A stretch of DNA of 64,000 nt. It comes from Pseudoclavibacter sp. AY1H1 (GTDB lineage Bacteria; Actinomycetota; Actinomycetes; Actinomycetales; Microbacteriaceae). The stretch spans positions 1 to 64,000 of the forward strand of contig NZ_PSXX01000003.1 in assembly GCF_002931055.1 (NCBI RefSeq), given 5' to 3'. Shown here in pieces: positions 1 through 64,000 of the stretch; position 1 is the first letter of the stretch; each line of letters starts with the position of its first letter. Both the position numbers and the translations under genes were made by a program. The notes under the pieces are model-generated. The model worked only from the letters and a program-made list of their open reading frames with translations, had not been told where the DNA came from and made no database searches.

Positions 1-867
1 ACGCATGACCGCCACCACCCCAACGGCCAGCCGCTTCTCCCGGGTGCGCTTGGGGACGACGATCGGCGACCCGGTGATGGGGTCTTCGAGGATGTGGACG
101 GGGTGCTCGTACACCTGCGAGATGAGCTCAGCCGTGAGCACGTCGGCGGGCGGCCCGTCTGCAACGATGCGGCCGCGGCTGAGGAGCGCGATGCGGTCGG
201 CGTAGGCGGCGGCGAGGTCGAGGTTGTGGACGATGATGACGACGGCGCATCCGGTGCTCGCGTAGCTGCGCACGAGGTCGAGCACCATCTCCTGATGCTT
301 GATGTCCATAGCGGCCGTCGGCTCGTCGAGGAGCATGACCGAGGCGGTCTGGGCGAGCACTCGCGCGAGCGCGGCCCTCGCGCGTTCGCCGCCGGACAGT
401 GACGGGTAGTGGCGGTCGGCGAAGCGGTCGATGTCGGTGCGCCGCATCGCGCCCGCCGTGATGAGGTCGTCGCGGTCGCGCTCGCTGACCTGCTGCCAGG
501 GCGCGCGGCCCATGTCGACGACCTCCTCGACCGAGAACGGGAAGGCGATGTCGACCTGCTGCAGGAGCACCGCGCGGCGCATGGCGAGCTCGGTGTTGGT
601 CCAGGCGTAGCTGGGGAGGCCGTCGATCTCGACGGTGCCGCTGCGCGCATCCACGTCGGCCGTGATCACATTGATGAGCGTCGACTTGCCGGCACCGTTC
701 GGGCCGACGAGGGCGAGCACCTCCCCGGCGCGGATGTCGAGGTCGAGCCCCTCGAGCACGGTGCGCTCGCCGAAGTCGACGCTCACGTCGCGCACGGAGA
801 GCACCACATCGCCTGGCGCTGTGGCGCGCGGCTTGCGGATGGGGTTCCTGAGGATGGATCCGATCAC
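1..867 (-). CDS. hmuV: Haem ABC transporter ATP-binding protein HmuV (3' end outside window)
   Basis: This is the ATPase subunit that energises haem import through the adjacent permease. The reading frame stays open for 289 codons to the window edge, so the C-terminus is missing, although the visible length already covers a full HmuV/FecE-like domain. A Walker A motif GPNGAGKS, an LSGGERARAALARVLA signature and a LLDEPTAAMD Walker B are visible. The GTG start at 867 overlaps the permease stop as GTGA, the typical coupling in this operon. A second in-frame GTG lies two codons upstream. The substrate assignment comes from the HmuT and HtaA neighbours; by itself the ATPase could serve haem or siderophore uptake. 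Confidence 0.88.
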   Translation of the reverse strand, partial: MIGSILRNPIRKPRATAPGDVVLSVRDVSVDFGERTVLEGLDLDIRAGEVLALVGPNGAGKSTLINVITADVDARSGTVEIDGLPSYAWTNTELAMRRAVLLQQVDIAFPFSVEEVVDMGRAPWQQVSERDRDDLITAGAMRRTDIDRFADRHYPSLSGGERARAALARVLAQTASVMLLDEPTAAMDIKHQEMVLDLVRSYASTGCAVVIIVHNLDLAAAYADRIALLSRGRIVADGPPADVLTAELISQVYEHPVHILEDPITGSPIVVPKRTREKRLAVGVVAVMR

Positions 868-2060
868 GACCACGCACCGCCCTTGGCCCGGCTGCGCCGG
901 ATGAGGTAGAAGAAGAACGGCCCGCCGATGAGCGAGGTGAGCATGCCGATGGGGAGGTCCGCGTATTCGACGAGGGTCCTCGCGCCGAGGTCGGCGATCG
1001 TGAGCAGCAGAGCGCCGCCGAGCACGGAGCAGAGCAGCAGCGCCCGGTGGGACGGGCCGATGATCATGCGGATGATGTGCGGCACGACGAGCCCGACGAA
1101 GGCGATGATGCCGGCGAAGGCGACGGCGGCCGAGACGAGGAGGGCGACGTAGATCATGACCAGCAGCCGCACGCGCTCGACGTTGACGCCGACGTGGCGG
1201 GCCGCTTTCTCGCCGAGCGACAGCAGGTCGAGCTGGCGGCCGATGCCGATGGCGAGGATGCACCCGACGATGATGAGCGGCGCGACGAGCCAGACCTGCT
1301 CCCAGCGCGAGCCGTTCATGCTGCCCATCTGCCAGAACACGATCTGCTCGCGCGCCTGCGTGGGAGCGCTGAAGGTGATGAACGCGATGAGGGCACCGCA
1401 GACGGCGTTGACGGCCACTCCCGTGAGGATGAGCGTGATGACGTCGGTGCGCCGGCCTGAGCGGGACAGCGAGTAGACGACGAACGTCGTGATGAGGCCG
1501 GCGACGAACGCGAACGTCGGCGTCGTGAAGGGACCGAGGAACGTGAGGCTGAAGAGAATCGAGAAGCTCGCGCCGACTGCCGCGCCGGCCGAGACACCGA
1601 CCGAGCCTGGCTCGGCGAGCGGGTTGCCGAAGATGCCCTGCATGAGCGCGCCGGCGACGGCGAGCGCAGCGCCGACGAGCACGGTGAGCACGAGTCGCGG
1701 GAAGCGCACCTCCGCGAGCGCTGCAGCCCCGAACTCGTGGCTCGGGCCCGGCAGGGCGTCGATGCCGACCTGGTTGAGGAGGAAGCCGAGCACCTCGAGC
1801 GGCGGGATGTAGAGCTGGCCGATCATCGCCGACACGAGGCAGCCCGCGATGAGGAGGATCGTGAGCACGGCTGCGAGCAGCGACGCTCGCGCCTTCTTGG
1901 TCCGGGGCGGCGCATCCTTCGGCTCGGCGACCGGCTCGGCGCGTCGCCGTGGCCGCTCCTGTGCCCCGTCGAGGCGGCGGCGGCGCTGGGGCTGCTGGGG
2001 TGCGGCCGGTGGGCTGGTGTCTGGCGGTGTTGCCGTTCTCACGTGTGCATCTCTCATCAT
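864..2060 (-). CDS. hmuU: Haem/iron ABC transporter permease HmuU (FecCD family)
   Basis: This 398-aa FecCD-type integral membrane permease forms the translocation channel for haem with HmuV. It has a proline- and arginine-rich cytoplasmic N-terminal extension of about 55 residues, then the usual multi-helix BtuC fold. Family signatures include PLAEPGSVGVSAGAAVGAS near residues 148-166 and a conserved GLVVPHIIRMIIGPSHR segment near residue 330, which contacts the ATPase. Its ATG overlaps the HmuT stop (ATGATGA), and its stop overlaps the hmuV GTG. The long N-terminal extension could instead reflect an over-called start, but the overlap with hmuT favours the start given. Confidence 0.92.
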   Translation of the reverse strand: MMRDAHVRTATPPDTSPPAAPQQPQRRRRLDGAQERPRRRAEPVAEPKDAPPRTKKARASLLAAVLTILLIAGCLVSAMIGQLYIPPLEVLGFLLNQVGIDALPGPSHEFGAAALAEVRFPRLVLTVLVGAALAVAGALMQGIFGNPLAEPGSVGVSAGAAVGASFSILFSLTFLGPFTTPTFAFVAGLITTFVVYSLSRSGRRTDVITLILTGVAVNAVCGALIAFITFSAPTQAREQIVFWQMGSMNGSRWEQVWLVAPLIIVGCILAIGIGRQLDLLSLGEKAARHVGVNVERVRLLVMIYVALLVSAAVAFAGIIAFVGLVVPHIIRMIIGPSHRALLLCSVLGGALLLTIADLGARTLVEYADLPIGMLTSLIGGPFFFYLIRRSRAKGGAWS

Positions 2061-3286
2061 TCGCCCGTTCCGGTGCTGGCGGCGGGGTCCGCTTCTGGCA
2101 CGTAGGCGAGGTCGGGCGCGTAGATCGCGGTGCCGAGTGCCGCGAGGACGGAGGCGGTGCGGGGGCCGAAGCTCATGACCTCGTAGTCGCTCATATCGAC
2201 GATGCGCTTGTTGGCTCCTGCTGGGGTCTGCCCGATGCCGGGCAGCTGGACGGCCTCGTCGATGCCGCCGACGGAGGCGAGGCCGAGGGTCATGACGATG
2301 ATCACGTCGGGGGCGGCACGCACGAGCGCTTCCGCGTTGGTCGGCGACATTCCGGCGAAGCCGACCTCGGTCGCGACGTCACGCGCCCCGATGCTCTGGA
2401 TGATCGAGTCGGCGCCCGACCCTGCCCCGAACCAGTAGTAGACGCTGCCGCGCAGGTAGAGGAATACCACTCGTGGCTTCTTGTCCGGGTCGGTGGGCGC
2501 CATCGTGCCGAGCTGCTGGATGGTCGTGCCGATCTCGGCCTGCGTGCGCTCGGAGAGCTTCTCCCCCAGTGCCGGCACGCCGAGGGCATCCGCCACGAAC
2601 TGGATCTGCGGGGCGACGCCGTCGACGCCGTCCTCGTAGGCGATGGGCACCATGACGACGGGGATGCCCGCCTGCCGCAGCTGCAGCTGCACGTCGTACG
2701 GCCCGATGGAGGCGTCGGTCACGACCACGGTCGGGGCGAGCTGCAGGATCGACTCGGCGTTGAGCTCGTGCCCGTTCTGCGTGACGAGCGGCAGTTGCTC
2801 ATTGCCGGGCATGAGCTTCGTGATGTCGGTGGCGGTGTCGCGCCCGATGAGGTTGCAGCCGAAGCCGAGGCCGATGACGGCTGCGGCGAGGCCGCCGTTC
2901 TGGTTGATGGCGAGGATGCGCGTCGTGTCGGTCACGGTGGTCGTGGCGCCGTCGGAGCTCGTGAACGTCGTCGGCAGCTGCTGCACGGCGGTGGCCGCGT
3001 CGGTGACGGGGTTGATCGCCGCGGTCTGCGTGTACGCGGTGGTCGGGCCGGCGATGCTGCGCGGCTCCGGCAGCTCCGCGGAGGTGACCTGCGGGAGCAC
3101 GGGGGCCACGGGGTCGGCCTGCACTGGCTGCGAGACGCACTGCTCGTTGCCTGCGCCGTTTGCGGTGCCGATGTTGTGGAACCCGTTGACCCAGAGCACC
3201 GAGACGACGACCACGGCGAGCGCTGCCCAGCCGGCGCGACGGATCGTCGAGCGGCGGAAGCGGCGGAGCGTGCGTGGCAGTGACAT
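2057..3286 (-). CDS. hmuT: Haem ABC transporter substrate-binding protein HmuT
   Basis: This 409-aa protein is a helical-backbone (TroA/BtuF-type) binding protein that would hand haem to HmuUV outside the membrane. A hydrophobic N-terminal segment at residues 19-33 follows an arginine-rich start. There is no clear lipobox, so it may be anchored by an uncleaved helix. H173 in NGHELN and Y283/Y284 in SVYYWFG sit where HmuT homologues place their haem-ligating His and Tyr; this correspondence is by family pattern only. A GAGGA ribosome site precedes the ATG. It is the first transporter gene after the DUF916 surface protein. Confidence 0.88.
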   Translation of the reverse strand: MSLPRTLRRFRRSTIRRAGWAALAVVVVSVLWVNGFHNIGTANGAGNEQCVSQPVQADPVAPVLPQVTSAELPEPRSIAGPTTAYTQTAAINPVTDAATAVQQLPTTFTSSDGATTTVTDTTRILAINQNGGLAAAVIGLGFGCNLIGRDTATDITKLMPGNEQLPLVTQNGHELNAESILQLAPTVVVTDASIGPYDVQLQLRQAGIPVVMVPIAYEDGVDGVAPQIQFVADALGVPALGEKLSERTQAEIGTTIQQLGTMAPTDPDKKPRVVFLYLRGSVYYWFGAGSGADSIIQSIGARDVATEVGFAGMSPTNAEALVRAAPDVIIVMTLGLASVGGIDEAVQLPGIGQTPAGANKRIVDMSDYEVMSFGPRTASVLAALGTAIYAPDLAYVPEADPAASTGTGE

Positions 3287-3346
3287 GGGTTCCTCGGTCG
3301 TGTGTCGTCAGGTCGTGGATGCGCGTGGATGCGCGCTCTGGTCGGC

Positions 3347-4792
3347 TCAGCCGGCGCGCCCCCTGCGGCGGAGCAGCAGGATGATGCCGGCGGTCAGCGC
3401 GAGGGCGCCGACGCCGAGGGCGATCGCGAGCGTCTCCGTGCCGGTGCTGGCGAGTCCCGCGCCTCCGCCCGCCGCCCCGGTTCCCGGCCCGATCCCGGTG
3501 CTCGCTCCTGGGCTGAGCGCCGGCGCGATGCTCTGACCGGTGCTCGGAACGGTCGTCGGCGCTGCGGTACTCGTCGGGGTGGGCGCGACCGTCGGCGCCG
3601 GGATGGTCACCTCGACGATGCCCGACGGGGCGGTGGGGGCCGGCTCCGCGACGGCGGGCGTCGGGCTCCAGATGCCGGTGGCCAGGGCGAGGGCGATCCC
3701 GGCGATGACCGCGAGCACCGCGCCTCCCGCTTGGCCCCCAGTCCGGGGAGGGGCGAGCCGCTCGGCGCCCGGCGCCGCCTCGGAGTCGTAGCCGGCCACG
3801 AGGAGATCGAGCCGACGGCGACGCCAGAACCAGAAGACGATGCCAGCCGCGGCGACCAGCAGCAGGACGCCGAGGATGACGAGCGACCAGGGCAGAGCGA
3901 ACGCCGAGAGGTCGGCCGTGACGGCGACGGGCACGTCCGTGAAGGCTCCGACGGGCTGCAGGTACACGGTGAGGGCACCGGTGAGCGGACCGATGGCGCC
4001 CGTCGTGATCTCGCGCGTGATCGTGACCGCCGATCCGGGGAGCAGCTCGGGGATCTCGCCGCCGGTCATGGCGACTCCGGCGGCCCCGCCGATCCCGCTC
4101 AGGCGCAGATCCTCGAGCGACGAGAGCCGCACGTTGCCGGTGTTCACGAGCTCGTAGCTGACGGTGGTGGTGCCGCCGCCGAAGGGGTTGACGCCAGCGG
4201 CACCCCAGTCGGTCGCGAGGCTGCGGATCTCGGCGGTTGGCGCGAGCTCTCCGCTCACGCGCATGTCGATGCGCAGCCCGAGGCGCCGCTCGACCTTGAC
4301 CTGGTCGGTCGAGTCGGCGGGGAGGAGCGAGGCGACGATCGCGGCGGAGTGGTCGCCTGGCGTCGCATCCGCTGGCACCGTGAGGGTGAACGGCACGTCG
4401 ATACTCGCCCCCGGTTCGAGGGAGACCGAGCCTGTGCCGGGGGCGACCCAGGTGCCCGCATCCACCGACGGCTCCCCGTTCTCGAGGATGTCGACGGCGC
4501 CCGTCGCGGTCGTGAACGCGTCGGCCGCGTAGATCGTGAGCTCGAGCGCGCCCGGCCCGGTGTTGGTCACGGTCATGGAGTCGGCGATGACGTCGCCCGG
4601 GTTGACGTCGTAGGTGAAGTTGGGTCGCCCAGAGCCCCGGTCGCCGTCGACCGTGTCGATGCTCCACGCGGGCGGCTGCGTCGTGTCAGCCTGCGCCGCG
4701 GTCGGCGCGACGAACGACAGCAGCGCCAGCAGCGAGGTCGCGAGAACGACGGATGCTGTGGCGCAAGTGCGGAGACGGATGGGGAGAGCCAT
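3347..4792 (-). CDS. DUF916 (WxL-interacting) surface protein with C-terminal LASTG sorting-like signal
   Basis: A signal peptide (residues 1-35, ending near AAQA) leads into a DUF916/WxL-protein peptidoglycan-binding domain at about 42-180 and a second beta-domain to about 298. These are followed by a membrane helix at 299-322 with a WFWRRRR stop-transfer. Unusually, the protein continues through a second hydrophobic stretch (357-375) ending PAVA-EP like a signal peptide. A Pro/Thr-rich stalk follows, then LASTG (447-451), a third helix and RRRGR. LAxTG is the motif class read by actinobacterial class E sortases. The protein lies directly downstream of an HtaA protein with a WxL-like tail, suggesting that it docks that protein to the wall. 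The C-terminal quarter may derive from a second, fused gene. Confidence 0.82.
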   Translation of the reverse strand: MALPIRLRTCATASVVLATSLLALLSFVAPTAAQADTTQPPAWSIDTVDGDRGSGRPNFTYDVNPGDVIADSMTVTNTGPGALELTIYAADAFTTATGAVDILENGEPSVDAGTWVAPGTGSVSLEPGASIDVPFTLTVPADATPGDHSAAIVASLLPADSTDQVKVERRLGLRIDMRVSGELAPTAEIRSLATDWGAAGVNPFGGGTTTVSYELVNTGNVRLSSLEDLRLSGIGGAAGVAMTGGEIPELLPGSAVTITREITTGAIGPLTGALTVYLQPVGAFTDVPVAVTADLSAFALPWSLVILGVLLLVAAAGIVFWFWRRRRLDLLVAGYDSEAAPGAERLAPPRTGGQAGGAVLAVIAGIALALATGIWSPTPAVAEPAPTAPSGIVEVTIPAPTVAPTPTSTAAPTTVPSTGQSIAPALSPGASTGIGPGTGAAGGGAGLASTGTETLAIALGVGALALTAGIILLLRRRGRAG

Positions 4793-4938
4793 GTGGTCCC
4801 TTACGTGGGGCGCTCGCGGCGGGGCCGCGGCGGAGCGAGCGAGCGATGCGGAGGAGCGGGGTGCTGCGAGGGCGGATGCCCGTGCAGCTGAGTGCGAGTG
4901 CGCGGGAGCCTGGTGGGCTCCCGCGCACTCCTCGGCCC

Positions 4939-6342
4939 CTAGGAGATGGCCGAGATGGTGAGCGTGGCGGAGTACGCGCCCTGCTGCGTTGTGGTGGGGA
5001 CCGTCAGCGTGAGGTCCGCACCGAGCGTTGCGCTCGCGGCGGCGTTCGACGTCGCGAGGAGCTGCGCCGTGTTGAGACCCGTCGCCGCCGAGCCAGCGGT
5101 CACGTTCGCGGCGTTGCCCGCGATGAGCTCAGGAGCCCAGCCGAGGTTCGCAGCGGAGATCGAGTCGGTGCCGTTGCTGAAGTCGCTCGACTGGCCGGAG
5201 ACCGTCCAGCCGTAGGACGCGGTGCCGCCGGCACGCGTGTCCGTGACCGCGACGTCGCTGATCGAGCCGTTGGCGACGAAGGTGTCGCCGGTCTGGACCG
5301 CGGTGCCGAGGTCGGCGCCGTTCTGGTCAGCCCAGGCCCACGAGAAGGACCCCGTCTCGGGGTCGACCGGCGTCACTGCGGCTTCGGGGATGACAACCTC
5401 CACGTTGCCGTCCGGCGTGCCGGGAACCTCGGGTGCTGCGATCTCCGCGTAGCTCGCGGAGAAGCCCTTCGCGACCTTCTTCGGGTCAGCCGCGCCACCA
5501 GACGAGTACCAGTACGACGACTGGCCCGTCTTGGCGTTGAAGTCGACGAGCGACTGCGGGAAGGAGCCCCACGTCGCGGCCGTGGTGTTCTGCGGCGATC
5601 CGGCCGTGGTGACCTCGACGCCCAGGTAGTCGGGCGTCGAGACCTCGATGCCTGTCGCGGTGACGTCGACGCCGTCGAACGTCGCGAGGTCGATCGTCTC
5701 TGGTGCGATCGGGACCCACTGCGACATGTCCTCCATCGACGTGCCGTATCCGGAGGCGGTGCCCGTGAGCGTCCCGACTCCGTTCACGACGTCGAGCACT
5801 GGGTCGGAGACCGTCCAGTACGTCAGGCCGCCGTAGAAGACGATCGTGAAGTCGCCGTCCCACGAGATGGTGCCGGTGTCGGTTGCGGGGTTGACGGTTC
5901 CAGCGCCCGCCGCGAAGTTGACCCGGTTGTTGGTCGTCGAAGCGGGTGATGGGGAGACGGCCGCGCCTGCCGCGTTCTGGCACTTGGTGCCCCAGGTGGG
6001 GGCGATCTGCTCGCCGGCTGCGTTCGGCTTCGTGATGGTCACGTTGCCCTCCGCCGCCTTGTAGAAGCCGTCGGCTTCGGTCCAGAGACGGGAGGATCCC
6101 GTGTCGCCTGCCGTACCGGCGACGAGGAAGTTGCAGCCGCCGAAGTAGGCGCCGCCGCCGGTCTCGTCGTTGAGCTGCCACGAGAACGAGACGTTCTCGA
6201 CGGTTGCGTCGCCTTCCGCGGCTGACGCTGGTGCCGCGCCGAGGCCGAGGCCCGCCGCGATGAGGCCTGCCGCGGCGAGTGTCGCGCCACCGCGAGCCAG
6301 CACAGACGACCGACCAGCCGTCCGTTCTTGCACTGCTGTCAT
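4939..6342 (-). CDS. Secreted HtaA-domain haem-binding protein with WxL-like C-terminal domain
   Basis: The ATG at 6342 is chosen because AGGAG lies five bases upstream; a longer frame to 6378 has no such site. A signal peptide (1-42, ASAA) precedes one HtaA-like domain at about 50-300. It includes GTISWDGDFTIVFYGGL near 157-173, the characteristic strand pair, and two cysteines (70, 121) that could form a disulfide. Residues 315-467 form a separate beta-domain. Its pattern 'VTDTR...YGWTVSGQ...LGWAPEL...LTLTVP...YSATLTISAI' resembles WxL domains but lacks the second Trp. HtaA proteins in corynebacteria capture haem from haemoglobin and pass it to HmuT; that role is inferred here from domain and operon position. 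It is the first gene of the haem operon. Confidence 0.85.
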   Translation of the reverse strand: MTAVQERTAGRSSVLARGGATLAAAGLIAAGLGLGAAPASAAEGDATVENVSFSWQLNDETGGGAYFGGCNFLVAGTAGDTGSSRLWTEADGFYKAAEGNVTITKPNAAGEQIAPTWGTKCQNAAGAAVSPSPASTTNNRVNFAAGAGTVNPATDTGTISWDGDFTIVFYGGLTYWTVSDPVLDVVNGVGTLTGTASGYGTSMEDMSQWVPIAPETIDLATFDGVDVTATGIEVSTPDYLGVEVTTAGSPQNTTAATWGSFPQSLVDFNAKTGQSSYWYSSGGAADPKKVAKGFSASYAEIAAPEVPGTPDGNVEVVIPEAAVTPVDPETGSFSWAWADQNGADLGTAVQTGDTFVANGSISDVAVTDTRAGGTASYGWTVSGQSSDFSNGTDSISAANLGWAPELIAGNAANVTAGSAATGLNTAQLLATSNAAASATLGADLTLTVPTTTQQGAYSATLTISAIS

Positions 6343-6446
6343 GAGTTCTCCTGAGTAGAAGTCACGGCCCCCCGACACGCGCGCAGATGCGCGGCGAGTG
6401 CCGTGTACCGAAAGCCCTACGCTTGGGCGCCACCCGGTGGAACCGG

Positions 6447-6480
6447 TTAGGTAACGCTAAGTAAGGCAAGGGTTACCTTA
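6447..6480. promoter_or_regulatory. Candidate DtxR/IdeR-type iron operator pair between divergent haem and Pls-like genes
   Basis: The 34-bp element begins TTAGGTAAC and ends GTTACCTTA, nine-base arms in inverted orientation with one mismatch. It can be read as two overlapping 19-bp sites: 6447-6465 (TTAGGTAACGCTAAGTAAG) and 6462-6480 (TAAGGCAAGGGTTACCTTA). Each matches about 13 of 19 positions of the IdeR/DtxR consensus TTAGGTTAGSCTAACCTAA as I recall it. It lies about 105 bp before the HtaA start and about 115 bp before the NRPS start, so one regulator could control both directions. Binding is inference. Confidence 0.5.
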
Positions 6481-6595
6481 CGGGAGATTTTCAGGTTCGA
6501 CAATGGAGCACGACGATCCGGGCACGAATCCACCCCTGAATCACATGCGCCCCGTCGGCAACCATCGCGTTACCTTGGCCCGGTAGCGTTGCTCC

Positions 6596-9500
6596 GTGCA
6601 ATCCCCCCTGGACCGATCCGCGGCAGCGCCCACGCCCCGCACGCTCATCGACGTGCTCACGGCCACCGTCGCCGCGCATCCCGACGCCATCGCGATCGAC
6701 GACGGCGACGCCCCGCTCAGCTACCAGGACCTGAGCGCCTACGTCTCGCAGACCGCGAAGCGGCTGCAGGATGCGGGAGTGCGGCGAGGAGACAAGGTCG
6801 GTGTGCGCCTCGTCTCGGGCACCAGAGAGCTGTACATCGCGATCCTGTCCGTCATCGCAGCCGGTGCCGCGTACGTGCCCGTCGACGTCGACGACCCCGA
6901 CGAGCGCGCCGTGCTCGTGTTCGGCGAGGCCAAGGTGCGAGGCACCATCCAGGGCGACGGCGAGTTCGTACTGGCAGCCGACGGCGAACCGAGCGCCCAC
7001 GCAGCCGTTCCCCTCTTCGACGAAGGCGCACCGCATCCGGAGAGCACGAGCCTCGCCGACCTCGAGAGCCCCCACCTCGACGACGACACCTGGGTCATCT
7101 TCACCTCGGGCTCGACCGGTGTGCCCAAGGGCGTCGCGGTCTCCCACCGCTCGGCTGCCGCGTTCGTCGACGCCGAGGCGAAGCTGTTCCTGCAGCACGA
7201 CCCCATCGGACCGGGCGACCGCGTGCTCGCCGGCCTCTCCGTCGCCTTCGACGCCTCCTGCGAGGAGATGTGGCTCGCCTGGCGCTACGGCGCCTGCCTC
7301 GTGCCGGCCCCGCGATCACTCGTGCGATCCGGCGAGGACCTCGGCCCCTGGCTCCTCAGGCACCAGATCTCGGTCGTCTCCACCGTGCCGACCCTCGCGG
7401 CGCTCTGGCCCAGCGAGACGATCGAACAGGTCAGACTGCTCATCTTCGGCGGCGAAGCCTGCCCGCTGGAGCTCACGCAGCGCCTCGTCGGCGAAGGCCG
7501 GGAGGTCTGGAACACCTACGGACCGACCGAGGCCACCGTCGTCGCCTGCGCCGCCCTCCTCGACGGCAGCGCCCCCATCCGCATCGGCCTGCCACTCGAC
7601 GGCTGGGAGCTCGCCGTCGTCGACGCGGACGGCAAGCGCGTCGCGGAAGGCGAATCCGGCGAGCTGATCATCGGCGGCGTCGGGCTCGCCCGCTACCTCG
7701 ACCCCGCCAAGGACGCCGAGAAGTACGCCCCGATGGAGAGCCTCGGCTGGGATCGCGCCTACCGCTCGGGGGACCTCGTCACATTCGAGGAAGCCGGCCT
7801 CGTGTTCCTCGGGCGTGCCGACGACCAGGTCAAGATCGGCGGACGACGCATCGAGCTCGGCGAGGTGGAGGCAGCCCTCCAGTCCGTCACCGGAGTCACC
7901 GGCTCGGCCGTCGCCGTCCGCACGACCTCCGCAGGCGTCTCGATCCTCGTCGGCTACATCGTCACCGGCACGGGCTACGAGCGGCAGCTCGCGCGCGCAG
8001 AACTCAGCGAGCAGCTCCCGAAGGCCCTCGTCCCGCTCCTCGCGGAAATCGACTCCCTCCCGACCCGCACCTCAGGCAAGGTCGACAAGAACGCCCTGCC
8101 CTGGCCGCTGCCGGGCGCCGATGATGTCTCCGGCGACCTCGACGGGCACGTCGCCTGGCTCGCCGAGCAATGGCAGGCCGTGCTCGGGCTGCCCGTCGGC
8201 AGCGAGGACGCCGACTTCTTCGACCTCGGCGGCGGATCCCTCTCGGCCGCCCAGCTCGTCACCCGAGTGCGCTCGCGCGTGCCCGAGTTCACGGTCGCCG
8301 ACGTCTACGACCACCCCCGCCTCGGCGCCATGACCGAGTCCATCAGCGAAGCGCTCGACGACGAGGACGACGTCATCGCCTCGTTCAGCACGCCCGGCCC
8401 CACGCCGCTCTCGGCGCGCATCCTGCAGATCGTCGCAGGCCTGCCCCTGCACATCCTGGCCGGCGCGCGCTGGGTCACCTACCTGCTCGCGGCGAGCGCG
8501 CTCCTGCAGCTCCTCCCCGGCTTCGAAGTGCTGCCGGACGCGCCGCTCTGGCTCATCGTCGTCCTGCTGATCGTCTTCGTGACCCCGTTCGGGAAGATGG
8601 CGATCTCGGTCGCCGCCGCGCGCATCCTCCTCTTCCGGCTCAGGCCCGGCGACTACCGACGCGGCGGCGCGACGCACATGCGCCTGTGGCTCGCCGAGCA
8701 GGTGGCCACGCAGATCGACGCCGTCGGCCTCGCTGGCGCACCGTGGGTCGTCTACTACGCTCGCGCTCTCGGCGCGAAGGTCGGCAACAACGTCGACCTG
8801 CACTCGCTGCCGCCCGTCACCGGCATGCTGCAGCTCGGAGACGGCGCGGCCATCGAGCCGGAGGTCGACCTCACCGGCTACTGGATCGACGGCAACCTCG
8901 TGCGCATCGGCGGCATCCGCATCGGCGCAGGGGCGACCGTCGGCGCCCGAAGCACCCTCGCCCCCGGCACCAAGATCGGGCAGGGCGCCGAAGTCGCCCC
9001 GGGGTCGGCGGTCTTCGGCAGGGTCCGCTCGGGCAAGAGCTGGGCAGGCTCCCCCGCCGTGCGCGTCGGAAAGGTGCGCGCGAGCGACTGGCCGGCGGAC
9101 CGTCCACCGCAGCCCGCCGGCTGGGCAGTCGTCTACGCCATCGCCTCGGCCGCCCTCGCGCTGCTCCCCCTGTTCGCGTTCGCCGTCGGCGGCGTCGTCA
9201 TCGCCGCCGGGATGCGCGGGGCCGGGACGCTCGGCGAGGCGACCCTCTCCGCGTTCGCCTGGCTCGCCCCCGCTGTCATCGCGGCCGGCATCACCTTCGC
9301 CGGCTTCGTCGTGCTCTTCGTCCGCCTCCTCTCGATCGGCCTGAGGGAAGGCACCCACCCGGTGCGCTCGAGGATCGCCTGGCAGGCCTGGTGCATCGAG
9401 CGCCTCCTCGACGCGGCCCGCACCACCCTCTTCCCGTTCTACGCGAGCCTCTTCACCCCCGTCTGGCTGCGGATGCTCGGCGCGAAGGTCGGGCGCGACG

Positions 9501-10534
9501 TCGAAGCCTCGACCGTGCTCCTGCTCCCCTCCATGACGCAGATCGACGACGGCGCGTTCCTCGCCGACGACACCATGGTCGCCTCCTACGAGCTGCATAA
9601 CGGATGGATGCGCATCGAACGAGCACGCATCGGCGCGCGCGCCTTCCTCGGCAACTCCGGGATGGCCGCCGCCGGGCACTCCGTCCCCCGCGACGGCCTC
9701 GTCGCCGTCCTCTCCGCAGCACCGGCGAAGGCCAAGCCCGGCTCATCCTGGCTCGGGTCCCCGCCCGTCCGCCTCCGCCGTGTCGCGGTCGACGGAGACG
9801 AGACGCGCACGTACAACCCGCCAAGGGCGCTGCGTGTCGCGCGTGCCCTCTGGGAGCTGTGCCGCATCGTGCCCGTCATCGTCACCTGCGGGCTGGGCCT
9901 CGGCGTCCTCCTTGGGCTCGCAGCCATCGAGACCGCCGTCGGCGTCGCCTGGAGCATCGTGCTCTCCGGATTCGTCCTCCTGGGTGCGGCCGCAGCATCC
10001 GCCCTCATCTCGACCATCGCCAAGTGGGTCATCGTCGGTCGCATCCGCGTCTCCGAGCAGCCCCTCTGGTCTAGCTTCGTGTGGCGAACCGAGGTCGCCG
10101 ACACCTTCGTCGAGATGGTCGCGGCGCCCTGGTTCGCGCGCGGAGCTGCAGGAACGCCGGCACTCGCGATGTGGCTGCGCTCCCTGGGAGCGAAGATCGG
10201 CAAGGGCGTCTGGTGCGACTCGTACTGGCTGCCGGAGGCCGATCTCGTCACACTCGGGGACGGAGCCACCGTCAACCGGGGATGCGTCGTCCAGACGCAC
10301 CTGTTCCATGATCGAATAATGAGCATGGACACCGTCACCCTCGAAGCAGGCGCAACGCTGGGACCACACAGCGTGATCCTCCCCGCCGCCACCATCGGCG
10401 CTCACGCCACCGTCGGGCCCGCGTCGCTCGTCATGCGAGGCGAGTCGGTACCCGTCGGCAGCCGCTGGAGCGGCAACCCGATCGGCCCCTGGCGGGCCCT
10501 GAAGCTGCGCGCCTACCAGTCGAAGGCTTCATGA
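6596..10534 (+). CDS. Pls/PosA-type membrane NRPS, probable poly/oligo-L-lysine synthetase
   Basis: This 1312-aa protein contains an adenylation domain (about 20-505; FTSGSTGVPKGV at 169-180, GRADDQVKIGGRRIE at 406-420). A carrier domain follows, with FFDLGGGSL and phosphopantetheine site Ser548. The membrane part has six helices (about 612-642, 650-677, 843-872, 889-914, 1090-1112, 1118-1148) interleaved with three left-handed-beta-helix-like soluble domains. Each soluble domain opens with LGAK(V/I)G, at residues 725, 961 and 1197, exactly 236 apart. This is the architecture and length of epsilon-poly-L-lysine synthetase. The substrate-pocket residues D219 A220 E223 S262 I283 G285 T307 V315 V316 K495 give DAESIGTVVK, close to the bacitracin lysine code as I remember it. 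No condensation or thioesterase domain is present. GTG start; the ATGA stop overlap couples it to the peptidase. Diaminobutyrate or beta-lysine remain possible substrates. Confidence 0.88.
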   Translation: MQSPLDRSAAAPTPRTLIDVLTATVAAHPDAIAIDDGDAPLSYQDLSAYVSQTAKRLQDAGVRRGDKVGVRLVSGTRELYIAILSVIAAGAAYVPVDVDDPDERAVLVFGEAKVRGTIQGDGEFVLAADGEPSAHAAVPLFDEGAPHPESTSLADLESPHLDDDTWVIFTSGSTGVPKGVAVSHRSAAAFVDAEAKLFLQHDPIGPGDRVLAGLSVAFDASCEEMWLAWRYGACLVPAPRSLVRSGEDLGPWLLRHQISVVSTVPTLAALWPSETIEQVRLLIFGGEACPLELTQRLVGEGREVWNTYGPTEATVVACAALLDGSAPIRIGLPLDGWELAVVDADGKRVAEGESGELIIGGVGLARYLDPAKDAEKYAPMESLGWDRAYRSGDLVTFEEAGLVFLGRADDQVKIGGRRIELGEVEAALQSVTGVTGSAVAVRTTSAGVSILVGYIVTGTGYERQLARAELSEQLPKALVPLLAEIDSLPTRTSGKVDKNALPWPLPGADDVSGDLDGHVAWLAEQWQAVLGLPVGSEDADFFDLGGGSLSAAQLVTRVRSRVPEFTVADVYDHPRLGAMTESISEALDDEDDVIASFSTPGPTPLSARILQIVAGLPLHILAGARWVTYLLAASALLQLLPGFEVLPDAPLWLIVVLLIVFVTPFGKMAISVAAARILLFRLRPGDYRRGGATHMRLWLAEQVATQIDAVGLAGAPWVVYYARALGAKVGNNVDLHSLPPVTGMLQLGDGAAIEPEVDLTGYWIDGNLVRIGGIRIGAGATVGARSTLAPGTKIGQGAEVAPGSAVFGRVRSGKSWAGSPAVRVGKVRASDWPADRPPQPAGWAVVYAIASAALALLPLFAFAVGGVVIAAGMRGAGTLGEATLSAFAWLAPAVIAAGITFAGFVVLFVRLLSIGLREGTHPVRSRIAWQAWCIERLLDAARTTLFPFYASLFTPVWLRMLGAKVGRDVEASTVLLLPSMTQIDDGAFLADDTMVASYELHNGWMRIERARIGARAFLGNSGMAAAGHSVPRDGLVAVLSAAPAKAKPGSSWLGSPPVRLRRVAVDGDETRTYNPPRALRVARALWELCRIVPVIVTCGLGLGVLLGLAAIETAVGVAWSIVLSGFVLLGAAAASALISTIAKWVIVGRIRVSEQPLWSSFVWRTEVADTFVEMVAAPWFARGAAGTPALAMWLRSLGAKIGKGVWCDSYWLPEADLVTLGDGATVNRGCVVQTHLFHDRIMSMDTVTLEAGATLGPHSVILPAATIGAHATVGPASLVMRGESVPVGSRWSGNPIGPWRALKLRAYQSKAS

Positions 10535-11889
10535 TCCTCTCGACGAGCGCAGATCCGCTGCCAGGCAACCCGTACACGCCGCAGAGCGGCGACGTCAGCA
10601 TCCGCGTCGAGCACTACGACCTGGCGCTCAAGTACCGGATGCAGAACAACCGCCTCTCGGGAACGGCGACGCTCAGCATCCGCACGGCGGTGCCCCTGAC
10701 CGCGTTCTCCCTCGACCTCGTGGGGCTCCGCGCGAGCAAGGTCAACGTGCGCGGCGACAAGCAGGCCCGCTTCAAGCAGAGCGACCGCAAGGTGAAGGTC
10801 ACGCTCTCGAAGCGGGTCGAGGCCGGCGACGCCATCACGGTCGAGATCATCTACGAGGGCGCGCCCCGGCCGCGCCGCTCCCGCTGGGGAGTCATCGGCT
10901 GGGAGGAGCTGGAGGACGGCATCATCGTCGCCTCGCAGCCCACGGGAGCCCCGACCTGGTTCCCCTGCAACGACCACCCGGCTGACAAGGCCAGCTACCG
11001 CATCCAGGTCGCCGTCGACAGCAACTACGACGTCGTCGCCACCGGGACCCTGAGCTCGAGACGCGCCTCAGGCGGGCTCACGACCTGGGTGTACGAGGAA
11101 GCGGCCCCCACTGCCAGCTACCTCGTGACCCTCCAGATCGGCCGCTACCAGCGCGAGGACGTGCAGCTCGCGGGAGTGGCGGGCCACCTCCACTACCCCC
11201 CTTCGCTCGCACGACGCGTCGGCACCGACTTCGCCGACCTCGCGAAGATGATGGCGACCTTCGAGCTGACGTTCGGTCCCTACCCGTTCGACACGTACGC
11301 CGTCATCGTCACGGCCGACGACCTCGAGATCCCCCTCGAAGCACAGGGCATGGCCATCTTCGGCGCCAACCAGATCGACGGCGCACGCGGCCAGGAGCGC
11401 CTCGTCGCGCACGAGCTCGCGCACCAGTGGTTCGGCAACAGCGTCGGCGTCGCGGGCTGGCAGCACATCTGGCTCAACGAGGGCTTCGCCTGCTACGCCG
11501 AGTGGATCTGGTCAGAGGCGAGCGGCGGACCGAGTGCCGACAGCCTGGCCCGGGGTGCCCGGGCGTCCCTGGCGAGGCTTCCCAAGGACCTGCTGCTCGG
11601 AGATCCGGGCGCCGAGGACATGTTCGACGACCGCGTGTACAAGCGCGGCGCGCTCACCATGCACGCCCTACGGCTCACGGTCGGCGATTCTGCGTTCTTC
11701 GAGATCCTCACGAGCTGGACTCAGGTGAAGCGCTTCTCGGTCGCCTCGACGGCTGAGTTCCTCGAGCATGCGGCGTCGCTGGCGCCGGATGCTCCGCTCC
11801 AGGAGCTGTTCGACGCCTGGCTCTATCAGCTCACGCTCCCCGACCTTCCTCCGCCTCCTGCGGCGAAGGTCACTCGCCGCTGGCGGTAG
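10531..11889 (+). CDS. M1-family zinc metallopeptidase, possible poly-lysine-trimming aminopeptidase
   Basis: The 452-aa protein has the gluzincin site HELAH (294-298) with third zinc ligand E317 in LNEGFA, after an N-terminal beta-domain. There is no signal peptide. The canonical GxMEN exopeptidase motif that recognises the free alpha-amino group, intact in the PepN of this same window, is replaced by LEAQGM at 269-274. It is also little more than half the length of PepN, lacking most of the C-terminal helical domain. Its ATG overlaps the synthetase stop, so the two are almost certainly co-translated. Known epsilon-polylysine-degrading enzymes of producers are zinc aminopeptidases, so a trimming or self-protection role is a reasonable inference. 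The final 20 bp overlap the convergent transferase gene. Confidence 0.85.
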   Translation: MILSTSADPLPGNPYTPQSGDVSIRVEHYDLALKYRMQNNRLSGTATLSIRTAVPLTAFSLDLVGLRASKVNVRGDKQARFKQSDRKVKVTLSKRVEAGDAITVEIIYEGAPRPRRSRWGVIGWEELEDGIIVASQPTGAPTWFPCNDHPADKASYRIQVAVDSNYDVVATGTLSSRRASGGLTTWVYEEAAPTASYLVTLQIGRYQREDVQLAGVAGHLHYPPSLARRVGTDFADLAKMMATFELTFGPYPFDTYAVIVTADDLEIPLEAQGMAIFGANQIDGARGQERLVAHELAHQWFGNSVGVAGWQHIWLNEGFACYAEWIWSEASGGPSADSLARGARASLARLPKDLLLGDPGAEDMFDDRVYKRGALTMHALRLTVGDSAFFEILTSWTQVKRFSVASTAEFLEHAASLAPDAPLQELFDAWLYQLTLPDLPPPPAAKVTRRWR

Positions 11890-12475
11890 CGGTAGCGGTA
11901 GCGACGGCAACCACGAATCGACCGTCGACGAGCGTCCGGCGGATGCGGTAGCGCGCATCCTCGCCCCTGATGCGCGCCAGGCCGTTCTCGCCGAGCTTCA
12001 CCTCGCTCGGGTCGACCCGGAGCCCACGGCCGTCGGCCTTGAGGACCGCTTCGATGGCCGTCCAGCGTTCGAGTTCTGCCACGGCGCCGGCACCCGTCTC
12101 GAGGCCGACCTCCTCGACGTCGAGCCCGAGGGCCGAGACACGGTCGCTGTCGGCGAGTGCGACGAAGACGGCGCTGCCGGTGTAGGAGATGCTCACGAGG
12201 ATCGGCTGCTCGCGCAGGCGCGGCTTGCCGTGCTCGGCGGAGCCGCAGTGCCCACACGATGCCTCGAGGCGGGGTGCGGGGTCGTCGAGGGCCGTGCTGA
12301 CGAGCAGCCGCCCGGTGAGGAAGGCATCCGCGCGGGCATCGTTCAGGTGAGCGAGGCGCTTCCGGTCATCCGCCGAGAGCACCCCGAGCGCCTGCCGTCG
12401 CTGGCGGGGGCTCAGGCTCGTCGCGTCTGCACTGAGGAGCCTCGTGCTGCCGAGTCGCAGCTCAGCGAGGTCCAC
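11870..12475 (-). CDS. Sfp-type 4'-phosphopantetheinyl transferase
   Basis: This 201-aa protein would attach the phosphopantetheine arm of CoA to carrier-domain serines, such as Ser548 of the neighbouring synthetase. The magnesium-binding motif GLDVEEV (D119, E121) and the WTAIEAVLKADGRGL motif (W138, E142, K146) are the two hallmark Sfp-family segments, and HGKPRL at 82-87 is the usual substrate-side motif. A GTG start with GAGG six bases upstream is preferred. It is convergent with, and overlaps the end of, the M1 peptidase gene, so it belongs to the same locus but a separate transcript. The C-terminus is a low-complexity VAVATATATASGE run. Confidence 0.88.
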   Translation of the reverse strand: MDLAELRLGSTRLLSADATSLSPRQRRQALGVLSADDRKRLAHLNDARADAFLTGRLLVSTALDDPAPRLEASCGHCGSAEHGKPRLREQPILVSISYTGSAVFVALADSDRVSALGLDVEEVGLETGAGAVAELERWTAIEAVLKADGRGLRVDPSEVKLGENGLARIRGEDARYRIRRTLVDGRFVVAVATATATASGE

Positions 12476-12524
12476 GCGACGCCTCAGATCGAGGGCGACC
12501 CGGGAGCGCGGATCCGTGCGAATG

Positions 12525-12562
12525 GCGGAAGCCCCACGTGCGTGTGCACGCGGGGCTTCCGC
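12525..12562 (-). terminator. Probable clpX terminator
   Basis: GCGGAAGCCCC (12525-12535) pairs perfectly with GGGGCTTCCGC (12552-12562), with a further inner CGTGC/GCACG pairing. It sits between the clpX stop and the transferase start, both on the minus strand. No T-tract follows, so it is a GC-rich hairpin of the actinobacterial type. Confidence 0.6.
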
Positions 12563-12606
12563 TGGGACGCGACAAAGCGCTGCCGTCTTCGATCGACCGA
12601 GGACAG

Positions 12607-13884
<1,278 letters not shown>

Positions 13885-14009
13885 GAGGACCTCCTTCGCG
13901 GTCTGCCAAGACTAACCCGAACCACCGACATTGCCCGGATGGCCGCGCCAGGGGCACTCCCCCGGCGCGGCCATGGACATTGCAGCGTGTTCGAGTCGGT
14001 CGGATCGAA

Positions 14010-14681
14010 CTAGTCGATGATGACCGGCTCGGCGCCCTTGCGGCTCGTGAGCACCTGGTCGATGAGGCCGTACTCGAGCGCCTCGGCGGCCGACAGGATC
14101 TTGTCGCGCTCGATGTCGCGGTTGACCTTGTCGAGCGACGTGCCGGAGTGACGCGCCAGCGCCTCTTCGAGCCACGTGCGCATCCGCAGCACTTCCTGCG
14201 CCTGGATCTCGATGTCCGATGCCTGCCCCTGGCCGGCACCGCCGGTGGAGGGCTGGTGGATGAGCACGCGAGCGTTCGGCAGAGCCAGGCGCTTGCCTGG
14301 CTGTCCGGCCGCGAGCAGCACGGCAGCCGCCGACGCCGCCTGGCCGAGGCACACGGTGGAGACCTCGGGGCGGATGTACTGCATGGTGTCGTAGATCGCC
14401 GTCATGGCCGTGAACGAGCCACCGGGCGAGTTGATGTACAGCGTGATGTCGCGGTCCGGGTCCTGGCTCTCGAGCACGAGGAGCTGGGCCATGATGTCGT
14501 CCGCCGACGCGTCATCGACCTGCACGCCGAGGAAGATGATGCGGTCCTCGAAGAGCTTCGCGTACGGGTCCTGGCGCTTGTAGCCGTAGGCCGTGCGCTC
14601 CTCGAACGTCGGCAGGATGTACCGCGACGACGGGGTCTGGACGCCTGCCGGCGAGCCGCCGGTCAGAAATGGGGTGTTCAT
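14010..14681 (-). CDS. clpP2: ATP-dependent Clp protease proteolytic subunit ClpP2
   Basis: The 223-aa serine peptidase has a catalytic Ser in the [12 protein letters not shown] segment and the catalytic His in LIHQPSTGG, with the conserved INSPGG oxyanion loop. The extended N-terminus ([19 protein letters not shown]) is typical of ClpP2, the subunit that docks ClpX or ClpC in mixed ClpP1P2 complexes. It starts 15 bp after the clpP1 stop, indicating co-translation. Assignment as ClpP2 rather than ClpP1 rests on this N-terminus and second position in the operon. Confidence 0.96.
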
Positions 14682-14696
14682 ATGCTCTGGCTTTCC

Positions 14697-15311
14697 TTAC
14701 TCTGCCGACTCGGACGTGGACTCGGCGTCGCGCTTGGTGCCGCCGCCGCCCGTGACCTCGGTTGCCGAGGAACGGATGTGGTCGACGAACCCGTAGGCCA
14801 GCGCCTCGTCGGCGTTGAACCAGCGGTCGCGGTCGCCGTCCTCGTTGATCTGCTCGAGGCTCTTGCCCGTGCGCTGCGCCGTGATCGACGCGAGGCGAGC
14901 CTTCATGTCGAGGATCAGCTGTGCCTGGGTCTGGATGTCGCTCGCCGTGCCGCCGAATCCGCCGTGCGGCTGGTGCAGCAGCACTCGCGCGTTCGGCGTG
15001 ATGTAGCGCTTGCCCGGCGCACCTGCGGTCAGCAGGAGCTGGCCCATCGAGGCCGCCATGCCGATTCCCACGGTCACGATGTCGTTCGGCACGAACTCCA
15101 TCGTGTCGAAGATCGCCATACCGGCGGTGATCGATCCACCCGGCGAGTTGATGTAGAGGTAGATGTCTCGCTCAGGATCCTCTGCAGCAAGCAGCAGGAT
15201 CTTGGCGCAGATCTCGTTCGCGTTCTCGTCGCGCACCTCGGACCCGAGCCAGATGATGCGGTCTTTCAAAAGCCTGTCGAAGACGCTGTTCGGCAGTTGA
15301 ATATCAGCCAC
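14697..15311 (-). CDS. clpP1: ATP-dependent Clp protease proteolytic subunit ClpP1
   Basis: The 204-aa ClpP contains the catalytic Ser in [11 protein letters not shown], the His in LLHQPHGGF and the INSPGGSI loop. It is the first gene of the clpP1-clpP2 pair and would form the mixed tetradecamer with ClpP2. The C-terminal tail after residue 180 is Gly/Ser/Glu-rich ([18 protein letters not shown]), a small extension beyond the catalytic fold. The protein is cytoplasmic. Confidence 0.96.
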
Positions 15312-15419
15312 GGTCGCTCCATTTCCCTAACGGTCGTCACCGAATCTAGTGGAGCCACGAGGCCAGCGCTGGCCTGTTCGCCCACGGCACACGGTGCCTG
15401 GCAAAGGGCAGGGGATGCA

Positions 15420-15454
15420 CGAAGCGCCGCCAGCGTGATGCCGGCGGCGCTTCG
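15420..15454 (-). terminator. Hairpin terminator after trigger factor
   Basis: CGAAGCGCCGCC (15420-15431) pairs perfectly with GGCGGCGCTTCG (15443-15454) over an 11-base loop. It lies 16 bp beyond the tig stop codon in the direction of transcription, separating tig from the clpP operon. Confidence 0.65.
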
Positions 15455-15470
15455 CGAAGTGGGCGGGAGG

Positions 15471-16853
15471 CTACTTGGCCTCGTCGTCCTTCGCTTCGTC
15501 GGTGGCGACCTCGTCGGACTCGACGGCGTCAGCCGATTCCTCGGCCTCCGCTGCTGCTGCCTTGTCCTTGGCGCGCTGCACGGCGACCGTGAACTCGGAG
15601 ATGTCGACGGCTTCGCCGTTGGTGTCGACGACTTCGGCCTTGTCGAGGACGAAGAGGATCGCCTTCGAGCGTGCGACCTCGCCGATCATGCCGGGGAGCT
15701 GGTTGTTCTCCTGCAGCACGCCGATGAACTCCTGCGGAGCCATGCCGTACTGGGCTGCCGACTGGATGAGGAACTGCGTGAGCTCGTCCTGCTCGACCTC
15801 GACGCCCTCAGCCTTGATGACCTCGTCGAGGAGCACCTGCTGGCGGAACGACTTCTCGGCGTTTGCGCGGACCTCGACGCCGTGCTCGTCGTCGGGCTGG
15901 AGGCCCTCCTGCTCGAGGTGGCGCGTGACCTCGTCGTTGATGAGCGTCTCGGGGAGCGGGATCTCGACGAGCTCGAGGAGCTGCTCGACGATCTTCTCGC
16001 GGGCCGCGTCGACCTGAGCGAACGTCTTCTTGCTCTTGGCCTGCGTCTCGAGGTCTGCGCGGAGCTCGTCGATGGTGTCGAACTCGCTCGCGATCTGCGC
16101 GAACTCGTCGTCGATCTCGGGCAGCTCGCGGTCCTTGACGGACTGCACCGTGACGGTGATCTCCGCTTCCTTGCCCTCGTGCTCGCCGCCGAGCAGCGTC
16201 GAGCGGAAGGTGGTCTCCTCGCCTGCGGTGAGCGTGAGGAGCGCCTCGTCGGTGCCCTCGAGGAGCTGGCCGGAGCCGAGCTCGTAGGAGATTCCCTCGG
16301 CTTCGTCGACCTTGTCGCCGTCGACCGTGGCGATGAGGTCGAGCGTCACGAAGTCGCCGTCCTCGATCGGGCGGTCTGCCGTGACGAGCGTGCCGAAGCG
16401 CTTGCGGAGCTCTTCGAGCTCCTCATCGACGTCAGCCGCGTCGACGACTGCAGCCTCGACCTCGACCTTGATGCCGTCGTACGACGGGAGCTCGATGGAC
16501 GGACGCGAGTCGACCTCGACCTCGACGACGAGGTCGCCGGAGAAGTCGGCGACGTTCGGCGTCTCGATGACGTCGGCCTTCGGGCGTCCGAGCGGCTGCA
16601 CGTCCGACTCCGAGACGGCCTGGTTGAAGAAGACGTCGAGTCCGTCGGAGATCGCCTGGTCGAGGACCGCGGCGCGACCGACGCGCTGGTCGATGATCGG
16701 CGTCGGAACCTTGCCGCGGCGGAAGCCGGGGACCTGGATCTGCTCTGCGATGGTGCGGTAGGCCGAGTCGACGTATGGCTTGAGTTCAGCCGGTTCTACG
16801 TTGATCGTCAGCTTGACGCGGGTCGGGTTGATCTGTTCGACCGAGGTCTTCAC
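15471..16853 (-). CDS. tig: Trigger factor, ribosome-associated chaperone/peptidyl-prolyl isomerase
   Basis: This 460-aa protein has the ribosome-docking signature GFRRGKVP near residue 44, then an FKBP-type isomerase domain. After that comes the helical chaperone domain ([34 protein letters not shown]) and an acidic, Ala/Glu-rich tail. The GTG at 16853 is chosen because AGGAG lies nine bases upstream; the ATG three codons earlier is immediately adjacent to AGGAG and would be poorly spaced. It sits next to clpP-clpX as in most actinobacteria, forming a folding and degradation block. Confidence 0.96.
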
Positions 16854-17175
16854 GTGGGGCATCTCCTGAGATACGTGGGGTGACTGCGCGGATTCGCGCG
16901 TGGAGCGGGGTGCGACTGCACGCCGCGCACCACCCAGATGGGCGTATCGCCGCACTGATGCGGCTGCGGACAGCCTACGGCACCCACAAACGACAGCACT
17001 CTACCGGCAATCAGGATCGTCGTGGGCGGGCAGGCACAATGCGCGCCCTCGTCCGCGCGCGAGAAGTCAGCAAGAAGCAGGCTGGCAAACGCGGGACGGG
17101 GGCAGCGCGACGGGCGGGTGGGGCGCTTTCGCGCATCCACCCGCCCGTCGCGGCGTGTCTTCCGAGGAAGCGCGC
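16854..17175. other. Intergenic region upstream of tig
   Basis: This 322-bp gap between tig and the transporter gene tctA (both minus strand) holds the tig promoter region on its left part and the tctA terminator hairpin on its right. No tRNA cloverleaf, riboswitch fold or convincing small gene was seen. Confidence 0.5.
17107..17151 (-). terminator. Terminator hairpin after tctA
   Basis: GCGACGGGCGGGTGG (17107-17121) pairs perfectly over 15 bp with CCACCCGCCCGTCGC (17137-17151). It lies 25 bp downstream of the tctA stop on the minus strand. Confidence 0.65.
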
Positions 17176-18744
17176 CTACTTCGCGTCCTCGCGCTCTGCG
17201 GCCTGCACGGCGACGGCTTCCGTCTTCGCCTTCAGGATGAGCTTCTCGCGGGTGCGGGTGCGCAGGTGCTGGACGGCGCTGATGACGATCGCCCCGACCA
17301 TGAGCACGTAGATGGCGATCGTGATGGGCGAGTCGACCAGGATGCCGAGGTCGCCCTCGCTGACGGCGAGCGCTCGCCGCAGCTCGGTCTCCGCGAGGGG
17401 TCCCAGGATGGCCGCGATGAGCACGGGTGCGAGCGGGATCGCGTACCGGCGCATCACGAACCCGAAGACGCCGATGGCGATCGCGAGCCACAGGTCGACG
17501 GCCGAGGAGGCGATCGCGTACACGCCCAGCATCGCGAAGCCCGTGATCCCCGCGTACAGGTAGTGGCGCGGGATGAGCAGCAGCTTCGCCCACACCGCCG
17601 CGAACGGCAGGTTGATGATGAGCAGGATGAGGAGGCCCACGAAGAGGCTCGCGAGCAGGGGCCAGACGAGGTCGCCGCTGCGCTCGAAGAGCAGCGGTCC
17701 CGGCTGCATCCCGTACTGCTGGAATGCGGCGAGCATCATGGCCGCCGTGGCCGAGGTCGGGAGCCCGAGTGCGAGGAGCGCGCCCATCGCGGTGCCCGCC
17801 GTCGCGTTGCCGGCGGCTTCCGGCGCCGCGACACCCTGGATGGAGCCGCGCGTGCCGAAGTCGGGGTCGTTGCGGCGCTTCGCGAGCCGCTTCTCCGTGC
17901 CGTAGGCGAGGAACGTCGGAACCTCGGACCCGCCGACGGGGATCGCACCGAACGGCACACCGTAGGCCGTGCCGCGCAGCCACGCGGGCAGCGCCTGCTT
18001 GAACTCGCGCAGGTTGAGGTACGGCGAACCGGACGCGGGGATCTTCGTGAGCCCGCCCTCGCGGTGGATGCGGCTGGCGACGTGCAGGACCTCGCCGATC
18101 GCGAGCAGTCCGACGGTCACGACGATGATCGAGATGCCGTCGAAGAACTGCGGCAGATCCATCGTGAAGCGGGCCGCACCAGACGGGCCGTCGACGCCGA
18201 CCAGGGCGATCGCGAGGCCGATGCCGAGCGCGATGAGGCCGCGGATCACGGAGTCCGCGACGACCGAGGAGATCGCGACGAACGCGAACGCCGCGAGCGC
18301 GAAGTACTCGGCGGGGCCGAACTGGGTGGCGAGCTGGACGAGGAACGGCGAGAAGAACACGACGAGCGCCGTCGCGATGGTGCCGCCGATGAACGCGCCG
18401 ATCGCCGACGTGCCGAGCGCCTTGGCAGCCCGGCCGTCCTTCGCCATCCTGTGCCCCTCGAACGTCGTGGCGATGGCCGAGGAGTTGCCAGGGGTGTTGA
18501 GGAGGATGCCGGACGTCGAGTCGCCGAAGAGCCCACCGAAGTAGATGCTCGCGAACATGATGAACGCGCCGGTCGGGTCGAGGCTGAACGTGACGGGCAG
18601 GAGGAGGGCGACGGCCATCGCGGAGCCGAGGCCGGGCAGGACGCCGACGGCGGTGCCGAGCACGGCGCCGATGAGCAGCCACAGCAGGTTGATGGGGGTG
18701 AGGGCGACCGTGAAGCCCTCGAGGAGGTGGGTCAGCTGATCCAT
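17176..18744 (-). CDS. tctA: Tripartite tricarboxylate transporter large permease TctA
   Basis: The 522-aa, roughly twelve-helix permease is the major membrane subunit of a TctCBA secondary transporter. Family signatures include GVLPGLGSAMAVALLLPVTF near residue 37 and the glycine-rich APEAAGNATAGTAMGALLALGLP segment in the middle, related to repeated inverted pore motifs. Its start overlaps the tctB end by 13 bp. The substrate of such systems (citrate, other carboxylates, sometimes aromatic acids) is not readable from TctA. The CitA/CitB-type regulators next door suggest a carboxylate. Confidence 0.92.
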   Translation of the reverse strand: MDQLTHLLEGFTVALTPINLLWLLIGAVLGTAVGVLPGLGSAMAVALLLPVTFSLDPTGAFIMFASIYFGGLFGDSTSGILLNTPGNSSAIATTFEGHRMAKDGRAAKALGTSAIGAFIGGTIATALVVFFSPFLVQLATQFGPAEYFALAAFAFVAISSVVADSVIRGLIALGIGLAIALVGVDGPSGAARFTMDLPQFFDGISIIVVTVGLLAIGEVLHVASRIHREGGLTKIPASGSPYLNLREFKQALPAWLRGTAYGVPFGAIPVGGSEVPTFLAYGTEKRLAKRRNDPDFGTRGSIQGVAAPEAAGNATAGTAMGALLALGLPTSATAAMMLAAFQQYGMQPGPLLFERSGDLVWPLLASLFVGLLILLIINLPFAAVWAKLLLIPRHYLYAGITGFAMLGVYAIASSAVDLWLAIAIGVFGFVMRRYAIPLAPVLIAAILGPLAETELRRALAVSEGDLGILVDSPITIAIYVLMVGAIVISAVQHLRTRTREKLILKAKTEAVAVQAAEREDAK

Positions 18745-19412
18745 GGGAGGACTCCGCTCAGGATTCCGGACGGCAGCGTGAGGCCGAGGCCCGCCGAGAA
18801 CGACAGCTGCACAAGTGACGAGAAGAGGAACGCGACTCCGATGTCGAAGAGGTGGCGCTTGCTGCCGAGGGCGTACGCGACGACCCAGAACAGCACGGCG
18901 GCGGTGATGATCCAGCCGAGCGGTTCGAGCAGCAGCGCTGTTCCCGCGAGGGCGGCGAAGACGATGCCGAGCGTCTTCCAGTCGGTGCCCGTGCGCTTCT
19001 TGCGCTCCTCGCCCGCCGCGGCCGTGACCACTCGGATCTCGGACGTCGTGTCGATCTGCCCGATGTCCTCGAGCAGCTCTGGCGACATCTCCAGCATCTG
19101 CCCGGCCTCGTCCTCGTCGTCACGGGCCGGCTTGCGGATGACCGTGATCGCGAGCGCGATGGAGACGATGAACAGGAGGATGACGACGATGGTCGGGAAG
19201 AACTGCGGGCCGGGGACTCCTGCCGTCTCCGGCACATCCATGGTGGCCGTGCCGATGGCGAAGACGCAGGCCAGGACGAAGACGAACGCGGCGACGCCGA
19301 GCTCGCTGCGACCGTGCCACCACGAGCGGCCCTGAGTGGAGATGCTGCCCGTTCCGGGCCCGTCCGTCTCACGCGGGCTCTGCGCCTCGCGTCGATTCTG
19401 CAGCGTGCTCAT
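18732..19412 (-). CDS. tctB: Tripartite tricarboxylate transporter small subunit TctB
   Basis: This 226-aa protein has four predicted hydrophobic segments, the pattern of the small TctB membrane subunit. A conserved opening helix (ELGVAAFVFVLACVFAIGTATM) is followed by a 60-residue charged loop between helices two and three (KPARDDEDEAGQMLEM... to EERKKRTG), which makes it longer than many TctB proteins. It overlaps tctC by four bases and tctA by 13 bases, so the three are translated together. Confidence 0.85.
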   Translation of the reverse strand: MSTLQNRREAQSPRETDGPGTGSISTQGRSWWHGRSELGVAAFVFVLACVFAIGTATMDVPETAGVPGPQFFPTIVVILLFIVSIALAITVIRKPARDDEDEAGQMLEMSPELLEDIGQIDTTSEIRVVTAAAGEERKKRTGTDWKTLGIVFAALAGTALLLEPLGWIITAAVLFWVVAYALGSKRHLFDIGVAFLFSSLVQLSFSAGLGLTLPSGILSGVLPWIS

Positions 19413-20404
19413 AGTCCGAGCTCCTTCACGAGTGCGGTGACCTGATCTGTCTCACCGACGAGGAAGTCCTCGAAATCGGTGCCGGGCTGGAAGCTGTCCG
19501 TCCAGTTGTTCCGGTCGAGCGCTTCCGCCCATTCGGGGCTGTTCTCGAGCTCGGTCACGATGTCGATGAGCTCGTCGCGCGTCGCGTCGTCGATGCCGGG
19601 AGGGGCGACCACTCCGCGCCAGTTGACCATCGCGACGTCGACGCCCTCCTGCTTGAAGGTGGGGATGTCGATGCCGTCGACGGGCTCCGGGGCCGAGATG
19701 GCGAGCGCCTTGAGGGTGCCCGCTTCGATCTGGTCCCTGAACTCGTTGTAGCCGGACAGGCCCGCCGCGGTGGTGCTGGAGAGGAGCGAGGAGAGCACCT
19801 CGCCGCCGCCCGAGTAGGCGACGTAGTTGACGTCCTTGGGGTCGACGCCGATGGACTTGCCCAGCATTCCGCTGAGCAGGTGGTCGATGCCGCCGAGCGA
19901 GCCGCCGGCGATCGAGTGCTTGCCCGGGTCCGCCTTCATGCCCTCGACGAACTCCTCGAGGGTGGTGTACGGCGACGAGGCCGGCACGACGAGCGCGTTG
20001 TAGTCGTCGGCGAGGCGCGCGATGGGCACGGTGTCCGCGAGGGACTCCCCGGTGTTCGAGAGGACCGTCGCGCCGACCATGACGCCGCCCGTCACCATGA
20101 GCAGGTCGTCTCGGCCCTGCATCTGCAGGAGCTGGCTGAGGCCGATCGTTCCACCAGCGCCTGGCACGTTCACGACCTGGGCGTTGTTGACGATGCCGTT
20201 CGCCCGCATCGCCTGCTGCGCCTCGCGTGCGAAGGCATCCCAGCCGCCGCCCGGGGCGGCCGGTGCCATGATCGTGAGCTTGCTCCTGGCCGAGGCTCCG
20301 GCACCCGCGCTGCTCGCATCCACGACCGCGAAGCCGAGGACGGCAACCGTGACGATCGCGAAGAGAGAGGTGAGCAGCTTGTTCGGGAGTCTTGTTCTAC
20401 TCAA
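19409..20404 (-). CDS. tctC: Tripartite tricarboxylate transporter substrate-binding protein TctC
   Basis: This 331-aa protein would be the extracytoplasmic Bug/TctC-type receptor delivering substrate to TctAB. A TTG start at 20404 is chosen: GGAAGGA lies eight bases upstream and the product begins MSRTRLPNKLL followed by an ideal export signal ending near VVDASSAGAGA. A longer frame reaching 20548 lacks a comparable ribosome site. Family features are MAPAAPGGGWDAFAR near the mature N-terminus, VVNVPGAGGTIGL and AGGSLGGIDHL. No lipobox cysteine is present, so it would be released or held by an uncleaved helix. Confidence 0.88.
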   Translation of the reverse strand: MSRTRLPNKLLTSLFAIVTVAVLGFAVVDASSAGAGASARSKLTIMAPAAPGGGWDAFAREAQQAMRANGIVNNAQVVNVPGAGGTIGLSQLLQMQGRDDLLMVTGGVMVGATVLSNTGESLADTVPIARLADDYNALVVPASSPYTTLEEFVEGMKADPGKHSIAGGSLGGIDHLLSGMLGKSIGVDPKDVNYVAYSGGGEVLSSLLSSTTAAGLSGYNEFRDQIEAGTLKALAISAPEPVDGIDIPTFKQEGVDVAMVNWRGVVAPPGIDDATRDELIDIVTELENSPEWAEALDRNNWTDSFQPGTDFEDFLVGETDQVTALVKELGL

Positions 20405-20562
20405 TGGAGTATTCCTTCCGTTGGCAACGACTCTGTCGCCGCGCTGGTCTGCGCTTCTGTCTACGATTGCACCGGCGGTGACCGTCGGCGGGTTCTGGCC
20501 TTTGTGGTCTTTGTGGACACGCGGGACCGTCGCGGAGAGCCGGGACACGAGGGGGTGCGGGG
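20405..20562. promoter_or_regulatory. Divergent promoter region between tctCBA and its two-component system
   Basis: These 158 bp separate the transporter from its likely regulators, so promoters for both must lie here. A direct repeat CTTTGTGG occurs twice, spaced by two bases (near 20501-20518), and is a possible response-regulator target. No recognisable consensus promoter could be assigned. Confidence 0.35.
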
Positions 20563-21912
20563 ATGGGCAGAACGCGGATCGGCGGCCTGACGGCGCTGCG
20601 CGGCCCGCGCGTGATCACGCTCGTCGCCGTGCAGTTCTCCATCGTGGCGATCTGCATGCTCACGACCCTGCTCGTCGCCCTCCAGGTGCAGCACACCTCG
20701 ATCCGCGAGGAGACCGGGGAGCGCGCGCTCGACGTCGCCATGAGCCTCGCCGAGCTGCCCGCCGTCGTCGAGGCGGTCGGGTCCCCGGATGCCGGTGCGA
20801 CGCTGCAGCCGCTGGCGGACCTCGTCTCCGAGTCGGCAGGCGTCGACTACGTGGTCATCACCGACGATGCGGGCATCCGCATCACGCACCCCGTGCCGGA
20901 GCGGCGGGGTGAGCTCGTCTCCACCGACCCCAGCATCGCGCTGGGCGGGGAGACCTTCGTCGGCACCGAGGTCGGCACGGTCGGCCCCACCCTGCGCGCG
21001 AAGGTGCCGGTCTGGCGCGATGGCGTCGTCGTCGGCACCGCCTCGGTCGGCATCCTCGAATCCTCCATCTCGGCGCAGCTCGAGGAACGCATCTGGCAGG
21101 TCGTCCCCTGGGTTGTCGGCGCGGGCCTGTTCGGTCTCGCCTGCGCCGCGGGAGTCTCCCTCCTCCTCGGCCGCCGGTTCGACCAGCTCACCGTCGCGGC
21201 GCAGGAGTTCGAGACGCAGCGCCGTCTGGCGTCCGCGCTGCGCGAGCAGACGCACGAGTTCTCCAACCGCCTGCATGTGCTGTTCGGCCTCATCGAGGTC
21301 GACGAGCGCGAGGAGGCGCTCGACTACATCCGCACGCTCACGCCCGTCGATTCGCTCGCCGCGGCGCCCGATCTCGAGGAGACGCTCGCGGACGCCCCGG
21401 TGCGTGTCCGCGCCATCCTGGCCGCCGCGAGCGCGCGCCTCTGCGAGCACGGCGGGAACCTGCAGGCCGACGTCGAGATCGAGGACCGCGCGGGAACGGG
21501 GCACACCTTCGGCGACGATGCCGCCACGGTGCTCAGCAACCTCGTCCGCAACGCCGTCGACGCCGTCGAGGCGCAGGGCGAGCAGGGAGTCGTCCGTGTC
21601 GCCGTCGAAGAGGAGGGTGGCGGGCTCCGGATCCAGGTCGACGACAGCGGGCCGGGCATCGCTCCAGGGCTGCGCGACCGAATCACGGAGGCTGGCTTCT
21701 CGACGAAGACCACCGAGACGAGGGACGGCCTCGAGATCCCTCGCGGCGTCGGCCTCGGGCTCGTGCGCCGCCTCGCCGAGGCGCACGGCGGTGCGCTCGT
21801 CATCTCGGACAGCGAGCTCGGCGGGGCCCGCTTCGTCGCGACGCTTCCGAACTCGAGCACGCGGGCTGACGCGGATTCGGAAGCGGCGAGCACTGGGAGG
21901 ATGGACCAGTGA
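20563..21912 (+). CDS. CitA/DcuS-type sensor histidine kinase
   Basis: The 449-aa kinase has an N-terminal helix (about 20-42) and an extracytoplasmic PAS-like ligand domain (about 45-178) containing DYVVITDDAGIRITHP, a signature of carboxylate sensors. A second helix follows (about 182-203). The phospho-acceptor motif REQTHEFSNRLHVLFGL has H231. The ATPase domain has LVRNAVDAVEAQ (N box), DDSGPGIAP (G1) and [16 protein letters not shown]. It is divergent from tctCBA, the usual position for a regulator of the transporter, and overlaps the response regulator by GTGA. Confidence 0.9.
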   Translation: MGRTRIGGLTALRGPRVITLVAVQFSIVAICMLTTLLVALQVQHTSIREETGERALDVAMSLAELPAVVEAVGSPDAGATLQPLADLVSESAGVDYVVITDDAGIRITHPVPERRGELVSTDPSIALGGETFVGTEVGTVGPTLRAKVPVWRDGVVVGTASVGILESSISAQLEERIWQVVPWVVGAGLFGLACAAGVSLLLGRRFDQLTVAAQEFETQRRLASALREQTHEFSNRLHVLFGLIEVDEREEALDYIRTLTPVDSLAAAPDLEETLADAPVRVRAILAAASARLCEHGGNLQADVEIEDRAGTGHTFGDDAATVLSNLVRNAVDAVEAQGEQGVVRVAVEEEGGGLRIQVDDSGPGIAPGLRDRITEAGFSTKTTETRDGLEIPRGVGLGLVRRLAEAHGGALVISDSELGGARFVATLPNSSTRADADSEAASTGRMDQ

Positions 21913-22652
21913 CCACGATCCGCACCCTCATCGTCGACGACGAGACCGCCGTCAGGCGCCTGCACGAGCGGATGCTCGCGGGCGTCGACGGCTTCGAGGT
22001 CGTAGCGGTCGCGGGAACCGGAGAGGAAGCCCTCGAGGTCGCCGCGAGCACGGACATCGACCTCGTGCTGCTCGATGTGCACCTGCCCGACTTCAGCGGC
22101 GTCGAGGTACTGCGTCGCCTGCGCCACCTCCTCGGGGACTCCTTCGACGCCATCATCATCTCCTCGGCCAACGACCGGCTCTCGGTCGCTCAGCTGGCGA
22201 CGGCGAGCATCTCCGACTACCTCGTGAAGCCCTTCTCGAAGGCGAACTTCGAGGCGCGCCTCGCCAACTACCGCGACACCCGCACCTTCGCTCCGCCCCT
22301 GGCGTCCTCGCCGGCCCAGACCCTGCCGCTGCGGCAGCAGGACATCGACGGGATGCTCGCTCGCCGGGCGGGCGCGCAGGCAACTGGCGGCGACCGGCAG
22401 GGTGCGCAGGCGCAGCCGCCTGGCCGCAGCCGCCCGCTCCCGAAGGGGCTGTCGGAGCCGACCATCAAGCTCGTCGCGTCGCAGCTGCACCCCGAGTGGC
22501 AGTCGGCGCTCGAGGTCGCCGAGCGCTGCGGCCTCTCCCGGGTCACGGCTCGTCGCTACCTCGACCACCTCTGCGCGCGGGGACTCGCCCAGGTCGAGCC
22601 GGTCTACGGCAAGCGCGGGCGCCCCGAGCTGCGGTATCGCCGGCAGGACTGA
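21909..22652 (+). CDS. CitB/DcuR-type response regulator
   Basis: This 247-aa protein has a receiver domain with phospho-acceptor D56 (LVLLDVHLPD), acidic pair D10/D11 and the conserved K in YLVKPF. A Gln/Pro-rich linker (about 125-170) follows, then a C-terminal winged helix-turn-helix of the CitB class (SALEVAERCGLSRVTARRYLDHL). A GTG start overlaps the kinase stop. It would activate the divergent tctCBA promoter on ligand sensing; the ligand is unknown. Confidence 0.9.
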   Translation: MTTIRTLIVDDETAVRRLHERMLAGVDGFEVVAVAGTGEEALEVAASTDIDLVLLDVHLPDFSGVEVLRRLRHLLGDSFDAIIISSANDRLSVAQLATASISDYLVKPFSKANFEARLANYRDTRTFAPPLASSPAQTLPLRQQDIDGMLARRAGAQATGGDRQGAQAQPPGRSRPLPKGLSEPTIKLVASQLHPEWQSALEVAERCGLSRVTARRYLDHLCARGLAQVEPVYGKRGRPELRYRRQD

Positions 22653-22662
22653 GCGCCGCGAG

Positions 22663-24102
22663 TCAGGGAGTCGGCGTCGGCGACGGCGCTGCACCGTCGA
22701 AGCTGATGCTCCAGGTGGTCTCCTCCTCGTACGGCTCGATGCGGATGATCGTCGGGCCGGCCTCGAACGGCCGCGTGAGCGACGTCACCTCGCTGATGTT
22801 CTCGTACCAGCCGTCCGCGCCGAACGTGTCGATCGTGACGCTCTGGTCGGGCTCGAACGTGAAGGTCGCGTCACCCCCGGTGCCGTCGTACAGGAGCACT
22901 TCCTGGCCTGTCCCCGAGTACTCGGCGTCGAACGAGGGGAGCGTGTCGACGGAGACGAGCGTCACGGTCCACTCCCCCTCCGCTTCGATGTCGATGGCCC
23001 GGAACTCGTCGTCCATCCATTCGTTGATGACGGCGAGGCCCGAGTAGTCGGAGTAGGCGCTGATCGAGGAGCTGCCCATCTGCTCGCCCTCCGCGTCGAC
23101 GTCGTAGATGCGCAGCTGCTCGCCCTCGAACTCGACCTGCAGCAGGCCGATGTCGTCGGCGCCGTCCGGCAGGACGACGTCGAACCTCGCGTTGCCGGTG
23201 CCGGAGACGCTTGCCGTCCCGTTGAGGTCGAGGGTGCCGGTGCCGCCGGACAGCTCGGTCACGGCGCCACGGATCGAACCGCCGGTCGACCCGATCAGCT
23301 GGATCACGAGCGCGATGACGGTCAGGAGGAGGGTGATGACGCCGACGGCCCGACGCCCGCCACCCGCGCGGAGGAGGCTGACGCTCGAGATGAGCGCGAA
23401 CACGATGAGCGCCCAGGCGATGAACGAGATCCCCGAGATCGCGAACGTGAGGGCCAGGATCGCGGCGATGAGCCCGAACCAGGCGCCCCCGCCCTTCTTC
23501 TTCGCGGTGCCCGTCGCCCCGCCTCCGGCCGTCGAGGCGGATGCCGCGGCCGGGGCTCCTGGGATCTGGCTCGGTGGTGCGGATGCGAGGTCTCCGAGAC
23601 GCTTGGCGATACTCCCCGACCCGCCAGCCGACGCCGCCCGCTGCACGTCGCGAGCTCGGTTCCCGAGGAGCGCGCTGCTGTCGGTGGCGACACGCTGCAG
23701 CAGCTCCTGCCGGTCCAGCTGCCCGTCGGCCGACTGCGTGAGCTCCTCGCCAGACGCGCCGCCCTGCACGACAAATCCCGGCGTCTGGGAGGCGGCATCG
23801 CGTTTGATGGCCTCATCGAGCTCTTCGAGCGTGCGCGGCGGGTCGGGCAGCCCAGGCGGGGTGTCGAAGGTCTGCGTGTGCTCCTGCGCAGCGGCGTAGG
23901 GATCCTCGGCCGCCTCCTCGGCGTCGCGCTCCGCCTCGCGTCGCTCGTCCTCCAGCCGCTGCTCGTCGCCCCTGCTGTCCTGCGCCGCCCACTTCGAGAC
24001 GAAGTCGGGGGCGCGGTAGCCGGATGGGGCCTGGTAGTCGCGCTGCGAGTAGTCGACCTCGCCGTCCTTCTCAGGATCTTCTGGTGTCGAGTTGTCTGGC
24101 AC
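22663..24102 (-). CDS. Hypothetical membrane protein with cytoplasmic N-terminus and secreted C-terminal beta-domain
   Basis: I do not recognise this 479-aa protein. A GTG start at 24102 with GAGGAG five bases upstream is preferred over a longer frame. Residues 1-210 are hydrophilic and charged (DERREAERDAEEAAEDPY). Three hydrophobic helices follow between about 219 and 290. The remaining 190 residues look like a beta-rich exported domain with acidic surface (LLQVEFEGEQLRIYDVD, YSGTGQEVLLYDGTG) and a Pro/Thr tail. It runs opposite to the response regulator, whose stop is only 10 bp away, and shows no functional link to it. Confidence 0.75.
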   Translation of the reverse strand: MPDNSTPEDPEKDGEVDYSQRDYQAPSGYRAPDFVSKWAAQDSRGDEQRLEDERREAERDAEEAAEDPYAAAQEHTQTFDTPPGLPDPPRTLEELDEAIKRDAASQTPGFVVQGGASGEELTQSADGQLDRQELLQRVATDSSALLGNRARDVQRAASAGGSGSIAKRLGDLASAPPSQIPGAPAAASASTAGGGATGTAKKKGGGAWFGLIAAILALTFAISGISFIAWALIVFALISSVSLLRAGGGRRAVGVITLLLTVIALVIQLIGSTGGSIRGAVTELSGGTGTLDLNGTASVSGTGNARFDVVLPDGADDIGLLQVEFEGEQLRIYDVDAEGEQMGSSSISAYSDYSGLAVINEWMDDEFRAIDIEAEGEWTVTLVSVDTLPSFDAEYSGTGQEVLLYDGTGGDATFTFEPDQSVTIDTFGADGWYENISEVTSLTRPFEAGPTIIRIEPYEEETTWSISFDGAAPSPTPTP

Positions 24103-24217
24103 GTGAGCTCCTCGGGGCGACGGACGGGGCAGTGATCGCGCATCCATTGAACTACATGCACTCGACCGGCTCCGCGAGCGAGTAGATTCTCGGGACCGCC
24201 GCAAGAGAGGGAGCGAG

Positions 24218-25408
24218 ATGTCGCAGCCAGCAGACTTCAGCCGCGAGGAGTTCGACGTCAGGCTCGCGAACACTCGGGTCCGCATGAGCGACGCCGGCCT
24301 CGACGCGCTGCTCGTCACCGACCCGGCGAACCTCTACTACCTGACCGGCTACAACGCCTGGTCGTTCTACATGCCGCAGTTCCTCTACGTGCCGGCCGAG
24401 GGTGAGCTCCTCCTCGTCATGCGGGCGATGGATGCGCATGGCGCGCACCACACAACCTGGCTGCCGAGCGAGCAGGTCGCCGGCTACCCCGAGAGCCTCG
24501 TGCACCGGGCGGAGGTGCACCCCATGGACTGGGCGGCGACCGAGCTGCGGGAGCGGGGCCAGGCAGATCGGCGGATGCGGGTCGGCTACGAGTCGGAGGC
24601 GCACTTCTTCTCGGTCCGCTCGTTCCTGACGTTGCAGCGCCGCCTCCCCGAGTGGGACCTCGTCGACAGCGGGGAGCTGGTCAACTGGGTGCGTCTCGTG
24701 AAGTCGGAGGCGGAGATCTCGCTCATGCGGACCGCGGCCGCCGTGAGCTCCAACGCGATGGCGGTCGGCATCAACGCGCTGCGCGGCGGCAGACGACAGA
24801 GCGACGTCGCCGCGGAGATCCAGGCGGCGCAGGCCGCGGGCGTCGGGGCGTCTGAGGGCGACTACCCGTCGATCGTGCCGATGATGCTGGCCGGGGAAGG
24901 GGCGGATACGCCGCACCTCACGTGGTCGAGCGCCGAGATCGTCGCCGGGGAGGCGGTCTCGCTCGAGCTGGCTGGCGCGCACCGCCGCTATCACGCTCCG
25001 CTCGCGCGAACCGTGAGCCTCGGCACCCCGAGCGCAGAGCTGCAGCGGGTCGCGGCGACGACCCTCGACGGGTTCGAGGCGGCCCTCGAGCTGCTCCGCC
25101 CCGGCCAGACCCCTGATGCCGCCGTCGCGGCCTGGGACGCCCAGCTCGCGAAGCAGGGGCTCAGCAAGGCATCCCGACTCGGCTACTCGATCGGCATCGG
25201 CTACCCGCCCGACTGGGGCGAGCACACGGTGAGCATCCGCTCCGGCGAGGAGACCGTGCTCAAGCCCAACATGACGTTCCACCTCATCGCAGGCATGTGG
25301 ATGACAGGCTTCGGCTTCGAGGTCTCCGAGTCGATCCGCATCACCGAGACGGGCGTCGAGGTGCTCACCCGCGCTCCCCGCGAGCTCATCGTCAAGGGCG
25401 ATGCATGA
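24218..25408 (+). CDS. doeA: Ectoine hydrolase (DoeA/EutD), metal-free M24 creatinase-fold enzyme
   Basis: The 396-aa protein has the creatinase N-domain (PANLYYLTGYNAWSFYMPQ, residues 36-54) and an M24 pita-bread C-domain. The prolidase metal ligands are not conserved: the first Asp is E250 (VSLELAG) and the second falls in APLAR (260-264). This matches metal-free members such as creatinase and ectoine hydrolase. Segments such as HPMDW, TPHLTW, YPPDWGEHT and ESIRITETGVE agree with DoeA/EutD sequences as I remember them. These open the ectoine ring to N-acetyl-2,4-diaminobutyrate. It overlaps the following deacetylase-like gene by ATGA. A purine-rich GAGAGGGAG precedes the ATG. A different cyclic amidine or amide substrate is possible. 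Confidence 0.8.
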   Translation: MSQPADFSREEFDVRLANTRVRMSDAGLDALLVTDPANLYYLTGYNAWSFYMPQFLYVPAEGELLLVMRAMDAHGAHHTTWLPSEQVAGYPESLVHRAEVHPMDWAATELRERGQADRRMRVGYESEAHFFSVRSFLTLQRRLPEWDLVDSGELVNWVRLVKSEAEISLMRTAAAVSSNAMAVGINALRGGRRQSDVAAEIQAAQAAGVGASEGDYPSIVPMMLAGEGADTPHLTWSSAEIVAGEAVSLELAGAHRRYHAPLARTVSLGTPSAELQRVAATTLDGFEAALELLRPGQTPDAAVAAWDAQLAKQGLSKASRLGYSIGIGYPPDWGEHTVSIRSGEETVLKPNMTFHLIAGMWMTGFGFEVSESIRITETGVEVLTRAPRELIVKGDA

Positions 25409-26649
25409 GCGGCGTGAGCCAGACGGAGGCGTCGGCGCTCTCCCGGCTCGACCTGGAGAGCATCGTCGCCGACACGGCGGAGCTGATCAGGGCACGCGGC
25501 GAGAACCCTGGCGAGACGGAAGCGGCGACCGTCGAGGTCCTCACGTCGCTGTGCGAGCGGGCGGGCGCTCAGGTCACGCTCACCGAGGTCGCCCCGGGGC
25601 GGCACAATCTGCTCGCCGAGCTGGGAAGTGGCGACGGACCAGCGCTCCTCTTCCTCGGGCACAGCGATGTCGTCCCAGCGGGCGTGGGCTGGCTCGGCGA
25701 CCCCTTCGAGCCGCGTCTCATCGATGGCATGCTCATCGGCCGCGGCGCCGTCGACATGAAGGGCGGCCTGGCGGCCGTCGTCGCGGCGATGTCGGCGGTG
25801 CACGCCGAGCGACCCGAGGTCCGCCTCGCGCTTCTCTGCACGGTCGATGAGGAGGACACGGCGACCGGCGCCCTCCGCTACATCGCCGACGCTCCGACCA
25901 CCCTCGCCGTGAACGACGACGAGGAGATCGCGCCATATTCGGCGTGCATCGTCGCCGAGCCCACAGGCCTCGACACCGTCGTCGCCTGCCGAGGCGCCAC
26001 GAACTTCATCATCACGCTGCGCGGCGCGGCGGCGCACGCCGGCAACCCGGCCGACGGGGCCAGTGCCATCGCCGCGGCCGCCATCGCGGTGCAGGCCATC
26101 GAGGACGACGCCAGGCGCATCGCGCAGCAGAGCGCCGCCGTCCCCGGCCTCATCGGCACCGGCAGCTGGAACGTCGGCATGATCGCCGGTGGGCACGGCA
26201 CGTCGATCGTCGCCGAGGAGTGCACGCTCTACGTCGACCGACGCGTGCTCCCCGACGAGGAACCGGAACGCATCCTCGAGGACGTGCTCACGCGCATCCG
26301 CGCAGCCATCGCAGGGAGCGGGATGCTCAACTCCGAGCGCATCACCGTCGCGGGCCACCTCGACATGGCCATGCCGGGGTTCCTGACACCACCCGACTCC
26401 GTGGTGCCGGCCGCGGCGGTGCAGGCTGTCGCCGACGCCGGCGGCTCCTCGAGCATCGGCGGGTGGAGCGCGGCCTGCGAGGGCGGCTTCATCGCCCGTC
26501 ACCACGAGATCCCCGTCGTCATCCTCGGGCCGGGTGACGTGAAGTCGCAGGCGCACCAGCCTGAGGAGCGGGTCCGCACCGACGAGCTGCTCGTCGCCGC
26601 GCGCGCATACGCGTTGATAGCGCTACGTCTCGCGGAGGCGTCCCGGTAA
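25405..26649 (+). CDS. M20-family zinc amidohydrolase/deacetylase (ArgE/DapE type)
   Basis: This 414-aa protein has all M20 di-zinc ligands: HSDVVPAG, DMKGG, the catalytic and ligand pair in VDEEDTATG, AEPTG and the C-terminal HQPEERV. A dimerisation/lid domain sits in the middle (VVACRGATNFIITLRG... onward). ArgE/DapE relatives remove N-acyl groups from basic amino acids. Directly coupled (ATGA) to the ectoine hydrolase, it is a natural candidate to deacetylate N-acetyl-diaminobutyrate. The classical enzyme for that step, DoeB/EutE, is of a different (aspartoacylase-like) family and is not present in the window. Confidence 0.88.
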   Translation: MSGVSQTEASALSRLDLESIVADTAELIRARGENPGETEAATVEVLTSLCERAGAQVTLTEVAPGRHNLLAELGSGDGPALLFLGHSDVVPAGVGWLGDPFEPRLIDGMLIGRGAVDMKGGLAAVVAAMSAVHAERPEVRLALLCTVDEEDTATGALRYIADAPTTLAVNDDEEIAPYSACIVAEPTGLDTVVACRGATNFIITLRGAAAHAGNPADGASAIAAAAIAVQAIEDDARRIAQQSAAVPGLIGTGSWNVGMIAGGHGTSIVAEECTLYVDRRVLPDEEPERILEDVLTRIRAAIAGSGMLNSERITVAGHLDMAMPGFLTPPDSVVPAAAVQAVADAGGSSSIGGWSAACEGGFIARHHEIPVVILGPGDVKSQAHQPEERVRTDELLVAARAYALIALRLAEASR

Positions 26650-26713
26650 CACCCAGGTCCGCGCGCTGTGCTTAGACATCACCCGTGTGGAAAATTCAGC
26701 AAGGAGCACCCCC

Positions 26714-28153
26714 ATGTCCTCTGATCAGTCCAGCAGAGGTGGCCCCGGTGCCACCCTTGCACCCCTGACCCGCGAGATCGACCTCACACCAATCCAACGC
26801 AAGACGGCACGGAGATCGGTCGCCGGTTCCGCGATCGGCAACGCCATCGAGTGGTTCGACTACGGCATCTACGGCTACCTCGCAATCTACGTGTCGCAGC
26901 TGTTCTTCACGTTCAGCGACGACCAGGGTGGCGCGCTCGCCCTCATCCTGACCTTCGCGACCTTCGCCGTCTCGTTCCTCGTGCGCCCCCTCGGCGGCAT
27001 CGTGCTCGGCCCGCTCGGCGACCGCATCGGCCGCCAGAAGGTGCTCGTCTTCACGATCATCATGATCAGCCTCTCGACGGCGGCGATCGGCCTCCTCCCG
27101 TCGTTCGACTCGATCGGCTTCGCAGCGCCCATCCTGCTCATCCTGCTCCGCATGCTGCAGGGCTTCTCCGCCGGCGGCGAGTACGCCGGTGCGGCGATCT
27201 TCATGTCGGAGCACGCACCGGATGACAAGCGCGGCTTCTTCGGCTCGTTCCTCGAGTTCGGCACCCTCGCCGGTGCAAGCGCCGCCGCCATCCTGTGCAC
27301 CACGCTCGCCTTCATCGTCGGCGACGACGGGATGCTCGAGGGCTGGTGGCGCCTGCCGTTCCTGCTCACGCTCCCCCTCGGCCTCGTGGCCCTGTGGATG
27401 CGCCGCCACCTGAGCGAGTCGGAGACGTTCGTCGACGACGCCCAGGAGCCCGGCGAGAAGCAGACCGCCATCGGCGCCCTCGTGTCGCTGCTGAAGAACT
27501 ACCCGATGCAGGTGCTGAAGCTCTTCGGCTTCGTGATCCTCATCAACGTCGCCTTCTACCTCGTGCTGACCTACATGCCGACGTACCTGTCGACGACCCT
27601 CGACCAGAGCACCGCCGAATCGACGTTCTCGCTCGTGGTCATCCAGCTGCTCATGATGGCCGTGATCGTGCCGTTCGGCGCGCTGTCAGACCGCATCGGC
27701 CGAAAGCCGCAGCTCATCGCCGCGAGCATCGGCTTCACCGTCTTCTCCGTGCCGGCGGTCATGCTCATCCAGACCGGATCGCTCATCGCGCAGATCGCGG
27801 GCCTCGGCATCCTCGGCCTGTTCCTCGTCATGATCATCTCGACCATCTCGTCGACGCTGCCCGCACTGTTCCCGACCGCGGTGCGCTACTCGGGCTTCGC
27901 GATCGGCTACAACATCTCGACGGCGATCTTCGGCGGAACCGCGGCCTCGGCCAACACATGGCTCATCGATCAGACCGGCAACGTCCTCATCCCGGGGTTC
28001 TACCTCGCGGGTGCCGGACTCATCGGTCTCATCTCGGTGCTGACCTTCAAGGAGACCGCCGGGCGCTCGCTGCGCGGCAACGTCATCCCCGGCAGTGACG
28101 ACGCGGAACGCGTCGCCGCCGGCGAGCACCTCGTCGGCAAGGTCAACAAGTAG
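26714..28153 (+). CDS. MFS metabolite:proton symporter (MHS family, ProP/ShiA-like)
   Basis: The 479-aa, twelve-helix symporter carries MHS landmarks: NAIEWFDYGIYGY in helix 1, RPLGGIVLGPLGDRIGR in the loop between helices 2 and 3, and GFSAGGEYAGAAIFMSEHAP in helix 5. The ATG at 26714 is chosen because AAGGAG lies seven to eight bases upstream; a GTG nine codons earlier has none. It lies 64 bp after the M20 gene in the same direction, so it could be the uptake system for the operon's substrate. MHS members carry osmolytes such as betaine and proline, or organic acids, consistent with a compatible-solute role. Confidence 0.9.
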   Translation: MSSDQSSRGGPGATLAPLTREIDLTPIQRKTARRSVAGSAIGNAIEWFDYGIYGYLAIYVSQLFFTFSDDQGGALALILTFATFAVSFLVRPLGGIVLGPLGDRIGRQKVLVFTIIMISLSTAAIGLLPSFDSIGFAAPILLILLRMLQGFSAGGEYAGAAIFMSEHAPDDKRGFFGSFLEFGTLAGASAAAILCTTLAFIVGDDGMLEGWWRLPFLLTLPLGLVALWMRRHLSESETFVDDAQEPGEKQTAIGALVSLLKNYPMQVLKLFGFVILINVAFYLVLTYMPTYLSTTLDQSTAESTFSLVVIQLLMMAVIVPFGALSDRIGRKPQLIAASIGFTVFSVPAVMLIQTGSLIAQIAGLGILGLFLVMIISTISSTLPALFPTAVRYSGFAIGYNISTAIFGGTAASANTWLIDQTGNVLIPGFYLAGAGLIGLISVLTFKETAGRSLRGNVIPGSDDAERVAAGEHLVGKVNK

Positions 28154-28201
28154 GCAGAGACCGATCCGACACCCACGCGGCGCTGTGCTGAGCAGGACGT
28201 C

Positions 28202-28687
28202 TCAGCCGGCGAGGACGGCGTCGATCTGGCCCATGGCCTCCGTCATGCCCTCCGCCATGCCCATCTCGATGACGCTGTCGAAGTCGGCCGGAGACGCGAA
28301 GACGGAGACGGTGGTCATGCGAGTGAGGTCGCCGGCAGCCTCGATCGTGACGGTGCAGCGCATGACGGGCAGCTCGAGGTTGCGTGAGCCGTCGTCGTGC
28401 GCGAACCCGTTGTCGAACGACAGCGTGTGGTGCGGTTCGATGCTGACGAACTCCCACCACTCCCCCGCCGTCGTGCCGTCCGGTCCCGTCATGTGCGACA
28501 GGACCCTGCCACCAGGCGAGAACTCGAACGAGTCGACCGTGGACGGCCAGGTCGGAGGACCCCACCAACGCTCGAGCTGGCGGGGGTCCTCCCACAGCCG
28601 CCAGACGCGCTCCGGCGTCGCGGCGTGCTCGGTGACGACGGTCAGCGTGCGCTGATCCGGATCCTTCTGCGTTGAGATGACAGGCAT
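28202..28687 (-). CDS. SRPBCC-domain (AHSA1-like) protein
   Basis: This 161-aa protein is a single START/Bet v1-like domain of the activator-of-Hsp90 class: HAATPERVWRLWEDPRQLERWWGPP at about 20-44, then EFSPGGRV and a C-terminal helix ending MGQIDAVLAG. It is preceded at 17 bp by an ArsR-type regulator, a very common actinobacterial pairing in which the SRPBCC protein probably binds a small hydrophobic ligand. The ligand and purpose are unknown. GGAGAG lies just upstream of the ATG. Confidence 0.85.
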   Translation of the reverse strand: MPVISTQKDPDQRTLTVVTEHAATPERVWRLWEDPRQLERWWGPPTWPSTVDSFEFSPGGRVLSHMTGPDGTTAGEWWEFVSIEPHHTLSFDNGFAHDDGSRNLELPVMRCTVTIEAAGDLTRMTTVSVFASPADFDSVIEMGMAEGMTEAMGQIDAVLAG

Positions 28688-28704
28688 GATGCTCTCTCCT
28701 TCGT

Positions 28705-29082
28705 TCACCGCTCGCCAGCGTCGGCGCGCGGAGATGGTGGTGCGCTCTCGTCGTCGTCGGCGAGGAGCGCGTCGATGCGGGATGCTCGGTCGCGCCAGAG
28801 CCGCTCGTAGGACTCGAGGAGCCGCGTCGTCTGGGCGATCGTCGCCCGGTCGGCATGGACCAGCTGCTCCCTTCCCCGCCGCCGTTTCGCCGTGAGGCCT
28901 GCCTTCGTGAGCACGGCGACGTGCTTCTGCACGGCCGCGAAGCTCATGGCGTAGGCCTCGGCGAGGGTGGTCACGGACTGCTCCTCGCGGAGCACGCGCG
29001 TGAGGATGTCGCGCCTCGTCGTATCCGCCAGGGCCTGGAAGATGCGGCTGACGTCGTCCTGGCCGAGCTGTTGTGTAACCAT
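28705..29082 (-). CDS. ArsR/SmtB-family transcriptional regulator
   Basis: The 125-aa winged-helix repressor has an ArsR core (RIFQALADTTRRDILTRVL, then recognition helix region AMSFAAVQKHVAVLTKAGL). No cysteine-based metal site is visible, fitting the non-metal subclass that accompanies SRPBCC genes. It is first in the two-gene operon. The ATG at 29082 is preferred over a longer frame, since the latter would run through the divergent promoter. An inverted repeat overlaps its own start codon, suggesting autorepression. Confidence 0.85.
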   Translation of the reverse strand: MVTQQLGQDDVSRIFQALADTTRRDILTRVLREEQSVTTLAEAYAMSFAAVQKHVAVLTKAGLTAKRRRGREQLVHADRATIAQTTRLLESYERLWRDRASRIDALLADDDESAPPSPRADAGER

Positions 29083-29092
29083 TTGGTTGTAC
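29073..29092. promoter_or_regulatory. Probable ArsR autoregulatory operator
   Basis: GTGTAACCAT and TTGGTTGTAC form an inverted repeat (core AACCA-TT-TGGTT) covering the regulator's start codon, where a bound dimer would block its transcription or translation. It may also lie close to the divergent helicase promoter. Confidence 0.45.
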
Positions 29093-29153
29093 GTTACGCC
29101 GCACGAAGCGCCGAAGCAAGACCGGTGGGGGTGGTGGTTCGTAGACTGCACCG

Positions 29154-32100
29154 GTGAGCAATCCGAGCGAGAGTCCCACGCAGGCGTCCTGGCGCAGCGC
29201 ACTCGGGCGACTCCTCGAGCAGCCTGCCGCCCCGGTGGAGGGCAACGCCTCCGAGCGAGTCGTGCCGCTTGCCCTGCAGTTCGAAGTTCGTGAACTCATC
29301 CCGCGCACCATGTACCGCTGGAACGGCCCCACGTCCCGCCGCGCGTTCACGGGCGACGACGGCGCGGCCACGGCGCTCGACGAGCTCCGGCTCGGGGCAC
29401 GACCCGTGATGCAGGGGGTTCGCGGCAAGTGGGTGAAAGGAGATCTCACCTGGGCGAAGCTGCAGCACCTGCGCGGGCGTCGAGACCTCGACCCGCGGCA
29501 CCAGGCGTGGTTCGCGCAGTTCTTCGCGGTGCACCGAGCCGCGCGCCCGCCAGAACCGGGCCAGGACAGCGAATGGCTCTTCCTCGACGAGGCGCAGAGC
29601 CCCGTGATGTGGACGATGCTCCAGGAGGCCATCAGCCTGGACATCGCCTTCGTCGGCACGGGCAAGCGCGCCAGCATCACGCTCGAAGCCGGCTCGAGCC
29701 TCACACTCGACGCCAAACGGACCCCGGGCGGATTGACCGTGGCGCCACTCCTCACCATCGGGGATGCGCCCGCCGACTTCGAGACGGCCCGACCGGTCGG
29801 CGACCACGGCTTCTACGCCTTCGACGCCGACGAGCCCGACCGCATCCGCCTCGCCAAGAGCGACACGAGGCTCTCCCACCAGCAGCTGGCCCTCCTCGAT
29901 CCCGGACGCGCCCGCAGGACCGAGTTCACGGTACCGAGCGACGACGCCGACGAATTCGAGCGCTCGCACCTGCCAGAGCTCGCGGCGCACCTGCGGCTGG
30001 GCAGCGCAGACTCGTCGGTCCGCATCCCTGAGCCGACACCTCCCGAGCTCATCCTCACCACGACGTTCGGCCCCCGGCACAGCATCGAGCTGCGCTGGCG
30101 ATGGGCCAATCCTCGGTCCCTCGCCGCACCGCCCGCACTCTCGAGCGTGCTCGAGGAGGGCATGCTCCCGCGCGACTGGATGCCGGAGGACGTCGACTCC
30201 CCCGGAGCCCTGCCCGCTCGGGTCACCCTCTCGCAGATCGAGGCGGCGCGCTTCGCGGCCGAGACCCTGCCGCTGCTGGAACGGCTCTCGGGCATCCGCG
30301 TCGAGACCGTCGGCACGCCACCCGCCTACCGGGAGCTCCGCGGGGCCCCGAACCTGACCGTCACGACCGTGCCCACCGAGCGGCACGACTGGTTCGACCT
30401 CGGGGTCACCGTCACCGTCGACGGCAAGGTGATCCCCTTCACGAAGCTCTTCAAGGCCCTCGCGCTCGGGAAGCCCAGACTGCTGCTCATCGACGGCAGC
30501 TACCTCTCCCTCAAGCACCCGGCGTTCGAGCCGCTGCGCGAGCTCATCAGCGAAGCGCAGGGCCTGAACGAGTGGGAGCCGAACCGACTGCAGATCAGCC
30601 GAAGGCACGCCAGCCTCTGGTCCGACTTCGAGGACCTCGCCGACGAAGCCGAGCCAGCCGTCGAATGGCGCGAGCTGCTTCGCGAGCTGCGGGAGGACAC
30701 CCCCTCGCCCATCGAACCTCCCCGGGGGCTGCACGCGTCACTGCGCCCGTACCAGCAGGAGGGCCTCAACTGGCTCGCGTTCCTCTGGCGGAACAAGCTC
30801 GGCGGCATCCTCGCCGACGACATGGGCCTCGGGAAGACCGTACAGACCCTCGCCCTGGTGCAGCACGCACGCGAGCAGGCTGCCGATGGGCGCGAGCCGG
30901 CGCCGCTGCTGGTGGTCGCACCGACATCGGTCGTGTCGAACTGGGTGTCGGAGGCCGCCAGGTTCACCCCCGAGCTCACGACCCGGATCATCGACGCGAC
31001 CCAGGCCAGCTCAGGGCGCCGCGTCGCGGACGTCGCCGACGGGGCGAGCATCGTCGTCACGAGCTACGCTCTCTTCCGACTCGACTTCGAGGCCTACCGC
31101 GGCGTCGCCGAAGACACCGGATGGTCGGGGCTCGTCCTCGACGAGGCCCAGTTCGTGAAGAACGCGAGCTCGCTCGTGAGCGAATGCGCGAGGAATCTCG
31201 AGGTGCCGTTCAGGCTCGCCATCACGGGCACGCCCCTCGAGAACTCGCTGACCGAGCTGCACGCGCTCCTCGCGATCACCGCCCCTGGCCTGTTCCCCTC
31301 GGCGAGGCGGTTCGGGGAAGAGTACGTGCGCACGATCGAAGGCAAGCGGCACGGCGTGAGCGATGGCGTCGGTGCCGGGCTGAGCGAGCCCGCGAGCGCC
31401 GAGGTGCGAGCCAAGCGCCTCGCGAGACTGCGAGCGCGCATCCGCCCCTTCCTGCTCCGACGCACGAAGGAGCGTGTCGCCCCCGAGCTGCCGGAGAAGC
31501 AGGAGCAGACGCTCTTCATCGAGCTCAGCGAGGAGCACCGCGAGCTCTACGACCTCTACCTCCAACGCGAACGCCAGAAGCTCTTCGGGCTGCTCGAGGA
31601 CCTCGACAAGAACCGATTCATCGTGTTCCGCTCGCTCACGCTGCTCCGCCTCCTTGCGCTCGACCCCGCGCTCATCCAGGCGAGCCTCGACGGCATGCCG
31701 CCGGGTACAGTGCCCTCGAGCAAGCTGGACGCGCTGCTGGAGCACCTCACGGACGTCGCCGCCGAGGGGCACCGGGCGCTGGTCTTCAGCCAGTTCACCT
31801 CGTACCTCAAACTCGTCGCCAAGCGCCTCGACGCGGAGGGAATCCCCTACGTGTACCTGGACGGCGCGACGACGAAGCGGGCAGAGGTCATCGCCTCCTT
31901 CAAGGAGGGCACGGCCCCCGTGTTCCTCATCAGCCTCAAGGCGGGCGGGTTCGGCCTCAACCTGACGGAGGCCGATTACGTGTTCCTGCTCGACCCGTGG
32001 TGGAACCCGGCGAGCGAGGAGCAGGCCATCGACCGCACGCACCGCATCGGGCAGGAGCGTCGCGTCATGGTCTACCGGATGATCGCGGAGGGCACGATCG

Positions 32101-32219
32101 AGGAGAAGGTCATGGCGCTCAAAGATCGCAAGTCGAAGCTCTTCAACGCCGTCATCGACGACGACGAGCTGTTCAGCACCGAACTCTCGGCTGAGGACAT
32201 CAGGGAGCTGCTGCGGTAG
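29154..32219 (+). CDS. SNF2-family DEAD/DEAH-box ATP-dependent helicase/translocase
   Basis: This 1021-aa protein has an uncharacterised N-terminal half (about 1-520) and a complete SNF2 motor. That motor begins LRPYQQEGLNWLAFLW, with ILADDMGLGKTVQTLAL (motif I), LDEAQFVKN (motif II, DEAQ rather than DEAH), TGTPLENSLTELH (III), FSQFTSYL (IV), LKAGGFGLNLTEADYV (V) and DRTHRIGQ (VI). Such bacterial SNF2 proteins translocate on double-stranded DNA and are linked to recombination or transcription recycling; the specific role here is not known. It starts with GTG, with a weak ribosome site, in the divergent gap from the ArsR gene. Confidence 0.93.
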   Translation: MSNPSESPTQASWRSALGRLLEQPAAPVEGNASERVVPLALQFEVRELIPRTMYRWNGPTSRRAFTGDDGAATALDELRLGARPVMQGVRGKWVKGDLTWAKLQHLRGRRDLDPRHQAWFAQFFAVHRAARPPEPGQDSEWLFLDEAQSPVMWTMLQEAISLDIAFVGTGKRASITLEAGSSLTLDAKRTPGGLTVAPLLTIGDAPADFETARPVGDHGFYAFDADEPDRIRLAKSDTRLSHQQLALLDPGRARRTEFTVPSDDADEFERSHLPELAAHLRLGSADSSVRIPEPTPPELILTTTFGPRHSIELRWRWANPRSLAAPPALSSVLEEGMLPRDWMPEDVDSPGALPARVTLSQIEAARFAAETLPLLERLSGIRVETVGTPPAYRELRGAPNLTVTTVPTERHDWFDLGVTVTVDGKVIPFTKLFKALALGKPRLLLIDGSYLSLKHPAFEPLRELISEAQGLNEWEPNRLQISRRHASLWSDFEDLADEAEPAVEWRELLRELREDTPSPIEPPRGLHASLRPYQQEGLNWLAFLWRNKLGGILADDMGLGKTVQTLALVQHAREQAADGREPAPLLVVAPTSVVSNWVSEAARFTPELTTRIIDATQASSGRRVADVADGASIVVTSYALFRLDFEAYRGVAEDTGWSGLVLDEAQFVKNASSLVSECARNLEVPFRLAITGTPLENSLTELHALLAITAPGLFPSARRFGEEYVRTIEGKRHGVSDGVGAGLSEPASAEVRAKRLARLRARIRPFLLRRTKERVAPELPEKQEQTLFIELSEEHRELYDLYLQRERQKLFGLLEDLDKNRFIVFRSLTLLRLLALDPALIQASLDGMPPGTVPSSKLDALLEHLTDVAAEGHRALVFSQFTSYLKLVAKRLDAEGIPYVYLDGATTKRAEVIASFKEGTAPVFLISLKAGGFGLNLTEADYVFLLDPWWNPASEEQAIDRTHRIGQERRVMVYRMIAEGTIEEKVMALKDRKSKLFNAVIDDDELFSTELSAEDIRELLR

Positions 32220-32240
32220 CCGAGGGGCGTGGAAGCACGA

Positions 32241-32277
32241 AGCCCGGCCGAGCCATCTCTGGCTTGACCGGGCTTTT
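32241..32277 (+). terminator. Rho-independent terminator after SNF2 helicase
   Basis: AGCCCGG (32241-32247) pairs with CCGGGCT (32268-32274), with an inner AGCCA/TGGCT helix, followed by TTTT. It ends just before the tRNA-Gly gene, which is encoded on the opposite strand. Confidence 0.75.
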
Positions 32278-32280
32278 CTC

Positions 32281-32354
32281 TGGAGGGGCTGACGAGAATC
32301 GAACTCGCATCATCTGTTTGGAAGACAGAGGCTTTACCACTAAGCTACAGCCCC
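32281..32354 (-). tRNA. tRNA-Gly (anticodon UCC)
   Basis: Read on the minus strand, a full cloverleaf is present: acceptor GGGGCTG pairs with CAGCCCC, the D-arm contains AGCTTAGTGGTAAAGC, and the anticodon stem CTGTC/GACAG-type pairing encloses a TCC anticodon (loop CTTCCAA). The T-arm is GAGTTCGATTCTC. The discriminator base is U and CCA is encoded at 32283-32281. Confidence 0.95.
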
Positions 32355-32496
32355 GAATCGGGACGAAGAGAATGCTACCCCATCTCGGCGAGGTCCGTGA
32401 ACTCCACCGTCCATCAGCGAGTCGCGGCCGTGGATGTGGTCTGCGTAGCCCCGGGAGTCCGGTAACATTACCTCCGGTTCGCCGCGCGATCGGCAC

Positions 32497-32573
32497 CGGG
32501 GTGTAGCTCAGCTTGGTAGAGCGCCCGCTTTGGGAGCGGGAAGTCGCAGGTTCGAATCCTGTCACCCCGACCA
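32497..32573 (+). tRNA. tRNA-Pro (anticodon UGG)
   Basis: The acceptor stem CGGGGTG/CACCCCG encloses a D-arm GTAGCTCAGCTTGGTAGAGC. The anticodon stem is CCCGC/GCGGG with loop TTTGGGA (anticodon TGG), and the T-arm is CAGGTTCGAATCCTG. CCA is encoded at 32571-32573. The TTCG tRNA-specific TpsiC loop is intact. Confidence 0.96.
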
Positions 32574-32601
32574 GCATCCTCCTGCAGCTTCGAGCCAGGC
32601 A

Positions 32602-32627
32602 AGACCCCCTCTCGAGGGGGTCTTTTT
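32602..32627 (+). terminator. Terminator after tRNA-Pro
   Basis: AGACCCCCTC pairs with GAGGGGGTCT around the centre at 32613, followed by TTTTT, a textbook intrinsic terminator 29 bp beyond the tRNA 3' end. Confidence 0.85.
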
Positions 32628-32808
32628 CGTCGACTCATGCGCCGCGCATAGACGACTCACACGTTCGTCATGTGGCCCGCATATGCGTCGTCGTTATCTT
32701 CTTGTTATCTGCACGCTGGCGTGACTGAGGTCCCTCGCACCGGCGTCGGCCGAGGCGTTGCAGTGAAGGCCACCCGCGGCGCCCCAGCGCCCTCCGAGAG
32801 GAACACCA
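32628..32808 (+). promoter_or_regulatory. Leader region upstream of the MurE-type ligase gene
   Basis: This gap holds a direct repeat GTTATCT at 32693-32699 and 32704-32710, spaced 11 bp, that is one helical turn. It is a possible regulator site or promoter element. No RNA fold or small gene is evident. Confidence 0.3.
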
Positions 32809-34437
32809 TTGCAGTCAGATCTCGCACGCCCCAACAGCCCACACGCTGTTCCCCTCGCCACGATCGCGGCTGCGACCGGCGGGATCGTGTCCCCCGCGAG
32901 CGACGCCGTCACGGTGACCGGGGTCTCGAGCGATTCCCGGCGCATCCGCCCGGGTGACCTCTACGTCGCGATCCCCGGGGCACGGATGCACGGCGCAGAC
33001 TTCCTGCCAGCGGTCGTCCGGGCCGGCGCGGTCGCCGTGCTCTCCGACGAGGCCGGCGCAGCAAAGGCCGCCGAGTTCGACCTGCCCGCCATCGTCGTCG
33101 AGAACCCGCGCGAGGTCATGAGCGTCGCCGCCTCGACTGTCTTCGGCACCGGGATCGCCTCGCCCCAGCTCTTCGCGGTGACCGGCACGAACGGCAAGAC
33201 GACCACGAGCTACCTGCTGCACGCGCTCTTCCTCTCGCTCGGCATCAAGGCCGGGCTCTCGGGAACCGTCGAGCGCATCGTGGGCGACGCGCGGCTCGAG
33301 ACCCGCCTCTCCGGTCGGCTCACGACGCCCGAGTCCGACTACCTGCACGGCCTCGTCGCTCGCATGACCGAGGACGACGTGCAGGCGGCCGCGATCGAGG
33401 TCTCCTCCCACGGCCTCGACGGTGGGCGGGTCGACGGCCTGCCCTTCGAGAGCGCCATCTTCACGAACCTCTCGCAGGACCACCTCGATGTCTACGGCAC
33501 GCTGGAGAACTACTTCGCGTCGAAGCTGGTGCTCTTCACGCCGAGGCACGCGAAGCGCGGCGTCATCGCGATCGAGGACGAGTGGGGGCGCCGCGCGGCA
33601 GCCGAGTCGCTGATCCCCGTCGTGACGGTCGCACGCGACACCGCGGAGGGCGCAGCCGACGCCGACTGGGTGCTGCACATCGACGCCGAGGGCCTCGAAC
33701 GCACCGACTTCACCCTGCGGGGCCCGAACGGCGAGGAGCTCACCTCCAGCATCGGCCTCCCTGGCGCCTTCACTGCGCTCGACCTCGCGCTCGCGATCGT
33801 CTCCATCATCGGCACCGGACTCGCGTCGCTTGAGCAGATTCGGGAGGCGCTGAACGCCACGGACGGGCTCCACCCTGTCGTCCCGGGTCGCCTCGACCTC
33901 GTCTCCGGCGAGTCGGAGCTGCGCGTCTACGTCGACTACGGACACACGGCAGCGTCCTTCCGCGCGGTGCTGCACGCCCTCCGCCCGTTCACCCCCGGCC
34001 GGCTCTTCATGATCTTCGGTGCCGACGGCGACCGAGACAAGGGAAAGCGCCCGGAGATGGCGCGCGCCGCGAGCGAGGAGTCGGACGTCGTCATCGTCAC
34101 CGACTACAACCCGCGAACGGAAGACCCCGACGGCATCCGCCGCACCCTCGTCGAGACGATCCGCGCCGAGTTCCCCGAGCGGGAGCTCTACGAGATCGCC
34201 GACTCGGCGACCGGCATCGACCACGCCGTCGCACTGGCCGAGCCCGGAGACCTGATCTTCGTCGGCGGGCACGGGCACCGGGCCGACGTCGAGGTCGACG
34301 GCCGCATCGTGCCGTACTCGGCGCGCGAGGCCGCCGTGGCCGCGCTGCGCGAGCACGGCTGGCTCGCGCCGGAGCCGCCGAGCGCCTTCGGGTCGGCGGA
34401 TGCGGTCACCGACGCACAGCAGCGCCGCGCCTCCTAG
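32809..34437 (+). CDS. MurE-type UDP-MurNAc-tripeptide synthetase, stand-alone copy
   Basis: The 542-aa Mur ligase adds the third amino acid to UDP-MurNAc-dipeptide. It contains the N-domain SSDSRRIRPGDLYVAIPG, the ATP loop VTGTNGKTTTSYL (near 127), SQDHLDVYGTLENYFASKLVLF, and a C-terminal ligase domain with FGADGDRDKGKRPEM. The substrate-selecting motif, usually DNPR for meso-diaminopimelate enzymes, reads YNPR within TDYNPRTEDP. It is not in a cell-division cluster here. A TTG start is used, with AGAGGA seven bases upstream. In a family whose walls use varied diamino acids, it could be the housekeeping enzyme or a paralogue; the window cannot decide. Confidence 0.87.
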   Translation: MQSDLARPNSPHAVPLATIAAATGGIVSPASDAVTVTGVSSDSRRIRPGDLYVAIPGARMHGADFLPAVVRAGAVAVLSDEAGAAKAAEFDLPAIVVENPREVMSVAASTVFGTGIASPQLFAVTGTNGKTTTSYLLHALFLSLGIKAGLSGTVERIVGDARLETRLSGRLTTPESDYLHGLVARMTEDDVQAAAIEVSSHGLDGGRVDGLPFESAIFTNLSQDHLDVYGTLENYFASKLVLFTPRHAKRGVIAIEDEWGRRAAAESLIPVVTVARDTAEGAADADWVLHIDAEGLERTDFTLRGPNGEELTSSIGLPGAFTALDLALAIVSIIGTGLASLEQIREALNATDGLHPVVPGRLDLVSGESELRVYVDYGHTAASFRAVLHALRPFTPGRLFMIFGADGDRDKGKRPEMARAASEESDVVIVTDYNPRTEDPDGIRRTLVETIRAEFPERELYEIADSATGIDHAVALAEPGDLIFVGGHGHRADVEVDGRIVPYSAREAAVAALREHGWLAPEPPSAFGSADAVTDAQQRRAS

Positions 34438-34482
34438 GCTCCCGGGCGGCCGGGTAAGCGAGGCGATGCCGCACACAAGACC

Positions 34483-35907
34483 TCAGCGGTCGGAGACCGC
34501 CTCGAACTCTCCGCGGTCTCTCGCCGCGAGCAGCTCGGCGTAGTCGAGCGCGGACTGCTCGGCGTAGCCGATCGCCCACTCGGCCATCGCGCCGTCGAAC
34601 GAGCCGCTCTTGCCGAGGTACCCGGCGATCATCGGCGCGATGGGGCTCTGCGCGTGGGCGCGTGCGAGGAGCGTGCCGCACGCCTCCCCGTACTTCGAGA
34701 ACTCCGACGGCGTGAGCTGGTCGAGGTCGACCGAGCCCTTCATATCCCTGAACTGCCGCACATAGAAGTCCCTTGGGACGCCGTCCTCATCCTCGAAGCG
34801 CAGGTAGCCGAGGAACGGATCGGAGACGGCCTGCAGGATGCGCTGGCAGCTCACCACCCGGTACCCCTCTCCGAGTTCGTCGTACTCGCGGCGAGATCGC
34901 GCCTGGAGGAGCCTCCTCGGGTCGACGTGGCCGTAGGCCTCGAGCACCGACGGCGGCGCCTCCTTCACCTGCAGCACGAGCGCCTCCCCGCCTGGCCCAG
35001 TCAGGATCAGGATGAAGCACCGGGTGCCCACGCTGCCGACCCCGACAGCACGCCGCGCGACGTCCGTGAGCGTGAAGTTGCCGAGCAGGAACGCCACGTC
35101 GGTGCCGACCGTCGCACGGTACCGCTCGAAGAGCTCCTCGACGCGCGCCTCGGCCTCTGGCGACACGTGCGTCATCACGGGCGGGTTCTCGACGATGAGC
35201 CTGGTGCCGTCGGCCGCCCGCTCCGTGAGCTTGTCGACGAACTTCTGCGACGTGCGCTTCCTGGCACTCTTCGTCGCCTTCGCGAGCACGTCCTGTGCCT
35301 CCGTCCTGAACGAGGGATGCGCCACGTCGGTGTCGAGCCGCAGGTAGTAGCGGTCGAGGGCCGAGTGGCCCACCATCTCGCGCATCCCCTCCCGGTAGGC
35401 GGCCGCGGCCTTCCTCGCCGCCTTCCTCGTCTGCTCCTCGGTGAGTCCGAGGTCTCGAGCGCCGACGACCACGCTCGCCACGAGCCGCTTCAGATCCCAC
35501 TCCCACGGCGCAGACGCGGCTTCATCGAAGTCATTGAGGTCGAACACGAGCGTGCGCTGCGGCGAGGCGAACAGCCCGAAGTTGCTGAGGTGCGCATCGC
35601 CGCACGCCACCACCTGGATGCCGGTGCTCGCCCCCTGGGACAGGTCGTGCGCCATGATCGCGGCGGTGCCGCGATAGAACGTGAACGGACTGTCGAGCAT
35701 GCGCCCCATGCGCAGCGCCACGAGCTCTGGCAGTCTCGCCTCGTTCTGCTCGGCGAGGATCGCCCGGGGGTCGCGCTCGCCAGGGACGAAGATGGCGTGC
35801 TCGACGTGCGGCTGCGTCTTGCGGAGCGCCTTGCCCGCCGCGTAGAGCTCGTCGCGAGTCGGCCGGGGCGCGCGATCGCGCTGCAGACGGCTGAGGTGTG
35901 TCGGCAT
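34483..35907 (-). CDS. DUF2252 protein (kinase-fold, phosphotransferase-like)
   Basis: This 474-aa DUF2252 protein has the family landmarks SPFTFYRGTAAIMAHDL, VVACGDAHLSNFGLFASP and FDLNDFDEAASAPWEWDLKRL. The GDAHLSNFG and DLNDFDEA segments resemble the catalytic loop and metal motif of aminoglycoside phosphotransferase-like kinases, so a phosphotransfer role is suspected, but no substrate is established. It is convergent with the MurE-type gene across a 45-bp gap and shows no operon partners. Confidence 0.85.
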   Translation of the reverse strand: MPTHLSRLQRDRAPRPTRDELYAAGKALRKTQPHVEHAIFVPGERDPRAILAEQNEARLPELVALRMGRMLDSPFTFYRGTAAIMAHDLSQGASTGIQVVACGDAHLSNFGLFASPQRTLVFDLNDFDEAASAPWEWDLKRLVASVVVGARDLGLTEEQTRKAARKAAAAYREGMREMVGHSALDRYYLRLDTDVAHPSFRTEAQDVLAKATKSARKRTSQKFVDKLTERAADGTRLIVENPPVMTHVSPEAEARVEELFERYRATVGTDVAFLLGNFTLTDVARRAVGVGSVGTRCFILILTGPGGEALVLQVKEAPPSVLEAYGHVDPRRLLQARSRREYDELGEGYRVVSCQRILQAVSDPFLGYLRFEDEDGVPRDFYVRQFRDMKGSVDLDQLTPSEFSKYGEACGTLLARAHAQSPIAPMIAGYLGKSGSFDGAMAEWAIGYAEQSALDYAELLAARDRGEFEAVSDR

Positions 35908-36011
35908 GAGGGGCCTTCCTCGTCGAAGTGTCGAGCTCCGGCTCGATGAGGCTCAGTCTCTCGCGATTCGGTGAACGCCGAGAGACGCCGTCGCGACCGA
36001 GCGTCGCGGGG

Positions 36012-36461
36012 TCACGACACGATGTCGTAGGTCACCCACGCCGTCTGCTTCGCGACTGAGTCGTAGAGGCGCCGAGCCGTCGCGTTGTCCTCAGCCGTGA
36101 TCCAGCGCACGACGCTGAGGCCAGCATCCTCGGCGTACTCGCCGAGGTGCAGCAGGAGGGCCCGGCCCGCGCCGCCGCCGCGGACCGCCGGGGAGGTGAA
36201 CAGGTCGTCGAGATACAGCCCCGTGGTGGCGGAGAGCGGTCGAGCGAAGCGACGCACATGCGCGATGCCACCCAGCTGCCCCTCCGCGTCGACCGCGACG
36301 AAGCCGTGCGACTCGTGGGCCTCGTCGCTCAGCCACGACCAGACGGTGTCGATCTTGGCCTCGTCGGCGGGAACCCCGTAGAACGCTCGGTAGCCGCGAT
36401 AGAGCTCCCGCCATTCCGGCTCGTCCGACGCAGTGACAGGGCGCACATTCCATTCAGTCAT
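36012..36461 (-). CDS. GNAT-family N-acetyltransferase
   Basis: The 149-aa single GNAT domain shows the acetyl-CoA pyrophosphate-binding motif RGGGAGRALLLHL near 94-106, preceded by the LYLDDLFTSPAVR strand and followed by WITAEDNATARRLYDSVAKQT. It would transfer an acetyl group to a small amine or protein amine; the substrate cannot be read. It is monocistronic. The ATG at 36461 begins the clear domain homology; a much longer open frame upstream on this strand is a high-GC artefact. Confidence 0.85.
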   Translation of the reverse strand: MTEWNVRPVTASDEPEWRELYRGYRAFYGVPADEAKIDTVWSWLSDEAHESHGFVAVDAEGQLGGIAHVRRFARPLSATTGLYLDDLFTSPAVRGGGAGRALLLHLGEYAEDAGLSVVRWITAEDNATARRLYDSVAKQTAWVTYDIVS

Positions 36462-36572
36462 GCGCCAAGTCTCGCCCCAGCCCGCCGGAAAGCTCCAGCA
36501 GACTCGGCGGGAAGGCGACCCTGAACAGCGCACGGTTGGACGTTCCACCCGTGGAGACGTAGAGTCTCCGCC

Positions 36573-37235
36573 GTGGATCTGTTCAAGTACCTCCGCCCAG
36601 CCTCGAGCACCCCCCAGGCCGAGCACCAGCCGCACGGCGTTCACAACGCGCGGGAAACCCTCCGCGCTCGGACCGTCGAACTCATCCGACCCGGCTTCGT
36701 CTCCCTCGACGAGGCCCTCGAGACCGCTGGCTCGTTCGCCGAGGACGAGGCGCTGCCCGTCCGTCCCGATGAGATCGAGCGGATCGTCACCGCCACCTGG
36801 GACGACCTCGCCGACTGCCAGCGTGACTGGGCCAGCGAAGGCGACTACGAGAAGCTCCGAGCCGCGTTCGCCGACCTCGAGCAGGCCGGCGTCGTCGCGC
36901 GCATGAACTTCGCCTGCTGCCAGAATTGCGGGCACGCCGAGATCGAGGCCGAGAGGACCATCGGCAAGCACGTCGGCTACGTCTTCTTCCACCAGCAGGA
37001 CGCGGAGCGCCTCGCCGGTGACGACGCGGAGCTGCTCCTCGCGTTCGGCACGTTCGCGGCCAGCCCCTCGCAGACGGCGGAAGAGCGCGCGGAGGCGGAG
37101 CAGCAGCTCGGACGTCTCGTGGCCACGACCATGCGCAGCAACGGCCTCGCGGTCGAGTGGGACGGGCAGACGTCGTCTCGCATCGCCGTCTCCATCAGCC
37201 ACTGGCGCAAGCGCCTCCCGTTCGTCGGCGCCTGA
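36573..37235 (+). CDS. DUF6891-type hypothetical protein
   Basis: A 220-aa soluble protein with a central conserved segment MNFACCQNCGHAEIE and KHVGYVFFHQQDAERL that I associate with the DUF6891 family. The CC...C cluster plus His could bind a metal. Function is unknown. The GTG start at 36573 gives MDLFKYLRP. It is divergent from the acetyltransferase and followed by a GC-rich hairpin. Confidence 0.75.
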   Translation: MDLFKYLRPASSTPQAEHQPHGVHNARETLRARTVELIRPGFVSLDEALETAGSFAEDEALPVRPDEIERIVTATWDDLADCQRDWASEGDYEKLRAAFADLEQAGVVARMNFACCQNCGHAEIEAERTIGKHVGYVFFHQQDAERLAGDDAELLLAFGTFAASPSQTAEERAEAEQQLGRLVATTMRSNGLAVEWDGQTSSRIAVSISHWRKRLPFVGA

Positions 37236-37250
37236 GCGCGTCTCGGGCCC

Positions 37251-37279
37251 GACTGCCCGGCTGATCTGGCCGGGCAGTC
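37251..37279 (+). terminator. Hairpin after the DUF6891 gene
   Basis: GACTGCCCGGC (37251-37261) pairs perfectly with GCCGGGCAGTC (37269-37279) over a seven-base loop, 15 bp past the stop. There is no T-run, so termination may depend on the hairpin alone. Confidence 0.55.
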
Positions 37280-37383
37280 CTCCCCCGCTCCCGCTTTCGC
37301 CTCCCCATTCTTGTCCGGAGAACGGCATCCTCGCGGCTCGCTCGCTAGGCTGACGCCCAGACAACCCCGGGGGTAGACGCAGA

Positions 37384-40300
37384 GTGACTGACGCAGGAAT
37401 GGGCAGACAAGCCCAGAGGCCACGGTTCCCGAAGACGCTCGGCGATCTCACCGACCCGAGCAAATGCCCTTCGTGCTTCGAGACCTATGGCGCTCCAGGG
37501 CCGTCCTGCCCCGCCTGCGGCTTCACCCGCGACTCGGCGGTCATCAGCCATCTTCTCGACCTCGGCGCGCAGGCGCGCGGCCCCCTCCTGGCCCGCGGTG
37601 AGTTCATCGTCGCGGCGAACGAGCAGGCCAAGGCGAAGGCCCGCGCGGCGCGACAGGACCAGCTGGCTCGAGCCGAGCAGACACGACTCCGGGAGGAGGA
37701 GCGGGGCAGGAGCCGGGCAAGCGACGCGCTGCTCGCGGCCGACCACGCAAGGCTCCTCGAAGGAGCCGCAGGGCACCTCGGGGCGGATGCCGCTCCGGCT
37801 CCGGCTCCGCGGCAGGGACAGAACACGCAGCAGCGCGGCCAGCACGTGTCCGCGCCGGCGCAACAGACGACGCAGCACCCGGCGCCGCAGCCGGCGGAGA
37901 CCTGGGCCACGCAGCGCGCGCCCTCCGGGTATCAGGCACCACCGGCCCAGCACCTGCCGCCCACCCCGCCAGCTCAGCCGCCCCGGCCCCGTCGCTCGAG
38001 CGTCCAGCTGCTGCTCCTCGTGCTCGGCATCGGGCTCCTCAGCATCGCAGCGGTCGTCTTCCTCACCTTCGCCTGGGTCGTCTTCGGCGTCGAGGTCAAG
38101 GCGGCCATCACCGCCGGCGTGACGCTCGCGGTCATCGCGACCGCCAGCATCCTGAAGCGCCGGAGGCTCTCGGCCACGGCGGAGGGAATCGGCGCGCTCG
38201 GTGTCGTGCTGGTCGTCCTCGACGTGTGGGCCGTCCAGGCCACGGGTCTCCTCGGTGCCGGCGACGTGCCGGGAACGCTCTACTGGGGCATCGGCCTCCT
38301 CGTCGCGACGGCGGCCTTCGAGGCCTGGCATCGCCTCTCGCACCTGCGCGCCCCCGGCATTGCCGCGAGTCTCACCGTGCTGCCCGCCCTCGCCCTCACC
38401 GCGGCCGGAGCCACCGCCACGTTCCTGTCCCCCGTGCAGCGCCTGGTCCTCGCCCTCGTCTTGGCCGGTGCCGCCTCCGCGCTGCACGTTCTGCTGCGCG
38501 TCAGGCCGTCCGTCTCGGCCGCGACGCAGGGCCCACCCGCCGCCGACTCGTTCAGCGGTGCAACTCCGCGCTCGCTCGAGCGCTGGATCCTCTCCGTCAC
38601 AGGCGTCGTCGCCCTGGCCGGCGGCGTGCTCTGCGGCGCGGCGGCGGCAACTGGCAACGACCCCTGGCTCGGGTACGCCTTCCTCTTCCTCATCGCGGCG
38701 GCCTCGGCGGCCCTGCTGGCGTGGCTCGTCAGCCAGGAACGCGGAGCACTCGCCGCACGCAGCCTCCTCATCGCCTTCGGCATCCTGACGGCGCTCTCGC
38801 TCGGGGCAGTCCCCCTGAGCTTCACCGGGGCCGTGCGCCTCGCGCTCTCGCTTGCGGTCATCCCGATTCTGCTGGCCGCAGCCCAGGTGCTCAGATCCCG
38901 ACTCGCCGCGACAGCACGCCCGCAGTCCGCCGCGTTGCAGCTCGCGGTGACCTCGCTGAGCTTCACGACGCTCGCAGCGGCTGCGGTCCCGGTGATCTCG
39001 CTCGGCCTCTCGGTCGTATCAGCCGACTTCGTGCTGTCCTTCGCCGCCGCTGACCAGGCCGGCATGGCGCAGGCGCTCTCGGGCGCCGGGCTCCGAACCT
39101 CGTGGGCCATCGCGGGTGGTGCGCTCGGGCTCGCCGTGGCAGCAGGGCTGCTGCAGCTCGTGCCCGGCCGGATCCGGCAGCTGACCCCCGCCTTCACGGC
39201 GGCGGGATCGTTCCTCGCGCTGTGCGCCGCCGCGAGCGCTCCTGGGGCGCCCGCCGTCACCATCGCGAACCTGCTGATCGCCGCGGCCTCCGTCGCGGGA
39301 GCGGTCGTGCTCGCCCGCGAGCGGCTGGCCGCACCTGCCGCCGCAGTCCCCACGACTGCCCTCAGAATCGTGCTCCAGTGCGTCGCCGGCGTCGCGATCC
39401 TCGCGCTGCTGGCGGCGGGGCTCGCGGTGCGACCCGTCGAGATCGGCGCGCTTGTCGTCGGCGCTGCGCTCACCTTCGGGCTCCGGTTCTCGGCCGGGCG
39501 CACCTCACCGCTCCGGCCCGTCCTCACCGCACTCACGGCCGCGCAGCTGCTCGCCGTCCCCCTGCTCGTCGCGTTCGTGCGGGACGCCTGGAGGACCCCG
39601 GAGCCATCGGGGACGAACCTCGCCATCACGTGCTCCTACCTCGGCATCGCGCTCCTGCTCGCCGCCTCGCTGCTGCTCCCACGACCGTGGCTCTCCGCCG
39701 CCGAGCGCATCCTGCTCGCCTCCGCGGCAGCCCTCGCTGCCTTCGTCGCCTCCTTCGTGCTGCTCGCGCTCCTCAGGTCGAGCGCGGCGCGAAGCGACGA
39801 CGGCGCCCTCCTGACGAACGCCGGTTGGCCGCTCGGAGCCCTCTGGCTGAGCTGCGCCGCGTTCGGCGCGCTGCTGTGCGCCGCGTTCGTGCTCGTCGCC
39901 CTGCGCCGCCGGCAGGACGAGGATGCACCCGCCGTGGTGCCGCTCCTCGCCGTCCTGCCCCCAGCCCTCTGGGCAACGCTCGGGGCGCTCGTCACGGCGT
40001 TCGTGACGGCGCAGTTCCTTCCGCCGGTCGTGGCCTCCCTCGGCGTCGCCGCCGCCGCGCTGGCTGCCGGTGGCACCCTCGCGGCCCGACTTCGCGGCGC
40101 TCAGGGAAGCAGGGTCCTCTCCGCCGAGCTCGCAGCCACCGCCGTCGCGCTCGTCTCCCTCGTGAGCACGCCGTTCTTCACCGGCGCCTTCGGGTCGTCC
40201 GCCGGGGCGCAGTACCTCGCGGCGACGATCGCGACCTCGGCCGCCGTGCCGGTGCTGCTCGCGATCTCCCCCGCAGGGCTGTTCCGCGCGCGAGGACGAG

Positions 40301-42885
40301 CCTCGATCGCCTGGATCGGCGTGGGCCTCCTCACCGCCGCCTGGTACGTCTTCGCCACCGGCACCCCCGGCATCACGAGCTCCGAGGGCGTCCATCTCCC
40401 CGCCGGAGTCCCGCTTGTCGTCTCCGCGCTCCTGCTCTGGTGGTTCGGCCGGGCGCGGAGCGCTGGCGAGCCGGCACGAGCGGCCGCCTTCGTCCTCGCC
40501 GGCGGGCTCGTGCTCTCGACGGTCGTCCCCGCGATCAACTCAGCCGAGACGACCACGGGCACGCTGCTGTACTTCCTCGTCGGCATCGTGGTCGCCCTGG
40601 GGGTCGCCCTTGCAGCGAGCATCCTCAGCGTCCCAGCCCACGCGCGTCCGCTGCTCATCTCGCTGAGCGCCTCGGCCGCCGGCGTGGCCGTGCTCACGGC
40701 GCTCGCCCACGTCGAAGCGAACCTGACCGGCGACCTCAACCCGCGCGGCGTGCTCACCGGCCTGATCACGAGCGTCGAGGCACTCGTGTGGCTCACGGCC
40801 TGCGTCCTGCTCGTCGGCACCGTGTCGTGGCTCCTGCTGCGCCGCGTCTGGGCTGCGGATGAAGCCAGCGCCCGCCGCAAGCTGCTCATCGCTCTCCTCG
40901 CAGCGACCGGCGGCGCCGTCGTCGTCGCGCTCCTGCTCACCACGCGGTTCGAGAGCGCCATCCTGCTGCTCGGCCTGGCGCTGCTCGCGGGCCTCCTCGC
41001 AGCCGTCCTGCCCGATCGCCTCGTCACCGCCGCCGGCCGCGCCGGACTCGCCCTCGTCGGCTTCCTGGCGCTCGCATCCCACGGTGTCGCCGTGGCGGTC
41101 GGCACACCCAGCGGGCCGAGCAGCCCATGGATTCAACAGCAGACCGGCATCACCGTGCTCCTCGTCGGCCTCGTCGCGGCAGCCATCGTCGTGATCGCCC
41201 GAGTGCTCTCCGCCCCGAACCTGCTCGTGAGACTCGCCAGCTACGCCACCACGGTCCTCGCGACCTGGCTGCTCGTCGACCACGTGCAGGCCATCGGAGT
41301 CGAAAGCGTCTCCCCCGTGCAGATCGCCGCCGCAGCCGGAGTCATCGGAGCGCTCACCGCCCTGGCCGGTGTGCTCCTGGCTCCCGAGGGAACGCGCCGA
41401 GGAGACGGGATCGCGCTGCGCGCGCTCGGCCTCCTGACGGCGCTGGCCGGCGTACCCCTGGCAGCGGGAGCCTCACGCGCCCGAGTCGAAGGGTTCGCCG
41501 ATTGGAGCGCGCTTCCGACCGCAGTCGCCCTGCTCGCGGCCGCCGCCATCGTCGCGAGCCTCCACGTCGGGGCGCGCTCGCCGTACTCGATCCTCCGCTA
41601 CCTCGGCGTGCCGGTGCTCGCGCTCGCGTGGGTCTGGGAGGTGCTCGGGAACTGGGACGGCTCTTCCTTGTTCGTGGCCTTCGGCGGAGCGTTCCTCGTG
41701 TTCTTCGCAGCCGGCACCGCGACTGCCGCGAGCGGCCGTCTCGGCGACGAGCCCCGTCCGCCAAGCGTCGAGAGCCTCCTGTGGCTGGCAGCGGCACCCG
41801 GCATCTGGCTCAGTGCGGGCGCGATCGCCGCGGTCGCGCAGCCCCTCGACGAACCCGGCGCCCGCATCCTGTCGCTCTCGGTGCCGGAGCTCGCACTCGC
41901 CATCCTGACCCTCGCGCTGGTCGTCGTCTGCACGGTCGCGCCCGTTGCACCCCGGATGCGCGCCTCGGCCAACGCGCTCGGCGTCGGCTCGTCGATCTCG
42001 GCCGCCGTACTCGGCCCCGCCCTGGTCATCGCAGCGCAGGGCCCCCTGACCCCGGTCACCCTGCCGCTCTGGGGTGTCCTGCCTGCCTGCTTCGTGCTGC
42101 TCTTCGCGAGCGCGCTGTGGCGGCGCCAGCACCAGCTCGAGAACCCGCGCCTCGCCGCGCTCGCCTCGACGGTGCTCGTGCCCCTCGCCATCACGGCGCT
42201 GGTGCTCTCCGCCCTCCCGAGCGTCCTGCGACGCGAGGTCGAGAACGGCCAGCAGGTCGCACTCACCTGGGTCCTGGTGCTCTGCGCCGTCACGCTGGCG
42301 AGCCTGGTCCGCCCGGAGCTGCTCCCCACTCTGGCGCCAACGCAATCCGCCCCCGGCGCTCGGCCCTCGCTGCGCGTCCCCGTCCTCGCGTTCTCCGCCG
42401 CCGCCCTCGTCGCCATCATCGGCGTCGTGGCTACCGAGACCCCGGCCCCCTGGCTCGAGCTCGCGACGGCACCCCTCGGCGCCACGCTGCTGGCGGGAGG
42501 CCTGTTCTTCCTCGACAAGCGCCCCGCGCTGCGCAGCTGGGCCGCGCTCACCCCGGGCCTGGCCCTGCTGCTGGTCCCGAGCTACCTGGCGCAGTTCGCC
42601 GACCCGGCGCCCTGGCGTCTCATCGCCCTCGGCCTCGGCGCGGTCGGCGTCACCGTCTGGGGAGCCACGCGTCGCCTCCAGGCGCCGCTCGTCTTCGGCG
42701 CGATCATCACCGCGCTCCACGCGGTCACCGCGTTCCGCCAGCAGCTCGCCGTCGTCGCCGGCGTCGTCCCCTGGTGGGTGTGGCTCGCACTCGCGGGCAC
42801 GGTGCTCGTCGTCATCGCGACCACGTACGAGGCGCGACTGCGCGACGCGAAACGCGCCGCCGCGTCCATCCGCTCGCTCAGGTGA
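37384..42885 (+). CDS. Giant polytopic membrane protein, SCO7613 C-terminal-domain type
   Basis: This 1833-aa protein begins with a zinc-ribbon-like CPSCFETYGAPGPSCPACGF (about 24-43). A charged and then Pro/Gln-rich cytoplasmic linker runs to about residue 200. The rest is an almost uninterrupted series of Ala/Leu-rich hydrophobic helices, several dozen, to the C-terminus. This layout matches the actinobacterial 'SCO7613 C-terminal domain-containing membrane protein' family, whose function is unknown. The GTG start at 37384 is used; an ATG six codons later is an alternative. It stands alone, flanked by a hairpin upstream and the convergent DNA-repair gene downstream. Confidence 0.85.
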   Translation: MTDAGMGRQAQRPRFPKTLGDLTDPSKCPSCFETYGAPGPSCPACGFTRDSAVISHLLDLGAQARGPLLARGEFIVAANEQAKAKARAARQDQLARAEQTRLREEERGRSRASDALLAADHARLLEGAAGHLGADAAPAPAPRQGQNTQQRGQHVSAPAQQTTQHPAPQPAETWATQRAPSGYQAPPAQHLPPTPPAQPPRPRRSSVQLLLLVLGIGLLSIAAVVFLTFAWVVFGVEVKAAITAGVTLAVIATASILKRRRLSATAEGIGALGVVLVVLDVWAVQATGLLGAGDVPGTLYWGIGLLVATAAFEAWHRLSHLRAPGIAASLTVLPALALTAAGATATFLSPVQRLVLALVLAGAASALHVLLRVRPSVSAATQGPPAADSFSGATPRSLERWILSVTGVVALAGGVLCGAAAATGNDPWLGYAFLFLIAAASAALLAWLVSQERGALAARSLLIAFGILTALSLGAVPLSFTGAVRLALSLAVIPILLAAAQVLRSRLAATARPQSAALQLAVTSLSFTTLAAAAVPVISLGLSVVSADFVLSFAAADQAGMAQALSGAGLRTSWAIAGGALGLAVAAGLLQLVPGRIRQLTPAFTAAGSFLALCAAASAPGAPAVTIANLLIAAASVAGAVVLARERLAAPAAAVPTTALRIVLQCVAGVAILALLAAGLAVRPVEIGALVVGAALTFGLRFSAGRTSPLRPVLTALTAAQLLAVPLLVAFVRDAWRTPEPSGTNLAITCSYLGIALLLAASLLLPRPWLSAAERILLASAAALAAFVASFVLLALLRSSAARSDDGALLTNAGWPLGALWLSCAAFGALLCAAFVLVALRRRQDEDAPAVVPLLAVLPPALWATLGALVTAFVTAQFLPPVVASLGVAAAALAAGGTLAARLRGAQGSRVLSAELAATAVALVSLVSTPFFTGAFGSSAGAQYLAATIATSAAVPVLLAISPAGLFRARGRASIAWIGVGLLTAAWYVFATGTPGITSSEGVHLPAGVPLVVSALLLWWFGRARSAGEPARAAAFVLAGGLVLSTVVPAINSAETTTGTLLYFLVGIVVALGVALAASILSVPAHARPLLISLSASAAGVAVLTALAHVEANLTGDLNPRGVLTGLITSVEALVWLTACVLLVGTVSWLLLRRVWAADEASARRKLLIALLAATGGAVVVALLLTTRFESAILLLGLALLAGLLAAVLPDRLVTAAGRAGLALVGFLALASHGVAVAVGTPSGPSSPWIQQQTGITVLLVGLVAAAIVVIARVLSAPNLLVRLASYATTVLATWLLVDHVQAIGVESVSPVQIAAAAGVIGALTALAGVLLAPEGTRRGDGIALRALGLLTALAGVPLAAGASRARVEGFADWSALPTAVALLAAAAIVASLHVGARSPYSILRYLGVPVLALAWVWEVLGNWDGSSLFVAFGGAFLVFFAAGTATAASGRLGDEPRPPSVESLLWLAAAPGIWLSAGAIAAVAQPLDEPGARILSLSVPELALAILTLALVVVCTVAPVAPRMRASANALGVGSSISAAVLGPALVIAAQGPLTPVTLPLWGVLPACFVLLFASALWRRQHQLENPRLAALASTVLVPLAITALVLSALPSVLRREVENGQQVALTWVLVLCAVTLASLVRPELLPTLAPTQSAPGARPSLRVPVLAFSAAALVAIIGVVATETPAPWLELATAPLGATLLAGGLFFLDKRPALRSWAALTPGLALLLVPSYLAQFADPAPWRLIALGLGAVGVTVWGATRRLQAPLVFGAIITALHAVTAFRQQLAVVAGVVPWWVWLALAGTVLVVIATTYEARLRDAKRAAASIRSLR

Positions 42886-42914
42886 GCGCGCCGGCTGTCA
42901 GCTCGCGAAGAACG

Positions 42915-43877
42915 TCAGAGCTGGCAGCCGGGGCACCAGTAGAGCTTGCGGGCCTGCATCTCCTCGAGGGCGATGGGAGTTCCGCAGACACGGCACGGCT
43001 CCCCGGCACGGCCGTAGACCCAGTGCCGGTCCTCGCGGTTCTCGAGGGCCGCCGCCTTCGCCTTCCCGCGAAGCCCGTCGATCGTCATCATCTGGCCAAC
43101 CTCGACGCCGATCTTGAGCAGCTTCGTCCAATCGCGCCACAGCTCCCTGAGCTGCTCGTCGGTGAGCTGCGAGGTCGGCGTGTGCGGGTTGATGCCCGCC
43201 CGGTAGAGCATCTCGGCCCGGTACACGTTGCCGATGCCGCTCACGATCTGCTGATCCATGAGCACGATGCCGATGGGCGTGCGCTTGCCCCGCGCACGCT
43301 CGAGGAAGCGCGCCTCCGCCTTCGCGCCGCGGTCGACGAGCGGGTCCGGGCCCAGCTTCTCGATGCGCGCAGCGACCTCGTCGCCCGTCATCAGCTCACA
43401 CGCGGTCGGACCACGGAGGTCGGCACACGTCTCCGCGGTGAGGAGCCGCAGCCGCACTGCCCCGACGGGCTCCGGCGGCCACTGCGAGAGCTCCTGCTCG
43501 CGCTCAGCCTCGGCCATCTTCAATCGCGTGCGCCTCGGGGCCCCGATGCTCGAGAGCGAGGTCTCACCCCGCGAGTCCTCGATCGTCACGCCGGGACGGG
43601 TGCGCGAGTACTCGCCGGTCTGCCCGAGCGTCGTCGAGACCTGACCGGAGAAATCCCAGGCACCGTAGATGCCGAGGTGCACGCGCAACCAGACGCCGCC
43701 CTCGAATCGCGAGAACATGTGCTTGCCGACCGCGAAGGTCTCGACCATCTCGCGGCCGTCGATCTCGGCAGCACCCTCGACGAAGCGCCCCTGCGGCGAG
43801 GACGCCGAGACGACACGCCCCGCATAGTTCGCAGTGAACTGGCGGGCTATTCGGTGGACGGAGTGACCCTCAGGCAT
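42915..43877 (-). CDS. nei: Endonuclease VIII-like DNA glycosylase (Fpg/Nei family)
   Basis: The 320-aa enzyme would excise oxidised bases and nick the abasic site. The N-terminus MPEGHS provides the catalytic Pro2 and Glu3 after Met removal, and FAVGKHMF supplies the conserved Lys. The helix-two-turn-helix segment QQIVSGIGNVYRAEMLYRAGI is intact. The C-terminal zinc finger has CRVCG and CPGC. PEGHS rather than PELPE favours the Nei branch. It overlaps rpiB by eight bases, and both belong to a leftward operon with the thiol oxidoreductase gene. Confidence 0.92.
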   Translation of the reverse strand: MPEGHSVHRIARQFTANYAGRVVSASSPQGRFVEGAAEIDGREMVETFAVGKHMFSRFEGGVWLRVHLGIYGAWDFSGQVSTTLGQTGEYSRTRPGVTIEDSRGETSLSSIGAPRRTRLKMAEAEREQELSQWPPEPVGAVRLRLLTAETCADLRGPTACELMTGDEVAARIEKLGPDPLVDRGAKAEARFLERARGKRTPIGIVLMDQQIVSGIGNVYRAEMLYRAGINPHTPTSQLTDEQLRELWRDWTKLLKIGVEVGQMMTIDGLRGKAKAAALENREDRHWVYGRAGEPCRVCGTPIALEEMQARKLYWCPGCQL

Positions 43878-44415
43878 TCCCCGCCGGCGTCTCAGACTCC
43901 ACCATCGGCGGCACGACGGTGCCGACGGCGCCGAGCACCGACTTCCCGGCGATCTTGCCGGTCTGCTCGTACTCGGCGAGCTGCGAGATACGGCGCAGGT
44001 GGCGCTCTTCTCCCGGGAACGGCTCGGCGATGAAGATGTCGATGAACCGCAGCACATCCACGATCTCGTGCTGCCTCGCGCCGATGGAGATCACGTTCGC
44101 GTTGTTGTGCTCGCGCGCCAGCTGCGCCGTGGCGTCGCTCCACGCCAGCGCCGCACGCACACCCGTGACCTTGTTGGCCGCGATCTGCTCGCCGTTGCCA
44201 GAACCGCCGAAGACGACGCCGAGCGACTTCGAGCCGTTGGCCCAGTCGTTGGCGACAGCCTGCGCGGCGTTGATGCAGAACGACGGGTAGTCGTCGAGGG
44301 CGTCGTACTCGGACGGGCCGTGGTCGACGACCTCGTGACCCTGATCGCGCAGGTGCTCCTGCAGCTGCTGCGAGAACTCCAGTCCAGCGTGATCCGTCGC
44401 CACGTGGATGCGCAT
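43870..44415 (-). CDS. rpiB: Ribose-5-phosphate isomerase B
   Basis: The 181-aa RpiB/LacAB-fold isomerase interconverts ribose-5-phosphate and ribulose-5-phosphate in the pentose phosphate pathway. It starts MRIHVATDHAGLEF and carries GGSGNGEQIAANKV, in which Glu takes the catalytic-base position used in actinobacterial RpiB, where E. coli RpiB has Cys. The C-terminus is somewhat longer than usual. TGATG overlap links it to the upstream gene. Confidence 0.95.
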   Translation of the reverse strand: MRIHVATDHAGLEFSQQLQEHLRDQGHEVVDHGPSEYDALDDYPSFCINAAQAVANDWANGSKSLGVVFGGSGNGEQIAANKVTGVRAALAWSDATAQLAREHNNANVISIGARQHEIVDVLRFIDIFIAEPFPGEERHLRRISQLAEYEQTGKIAGKSVLGAVGTVVPPMVESETPAGNA

Positions 44416-45023
44416 CAGTCGAACACCGGTCCGCGGGTGCGGCTGCGCTTGAGCTCGAAGAAGCCATCGACCGACGCGGCCATCACGACGCCGTCGAACA
44501 GGCGAAGCGCCTCCTCGCCCTTCGGCGCAGGAGAGACGACGGGGCCGAAGAAGGCGACGCCGTCGATGGCGATGATCGGCGTTCCGACCTCGTCACCGAC
44601 ACGCTCCATGCCGGAGAGGTGGCTCGCGCGGTAGCGCTCGTCGAACTCGCCGGCGTCGGCACGCTCGACGATCGACTCGGGGATCTCCAGCTCGGTGATC
44701 GCCTCCTGCAGCACCTCGTCGCGGTCCTTGCGCCCACCCGGGTGGATGCGCGTGCCGAGCGCGTCGTAGAGCGCCTTGACCTTCTCGTTGCCGAGGTCCT
44801 GCTCGACGCCGGCGACGACGCGGCCGAGGCGAGAGGTTCCCTGCAGCATGTCGCGGTACGACTGCGGGATGTCCTTCTCCTCGTTGAGGAGCTCGAGGCT
44901 CATGATGTGCCAGGTGATGTCGAGGTCACGATGGCGAGCGACCTCGTCGATCCATCGCGAGGTCATCCAGGCGAATGGGCAGATCGGGTCGAACCAGAAA
45001 TCTACTTTGATCGGTGCGGGCAT
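44415..45023 (-). CDS. Mycothiol-dependent nitroreductase/DsbA-family oxidoreductase (Rv2466c-like)
   Basis: The 202-aa thioredoxin-fold protein matches the Rv2466c pattern through its length: DFWFDPICPFAWMTSRW, ITWHIMSLELLNEE, VGTPIIAIDGVAFFGPVVSPAPKGEEALRL and FFELKRSRT. Rv2466c uses mycothiol to reduce substrates through a CPxC site. Here the site reads C15-P-F-A18, so the resolving cysteine is missing and a monothiol mechanism is expected. The ATG at 45023 is preferred for ribosome-site spacing, though another ATG lies two codons upstream. It is the first gene of the leftward rpiB-nei operon. Confidence 0.87.
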   Translation of the reverse strand: MPAPIKVDFWFDPICPFAWMTSRWIDEVARHRDLDITWHIMSLELLNEEKDIPQSYRDMLQGTSRLGRVVAGVEQDLGNEKVKALYDALGTRIHPGGRKDRDEVLQEAITELEIPESIVERADAGEFDERYRASHLSGMERVGDEVGTPIIAIDGVAFFGPVVSPAPKGEEALRLFDGVVMAASVDGFFELKRSRTRGPVFD

Positions 45024-45106
45024 ACGCATAAGCCTACTCGGCAGGACTAGGCTGGCCGCGCCGCAAGCCCGGAACCTCCGGGCTCCCTCACACCAAAGGA
45101 GCTGGA

Positions 45107-47662
45107 ATGCCCGGAGAGAACCTGACTCGCGCTGAGTCGGTCGAGCGTCGAGGAGTTGTGCTCGGCGTCGAGCACTACGACGTCGCACTCGACCTCACGA
45201 CGGGTCCTGAGACGTTCCGCTCGATCACGACGGTCACGTTCTCGGCGGTTCCCGGCTCGTCCACCTTCATCGACGCCATCACACGCCAGGTGCACAGCGT
45301 CGTGCTCAACGGCGAGGCGCTCGACGTCGCCGCCGTGAACGACGGGGTGCGCATCCAGCTGCCGAACCTCGCCGAGCACAACACGCTCACGGTCGACGCG
45401 GACGCGATCTACATGAACACGGGCGAGGGCCTGCACCGCTTCGTCGACCCCGCCGACGGCGAGGTGTACCTCTACTCGCAGTTCGAGGTGCCCGACTCCC
45501 GCCGCATGTTCACGGTGTTCGAGCAGCCGGACCTGAAGGCGAACTTCACGTTCCACGTCACGGCCCCCGCGGCGTGGCAGGTCATCTCCAACGAGCCGTC
45601 GCAGGCGCCTCAGCCCATCGACGACGAGCGTGCCGTCTGGCACTTCGCGACGACGCCGCGCATCTCGAGCTACATAACGGCGCTCGTGGCCGGCCCGTAC
45701 ACGGTCGTGCGCGATGAGCTCACCTCCATCGACGGACGCACGATCCCGCTCGCCGTGTACTGCCGCACGTCGCTCGCGCCGAACCTCGACGCCGACAACA
45801 TCTTCCGCACCACGAAGCAGGGCTTCGAGTACTACGAGAAGGCCTTCGGGGTTCCGTACCCGTTCACGAAGTACGACCAGCTCTTCGTGCCCGAGTTCAA
45901 CGCGGGCGCCATGGAGAACGCCGGGTGCGTCACGTTCACGGAGACCTACGTGTTCCGGTCGAAGGTCGCGGATGCGGTGCGCGAGCGCCGCGTCGTCACG
46001 ATCCTCCACGAGCTCGCCCACATGTGGTTCGGCGACCTCGTCACCATGAAGTGGTGGAACGACCTCTGGCTCAACGAGTCGTTCGCGGAGTTCATCTCGA
46101 CGCTCGCGACCGCTGAGGCCACCGAGTGGACCGAGAACTGGGTCACCTTCAACGCCAGCGAGAAGTCGTGGGCGTACCGACAGGACCAGCTGCCCTCCAC
46201 GCACCCGATCGTCGCAGAGATCCGCGACCTCGACGACGTGCAGGTCAACTTCGACGGCATCACCTACGCCAAGGGCGGATCGGTCCTCAAGCAGCTCTTC
46301 GCCTGGGTCGGCCGCGACGCGTTCTTCGCCGGCATCAACGCGTACTTCCAGAAGCACGCGTGGGGCAACACGGAGCTGCGCGACCTGCTCGTGGAGCTCG
46401 AGACCACAAGTGGCCGCGACCTCACCGAGTGGAGCGCCAAGTGGCTCGAGACGGCCGGAGTCAACACGCTCCGCCCCGTCTACGAGCTGGACGAGCAGGG
46501 GAACTTCGCGTCGTTCGCCATCGAGCAGACGGCGACCGCCGAGCACCCCACGATCCGTCCGCACCGCCTCGCGATCGGCCTCTACAACGTGCAGGGCGAC
46601 GAGCTCGTGCGCATCCACCGCTTCGAGCTCGACGTCGACGGGGCGCGGACCGAGGTGCCGAGCTTCGTGGGCGGTGCGCTCCCGGACCTCATCATCGTGA
46701 ACGACGACGACCTCGCCTACGCGAAGATCCGTCTCGACGAGCACTCGGTCGGCACGGTGCAGCAGCATCTCCCGAAGCTGCGTGCTCCCCTGTCCCGCTC
46801 CCTCGTCGTCAGCTCGCTCTGGGATGCGACCCGGGATGCGGAGCTGCGCGCACGCGACTTCATCCGCACCGTGCTCGGGGTCATCGGCACCGAGACCGAG
46901 TCGACGACTCGCCGCACGGTGCTCGGCCAGCTCATCTCCGCGGCGAAGTTCTACACGGCGCCGGAAGACCGGGCCGAGATCGTCGAGGTCGTCACCGACG
47001 AGCTCTTCGAGCTGGCCAAGCAGGCTGAGGCGGGATCGGACGCGCAGTTCAGCTTCGTCAAGTCGTTCGCCTCTCTCGCGGAGAGCCCAGCGCAGCTCGA
47101 TGCCGTCGCCGCGCTCTTCGACGGCACGTTCAAGCTCGAGGGCATCGACATCGACACCGACCTCGGCTGGGAGCTCCTCTACGCGCTCGTCGCGGGCGGC
47201 CGCGCCGGCGAGTCCGAGATCGCGGCGAGGCTCGAATCCGACCGAACGGCGGACGGCGAGCGCAGCGCGGCACATGCCCGCGCGGCGATCCCGACGGCCG
47301 AGGGCAAGGAAGCGGCCTGGGCGTCCGTCATGGATCGCTCTGACGCCACCAACGCCATCGTGCGCGCCACCGTCGCCGGCTTCGACCGAGTCGCCGACGA
47401 GGCGCTCCTCGAGCCGTTCGTCGACCGCTACTTCGGTCACATCTCGACGATCTGGGCCGACCGGAGCTTCCAGATCGCGGAGACCCTCATCGAGGGGTTC
47501 TTCCCCGCAGGCCTCGCGACGGCACGCGTCCGAGACGCCGCCGACGAATGGCTCGCGAACAACGAGGGGGCGGCGCCCGCGTTCCGCCGCCTGATCATCG
47601 AAGGCCGCGCCGGAGTGGTGCGCGCCCTCGCCGCTCAGGAGCGCGACGCGCAAGCAGAGTAA
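45107..47662 (+). CDS. pepN: Aminopeptidase N (M1 family)
   Basis: This 851-aa cytoplasmic zinc aminopeptidase releases N-terminal residues from peptides. It has the exopeptidase motif GAMEN (267-271), zinc site HELAH (301-305) and third ligand E324 in NESFAEF. The full-length C-terminal helical (ERAP1-like) domain is present. An AAGGAG site lies seven bases before the ATG. It contrasts with the shorter M1 enzyme next to the Pls-like synthetase, which lacks GxMEN and most of this C-terminal domain. Confidence 0.97.
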   Translation: MPGENLTRAESVERRGVVLGVEHYDVALDLTTGPETFRSITTVTFSAVPGSSTFIDAITRQVHSVVLNGEALDVAAVNDGVRIQLPNLAEHNTLTVDADAIYMNTGEGLHRFVDPADGEVYLYSQFEVPDSRRMFTVFEQPDLKANFTFHVTAPAAWQVISNEPSQAPQPIDDERAVWHFATTPRISSYITALVAGPYTVVRDELTSIDGRTIPLAVYCRTSLAPNLDADNIFRTTKQGFEYYEKAFGVPYPFTKYDQLFVPEFNAGAMENAGCVTFTETYVFRSKVADAVRERRVVTILHELAHMWFGDLVTMKWWNDLWLNESFAEFISTLATAEATEWTENWVTFNASEKSWAYRQDQLPSTHPIVAEIRDLDDVQVNFDGITYAKGGSVLKQLFAWVGRDAFFAGINAYFQKHAWGNTELRDLLVELETTSGRDLTEWSAKWLETAGVNTLRPVYELDEQGNFASFAIEQTATAEHPTIRPHRLAIGLYNVQGDELVRIHRFELDVDGARTEVPSFVGGALPDLIIVNDDDLAYAKIRLDEHSVGTVQQHLPKLRAPLSRSLVVSSLWDATRDAELRARDFIRTVLGVIGTETESTTRRTVLGQLISAAKFYTAPEDRAEIVEVVTDELFELAKQAEAGSDAQFSFVKSFASLAESPAQLDAVAALFDGTFKLEGIDIDTDLGWELLYALVAGGRAGESEIAARLESDRTADGERSAAHARAAIPTAEGKEAAWASVMDRSDATNAIVRATVAGFDRVADEALLEPFVDRYFGHISTIWADRSFQIAETLIEGFFPAGLATARVRDAADEWLANNEGAAPAFRRLIIEGRAGVVRALAAQERDAQAE

Positions 47663-47667
47663 GCACG

Positions 47668-47716
47668 GCAACGCGAAGAGGTCGCCTCCCCCTGGGAGGC
47701 GACCTCTTCGCGTTGC
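47668..47716. terminator. Bidirectional hairpin between pepN and glutathione peroxidase
   Basis: A perfect 23-bp stem (47668-47690 with 47694-47716) closes on a three-base loop CCT between two convergent genes. It starts five bases after the pepN stop. There is no T-tract on either side. Confidence 0.65.
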
Positions 47717-47744
47717 AGCCGGCGGTGTGCTGCGGGTCGAGGCG

Positions 47745-48230
47745 CTACTCTGCGAGTGCCGCCTCGATCGCCGCGACGACCTCCGGAGCGTCCGGCTCCG
47801 TCGTCGGGCGGAAGCGGGTGACCTTGCCGTCACGTCCGATGAGGAACTTCTCGAAGTTCCAGCTCACACGGCCGGCCTTGCCGTTCGCATCCGGAGTCTT
47901 CGTCAGCTCCGCGTAGAGCGGGTGCTGCGACCGGCCGTTGACCTTGACCTTCTCGAACATGGGGAAGCTGACGCCCCACGTGAGCGAGCAGTACTCCTTG
48001 ATCTTGTCGGTGTCGGAGTACTCCTGCAGGAACTGGTTGCTGGGGAATCCGAGCACCGTGAAGCCCTGCGCGCCGTACTGGCGCTGCAGCTCCTCGAGCT
48101 TCTCGTACTGCCCCGAGAGGCCGCACTTCGAGGCGACGTTCACCACGAGCTTCACCGGCTCGTAGGTGGCGAGCTTCTTGGCCTCGCCGTCGATGGTGGT
48201 GACTTCGATGTCGTTCACGTTCAGGCTCAT
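47745..48230 (-). CDS. Glutathione peroxidase-family thiol peroxidase
   Basis: The 161-aa GPx-fold peroxidase reduces peroxides, in actinobacteria probably with thioredoxin or mycothiol-linked donors instead of glutathione. NVASKCGLSGQY carries the peroxidatic C36 (Cys, not selenocysteine), and GFPSNQF and WNFEKF supply the Gln and Trp/Asn of the catalytic tetrad. No in-frame TGA is involved. The ATG at 48230 has no strong ribosome site. It is divergent from the mscS-like gene. Confidence 0.93.
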   Translation of the reverse strand: MSLNVNDIEVTTIDGEAKKLATYEPVKLVVNVASKCGLSGQYEKLEELQRQYGAQGFTVLGFPSNQFLQEYSDTDKIKEYCSLTWGVSFPMFEKVKVNGRSQHPLYAELTKTPDANGKAGRVSWNFEKFLIGRDGKVTRFRPTTEPDAPEVVAAIEAALAE

Positions 48231-48311
48231 ACGTGTGGCAACCGGAGCAGGCGCCCGCCTATTCCGCCTCACACGAGACGGATAGGCGCATCCGCCTACA
48301 CTCGAGGCGCT

Positions 48312-49238
48312 ATGGCAGAATTCTGGACTTCCCTCACGACCGCGCTCGCCCCCTTCGACATCCCCATCACGATCGTCTTCTATATCCTCGGGGCGTTCGT
48401 GTTCCGGTGGATCCTGCTGCGGCTCATCGACCGCTCGGTGAAGCAGATCGTGAGCGGCGTCAAGAAGAAGCGCGGGGTGACGGACACGCAGGCCATCTCG
48501 GTCCGCTCGCCGCTCGCAGCGGTGAGGACGGTGCAGCGCACGCGCACGATCGGGTCGGTGCTGACGAACATCGTCAACGTCCTCATCGTGGTCATCCTCA
48601 TCGTCATGATCATCGCGAAGATCGATCCGGGCATCCTCGCGTCCCTCTCCCTGCTGAGCGCGGCCGTCGGTGCCGGTCTCGGTTTCGGCGCGCAGCGCAT
48701 CGTCGGCGATGTCCTCAACGGCCTCTTCATGGTCATGGAGGATCAGCTCGGCGTCGGCGACGTCATCGACATGGGCGAGGCGACGGGTGTCGTCGAGAAG
48801 GTCGGCGTGCGCATCACGCAGATCCGCGACGTCGAGGGCACACTGTGGTTCGTCCGCAACGGCGAGATCCAGCGCGTCGGCAGCTTCTCGCAGGGCTGGA
48901 ACCGCATCGTGTTCGAGCTCGCGGTTCCCTACGAGACGTCCCGCGCGCACGTCGAGCGGGTCATGCTCCATGCGGCGAAGGAGCTCACCGAAGACCCGGA
49001 CTGGATGGACTACTTCATCGGCACACCCGAGATGTGGGGCATGGAGTCCATCTCCTCAGACGCTGTTGTCCTGCGCCTCACCATCCGCGTCCGCCCCGGC
49101 ACGCGCTGGGAAGTGGAGCGAGAGCTGCGGGCCCGCACTCAGGACGCGCTAAAGTCGGCCGATATCAACCTGCCGTCCCTGAAGGCGATCGTGCTCGATG
49201 GGGCTGACGGCCAGCCGACGGCCGGAGGAGCCGCCTGA
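48312..49238 (+). CDS. Small-conductance mechanosensitive channel (MscS family)
   Basis: The 308-aa channel has three hydrophobic segments (about 15-37, 82-101, 106-128). The last is the pore helix SLSLLSAAVGAGLGFGAQRIVGDVLNG, rich in Gly and Ala as in MscS TM3. The beta-domain (VGDVIDMGEATGVVEKVGVRITQIRD) and alpha/beta C-domain follow. It would open on membrane tension to relieve hypo-osmotic shock. The stop overlaps the globin ATG as TGATG, implying co-translation. Confidence 0.92.
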   Translation: MAEFWTSLTTALAPFDIPITIVFYILGAFVFRWILLRLIDRSVKQIVSGVKKKRGVTDTQAISVRSPLAAVRTVQRTRTIGSVLTNIVNVLIVVILIVMIIAKIDPGILASLSLLSAAVGAGLGFGAQRIVGDVLNGLFMVMEDQLGVGDVIDMGEATGVVEKVGVRITQIRDVEGTLWFVRNGEIQRVGSFSQGWNRIVFELAVPYETSRAHVERVMLHAAKELTEDPDWMDYFIGTPEMWGMESISSDAVVLRLTIRVRPGTRWEVERELRARTQDALKSADINLPSLKAIVLDGADGQPTAGGAA

Positions 49239-49690
49239 TGACGAACAACCCCATCCACCTCCGAGCCTCAGAGGGCGGGGGCTCTGCCCTGCCGACGCTC
49301 TACGACGAGATCGGCGGCATGCCCGCCTTCGACAAGCTGGCCCACGCGTTCTACGAGGGGGTGCGCGACGACGAGCTCATGTGGCGCATGTACCCGCAGG
49401 ACGACCTCGAGGGAGCGACCTGGCGACTCGGCCATTTCCTCGCCCAGTACTTCGGCGGGCCGAGCGAGTACAGCGCAGAACGCGGACATCCGCGGCTCCG
49501 GATGCGCCACAACGCGTTCCACATCAACCCGGAGGCGAGAGAGCACTGGCTTCGGCACATGCACGCGGCCATGGACCAGCTCGACCTCTCCCCCATCCAC
49601 CGCCAGCAGATGGCCGACTACTTCGACCGCGCGGCGACCGCGATGGTGAACACCTTCGAGCCGAGCCCCGGAGCCGAGTCCGCCTCCTGA
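49238..49690 (+). CDS. Truncated haemoglobin (group II, GlbO-like)
   Basis: The 150-aa 2-on-2 globin has the short helix pattern LYDEIGGMPAFDKLAHAFYEGV, the proximal-side RMRHNAFHI segment that carries the haem-ligating His, and W in the EHWLRHMHAAMD G-helix, typical of group II. Such globins bind oxygen or nitric oxide; the specific role is unknown. A strong GGAGGAG site lies inside the end of the mscS-like gene, with which it overlaps. Confidence 0.92.
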   Translation: MTNNPIHLRASEGGGSALPTLYDEIGGMPAFDKLAHAFYEGVRDDELMWRMYPQDDLEGATWRLGHFLAQYFGGPSEYSAERGHPRLRMRHNAFHINPEAREHWLRHMHAAMDQLDLSPIHRQQMADYFDRAATAMVNTFEPSPGAESAS

Positions 49691-49730
49691 GCCCGGCCCG
49701 AACGGCCGTGGTCGCCCGACGCAGCCGCGG

Positions 49731-51138
<1,408 letters not shown>

Positions 51139-51154
51139 TGGGCGACGGCAGCGT

Positions 51155-51871
51155 TCAGCGTGCCGAGCTGGATCGCAGGAGCACGTTGCCCTGCGTGGTC
51201 TCGAGTCGGAGCCAGGCTCCGGCGGTGAGGATGCGGGTCTCTTCACCCGAGCGCAGGAAGCCGAGGCTGAGGGCGGCGAAGGCGGCTCCGCTCGTGAGGC
51301 CGCTCTGCTCGTCGATCACGCGCGTCCAGACCTCCGTGCGCACGCGCTCGACCAGCGCGGTGCCCAGGTTGCCCGGCACGGCATCGGCGACTTCGGCGAT
51401 GCCCTGGTCTGCGGCGGCGATGAGCGTGGCCGCCGACAGCGCCCCGGCCTGGGTCCAGCCTCCGGTCGGTGCCGCGATGCCCGCCCACGATTCGCGGAGG
51501 CGCTCCGGCGGGACGGCGAGGTCGAACCCGACGGCCGCATCCGCCTCCCCTGACGGGGCGTCACCGCCGGCCGTCCGACGGCGAGCAAGGCGATCGAGGA
51601 GGCCCCGCAGGGGGACGGTCACATCGAACGCTCCCGCGTGGACGTCGTCGTCAGCCGCCCCCTCGAGTTCGGCTCGCAGCGCGCGGACGCCGAGCACGAG
51701 CGGCGAAGTGTCGAGGAGTCCCTGCGGTCGCAGCACGGGAACCCAGAACGCGGCAACCGTGCCGGCCTGCACGATGCGCACGGCCCCGTCCTCGATGCGA
51801 CCGGCTCGACCGAGGAACGATTCGAGGTCGCGTGCGGCGTGCAGATCGGGGATGCGGAGAACGGGAGACAT
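51155..51871 (-). CDS. Hypothetical protein, 238 aa
   Basis: I do not recognise this family. It is soluble, without signal peptide, cysteine motif or strong membrane helix. The N-terminal part (LRIPDLHAARDLESFLGRAGRIEDGAVRIVQAGTVAAFWVPVL) looks like an alpha/beta module, and the C-terminal part (TRILTAGAWLRLETTQGNVLLR) is beta-rich. Codon use is like its neighbours and the ORF is bounded by a divergent thioesterase promoter, so it is very probably a real gene. Confidence 0.7.
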   Translation of the reverse strand: MSPVLRIPDLHAARDLESFLGRAGRIEDGAVRIVQAGTVAAFWVPVLRPQGLLDTSPLVLGVRALRAELEGAADDDVHAGAFDVTVPLRGLLDRLARRRTAGGDAPSGEADAAVGFDLAVPPERLRESWAGIAAPTGGWTQAGALSAATLIAAADQGIAEVADAVPGNLGTALVERVRTEVWTRVIDEQSGLTSGAAFAALSLGFLRSGEETRILTAGAWLRLETTQGNVLLRSSSAR

Positions 51872-51924
51872 TGCCCTCTAACCTACTCAGTTCTCCGGGG
51901 GCAGCGGGTCCCTAGACTGCTGAG

Positions 51925-52899
51925 ATGGCAGATCTGGTTCCCGAGTCGCCCTCGCACTCACCCGCGCCGCAGCAGCCGGCGCCGCTCTCGTTCGACGCCC
52001 TGGAGGCGCTGTCGCCGCTCGAAGCGTTCCTGCACACGCTGGACCTCACCGACACGGGTGCCCGCACTCGTGACGACATCTTCACGGGTCCGAGCCAATG
52101 GATGCCCCACGGCCGCGTGTTCGGCGGCCAGGTGGCGGCCCAGTCGCTGGTGGCGGCCGCCAGGACCGTGTCGGGTGAGCGACCCGTGCATTCCATGCAC
52201 GGATACTTCCTGCGTCCCGGCGACGTGAAGCTGCCGATCACGTTCGCCGTCGACCGCATCCACGACGGGAACTCGTTCACGACGCGCGCCGTGAGCGCGT
52301 TCCAGAGCGGGCAGCCGATCTGGTCGATGATCGCGTCGTTCCAGGACGTGGACGATGGGTTCGAGCACGAGGTGTCGATGCCGGAGGGCATCCCCGATCC
52401 GGATGACCTCCCGAGTGAGGCCGATCTCCTCGAGACGGTGAAGGCGACGCTCGGCGCTGAGGCGCCGGAGTCCCTCGCCGCCTACTGGCTGATGAAGCGG
52501 CCGTTCACGATGCGGCACGTCAACGGGCCCGTGTACCTCGAGCCCGCCACCGATCAGACGCCGGCGCAGGCGGTGTGGATCAAGGCGGTGGAGCGCATGC
52601 CGGACGACCCGCTGCTGCACCGCGCGGCGATCGCGTACGCAAGCGACTACTCGATCCTCGAGCCCATCATGCGTGGGCACGGCCTGACCTGGTCGACGCC
52701 GGGGCTGCGAGCTGCGAGTCTCGACCACGGCGTGTGGTGGCATCGGGATGCGCGGGCTGACGAGTGGCTGCTCTATGTGCAGGACTCCCCGGTCGCGCGC
52801 GGCGGGCGTGGCCTCTCGCGAGGCCAGCTGTTCTCGCGTGACGGCGCGCTCGTCGCGACGGTGGCCCAGGAGGGCATGGTTCGCCGCAAGCGCCGCTGA
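51925..52899 (+). CDS. tesB: Acyl-CoA thioesterase II (TesB)
   Basis: The 324-aa double-hotdog enzyme hydrolyses acyl-CoA to free acid and CoA. The first hotdog includes GRVFGGQVAAQSLVAAARTV and HSMHGYFLRPGD. The second carries AAIAYASDYSILEP and ASLDHGVWWHRD, whose Asp is the expected catalytic residue, plus SRGQLFSRDGALVATVAQEG. The length is slightly above the 286-aa E. coli enzyme because of a Pro/Ser N-terminal extension. Confidence 0.93.
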   Translation: MADLVPESPSHSPAPQQPAPLSFDALEALSPLEAFLHTLDLTDTGARTRDDIFTGPSQWMPHGRVFGGQVAAQSLVAAARTVSGERPVHSMHGYFLRPGDVKLPITFAVDRIHDGNSFTTRAVSAFQSGQPIWSMIASFQDVDDGFEHEVSMPEGIPDPDDLPSEADLLETVKATLGAEAPESLAAYWLMKRPFTMRHVNGPVYLEPATDQTPAQAVWIKAVERMPDDPLLHRAAIAYASDYSILEPIMRGHGLTWSTPGLRAASLDHGVWWHRDARADEWLLYVQDSPVARGGRGLSRGQLFSRDGALVATVAQEGMVRRKRR

Positions 52900-52953
52900 A
52901 CCGCAGCGCCGGGGGCCAGGGCGCCAGGAAGGCCAATACCGCCCCGCGCCCGG

Positions 52954-53451
52954 TCAGGCGTTGCTGCGGCCGCCGCGGAACGTGAGGGGCTCGTCGAGGT
53001 AGGCGGTCCAGGCGTCGCGTTCGCGGTCGTTGATGCGCCGCGGCCGCTGGGTCGCCGCGTCGATGAACACGAGCGTCGAGGACGCGATGACGTACTTCGT
53101 GCGTTCGCCGCCCTCTGGCTGCGCGTCTTCGGGGCTCCAGATCTCGTAGTCGACCTCCGCGCTGGCGGCGCCCATCTTGGAGATCCACAGCTGCACGTCG
53201 AGGGGCTTCGTGGAGTACGGGATCGGGGCGAGGTACTCGATCTCGTTGCGGGCGATGAGGGTGAGCGTGTCGCCACCCTCCGCGGCCGCGTCGATGATGG
53301 CGAGGGGGCGCTCGTCGTCGTTGGATGCGCCGATGTTCCAGAACGCGCGGACGCGGGCCTCCTCGAGGAGGGTGAGCACGCGCGAGTTGTTGACGTGGTT
53401 GTAGGCGTCGAGGTCGCTCCAGCGGAGGAGCGTGGGAACGTGGAAGCGCAT
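52954..53451 (-). CDS. 4-hydroxybenzoyl-CoA-type thioesterase (single hotdog)
   Basis: The 165-aa single hotdog-fold protein begins with the 4HBT active-site motif RWSDLDAYNHVNNSRVLTLLEEAR, Asp being the presumed catalytic residue. It would act on acyl-CoA or acyl-ACP; the substrate is unknown. It faces tesB convergently, so two thioesterases of different fold type lie side by side. A terminator for the upstream ettA gene separates it from ettA. Confidence 0.9.
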   Translation of the reverse strand: MRFHVPTLLRWSDLDAYNHVNNSRVLTLLEEARVRAFWNIGASNDDERPLAIIDAAAEGGDTLTLIARNEIEYLAPIPYSTKPLDVQLWISKMGAASAEVDYEIWSPEDAQPEGGERTKYVIASSTLVFIDAATQRPRRINDRERDAWTAYLDEPLTFRGGRSNA

Positions 53452-53522
53452 CGGAGTCGGTGGTCCTTCGGTCTGCTTGGCGCCGGCGCGAGCCGACGTC
53501 GTCTGGCGGGGTGGGACGAGGA

Positions 53523-53555
53523 AACCCCGGGGTCGCGCTGTGCGACCCCGGGGTT
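53523..53555 (-). terminator. Terminator after ettA
   Basis: AACCCCGGGGTCGC (53523-53536) pairs perfectly over 14 bp with GCGACCCCGGGGTT (53542-53555). On the minus strand it follows the ettA stop by about 10 bp and ends in TTTC. Confidence 0.7.
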
Positions 53556-53565
53556 CTTGGTGGGA

Positions 53566-55248
53566 CTAGTCCCTCGTGAGCTTGCGGTAGGTCATCCGCG
53601 ACGGCTTCGCCGCGTCTGGGCCGAGGCGCTCGATCTTGTTCTCCTCGTAGCCCTCGAAGTTGCCCTCGAACCAGTGCCAGTGGCTCGGGTCTTCCTCGGT
53701 GCCCTCGTAGGCGAGGATGTGCGTGGCGATGCGGTCGAGGAACCACCGGTCGTGCGTGATGACCACGGCGCAGCCGGGGTACTCGAGCAGCGCGTTCTCG
53801 AGGCTCGAGAGCGTTTCGACGTCGAGGTCGTTCGTGGGCTCGTCGAGCAGCAGCAGGTTGCCGCCCTGCTTGAGGGTGAGCGCCAGGTTGAGGCGGTTGC
53901 GCTCACCACCGGAGAGCACGCCTGCCTTCTTCTGCTGGTCTGGTCCCTTGAACCCGAAGGTGGAGACGTAGGCCCGTGACGGGATCTCGACGTTCCCGAC
54001 CTGCATGTAGTCGAAGCCGTCGGAGACGACCTCCCACACGTTCTTCTCGGGGTCGATGCCGCCGCGGGACTGGTCGACGTAGGAGAGCTTGACCGTCTCG
54101 CCGATCTTGAGCTCGCCACCGTCGAGCTCTTCGAAGCCGACGATCGACTTGAAGAGGGTCGTCTTGCCGACGCCGTTCGGTCCGATGATGCCGACGATGC
54201 CGTTGCGGGGCAGCGAGAAGCTGAGCCCGTCGATGAGAACTCGCTCGCCGAAGCCCTTCTTCAGCTTGTTCGCCTCGAGGACGATGCTGCCGAGGCGGGG
54301 GCCTGCGGGGATCTGGATCTCCTCAAAGTCGAGCTTCCTGGTGCGCTCGGCCTCGGAAGCCATCTCCTCGTAGCGGGCGAGGCGCGCCTTCGACTTCGCC
54401 TGGCGGCCCTTGGCGTTGGTGCGCACCCAGGCGAGCTCCTCTTCGAGGCGCTTCGCGAGCTTCTGGTCCTTCTTGCCCTGGACCTTGAGACGCTCCTGCT
54501 TCTTCTCGAGGTAGCTCGAGTAGTTGCCCTCGTAGCCGTGGAGGCGGCCGCGGTCGATCTCGGCGATCCACTGGGCGACGTGGTCGAGGAAGTACCGGTC
54601 GTGCGTGATGGCGATGACTGCGCCTGGATACTTCTGGAGGTGCTGCTCGAGCCAGAGCACGCTCTCGGCGTCGAGGTGGTTCGTGGGCTCGTCGAGGAGC
54701 AGCAGGTCGGGCTTCTCGAGCAGGAGCTTGCAGAGCGCGACGCGGCGCTTCTCACCACCCGACAGGACGCTGACGTCGGCGTCTCCCGGTGGGAGGCGGA
54801 GGGCGTCCATCGCCTGCTCGAGCTGCGAGTCGAGGTCCCAGGCATCGACGTGGTCGATGTACTCCTGGAGGGTGCCCATCTCTTCCATGAGCGCGTCGAA
54901 GTCGGCGTCGGGTTCCGCCATGAGCGCGGAGATCTCGTTGAAGCGGTCGAGCTTCGCCTTCGTCTCGGCGACGCCGAGTTCGACGTTCTCGCGAACCGTC
55001 TTCGACTCGTCGAGCTCCGGCTCCTGCATGAGGATGCCGACCGTGAAACCCGGGCTGAGGGTCGCGTCGCCGTTCGACGGGGTGTCGAGGCCAGCCATGA
55101 TCTTGAGGATCGTGGACTTACCGGCCCCATTGGGGCCGACCATGCCGATCTTGGCACCTGGGAGGAACGACATCGTCACGTCGTCGAGAATGAGCTTGTC
55201 TCCGACCGCCTTGCGGGCGCGGATCATCTGATAAATGTACTCGGCCAT
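53566..55248 (-). CDS. ettA: Energy-dependent translational throttle protein EttA (ABC-F)
   Basis: The 560-aa soluble protein has two ABC ATPase domains: Walker A GPNGAGKST near 38 and GPNGVGKTT near 357, with LSGGEKRRVALCKLLL and LSGGERNRLNLALTL signatures and LLLDEPTNHLDAES / LLLDEPTNDLDVET Walker B segments. A P-site interaction motif-like charged linker lies between them. EttA binds the ribosomal E site and gates early elongation according to the ATP/ADP ratio. No membrane domain is present. It is monocistronic. Confidence 0.96.
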   Translation of the reverse strand: MAEYIYQMIRARKAVGDKLILDDVTMSFLPGAKIGMVGPNGAGKSTILKIMAGLDTPSNGDATLSPGFTVGILMQEPELDESKTVRENVELGVAETKAKLDRFNEISALMAEPDADFDALMEEMGTLQEYIDHVDAWDLDSQLEQAMDALRLPPGDADVSVLSGGEKRRVALCKLLLEKPDLLLLDEPTNHLDAESVLWLEQHLQKYPGAVIAITHDRYFLDHVAQWIAEIDRGRLHGYEGNYSSYLEKKQERLKVQGKKDQKLAKRLEEELAWVRTNAKGRQAKSKARLARYEEMASEAERTRKLDFEEIQIPAGPRLGSIVLEANKLKKGFGERVLIDGLSFSLPRNGIVGIIGPNGVGKTTLFKSIVGFEELDGGELKIGETVKLSYVDQSRGGIDPEKNVWEVVSDGFDYMQVGNVEIPSRAYVSTFGFKGPDQQKKAGVLSGGERNRLNLALTLKQGGNLLLLDEPTNDLDVETLSSLENALLEYPGCAVVITHDRWFLDRIATHILAYEGTEEDPSHWHWFEGNFEGYEENKIERLGPDAAKPSRMTYRKLTRD

Positions 55249-55294
55249 GGGTTCCAGTCTAGGAGTTGGTTGGCACTCGGCGCGCGGTGCTTCG

Positions 55295-55750
55295 CTACCA
55301 GGTGATGGGCTGTGTGAGTCCGATGAGGCATTTGCCCGTGCTGACGGGGGCGACGATGTCCGAGGTGTAGCCGCGCGGGCCGCGTTGGCCGACGAGGCAC
55401 TCCTCGCCGATCTTCACGGAGACGATGATGTAGTCGGCTTCGAGATCGACGTTCGTCCGGTCGAACGTGACCTCCATGGCGGCCTTGTCGAAGCCGGTCG
55501 CGGTGAGCCCGTCGACGAGTTCGACGGAGCTCGCTGAGCCATTGCTCGCGATCGTCTGCAGGTTCGTCTCGTCGAAGATCGGCTTGTTGTCGCTCGCCGT
55601 TCCGCCGGGAACGAAGGCCGCGGGTGGCGCTTGCGTCGCCTCGGCGGCCGCGGTCGTCTCGGCCGGGGGCTGCGCCTCCTGCGACGAGCATCCCGCCAGC
55701 GCCAGCGCCGCCACCAGAGCCACTGGGGCGATGAGAGCGAAACGGCGCAT
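55295..55750 (-). CDS. Small lipoprotein (DUF6993-like)
   Basis: This 151-aa lipoprotein has a signal peptide MRRFALIAPVALVAALALAGC with a clear lipobox (LALAGC) and an Ala/Pro/Thr linker. Its domain contains TRTNVDLEADYIIVSVKIG-like sequence (here FDRTNVDLEADYI) and two Cys in ECLVGQRGP and GKCLIGL, likely a disulfide. I associate this pattern with DUF6993, of unknown function. It would be tethered to the outer face of the membrane. The GAAAGG site precedes the ATG at 55750. Confidence 0.8.
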   Translation of the reverse strand: MRRFALIAPVALVAALALAGCSSQEAQPPAETTAAAEATQAPPAAFVPGGTASDNKPIFDETNLQTIASNGSASSVELVDGLTATGFDKAAMEVTFDRTNVDLEADYIIVSVKIGEECLVGQRGPRGYTSDIVAPVSTGKCLIGLTQPITW

Positions 55751-55799
55751 TCGTGACCTTTCTCGGACGGGGCGGTCACCAGTGTAGGTGGCCAGGCGC

Positions 55800-56351
55800 T
55801 CAGAAGGGCGGCTGGTACTCGCTCTCGTCGGAGACGGGCGGCTTGTGCCACTCCACCTCGTCGGGTGCTGGCGCCGGTTCATCTGCTTCCGGCGGGGCCT
55901 CACCCTGCATTCCGCCGTGCCCCTGCATTCCTCCATGCCCCTGCGCCCCGCCGACTCGCTGCCGCTGGTCAGCGCCGCCCTCATCCTGGCGCACGCGCAG
56001 ACGCTTCGCGAACGTCGAGGAGCCCGCCGTGAGGTCGTGACCGAGCGCATCCGCCACCACCTCGTGCTTCGTGCGAGGCCCGTTCTGCGAGTCGAACCTG
56101 CGCATCCGGAGCTTGCCGACGACGATCACCCGCTGTCCCTTCTCGAGCGACTTCTCCGCGTGCGTCGCGAGGTCTCCCCAGGCGGCCACGTCGTACCAGT
56201 TGGGGTCGACATCCTCCCAGCTGTTCGTCGCCCGGTTCAGGCGACGAGAGTTGGTGGCGATGCGGAAGTTCACGACGAGCTGCCCGCTCGGCGTCGTCGT
56301 GAGCTCCGGCTTGCTGCCGAGGTTACCGATGAGCGTGATGTGGTCGTGCAT
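55800..56351 (-). CDS. ssb: Single-stranded DNA-binding protein, atypical C-terminus
   Basis: The 183-aa protein has one OB-fold (DHITLIGNLGSKPELTTTPSGQ to KLRMRRFDSQNG, about 2-100), a linker with repeats of QGHGGM, and an acidic region rich in Glu, Asp and Pro. The extreme tail reads ESEYQPPF where canonical SSB ends DDDIPF; only the terminal PF is kept. ATG at 56351 with GGGGGAG upstream is clear, and a longer frame is a shadow. Such divergent SSBs in actinobacteria are usually second copies alongside the housekeeping protein near rpsF, which is not in this window. Confidence 0.9.
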   Translation of the reverse strand: MHDHITLIGNLGSKPELTTTPSGQLVVNFRIATNSRRLNRATNSWEDVDPNWYDVAAWGDLATHAEKSLEKGQRVIVVGKLRMRRFDSQNGPRTKHEVVADALGHDLTAGSSTFAKRLRVRQDEGGADQRQRVGGAQGHGGMQGHGGMQGEAPPEADEPAPAPDEVEWHKPPVSDESEYQPPF

Positions 56352-56467
56352 GTCTCCCCCTTGGATCTGGCTGCGATGCGATCCGGCGCGGCGCTCGTGC
56401 CGGGAGCTCCGCGCCGGATCGTGGCACCAGTGTCGAGCTGGGAGGAGACGATCGTGCCCATGGGAAA

Positions 56468-56501
56468 GGCGCCTGTGCACGGCATCGCGTGCACAGGCGC
56501 C
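56468..56501 (-). terminator. Terminator after msrA
   Basis: GGCGCCTGTGCACG (56468-56481) pairs perfectly with CGTGCACAGGCGCC (56488-56501). On the minus strand the stem is followed by TTT and lies about 20 bp after the msrA stop. Confidence 0.7.
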
Positions 56502-56523
56502 CTGTCGGCAGAGTGCCGGGAGA

Positions 56524-57045
56524 TCAGAGCATGTACTGCGTGAACTTCGACCGCACCTTGTTGACCTTGGGCACGGCGACGAAGTTGCAGTAGCCCTGGC
56601 CGGGGTTCTTCGCGAAGAAGTCCTGGTGGTAGTCCTCGGCATCGAAGTACTGGCCGAGCGGCGAGATCTCGGTGACGATGCCGCCACCCCAGAGCTCGTC
56701 GGCACGGTCGCGCGCGGCTTCGAAGAGCTCCCGCTGAGCGTCGTCGGCGTAGTACATCGCGGAGCGGTACTGGGTGCCGACGTCGTTCCCCTGTCGGTTG
56801 AGCTGGCGGGGGTCGTGGAGTGTGAAGAAGATGTCGAGGATGACATCAGCCGGCACCACGTCCTCGTCGAAGACGACGCGCACCGCCTCGGCGTGCCCGG
56901 TCGTGCCGGTGCACACCAGCTCGTAGTCGGGCTTCGGGTGCTCACCACCTGTGTAGCCGGAGATCACATCGCTGACGCCTTTGACGTTCCTGTACACGGC
57001 ATCGAGACACCAGAAGCAGCCACCTGCAAGCACGAATTCGGTCAT
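56524..57045 (-). CDS. msrA: Peptide-methionine (S)-S-oxide reductase MsrA
   Basis: The 173-aa repair enzyme reduces methionine sulfoxide in proteins. The catalytic motif GGCFWCLDAVY is at residues 8-18, and GYTGG, GTTGHAEAVRV and DYHQDFFAKNPGQGYC are conserved. A C-terminal Cys in GQGYCNF may act as the resolving residue. It is in the window's second cluster of redox genes, but monocistronic. Confidence 0.96.
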   Translation of the reverse strand: MTEFVLAGGCFWCLDAVYRNVKGVSDVISGYTGGEHPKPDYELVCTGTTGHAEAVRVVFDEDVVPADVILDIFFTLHDPRQLNRQGNDVGTQYRSAMYYADDAQRELFEAARDRADELWGGGIVTEISPLGQYFDAEDYHQDFFAKNPGQGYCNFVAVPKVNKVRSKFTQYML

Positions 57046-57141
57046 GCGGCCAGGCTACGCCGGTGCGCGAGAACTTGGCTGAGCCCTGCGCGAACACGGC
57101 ACCGGACGAAGAATGTCGGTGGTCGCTCCTAGCCTGACCTC

Positions 57142-57426
57142 ATGTTCACGACGCAGCTGACCCAGCCCACGCAAACTCCCGTTCTGGCGCCCCGCACCGG
57201 ACCATTCACCCAGCGTTTCGCCGAGCTGACCGCCACTCAGGTCCACGCCGCGCGGTGGCGCGTCACGGGGTCCAACGGAGCAGTGCGCGGCTACGTCGAG
57301 GAGCACCCGCGCGGCTCGGGCGTGGTGTATGCCGCGACCCGCATGAGCCGCACGACCACCACGTTCCTCACGCTCGACGAGTTCTCCGACTTCCCCGAGG
57401 CGGTGAAGGCGTTCCGCTACCTCTGA
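57142..57426 (+). CDS. Small hypothetical protein, 94 aa
   Basis: The protein is not recognised. It is a soluble 94-residue product with a C-terminal half that looks like a small alpha/beta fold (ARWRVTGSNGAVRGYVEEH...TFLTLDEFSDFPEAVKAFRYL). It is divergent from msrA and convergent with nadE, and its codon use is in keeping with neighbours. A weak promoter may lie in the 96-bp divergent gap. Confidence 0.6.
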   Translation: MFTTQLTQPTQTPVLAPRTGPFTQRFAELTATQVHAARWRVTGSNGAVRGYVEEHPRGSGVVYAATRMSRTTTTFLTLDEFSDFPEAVKAFRYL

Positions 57427-57470
57427 GCAGCGCCGCCCTCACCCCGAGAAGGCTTCGTGGCCGGGAATCC

Positions 57471-58292
57471 TCAGGCTCGCCACCAGGTATCGGTGGGCAG
57501 CACCGGCAGCTGCCGCTTGTGCTCGGTCTTCCGGTAGAGGGCCTCGATGCGGGCTGCTGTCTCAGCATCGACCTCCCCACCCGTGAGGTAGGTGTCGATC
57601 TGGGTGTAGCTGAGACCGAGGTTCGCCTCGTCGGTCTGACCGGGGGTCTCATCGAGCAGGTCGGCGGTGGGCGCCTTCACGTACAGCCGCTCCGGAGCAC
57701 CGAGCTCTTCGAGCAGCTGGCGACCCTGGCCCTTCGTGAGCCCCGCGAGCGGATTGAGGTCGGTGCCGCCGTCGCCGTACTTCGTGAAGAACCCCGTGAC
57801 GGCTTCGGCCGCGTGGTCGGTGCCCAGCACGAGGAAGCCGCGCTCACCCGCGATGGCGTACTGCGCGACCATGCGCTGGCGGGCCTTGGAGTTGCCCTTG
57901 TTGAAATCGGTGATGGCACGGCCCATGGCCTGCAGGAAGGCATGCTGGAGACCGTCGGTCGCTGGCTTGATGTCGAAGCTGATGCGCTCGTCCGGCTCGA
58001 TGAAGTCCAGCGCAAGCTGCGCGTCGTCTTCGTCGGCCTGGATGCCGTGCGGCAGGCGGACCGCGACGAACGTCGCCTCGCCACCCTCCGCGCGGACCTG
58101 CTCGACGGCGAGCTGGGCGAGCTTGCCGAGCAGAGACGAGTCCTGGCCGCCGCTGATGCCGAGCACGAGCCCCTTGGAGCCGCTTGCGAGCAGATAGTCG
58201 CGCATGAAGGCGATTCGATCCCGGATCTCCGCCGCTGGATCGATGACCGGCTTCACGCCGAGGGCCGTGATGATTTCCTGTTGTGCGCTCAT
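57471..58292 (-). CDS. nadE: Ammonia-dependent NAD+ synthetase
   Basis: The 273-aa enzyme amidates nicotinate adenine dinucleotide to NAD+ with ATP and ammonia. The P-loop SGGQDSS (in [17 protein letters not shown], near 45) and [33 protein letters not shown] are characteristic. No glutaminase domain is fused, so free ammonia is the nitrogen source. The ATG at 58292 matches the family length; a 20-codon upstream extension is not supported. Confidence 0.96.
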
Positions 58293-58388
58293 GGTGCGAC
58301 CGATCCTAGCGAGCGCCTGTTTCGGTGGGGAGTCATTTTCAGGGGCAAGCACCCAGAGTGTCGCCGCCGCGACCCGGAGCGAGACCGC

Positions 58389-58703
58389 TCAGCTGCGCAC
58401 GAGACGGGCGATGGCATCGGAGGCTTCCTTGAGCTTCTGCTCGCCTTCGGCTCCCCCGAGCCGCACGGCGTCGGCGACGCAGTGCTTCAGGTGGTCGTCC
58501 ATGAGGCCGAGCGCGACGTTCTCGAGGGCGGAGGTGATCGCGGAGATCTGGGTGAGGATGTCGATGCAGTACTGCTCCTCGTCGACCATCCGGTGGATGC
58601 CCCTCGCCTGCCCCTCGATGCGCTTGAGTCGAGTGAGGTACCTGCTCTTGTCCTCGATGTAGCCGTGATGGGCGTGGCCGCCCGCTTCGGTGATCTCGCT
58701 CAT
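58389..58703 (-). CDS. csoR: Copper-sensing repressor CsoR
   Basis: The 104-aa all-helical repressor has the Cu(I) site residues C46 (EEQYCIDIL), H71 and C75 (DDHLKHCV), in the C-H-C order of true CsoR. The [16 protein letters not shown] helix is the family core. It overlaps copA by ATGA, at the end of the copper operon it is expected to repress, giving feedback control. An N-terminal His cluster (HAHH at 10-13) is a small extra feature. Confidence 0.95.
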
Positions 58704-60979
58704 GATGCTGCCTTTCGTGGTGCGTGCTCTGGGGTGGCGCTCGGAGCTTCGAGGCCTCGGAAGGCCCGAAGCCGAAGGCTGTTGCCGACGACGAACACGC
58801 TCGAGAATGCCATGGCCGCGCCTGCGAGCATGGGGTTGAGCATGCCGAGCGCCGCGAGCGGGATTGCCGCGACGTTGTAGGCGAACGCCCAGAAGAGGTT
58901 GCCCTTGATGGTGCCGAGCGTGCGACGGGAGAGGCGGATCGCATCCACCGCAGCGAGGAGGTCGTCGCGCACGAGCGTGACGTCGGCAGCCTCGATGGCG
59001 ATGTCCGATCCCGTTCCCATGGCGAGACCGAGGTCGGCTTGGGCGAGTGCCGCTGCGTCGTTGACGCCGTCTCCGACCATCGCGACGACGCGCCCCTCAC
59101 CCTGCAGGCGGCGGATCACATCGACCTTCTCCTGCGGCAGCACCTCGGCGATGACCTCATCGATGCCGACTGCGGCCGCAACCTGCTTCGCGACGGTGGA
59201 GTTGTCGCCGGTCAGCAGCACCGGGGCGAGCCCGAGGCGGCGCAGCTCGGCGATGGCACGCTCGCTCGTCGGCTTGATGGTGTCGGCCACGGAGAGCACT
59301 CCCCGCGCCTCACCGTCCCAGGCGACGATGACGGTCGTCTGCCCGAGGGCCTCGGCCTCGCGCTTGCGAGTCGCCAGCTCCTCGCCCAGGTCTATAGCCC
59401 AGTCGGCAAGCAGCTGCTCGCGTCCGATGACGACGAGGTGGCCGTCGACGATGCCCTGCACTCCGGTGCCCTCGTGGTTCTGGAAGGCGTCGACGGCGGG
59501 CAGTGGGCCGACCTCTGCTGCGGCCCCGATCGCGAGCGCGCGAGCGATGGGATGCTCCGACGCGGATTCGAGCGCCCCCGCGAGCCTGAGGAGGTCACCT
59601 CTCGAGACACCATCCGCGCTCCACGCCCCGACGAGGGCCATCTTGCCGCTCGTGACCGTGCCGGTCTTGTCGAGCACGATCGTGTCGACTCGGCGCGTGG
59701 ACTCGAGGACCTCTGGACCCTTGATGAGGATGCCGAGCTGCGCGCCGCGTCCGGTGCCGACGAGCAGCGCCGTGGGGGTCGCGAGGCCGAGCGCGCACGG
59801 GCAGGCGATGATGAGCACGGCGACGGCCGCGGTGAAGGCAGCCGCGGCGGGGAAGCCGGCGCCGAGCCAGGCGCCGAGCGTCGCGACGGAGATGACGATG
59901 ACGATGGGGACGAAGACGCCGGAGATGCGGTCAGCGAGTCGCTGGACCTCGGCCTTGCCGGTCTGGGCGTCTTCGACGAGCTTCGCCATCTGCGCGAGCT
60001 GGGTATCGCCGCCGACCTTCGTCGCGCGAACCACGAGGCGCCCACCCGCGTTGATCGTCGCACCGACGACTCGGTCGCCTTCGATGACCTCGACGGGGAC
60101 GGACTCTCCGGTGAGCATCGAGGCGTCGACGGCGGAGCGGCCACCCGTGACGACTCCGTCTGTGGCGATCTTCTCGCCGGGGCGCACGACGAACTCGTCG
60201 CCGACGCGCAGCTCGCTGATCGCGATGCGAGTCTCCGCTCCCCCACGCAAGACGGCGACGTCTTTCGCGCCGAGCTCGAGGAGAGCACGGAGGGCCGCAC
60301 TGGCCTGTCGCTTGGATCGCTTCTCGAAGTACCGACCGGCGAGCACGAACATCGTGACGCCGGCTGCGACCTCGAGGTAGATGTTGGCCGCGCCGTCGGA
60401 GGGGGCGATGGTGAACTCGAACGGGTGCGTCATGCCCGCCTCGCCCGCCGTGCCGAGGAAGAGCGCGTAGAGCGACCACGCGAAGGCGGCGAGCGTGCCG
60501 ACCGAGATGAGCGTATCCATCGTCGCGCTGCCGTGGCGGAGGTTCATCCAGGCCGCCCTGTGGAAGGGCCAGGCTCCCCAGACGATGACCGGCGCCGCGA
60601 GTGCGAGCGAGGCCCACTGCCAGTACGTGAACTGGAAGGCGGGGACCATGGCGAGCAGGATCACGGGGACGGAGAGGACGATGCTGCCGATGAGTCGCTG
60701 GCGCAGGCTCGCGAGCTCGGGATCAGCCTCCGCAGACCCCTGGCTCGGTTCTGCCGCGTCCGGAGTCGGCAGCGCGGCGGTATAGCCCGTCTTCTCGACT
60801 TCGTCGATGAGGGATTGCGGGTCGAGCCCATCCGGTGCGCTGACGCGGGCCTTCTCGGTCGCGTAGTTGACGGATGCGGTGACGCCGTCCAGCTTGTTGA
60901 GCTTCTTCTCGATGCGCATGGCGCAGGAGGCGCAGGTCATGCCGCCGATCTCGAGCTCGATGTCGGTCGTCGTGTTCAT
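58700..60979 (-). CDS. copA: Copper-exporting P1B-type ATPase CopA
   Basis: This 759-aa pump exports Cu(I) across the membrane. One N-terminal metal-binding domain carries [16 protein letters not shown] (near 12-27). [14 protein letters not shown] marks the transmembrane ion site, [10 protein letters not shown] is the phosphorylation site, and SASEHPIAR and [20 protein letters not shown] are the nucleotide and hinge motifs. The copy number of metal domains is one. It sits between the small membrane gene and csoR, overlapping each by four bases. Confidence 0.96.
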
Positions 60980-61155
60980 CGTTCTCCCTCTCCGTGCTCG
61001 GGGGCTTCGGACTGCTCGTCTGGGGTCTGATGGATCTGTGGGCGCCAGTCGTCAGCCGGGCCCGCGTCGACGGCGAGCTGCGCCGTGAAGAAGGCCGCGC
61101 CAAAGACCGCCGCGAGGAGCGCGGCGTAGAGGCTGAGCTTGACCGGCACGTTCAC
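60976..61155 (-). CDS. Small single-helix membrane protein in copper operon
   Basis: A GTG start at 61155, one base after the copZ stop, gives a 59-aa product: [23 protein letters not shown] forms one membrane helix and the remainder is a hydrophilic, acidic tail ([14 protein letters not shown]). A second GTG lies two codons further. Its stop overlaps the copA ATG, so it is translationally embedded between copZ and copA. No function is known. No Cys or Met-rich copper site is present; only two His occur in the tail. Confidence 0.65.
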
Positions 61156-61156
61156 G

Positions 61157-61366
61157 TCAGGCCCTGGTCGCTGCGTAGCCGGCCTCATCGACGGCGGCGA
61201 TCACGGCCGCATCGTCGAGGGGCTCTGCGCTCTCGACGACGAGGCGCCCGGTCTCGGCCGAGACGTCGACGCTCGCGACGCCCGCGAGGTCGCTGACCTC
61301 CTGAGTGACGGCGCGCTCGCAGTGGGCGCAGGTCATGCCCGTGACCTGGTATGTGGTGGTGGTCAT
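61157..61366 (-). CDS. copZ: Copper chaperone CopZ (HMA domain)
   Basis: The 69-aa heavy-metal-associated domain has the metal site GMTCAHCERAV (MTCxxC) and a betaalphabeta-betaalphabeta layout, and would deliver Cu(I) to CopA or CsoR. AAGGAG lies nine bases upstream of the ATG at 61366. It is the first gene of the copZ-small membrane protein-copA-csoR operon and is preceded by two CsoR-like palindromes. Confidence 0.94.
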   Translation of the reverse strand: MTTTTYQVTGMTCAHCERAVTQEVSDLAGVASVDVSAETGRLVVESAEPLDDAAVIAAVDEAGYAATRA

Positions 61367-61388
61367 CCTGGATCTCCTTGCCGGGGCA

Positions 61389-61405
61389 GTGCCCCCTGGG
61401 GGTAT
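61389..61405. promoter_or_regulatory. CsoR-like operator 1, proximal to copZ
   Basis: GTGCCCCCTGGGGGTAT contains a perfect CCCCC-T-GGGGG core and lies 23 bp upstream of the copZ ATG. The C-run/G-run palindrome resembles CsoR boxes of actinobacterial copper operons. Confidence 0.55.
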
Positions 61406-61424
61406 GTACGGTGTGTGCAACCGT

Positions 61425-61441
61425 ATACCCCTGGCAGGTAT
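61425..61441. promoter_or_regulatory. CsoR-like operator 2, distal
   Basis: ATACCCCTGGCAGGTAT has ATACC/GGTAT arms around CCTGGCA, 36 bp from operator 1 centre-to-centre. Two spaced sites would let CsoR cover the copZ promoter between them. Confidence 0.5.
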
Positions 61442-61502
61442 TCCCAGGCTCAGATCCAGAATCCTGCGACGGCTGAGAGTCGCCGACCGAGGTGCGCGCA
61501 GA

Positions 61503-64000
61503 TCAGTCTTCGCGCAGGATCCGGTAGCCGCGCAGCGGGTCGTAGCCGTGGATCTCGCGCGTATCGAGGACGGCCATGAAGTCGAGCACCTCGTCGGTGA
61601 CGAGCTGCCCTGGCACGAGCACGGGGAACCCTGGCGGGTAGGGCGTGACGAAGCCCGCGGAGATCGGCGCGGCGCCGCCCTTGACCCGTTCGGCGAGCTG
61701 GGCGTGGCTGAGGTGCTCGATGTTCGCCCGGCGCTGACCCCGGAAGAACGCGGTCCGCAGGTCGCCGTCCGGGAGCCCGTCGGCTGAGGCGTACTCCGGC
61801 GCGAATGCGCTGAAGTCGGGCAGCGGCGGCATCGGCGCGGGCGCGGGGCGCTCGCCATCGATCTCCCGCGCCTGGGACTCCTCCTCGAAGCGCTCCGCGA
61901 GCTTCACGAGCACCTCGATGAGGTAGCCGACGGAGCTGCGGGAGGTCCCGATGTTCGTCATGAACAGCACGGTGTTGCGGCTCGTCTTGTTGACCTGGAT
62001 GCCGTAGCGATCCATGAGGTGCTCGTGCTTGAACGTGTCACCGTCGACACCCGTGCGCGAGATCTCCACCGTGATCCGGCTCGGGTCGACGACGAACTCG
62101 TCTTCCTCCCACGCCTGCCACATCGTCGAGAACCCGTCTCGGTGGGGCATGGGTCTCGTGCTGGCTCGATTCTCGGCCGGGATCAGGTCGTGGCCGGACA
62201 GCACACGGAAGGTGCGGCGCAGCAGCGGGTGACGCGCGATGGCCTGCGCGATGCTCGTCGCCAGATCCAGCTGACGCTGGACGAGCTCGAACCCCTCCAG
62301 CTCCACCTGGCGTCGCCCGAGGTCGAGCGAGGCGAGGATCTGATAGTTCGGCGACGTCGAGGTGTGCGTCATGTACGCCTCGTGGAACGGCTCCTCCGCC
62401 TCTCGGTACCAGTCCTTGTCGTAGACGTGGATCATCGAGCCCTGACGCAGCGCGGTGAGGGTCTTGTGGGTCGACTGCGTCGCGTAGACCCGGATCCGTG
62501 CATCCGGGGAAGGCAGGAGCCGCTCGGCGAGCCACACCTCGTCGGCGGCAGGCTCGCCCGTCTCGGGGTCGAAGAGGCGTGCCTGCTGCTCCGCGTAGGC
62601 CGCGGCGTGCGAGATCGTCCCCAGGCGTTCCTCGAGGTGCTTCGCGGCCGCCATGGCCGTGCGGCGGCGTGTGATGGGGTGGAACGCGGCGAACGCGAAC
62701 CAGGCTTCGTCCCAGAGGAACACGAGGTCCGGCTTGATGGCGAGGCACTCCGCCATGACCCGCTCCGGGTCGTAGACGATGCCGTCGAAGGTGCAGTTCG
62801 TGAGCGTCACGAGGCGCACCTCGTCGAGGCGCCCCGCTGCGCGGTAGTCGAGCAGGAGCTGCTTGATGCGGTCGAGCGGCACCGCCCCGTAGAAGGCGAA
62901 CTCGTTGAGCGGGTAGGCCTCGAGGTAGGCCGTTCGAGCACCGGTGAGCATGAGCGCGTGGTGGTGCGACTTGTGGCAGTTGCGATCGACGAGCACGATG
63001 TCGCCGGGAGAGACGAGCGCCTGGTGCACGATCTTGTTGGCCGTGGAGGTGCCGTTCGTGACGAAGAAGGTGTGCTTCGCCCCGAAGGCTCGGGCCGCGA
63101 GCTCCTGCGACTTCTTGATCGCTCCGACCGGGGCGAGCAGCGAGTCGAGGCCGCCCGAGGTGGCGCTCGTCTCGGCGAGCAGGAGGTTGAGGCCGTAGAA
63201 GTCGACGAGGTCCGTGATCCACTTCGACGTCACGACCGACCCGCCGCGCGAGATCGGCAGGGCGTGGAACACACCGGCCGGGCGCCTGGCGTGCTCCTGG
63301 ATCGCCGTGAAGAACGGGGTGTCGTAGAGGTGGGAGACCCGCCGCAGCAGCGACAGGTGCAGCTCGAGCTGGTCCTCGCGCAGGAACACGCGGCGGAAGC
63401 GTCTCGTGAGCACGCCGGCGAGGTCTTCGATGTGCGCGCCCGCGACGAGGTACAGGTCGAGCTCGGGCCGGAGGGTGTTGAGCGTGTCGGCGAGCCCGAG
63501 CACGCGCTGCACCGAGGCGAGGCTCGAGCGCGACGTCGCCGTGGTCCCCGCCGAGTCGACGTGGGCCAGGTCGATGGTCTCGCGCATGTCTCGGCTGAGG
63601 CGCTGCTGGCTGCGGTCGCTGAAGCCGGGGCGGATGATGACGGCGAGGATGTTCGGGTTCGTGAGCACGGCCGCGACGGCGTCGTCCGCGGACGGCACGA
63701 TCACGTAGTCGTACACGAACGCATCCGCGGCGCTGCGGAGCTTGAGGATGTCGGCGCGCAGCGCGTCCCGGTCGGCGGTGGTCGTCTCGTCGACGAGCAG
63801 CACCTCGAAGCGAGGACGCGGGTCGGCGTCGTCCTGCAGCTCCGCACGCTCCGCCTCGTCGAGGCGGTCCTCGCGATGGTCGGCAGGGATGCTCGTGCCC
63901 CGCAGCCGACTCACGACCCGGCCGATGCGCTCGAGGGCCGTCGAGTACTCGCCCTTGTCGAGCGACTCGCGGATCTCTGCGACGTAGCGCTGCCCGAAGC
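61503..64000 (-). CDS. Orn/Lys/Arg-type PLP-dependent decarboxylase (5' end outside window)
   Basis: The frame remains open to the right edge (832 codons visible, with plausible coding upstream of the first internal GTG at 63914), so the N-terminus is missing. A response-regulator-like 'wing' domain (FEVLLVDETTTADRDALRADILKL... to about residue 200) precedes the fold-type I PLP core. YATQSTHKTLTALRQGSMIH carries the Schiff-base lysine of the bacterial Orn/Lys/Arg decarboxylase family, and LVFLWDEAWFAFAAF binds the cofactor. Which basic amino acid is the substrate cannot be decided from the sequence. It is convergent with no neighbour in the window and ends 136 bp before copZ. Confidence 0.88.
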   Translation of the reverse strand, partial: FGQRYVAEIRESLDKGEYSTALERIGRVVSRLRGTSIPADHREDRLDEAERAELQDDADPRPRFEVLLVDETTTADRDALRADILKLRSAADAFVYDYVIVPSADDAVAAVLTNPNILAVIIRPGFSDRSQQRLSRDMRETIDLAHVDSAGTTATSRSSLASVQRVLGLADTLNTLRPELDLYLVAGAHIEDLAGVLTRRFRRVFLREDQLELHLSLLRRVSHLYDTPFFTAIQEHARRPAGVFHALPISRGGSVVTSKWITDLVDFYGLNLLLAETSATSGGLDSLLAPVGAIKKSQELAARAFGAKHTFFVTNGTSTANKIVHQALVSPGDIVLVDRNCHKSHHHALMLTGARTAYLEAYPLNEFAFYGAVPLDRIKQLLLDYRAAGRLDEVRLVTLTNCTFDGIVYDPERVMAECLAIKPDLVFLWDEAWFAFAAFHPITRRRTAMAAAKHLEERLGTISHAAAYAEQQARLFDPETGEPAADEVWLAERLLPSPDARIRVYATQSTHKTLTALRQGSMIHVYDKDWYREAEEPFHEAYMTHTSTSPNYQILASLDLGRRQVELEGFELVQRQLDLATSIAQAIARHPLLRRTFRVLSGHDLIPAENRASTRPMPHRDGFSTMWQAWEEDEFVVDPSRITVEISRTGVDGDTFKHEHLMDRYGIQVNKTSRNTVLFMTNIGTSRSSVGYLIEVLVKLAERFEEESQAREIDGERPAPAPMPPLPDFSAFAPEYASADGLPDGDLRTAFFRGQRRANIEHLSHAQLAERVKGGAAPISAGFVTPYPPGFPVLVPGQLVTDEVLDFMAVLDTREIHGYDPLRGYRILRED

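Follow-up and report, generated by a model that had tools for sequence, protein, structure and literature searches.

A probable epsilon-poly-L-lysine locus in Pseudoclavibacter sp. AY1H1 and its recurring phosphopantetheinyl transferase companion

The locus at positions 6596 to 12475 of contig NZ_PSXX01000003.1 of Pseudoclavibacter sp. AY1H1 very probably encodes the synthesis of epsilon-poly-L-lysine (epsilon-PL)—a degree of confidence that applies to its core of a synthetase and a peptidase. This reading builds on the family membership of the synthetase, its lysine-type pocket, the overlap of the two genes, the fold of a neighboring phosphopantetheinyl transferase (PPTase), and the co-occurrence of these genes across genomes. 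The kind of locus is already known, and a synthetase together with a peptidase is ordinary for this bacterial group. The recurring PPTase companion is the only less-described feature of the locus. The window, meaning the whole stretch of DNA analyzed, comprises the first 64,000 nucleotides of the contig, and all coordinates refer to it. The features are as follows:

6462..6480, no strand assigned: iron-box-like inverted repeat in the intergenic region common to the synthetase gene and the divergent heme genes
6596..10534, plus strand: probable Pls-type epsilon-poly-L-lysine synthetase, GTG start, 1312 residues (TIGR02353, 7wew, pocket code, carrier serine, C-terminal model)
Synthetase residues ~23-500: A domain
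Synthetase residues 521-581: carrier domain, with Ser548 in LGGGS
Synthetase residues 610-1296: membrane/β-helix condensing region
10531..11889, plus strand: PldII-type M1 metallopeptidase, ATG start, 452 residues (Peptidase_M1 at 87.5 bits, HExxH)
11870..12475, minus strand: Sfp-type 4'-phosphopantetheinyl transferase by its model, GTG start, 201 residues (AlphaFold and Foldseek, motifs)

As had been claimed in a preliminary description of this DNA, three ORFs are present, of which those of the synthetase and the M1 peptidase overlap by 4 bp (ATGA), and those of the peptidase and the PPTase are convergent with an overlap of 20 bp. The GC content by codon position is 0.72/0.52/0.91 for the synthetase, 0.66/0.49/0.91 for the peptidase, and 0.76/0.53/0.86 for the PPTase; hence, all three ORFs fit coding in their assigned frames. 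Around 11870-11889, where the peptidase gene and the PPTase gene share their 3' ends, the sequence contains short GCGGTA repeats. The PPTase gene is adjoined by clpX and two clpP genes on the minus strand (12607-15311).

The synthetase belongs to the Pls/PosA group. In the 1312-residue protein, a Pfam scan identifies an AMP-binding domain, a PP-binding domain, and hexapeptide repeats, the last with 45.5 bits against a cut-off of 27; Condensation and Thioesterase domains of the canonical kind are absent. The earlier statement that C and TE domains are missing is, hence, correct for the canonical domains; the C-terminal part, from approximately residue 610 onward, is the known Pls/PosA membrane region. 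It is matched by the Pls/PosA terminal-domain model TIGR02353 of NCBIfam with 712 bits (cut-off 423) over model positions 2-695 of 695. The top solved chain for the synthetase is 7wew, titled 'Epsilon-poly-L-lysine synthase' (642 bits, residues 2-508), and the PosA chain 8g95 scores 198 bits. In addition, the protein is 52% identical to a Streptomyces protein annotated 'epsilon-poly-L-lysine synthase Pls', the gene of which overlaps an M1 gene, again by 4 bp.

The alignment of C-terminal regions leaves out L027, which has a stop inside its excised region. The AlphaFold model of residues 610-1312 (pLDDT 81.6) was built on a 27-row alignment and consists of three pairs of long helices with β-strand regions between them. 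Taken together, the TIGR02353 match and the model give the three β-helix domains and six membrane helices typical of Pls/PosA proteins; by plain hydropathy, six separate clusters are not resolved, and those that exceed the threshold merge into four or five. The model agrees with the PosA model in print (PMC10522769). With Foldseek, the C-terminal region matches hexapeptide acyl/acetyltransferases, locally only, at a best E-value of 5.7e-5 and with query TM values of 0.09-0.15 among the matches listed.

The positions of the substrate pocket were placed by the motif numbering of gramicidin synthetase. They read DAESIGTVVK. Compared with the printed fragment of 7wew, the synthetase is 71% identical over 273 residues, with FDASCEEMWLAWRYGACLVPAPR as an unbroken identical stretch. 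Herein, the pocket residues D219, A220, E223, S262, I283, G285, T307, V315, and V316 are the same in both proteins, so that all nine readable positions are of the lysine type; the tenth residue, K495, falls beyond the fragment compared. The identical ten-letter pocket occurs in 109 of 116 rows (window plus loci), and the other seven are distant paralogues or fragments that are gapped at the pocket. According to PMC10522769, PosA has the pocket DMEHNGTVSK, in which position 2 is Met; the same position is Ala in lysine-activating members, and DGESISVVNK is cited for poly-β-lysine. The window synthetase departs from the PosA pocket by having Ala220 and Val316 instead. Because its pocket equals that of 7wew at the nine readable positions and differs from the PosA and poly-β-lysine codes, lysine is the best-supported candidate substrate of the A domain.

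In a 32-row tree of C-terminal regions (28 of 102 Pls-clade rows and four of seven distant rows, with L149, L152, and L153 dropped), the window protein lies inside the 28-row Pls clade, which is split from the four distant paralogues by a branch with a support of 99. Within this clade, three Microbacteriaceae rows and an assembly labeled Propionibacteriaceae form a group with it, likewise with a support of 99. An earlier FastTree tree of 109 rows (102 Pls-clade and seven distant) does not show the Pls rows as one clade, which is taken to be due to three distant rows being fragments or very long branches. A check of the family placement had been proposed for the initial designation as Pls-like; the TIGR02353 score, the lysine-type pocket, and the position inside the Pls clade all bear this designation out. 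Since the order of the tree roughly follows taxonomy, the inheritance of Pls looks largely vertical, although Pls homologues are found on plasmid records, too. In 44 such records, a homologue spans 80% or more of the query; the matches listed include Rhodococcus, Arthrobacter, Kitasatospora, and mycobacteria, and one listed 'plasmid' of 11.9 Mb is probably a chromosome.

The second protein is an M1 peptidase, as originally named, with Peptidase_M1 found by Pfam. The M1 match was found in 106 loci, and in all of the 87 rows aligned, the HExxH motif at 294, Glu317, and Glu270 are kept. Glu270 is located 24 residues before His294, and by its spacing from the motif, as known from leukotriene A4 hydrolase, it is presumably the N-terminal-amine-binding Glu of GAMEN-type enzymes. 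The window peptidase is 44% identical to the product of the M1 gene that overlaps the annotated Streptomyces pls; in this comparison, that gene is a stand-in for PldII of S. albulus itself.

In S. albulus, pldII overlaps pls by 4 bp and forms one operon with it (PMC4361855). The 4-bp overlap in the window repeats this pattern and suggests that synthetase and peptidase form one operon. Among the enzymes that degrade epsilon-PL, PldII is described as the main one, and its translation is coupled to that of pls (PMC9223678), so that the polymer is the probable substrate of the window peptidase as well. PldII is reported to be located outside the membrane (PMC9223678), whereas a simple 19-residue scan detects no hydrophobic stretch in the window M1 protein. 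PldII is postulated to protect its own producer (PMC8117764). A role in trimming the chain is contested because earlier knock-outs left the chain length at 25-35, as reported in PMC9223678, while the repression strains of that same work yielded chains over 40. The preliminary description had the three genes make, activate, and trim a cationic polymer; this reading is supported as a whole, but trimming is an interpretation of PldII function on which print disagrees (PMC9223678).

The third protein is, judged from its predicted structure, an Sfp-type PPTase. By sequence, it stays below the cut-off of the Pfam model ACPS (20.2 bits, cut-off 25), which is matched by 22 of the 35 aligned members at E ≤ 0.01, and a sequence search returns no solved relative at E ≤ 0.1. 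The AlphaFold model (pLDDT 93.6, 35-row alignment) has Sfp (1qr0) as its top Foldseek match, with an E-value of 5.7e-9 and a query TM of 0.61. At E ≤ 0.001, 31 of 34 matches are titled PPTases, and the remaining three are titled 'Transferase' and come from mycobacteria. The model displays the two-half fold of Sfp, and single-half AcpS chains rank lower. It is, hence, the structural match that backs the earlier assignment as an Sfp-type transferase. In the GxDxE and WxxxEAxxK motifs, every residue is conserved in 38-42 of 45 PPTase rows, and Cys74, Cys77, His82, and Gly83 are invariant across 35 rows. The PPTase alignment leaves out four of 38 rows (L007, L012, L025, and L071), in which the model matched only in pieces.

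The genome contains four PPTase-like places, the window PPTase included. Because of this, the idea that the window PPTase is the only one of the genome was rejected, and the PPTase next to the synthetase need not be the one that is used. One of the three other places belongs to a separate modular NRPS on contig C4 (L122, 10530-19957), which is encoded together with MbtH and has a thioesterase and carrier domains of its own. Compared with four relatives of the same genus (L117-L120), the window PPTase diverges more than its neighbors, being 57-63% identical, while the synthetases are 93% (92.5-93.4) and the peptidases 86-90% identical.

The proposal to compare the three-gene block across related genomes led to a link that recurs in the family of the window. 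A survey of related loci kept the best 80 of at least 593 candidates and, thus, describes the closest relatives. All 80 of these loci have an M1 match in the same orientation as Pls and at most ~2.3 kb downstream of it. Loci L123-L125 play almost no part in the comparisons. A PPTase is encoded near Pls in 38 of these best 80: Microbacteriaceae account for 27 of 31 loci, Micrococcaceae for nine of 10, Nocardiaceae for none of 26, Mycobacteriaceae and Tsukamurellaceae for none of three each, and others for two of seven. The PPTase gene is convergent and downstream in 37 of the 38 PPTase-bearing loci of this survey and upstream on the same strand in one (L029).

In the genus of the window, Pls matches exceed the cut-off in eight of 10 genomes, and in one of these eight the match is divided between two contigs. 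In the family, Microbacteriaceae, 80 of the 199 genomes sampled contain Pls and likely have the capacity to make epsilon-PL. In each of these 80, an M1 gene lies on the same strand beside a Pls copy, at a distance of 45-180 bases from where the Pls model ends in one copy. None of the 119 Pls-less family genomes has an M1 match as strong as these; one of them, G056, has a match at 1.9e-44. A match to the PPTase model occurs in every one of the 80 Pls-bearing and in nine of the 119 Pls-less family genomes, a count biased toward Pls genomes because the model was built from Pls neighbors. In 72 of the 80, no more than 6 kb separate the PPTase from a Pls copy—in 66 of these on the opposite strand—and the remaining eight comprise two at 7.6 kb, four on another contig, and two far away. 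Restricted to the M1-bearing Pls copy, the number within 6 kb is 71 because G080 drops out. G080, G142, and G194, all of one genus of the family, contain two Pls copies, of which the second is without an adjacent M1 match and is the one nearer to the PPTase. In G084, the region that encodes the Pls terminal domain (C1, 2188642-2190701) occupies two reading frames, so that either the gene is broken or an error was made in sequencing.

Across the phylum sample, TIGR02353 matches at E ≤ 1e-30 in 25 of 396 genomes, in 24 of them over the cut-off. With the window excluded, an M1 gene is found in 20 of 21 Pls-clade loci of this sample within flanks of ~1.5 kb. Among 14 control genomes, TIGR02353 exceeds its cut-off only in Corynebacterium glutamicum, where the introduced C. 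variabile gene had proved silent (PMC8117764).

In the most probable course of events, the PPTase would arm the synthetase with phosphopantetheine at Ser548, and the A domain would adenylate L-lysine and load it onto this arm. The membrane-embedded β-helix region would then link the lysines via their epsilon-amino groups, and the chain would exit the cell. The polymer would be degraded by the M1 peptidase, which is translationally coupled to the synthetase, most likely for the protection of its maker.

The product could, alternatively, be another cationic homopolymer—of ornithine, diaminobutyrate, diaminopropionate, or β-lysine—since the Pls/PosA group spans several polymers, with PosA making delta-poly-L-ornithine (PMC10522769). 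This is improbable given that the pocket is neither that of PosA nor of the β-lysine type and bears the Ala at position 2 that marks lysine. Besides, the available text of PMC8117764 gives Pls a peptidase partner but none to three other synthetases, and an M1 gene is found beside none of the seven distant paralogues of the phylum sample, herein within flanks of only ~1.5 kb. Just as improbable, or slightly more so, is that no free polymer arises and that lysine is added singly or in short chains to a surface molecule, as D-alanine is in Dlt-like systems. The C-terminal β-helices do resemble acyl/acetyltransferases, if weakly and locally, the distribution is wide and roughly follows taxonomy, and the native product was not detected for C. 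variabile (PMC8117764). Yet the Pls of this non-streptomycete yields free epsilon-PL in S. coelicolor (PMC8117764), and the coupled gene in the window encodes a PldII-like peptidase. Epsilon-PL remains the preferred product. Counting against parts of its explanation are the C. variabile Pls that gave no polymer in its own host or in C. glutamicum (PMC8117764), the M1-less second Pls copies with a nearer PPTase in G080, G142, and G194, the missing hydrophobic stretch of the window M1 protein, the three other PPTase-like places of the genome, and the 42 of the best 80 loci (of at least 593) that have no such PPTase near Pls.

These 42 loci, all 26 of Nocardiaceae among them, also speak for the PPTase being a mere neighbor beside the clpX-clpP region with nothing special to the synthetase, as do the other PPTase-like genes of the genome. 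Such an arrangement is somewhat unlikely, as the PPTase model matches every Pls-bearing family genome, including the eight in which it lies beyond 6 kb, and few Pls-less ones, a result that the bias of the model favors. It may tentatively be proposed that, in Microbacteriaceae and Micrococcaceae, the locus is a three-part unit with a dedicated PPTase that arms Pls only or best. If true, the lack of the right PPTase could be one cause, besides regulation, of silent transplanted pls genes. The PPTase is a partner enzyme worth including in transfers of pls genes to production hosts. The polymer is a food-grade antimicrobial, and the capacity to make it is likely present in the 80 Pls-bearing genomes among the 199 of the window's family.

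Several known systems can be compared with the locus. The S. albulus pls-pldII pair shares with it an A-PCP-membrane synthetase, the lysine pocket (7wew), and a peptidase gene with a 4-bp overlap; the available portions of PMC4361855 and PMC9223678 mention no PPTase, whereas the window pair adjoins a convergent Sfp-type PPTase. By its published description, C. variabile Pls shares the domain order and the operon with a peptidase, but belongs to another group of Actinomycetota. Its product was confirmed in S. coelicolor, while epsilon-PL was not detected in C. variabile itself or in C. glutamicum (PMC8117764, 2021). Because this Pls is silent in both hosts, production cannot be concluded from the presence of a Pls gene. 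Acinetobacter PosA has the Pls/PosA group and the overall architecture in common with the window synthetase and differs in the pocket (PMC10522769). The clusters of Microbacterium, Agrococcus, and Leifsonia (PMC12067966) come from related bacteria and encode the same synthetase architecture; the text available for them does not mention the PPTase that the window has. The preliminary description overstated that such loci are little explored outside Streptomyces-like producers: Pls homologues of Microbacterium, Arthrobacter, Brevibacterium, Rhodococcus, and others were listed along with C. variabile in 2021 (PMC8117764), and epsilon-PL clusters of Microbacterium and Agrococcus followed in 2025 (PMC12067966). 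A word search of the main text of PMC7438953 finds no mention of the polymer. No link between PPTase and Pls was found in the literature searched, which is weak evidence of absence as most subscription journals lie outside its coverage.

Upstream of the synthetase, the window contains divergent heme-uptake-like genes of the hmuT/hmuU/HtaA type (128-6378), with FecCD permease and Peripla_BP_2 identified by Pfam and the HtaA-like match below the cut-off. The iron-box-like site has two mismatches to a consensus that we take to be of the DtxR/IdeR type, and it is the only site of the window with four or fewer mismatches. Because the divergent heme genes are accompanied by this site, iron control of polymer synthesis had been suggested; it was rejected, as heme genes and site are unseen beside Pls beyond the genus. 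Such a site occurs within 350 bp upstream of Pls in three of 87 other loci, all of the same genus, and HtaA-like genes are found near Pls only in the four same-genus loci L117-L120. Among the best 80 of at least 593 loci, there is one heme-gene match, 32% identical to the FecCD permease and 17.7 kb away (L020). The upstream heme genes are a local neighbor outside the polymer system, and the iron-box-like site probably belongs to them and not to pls.
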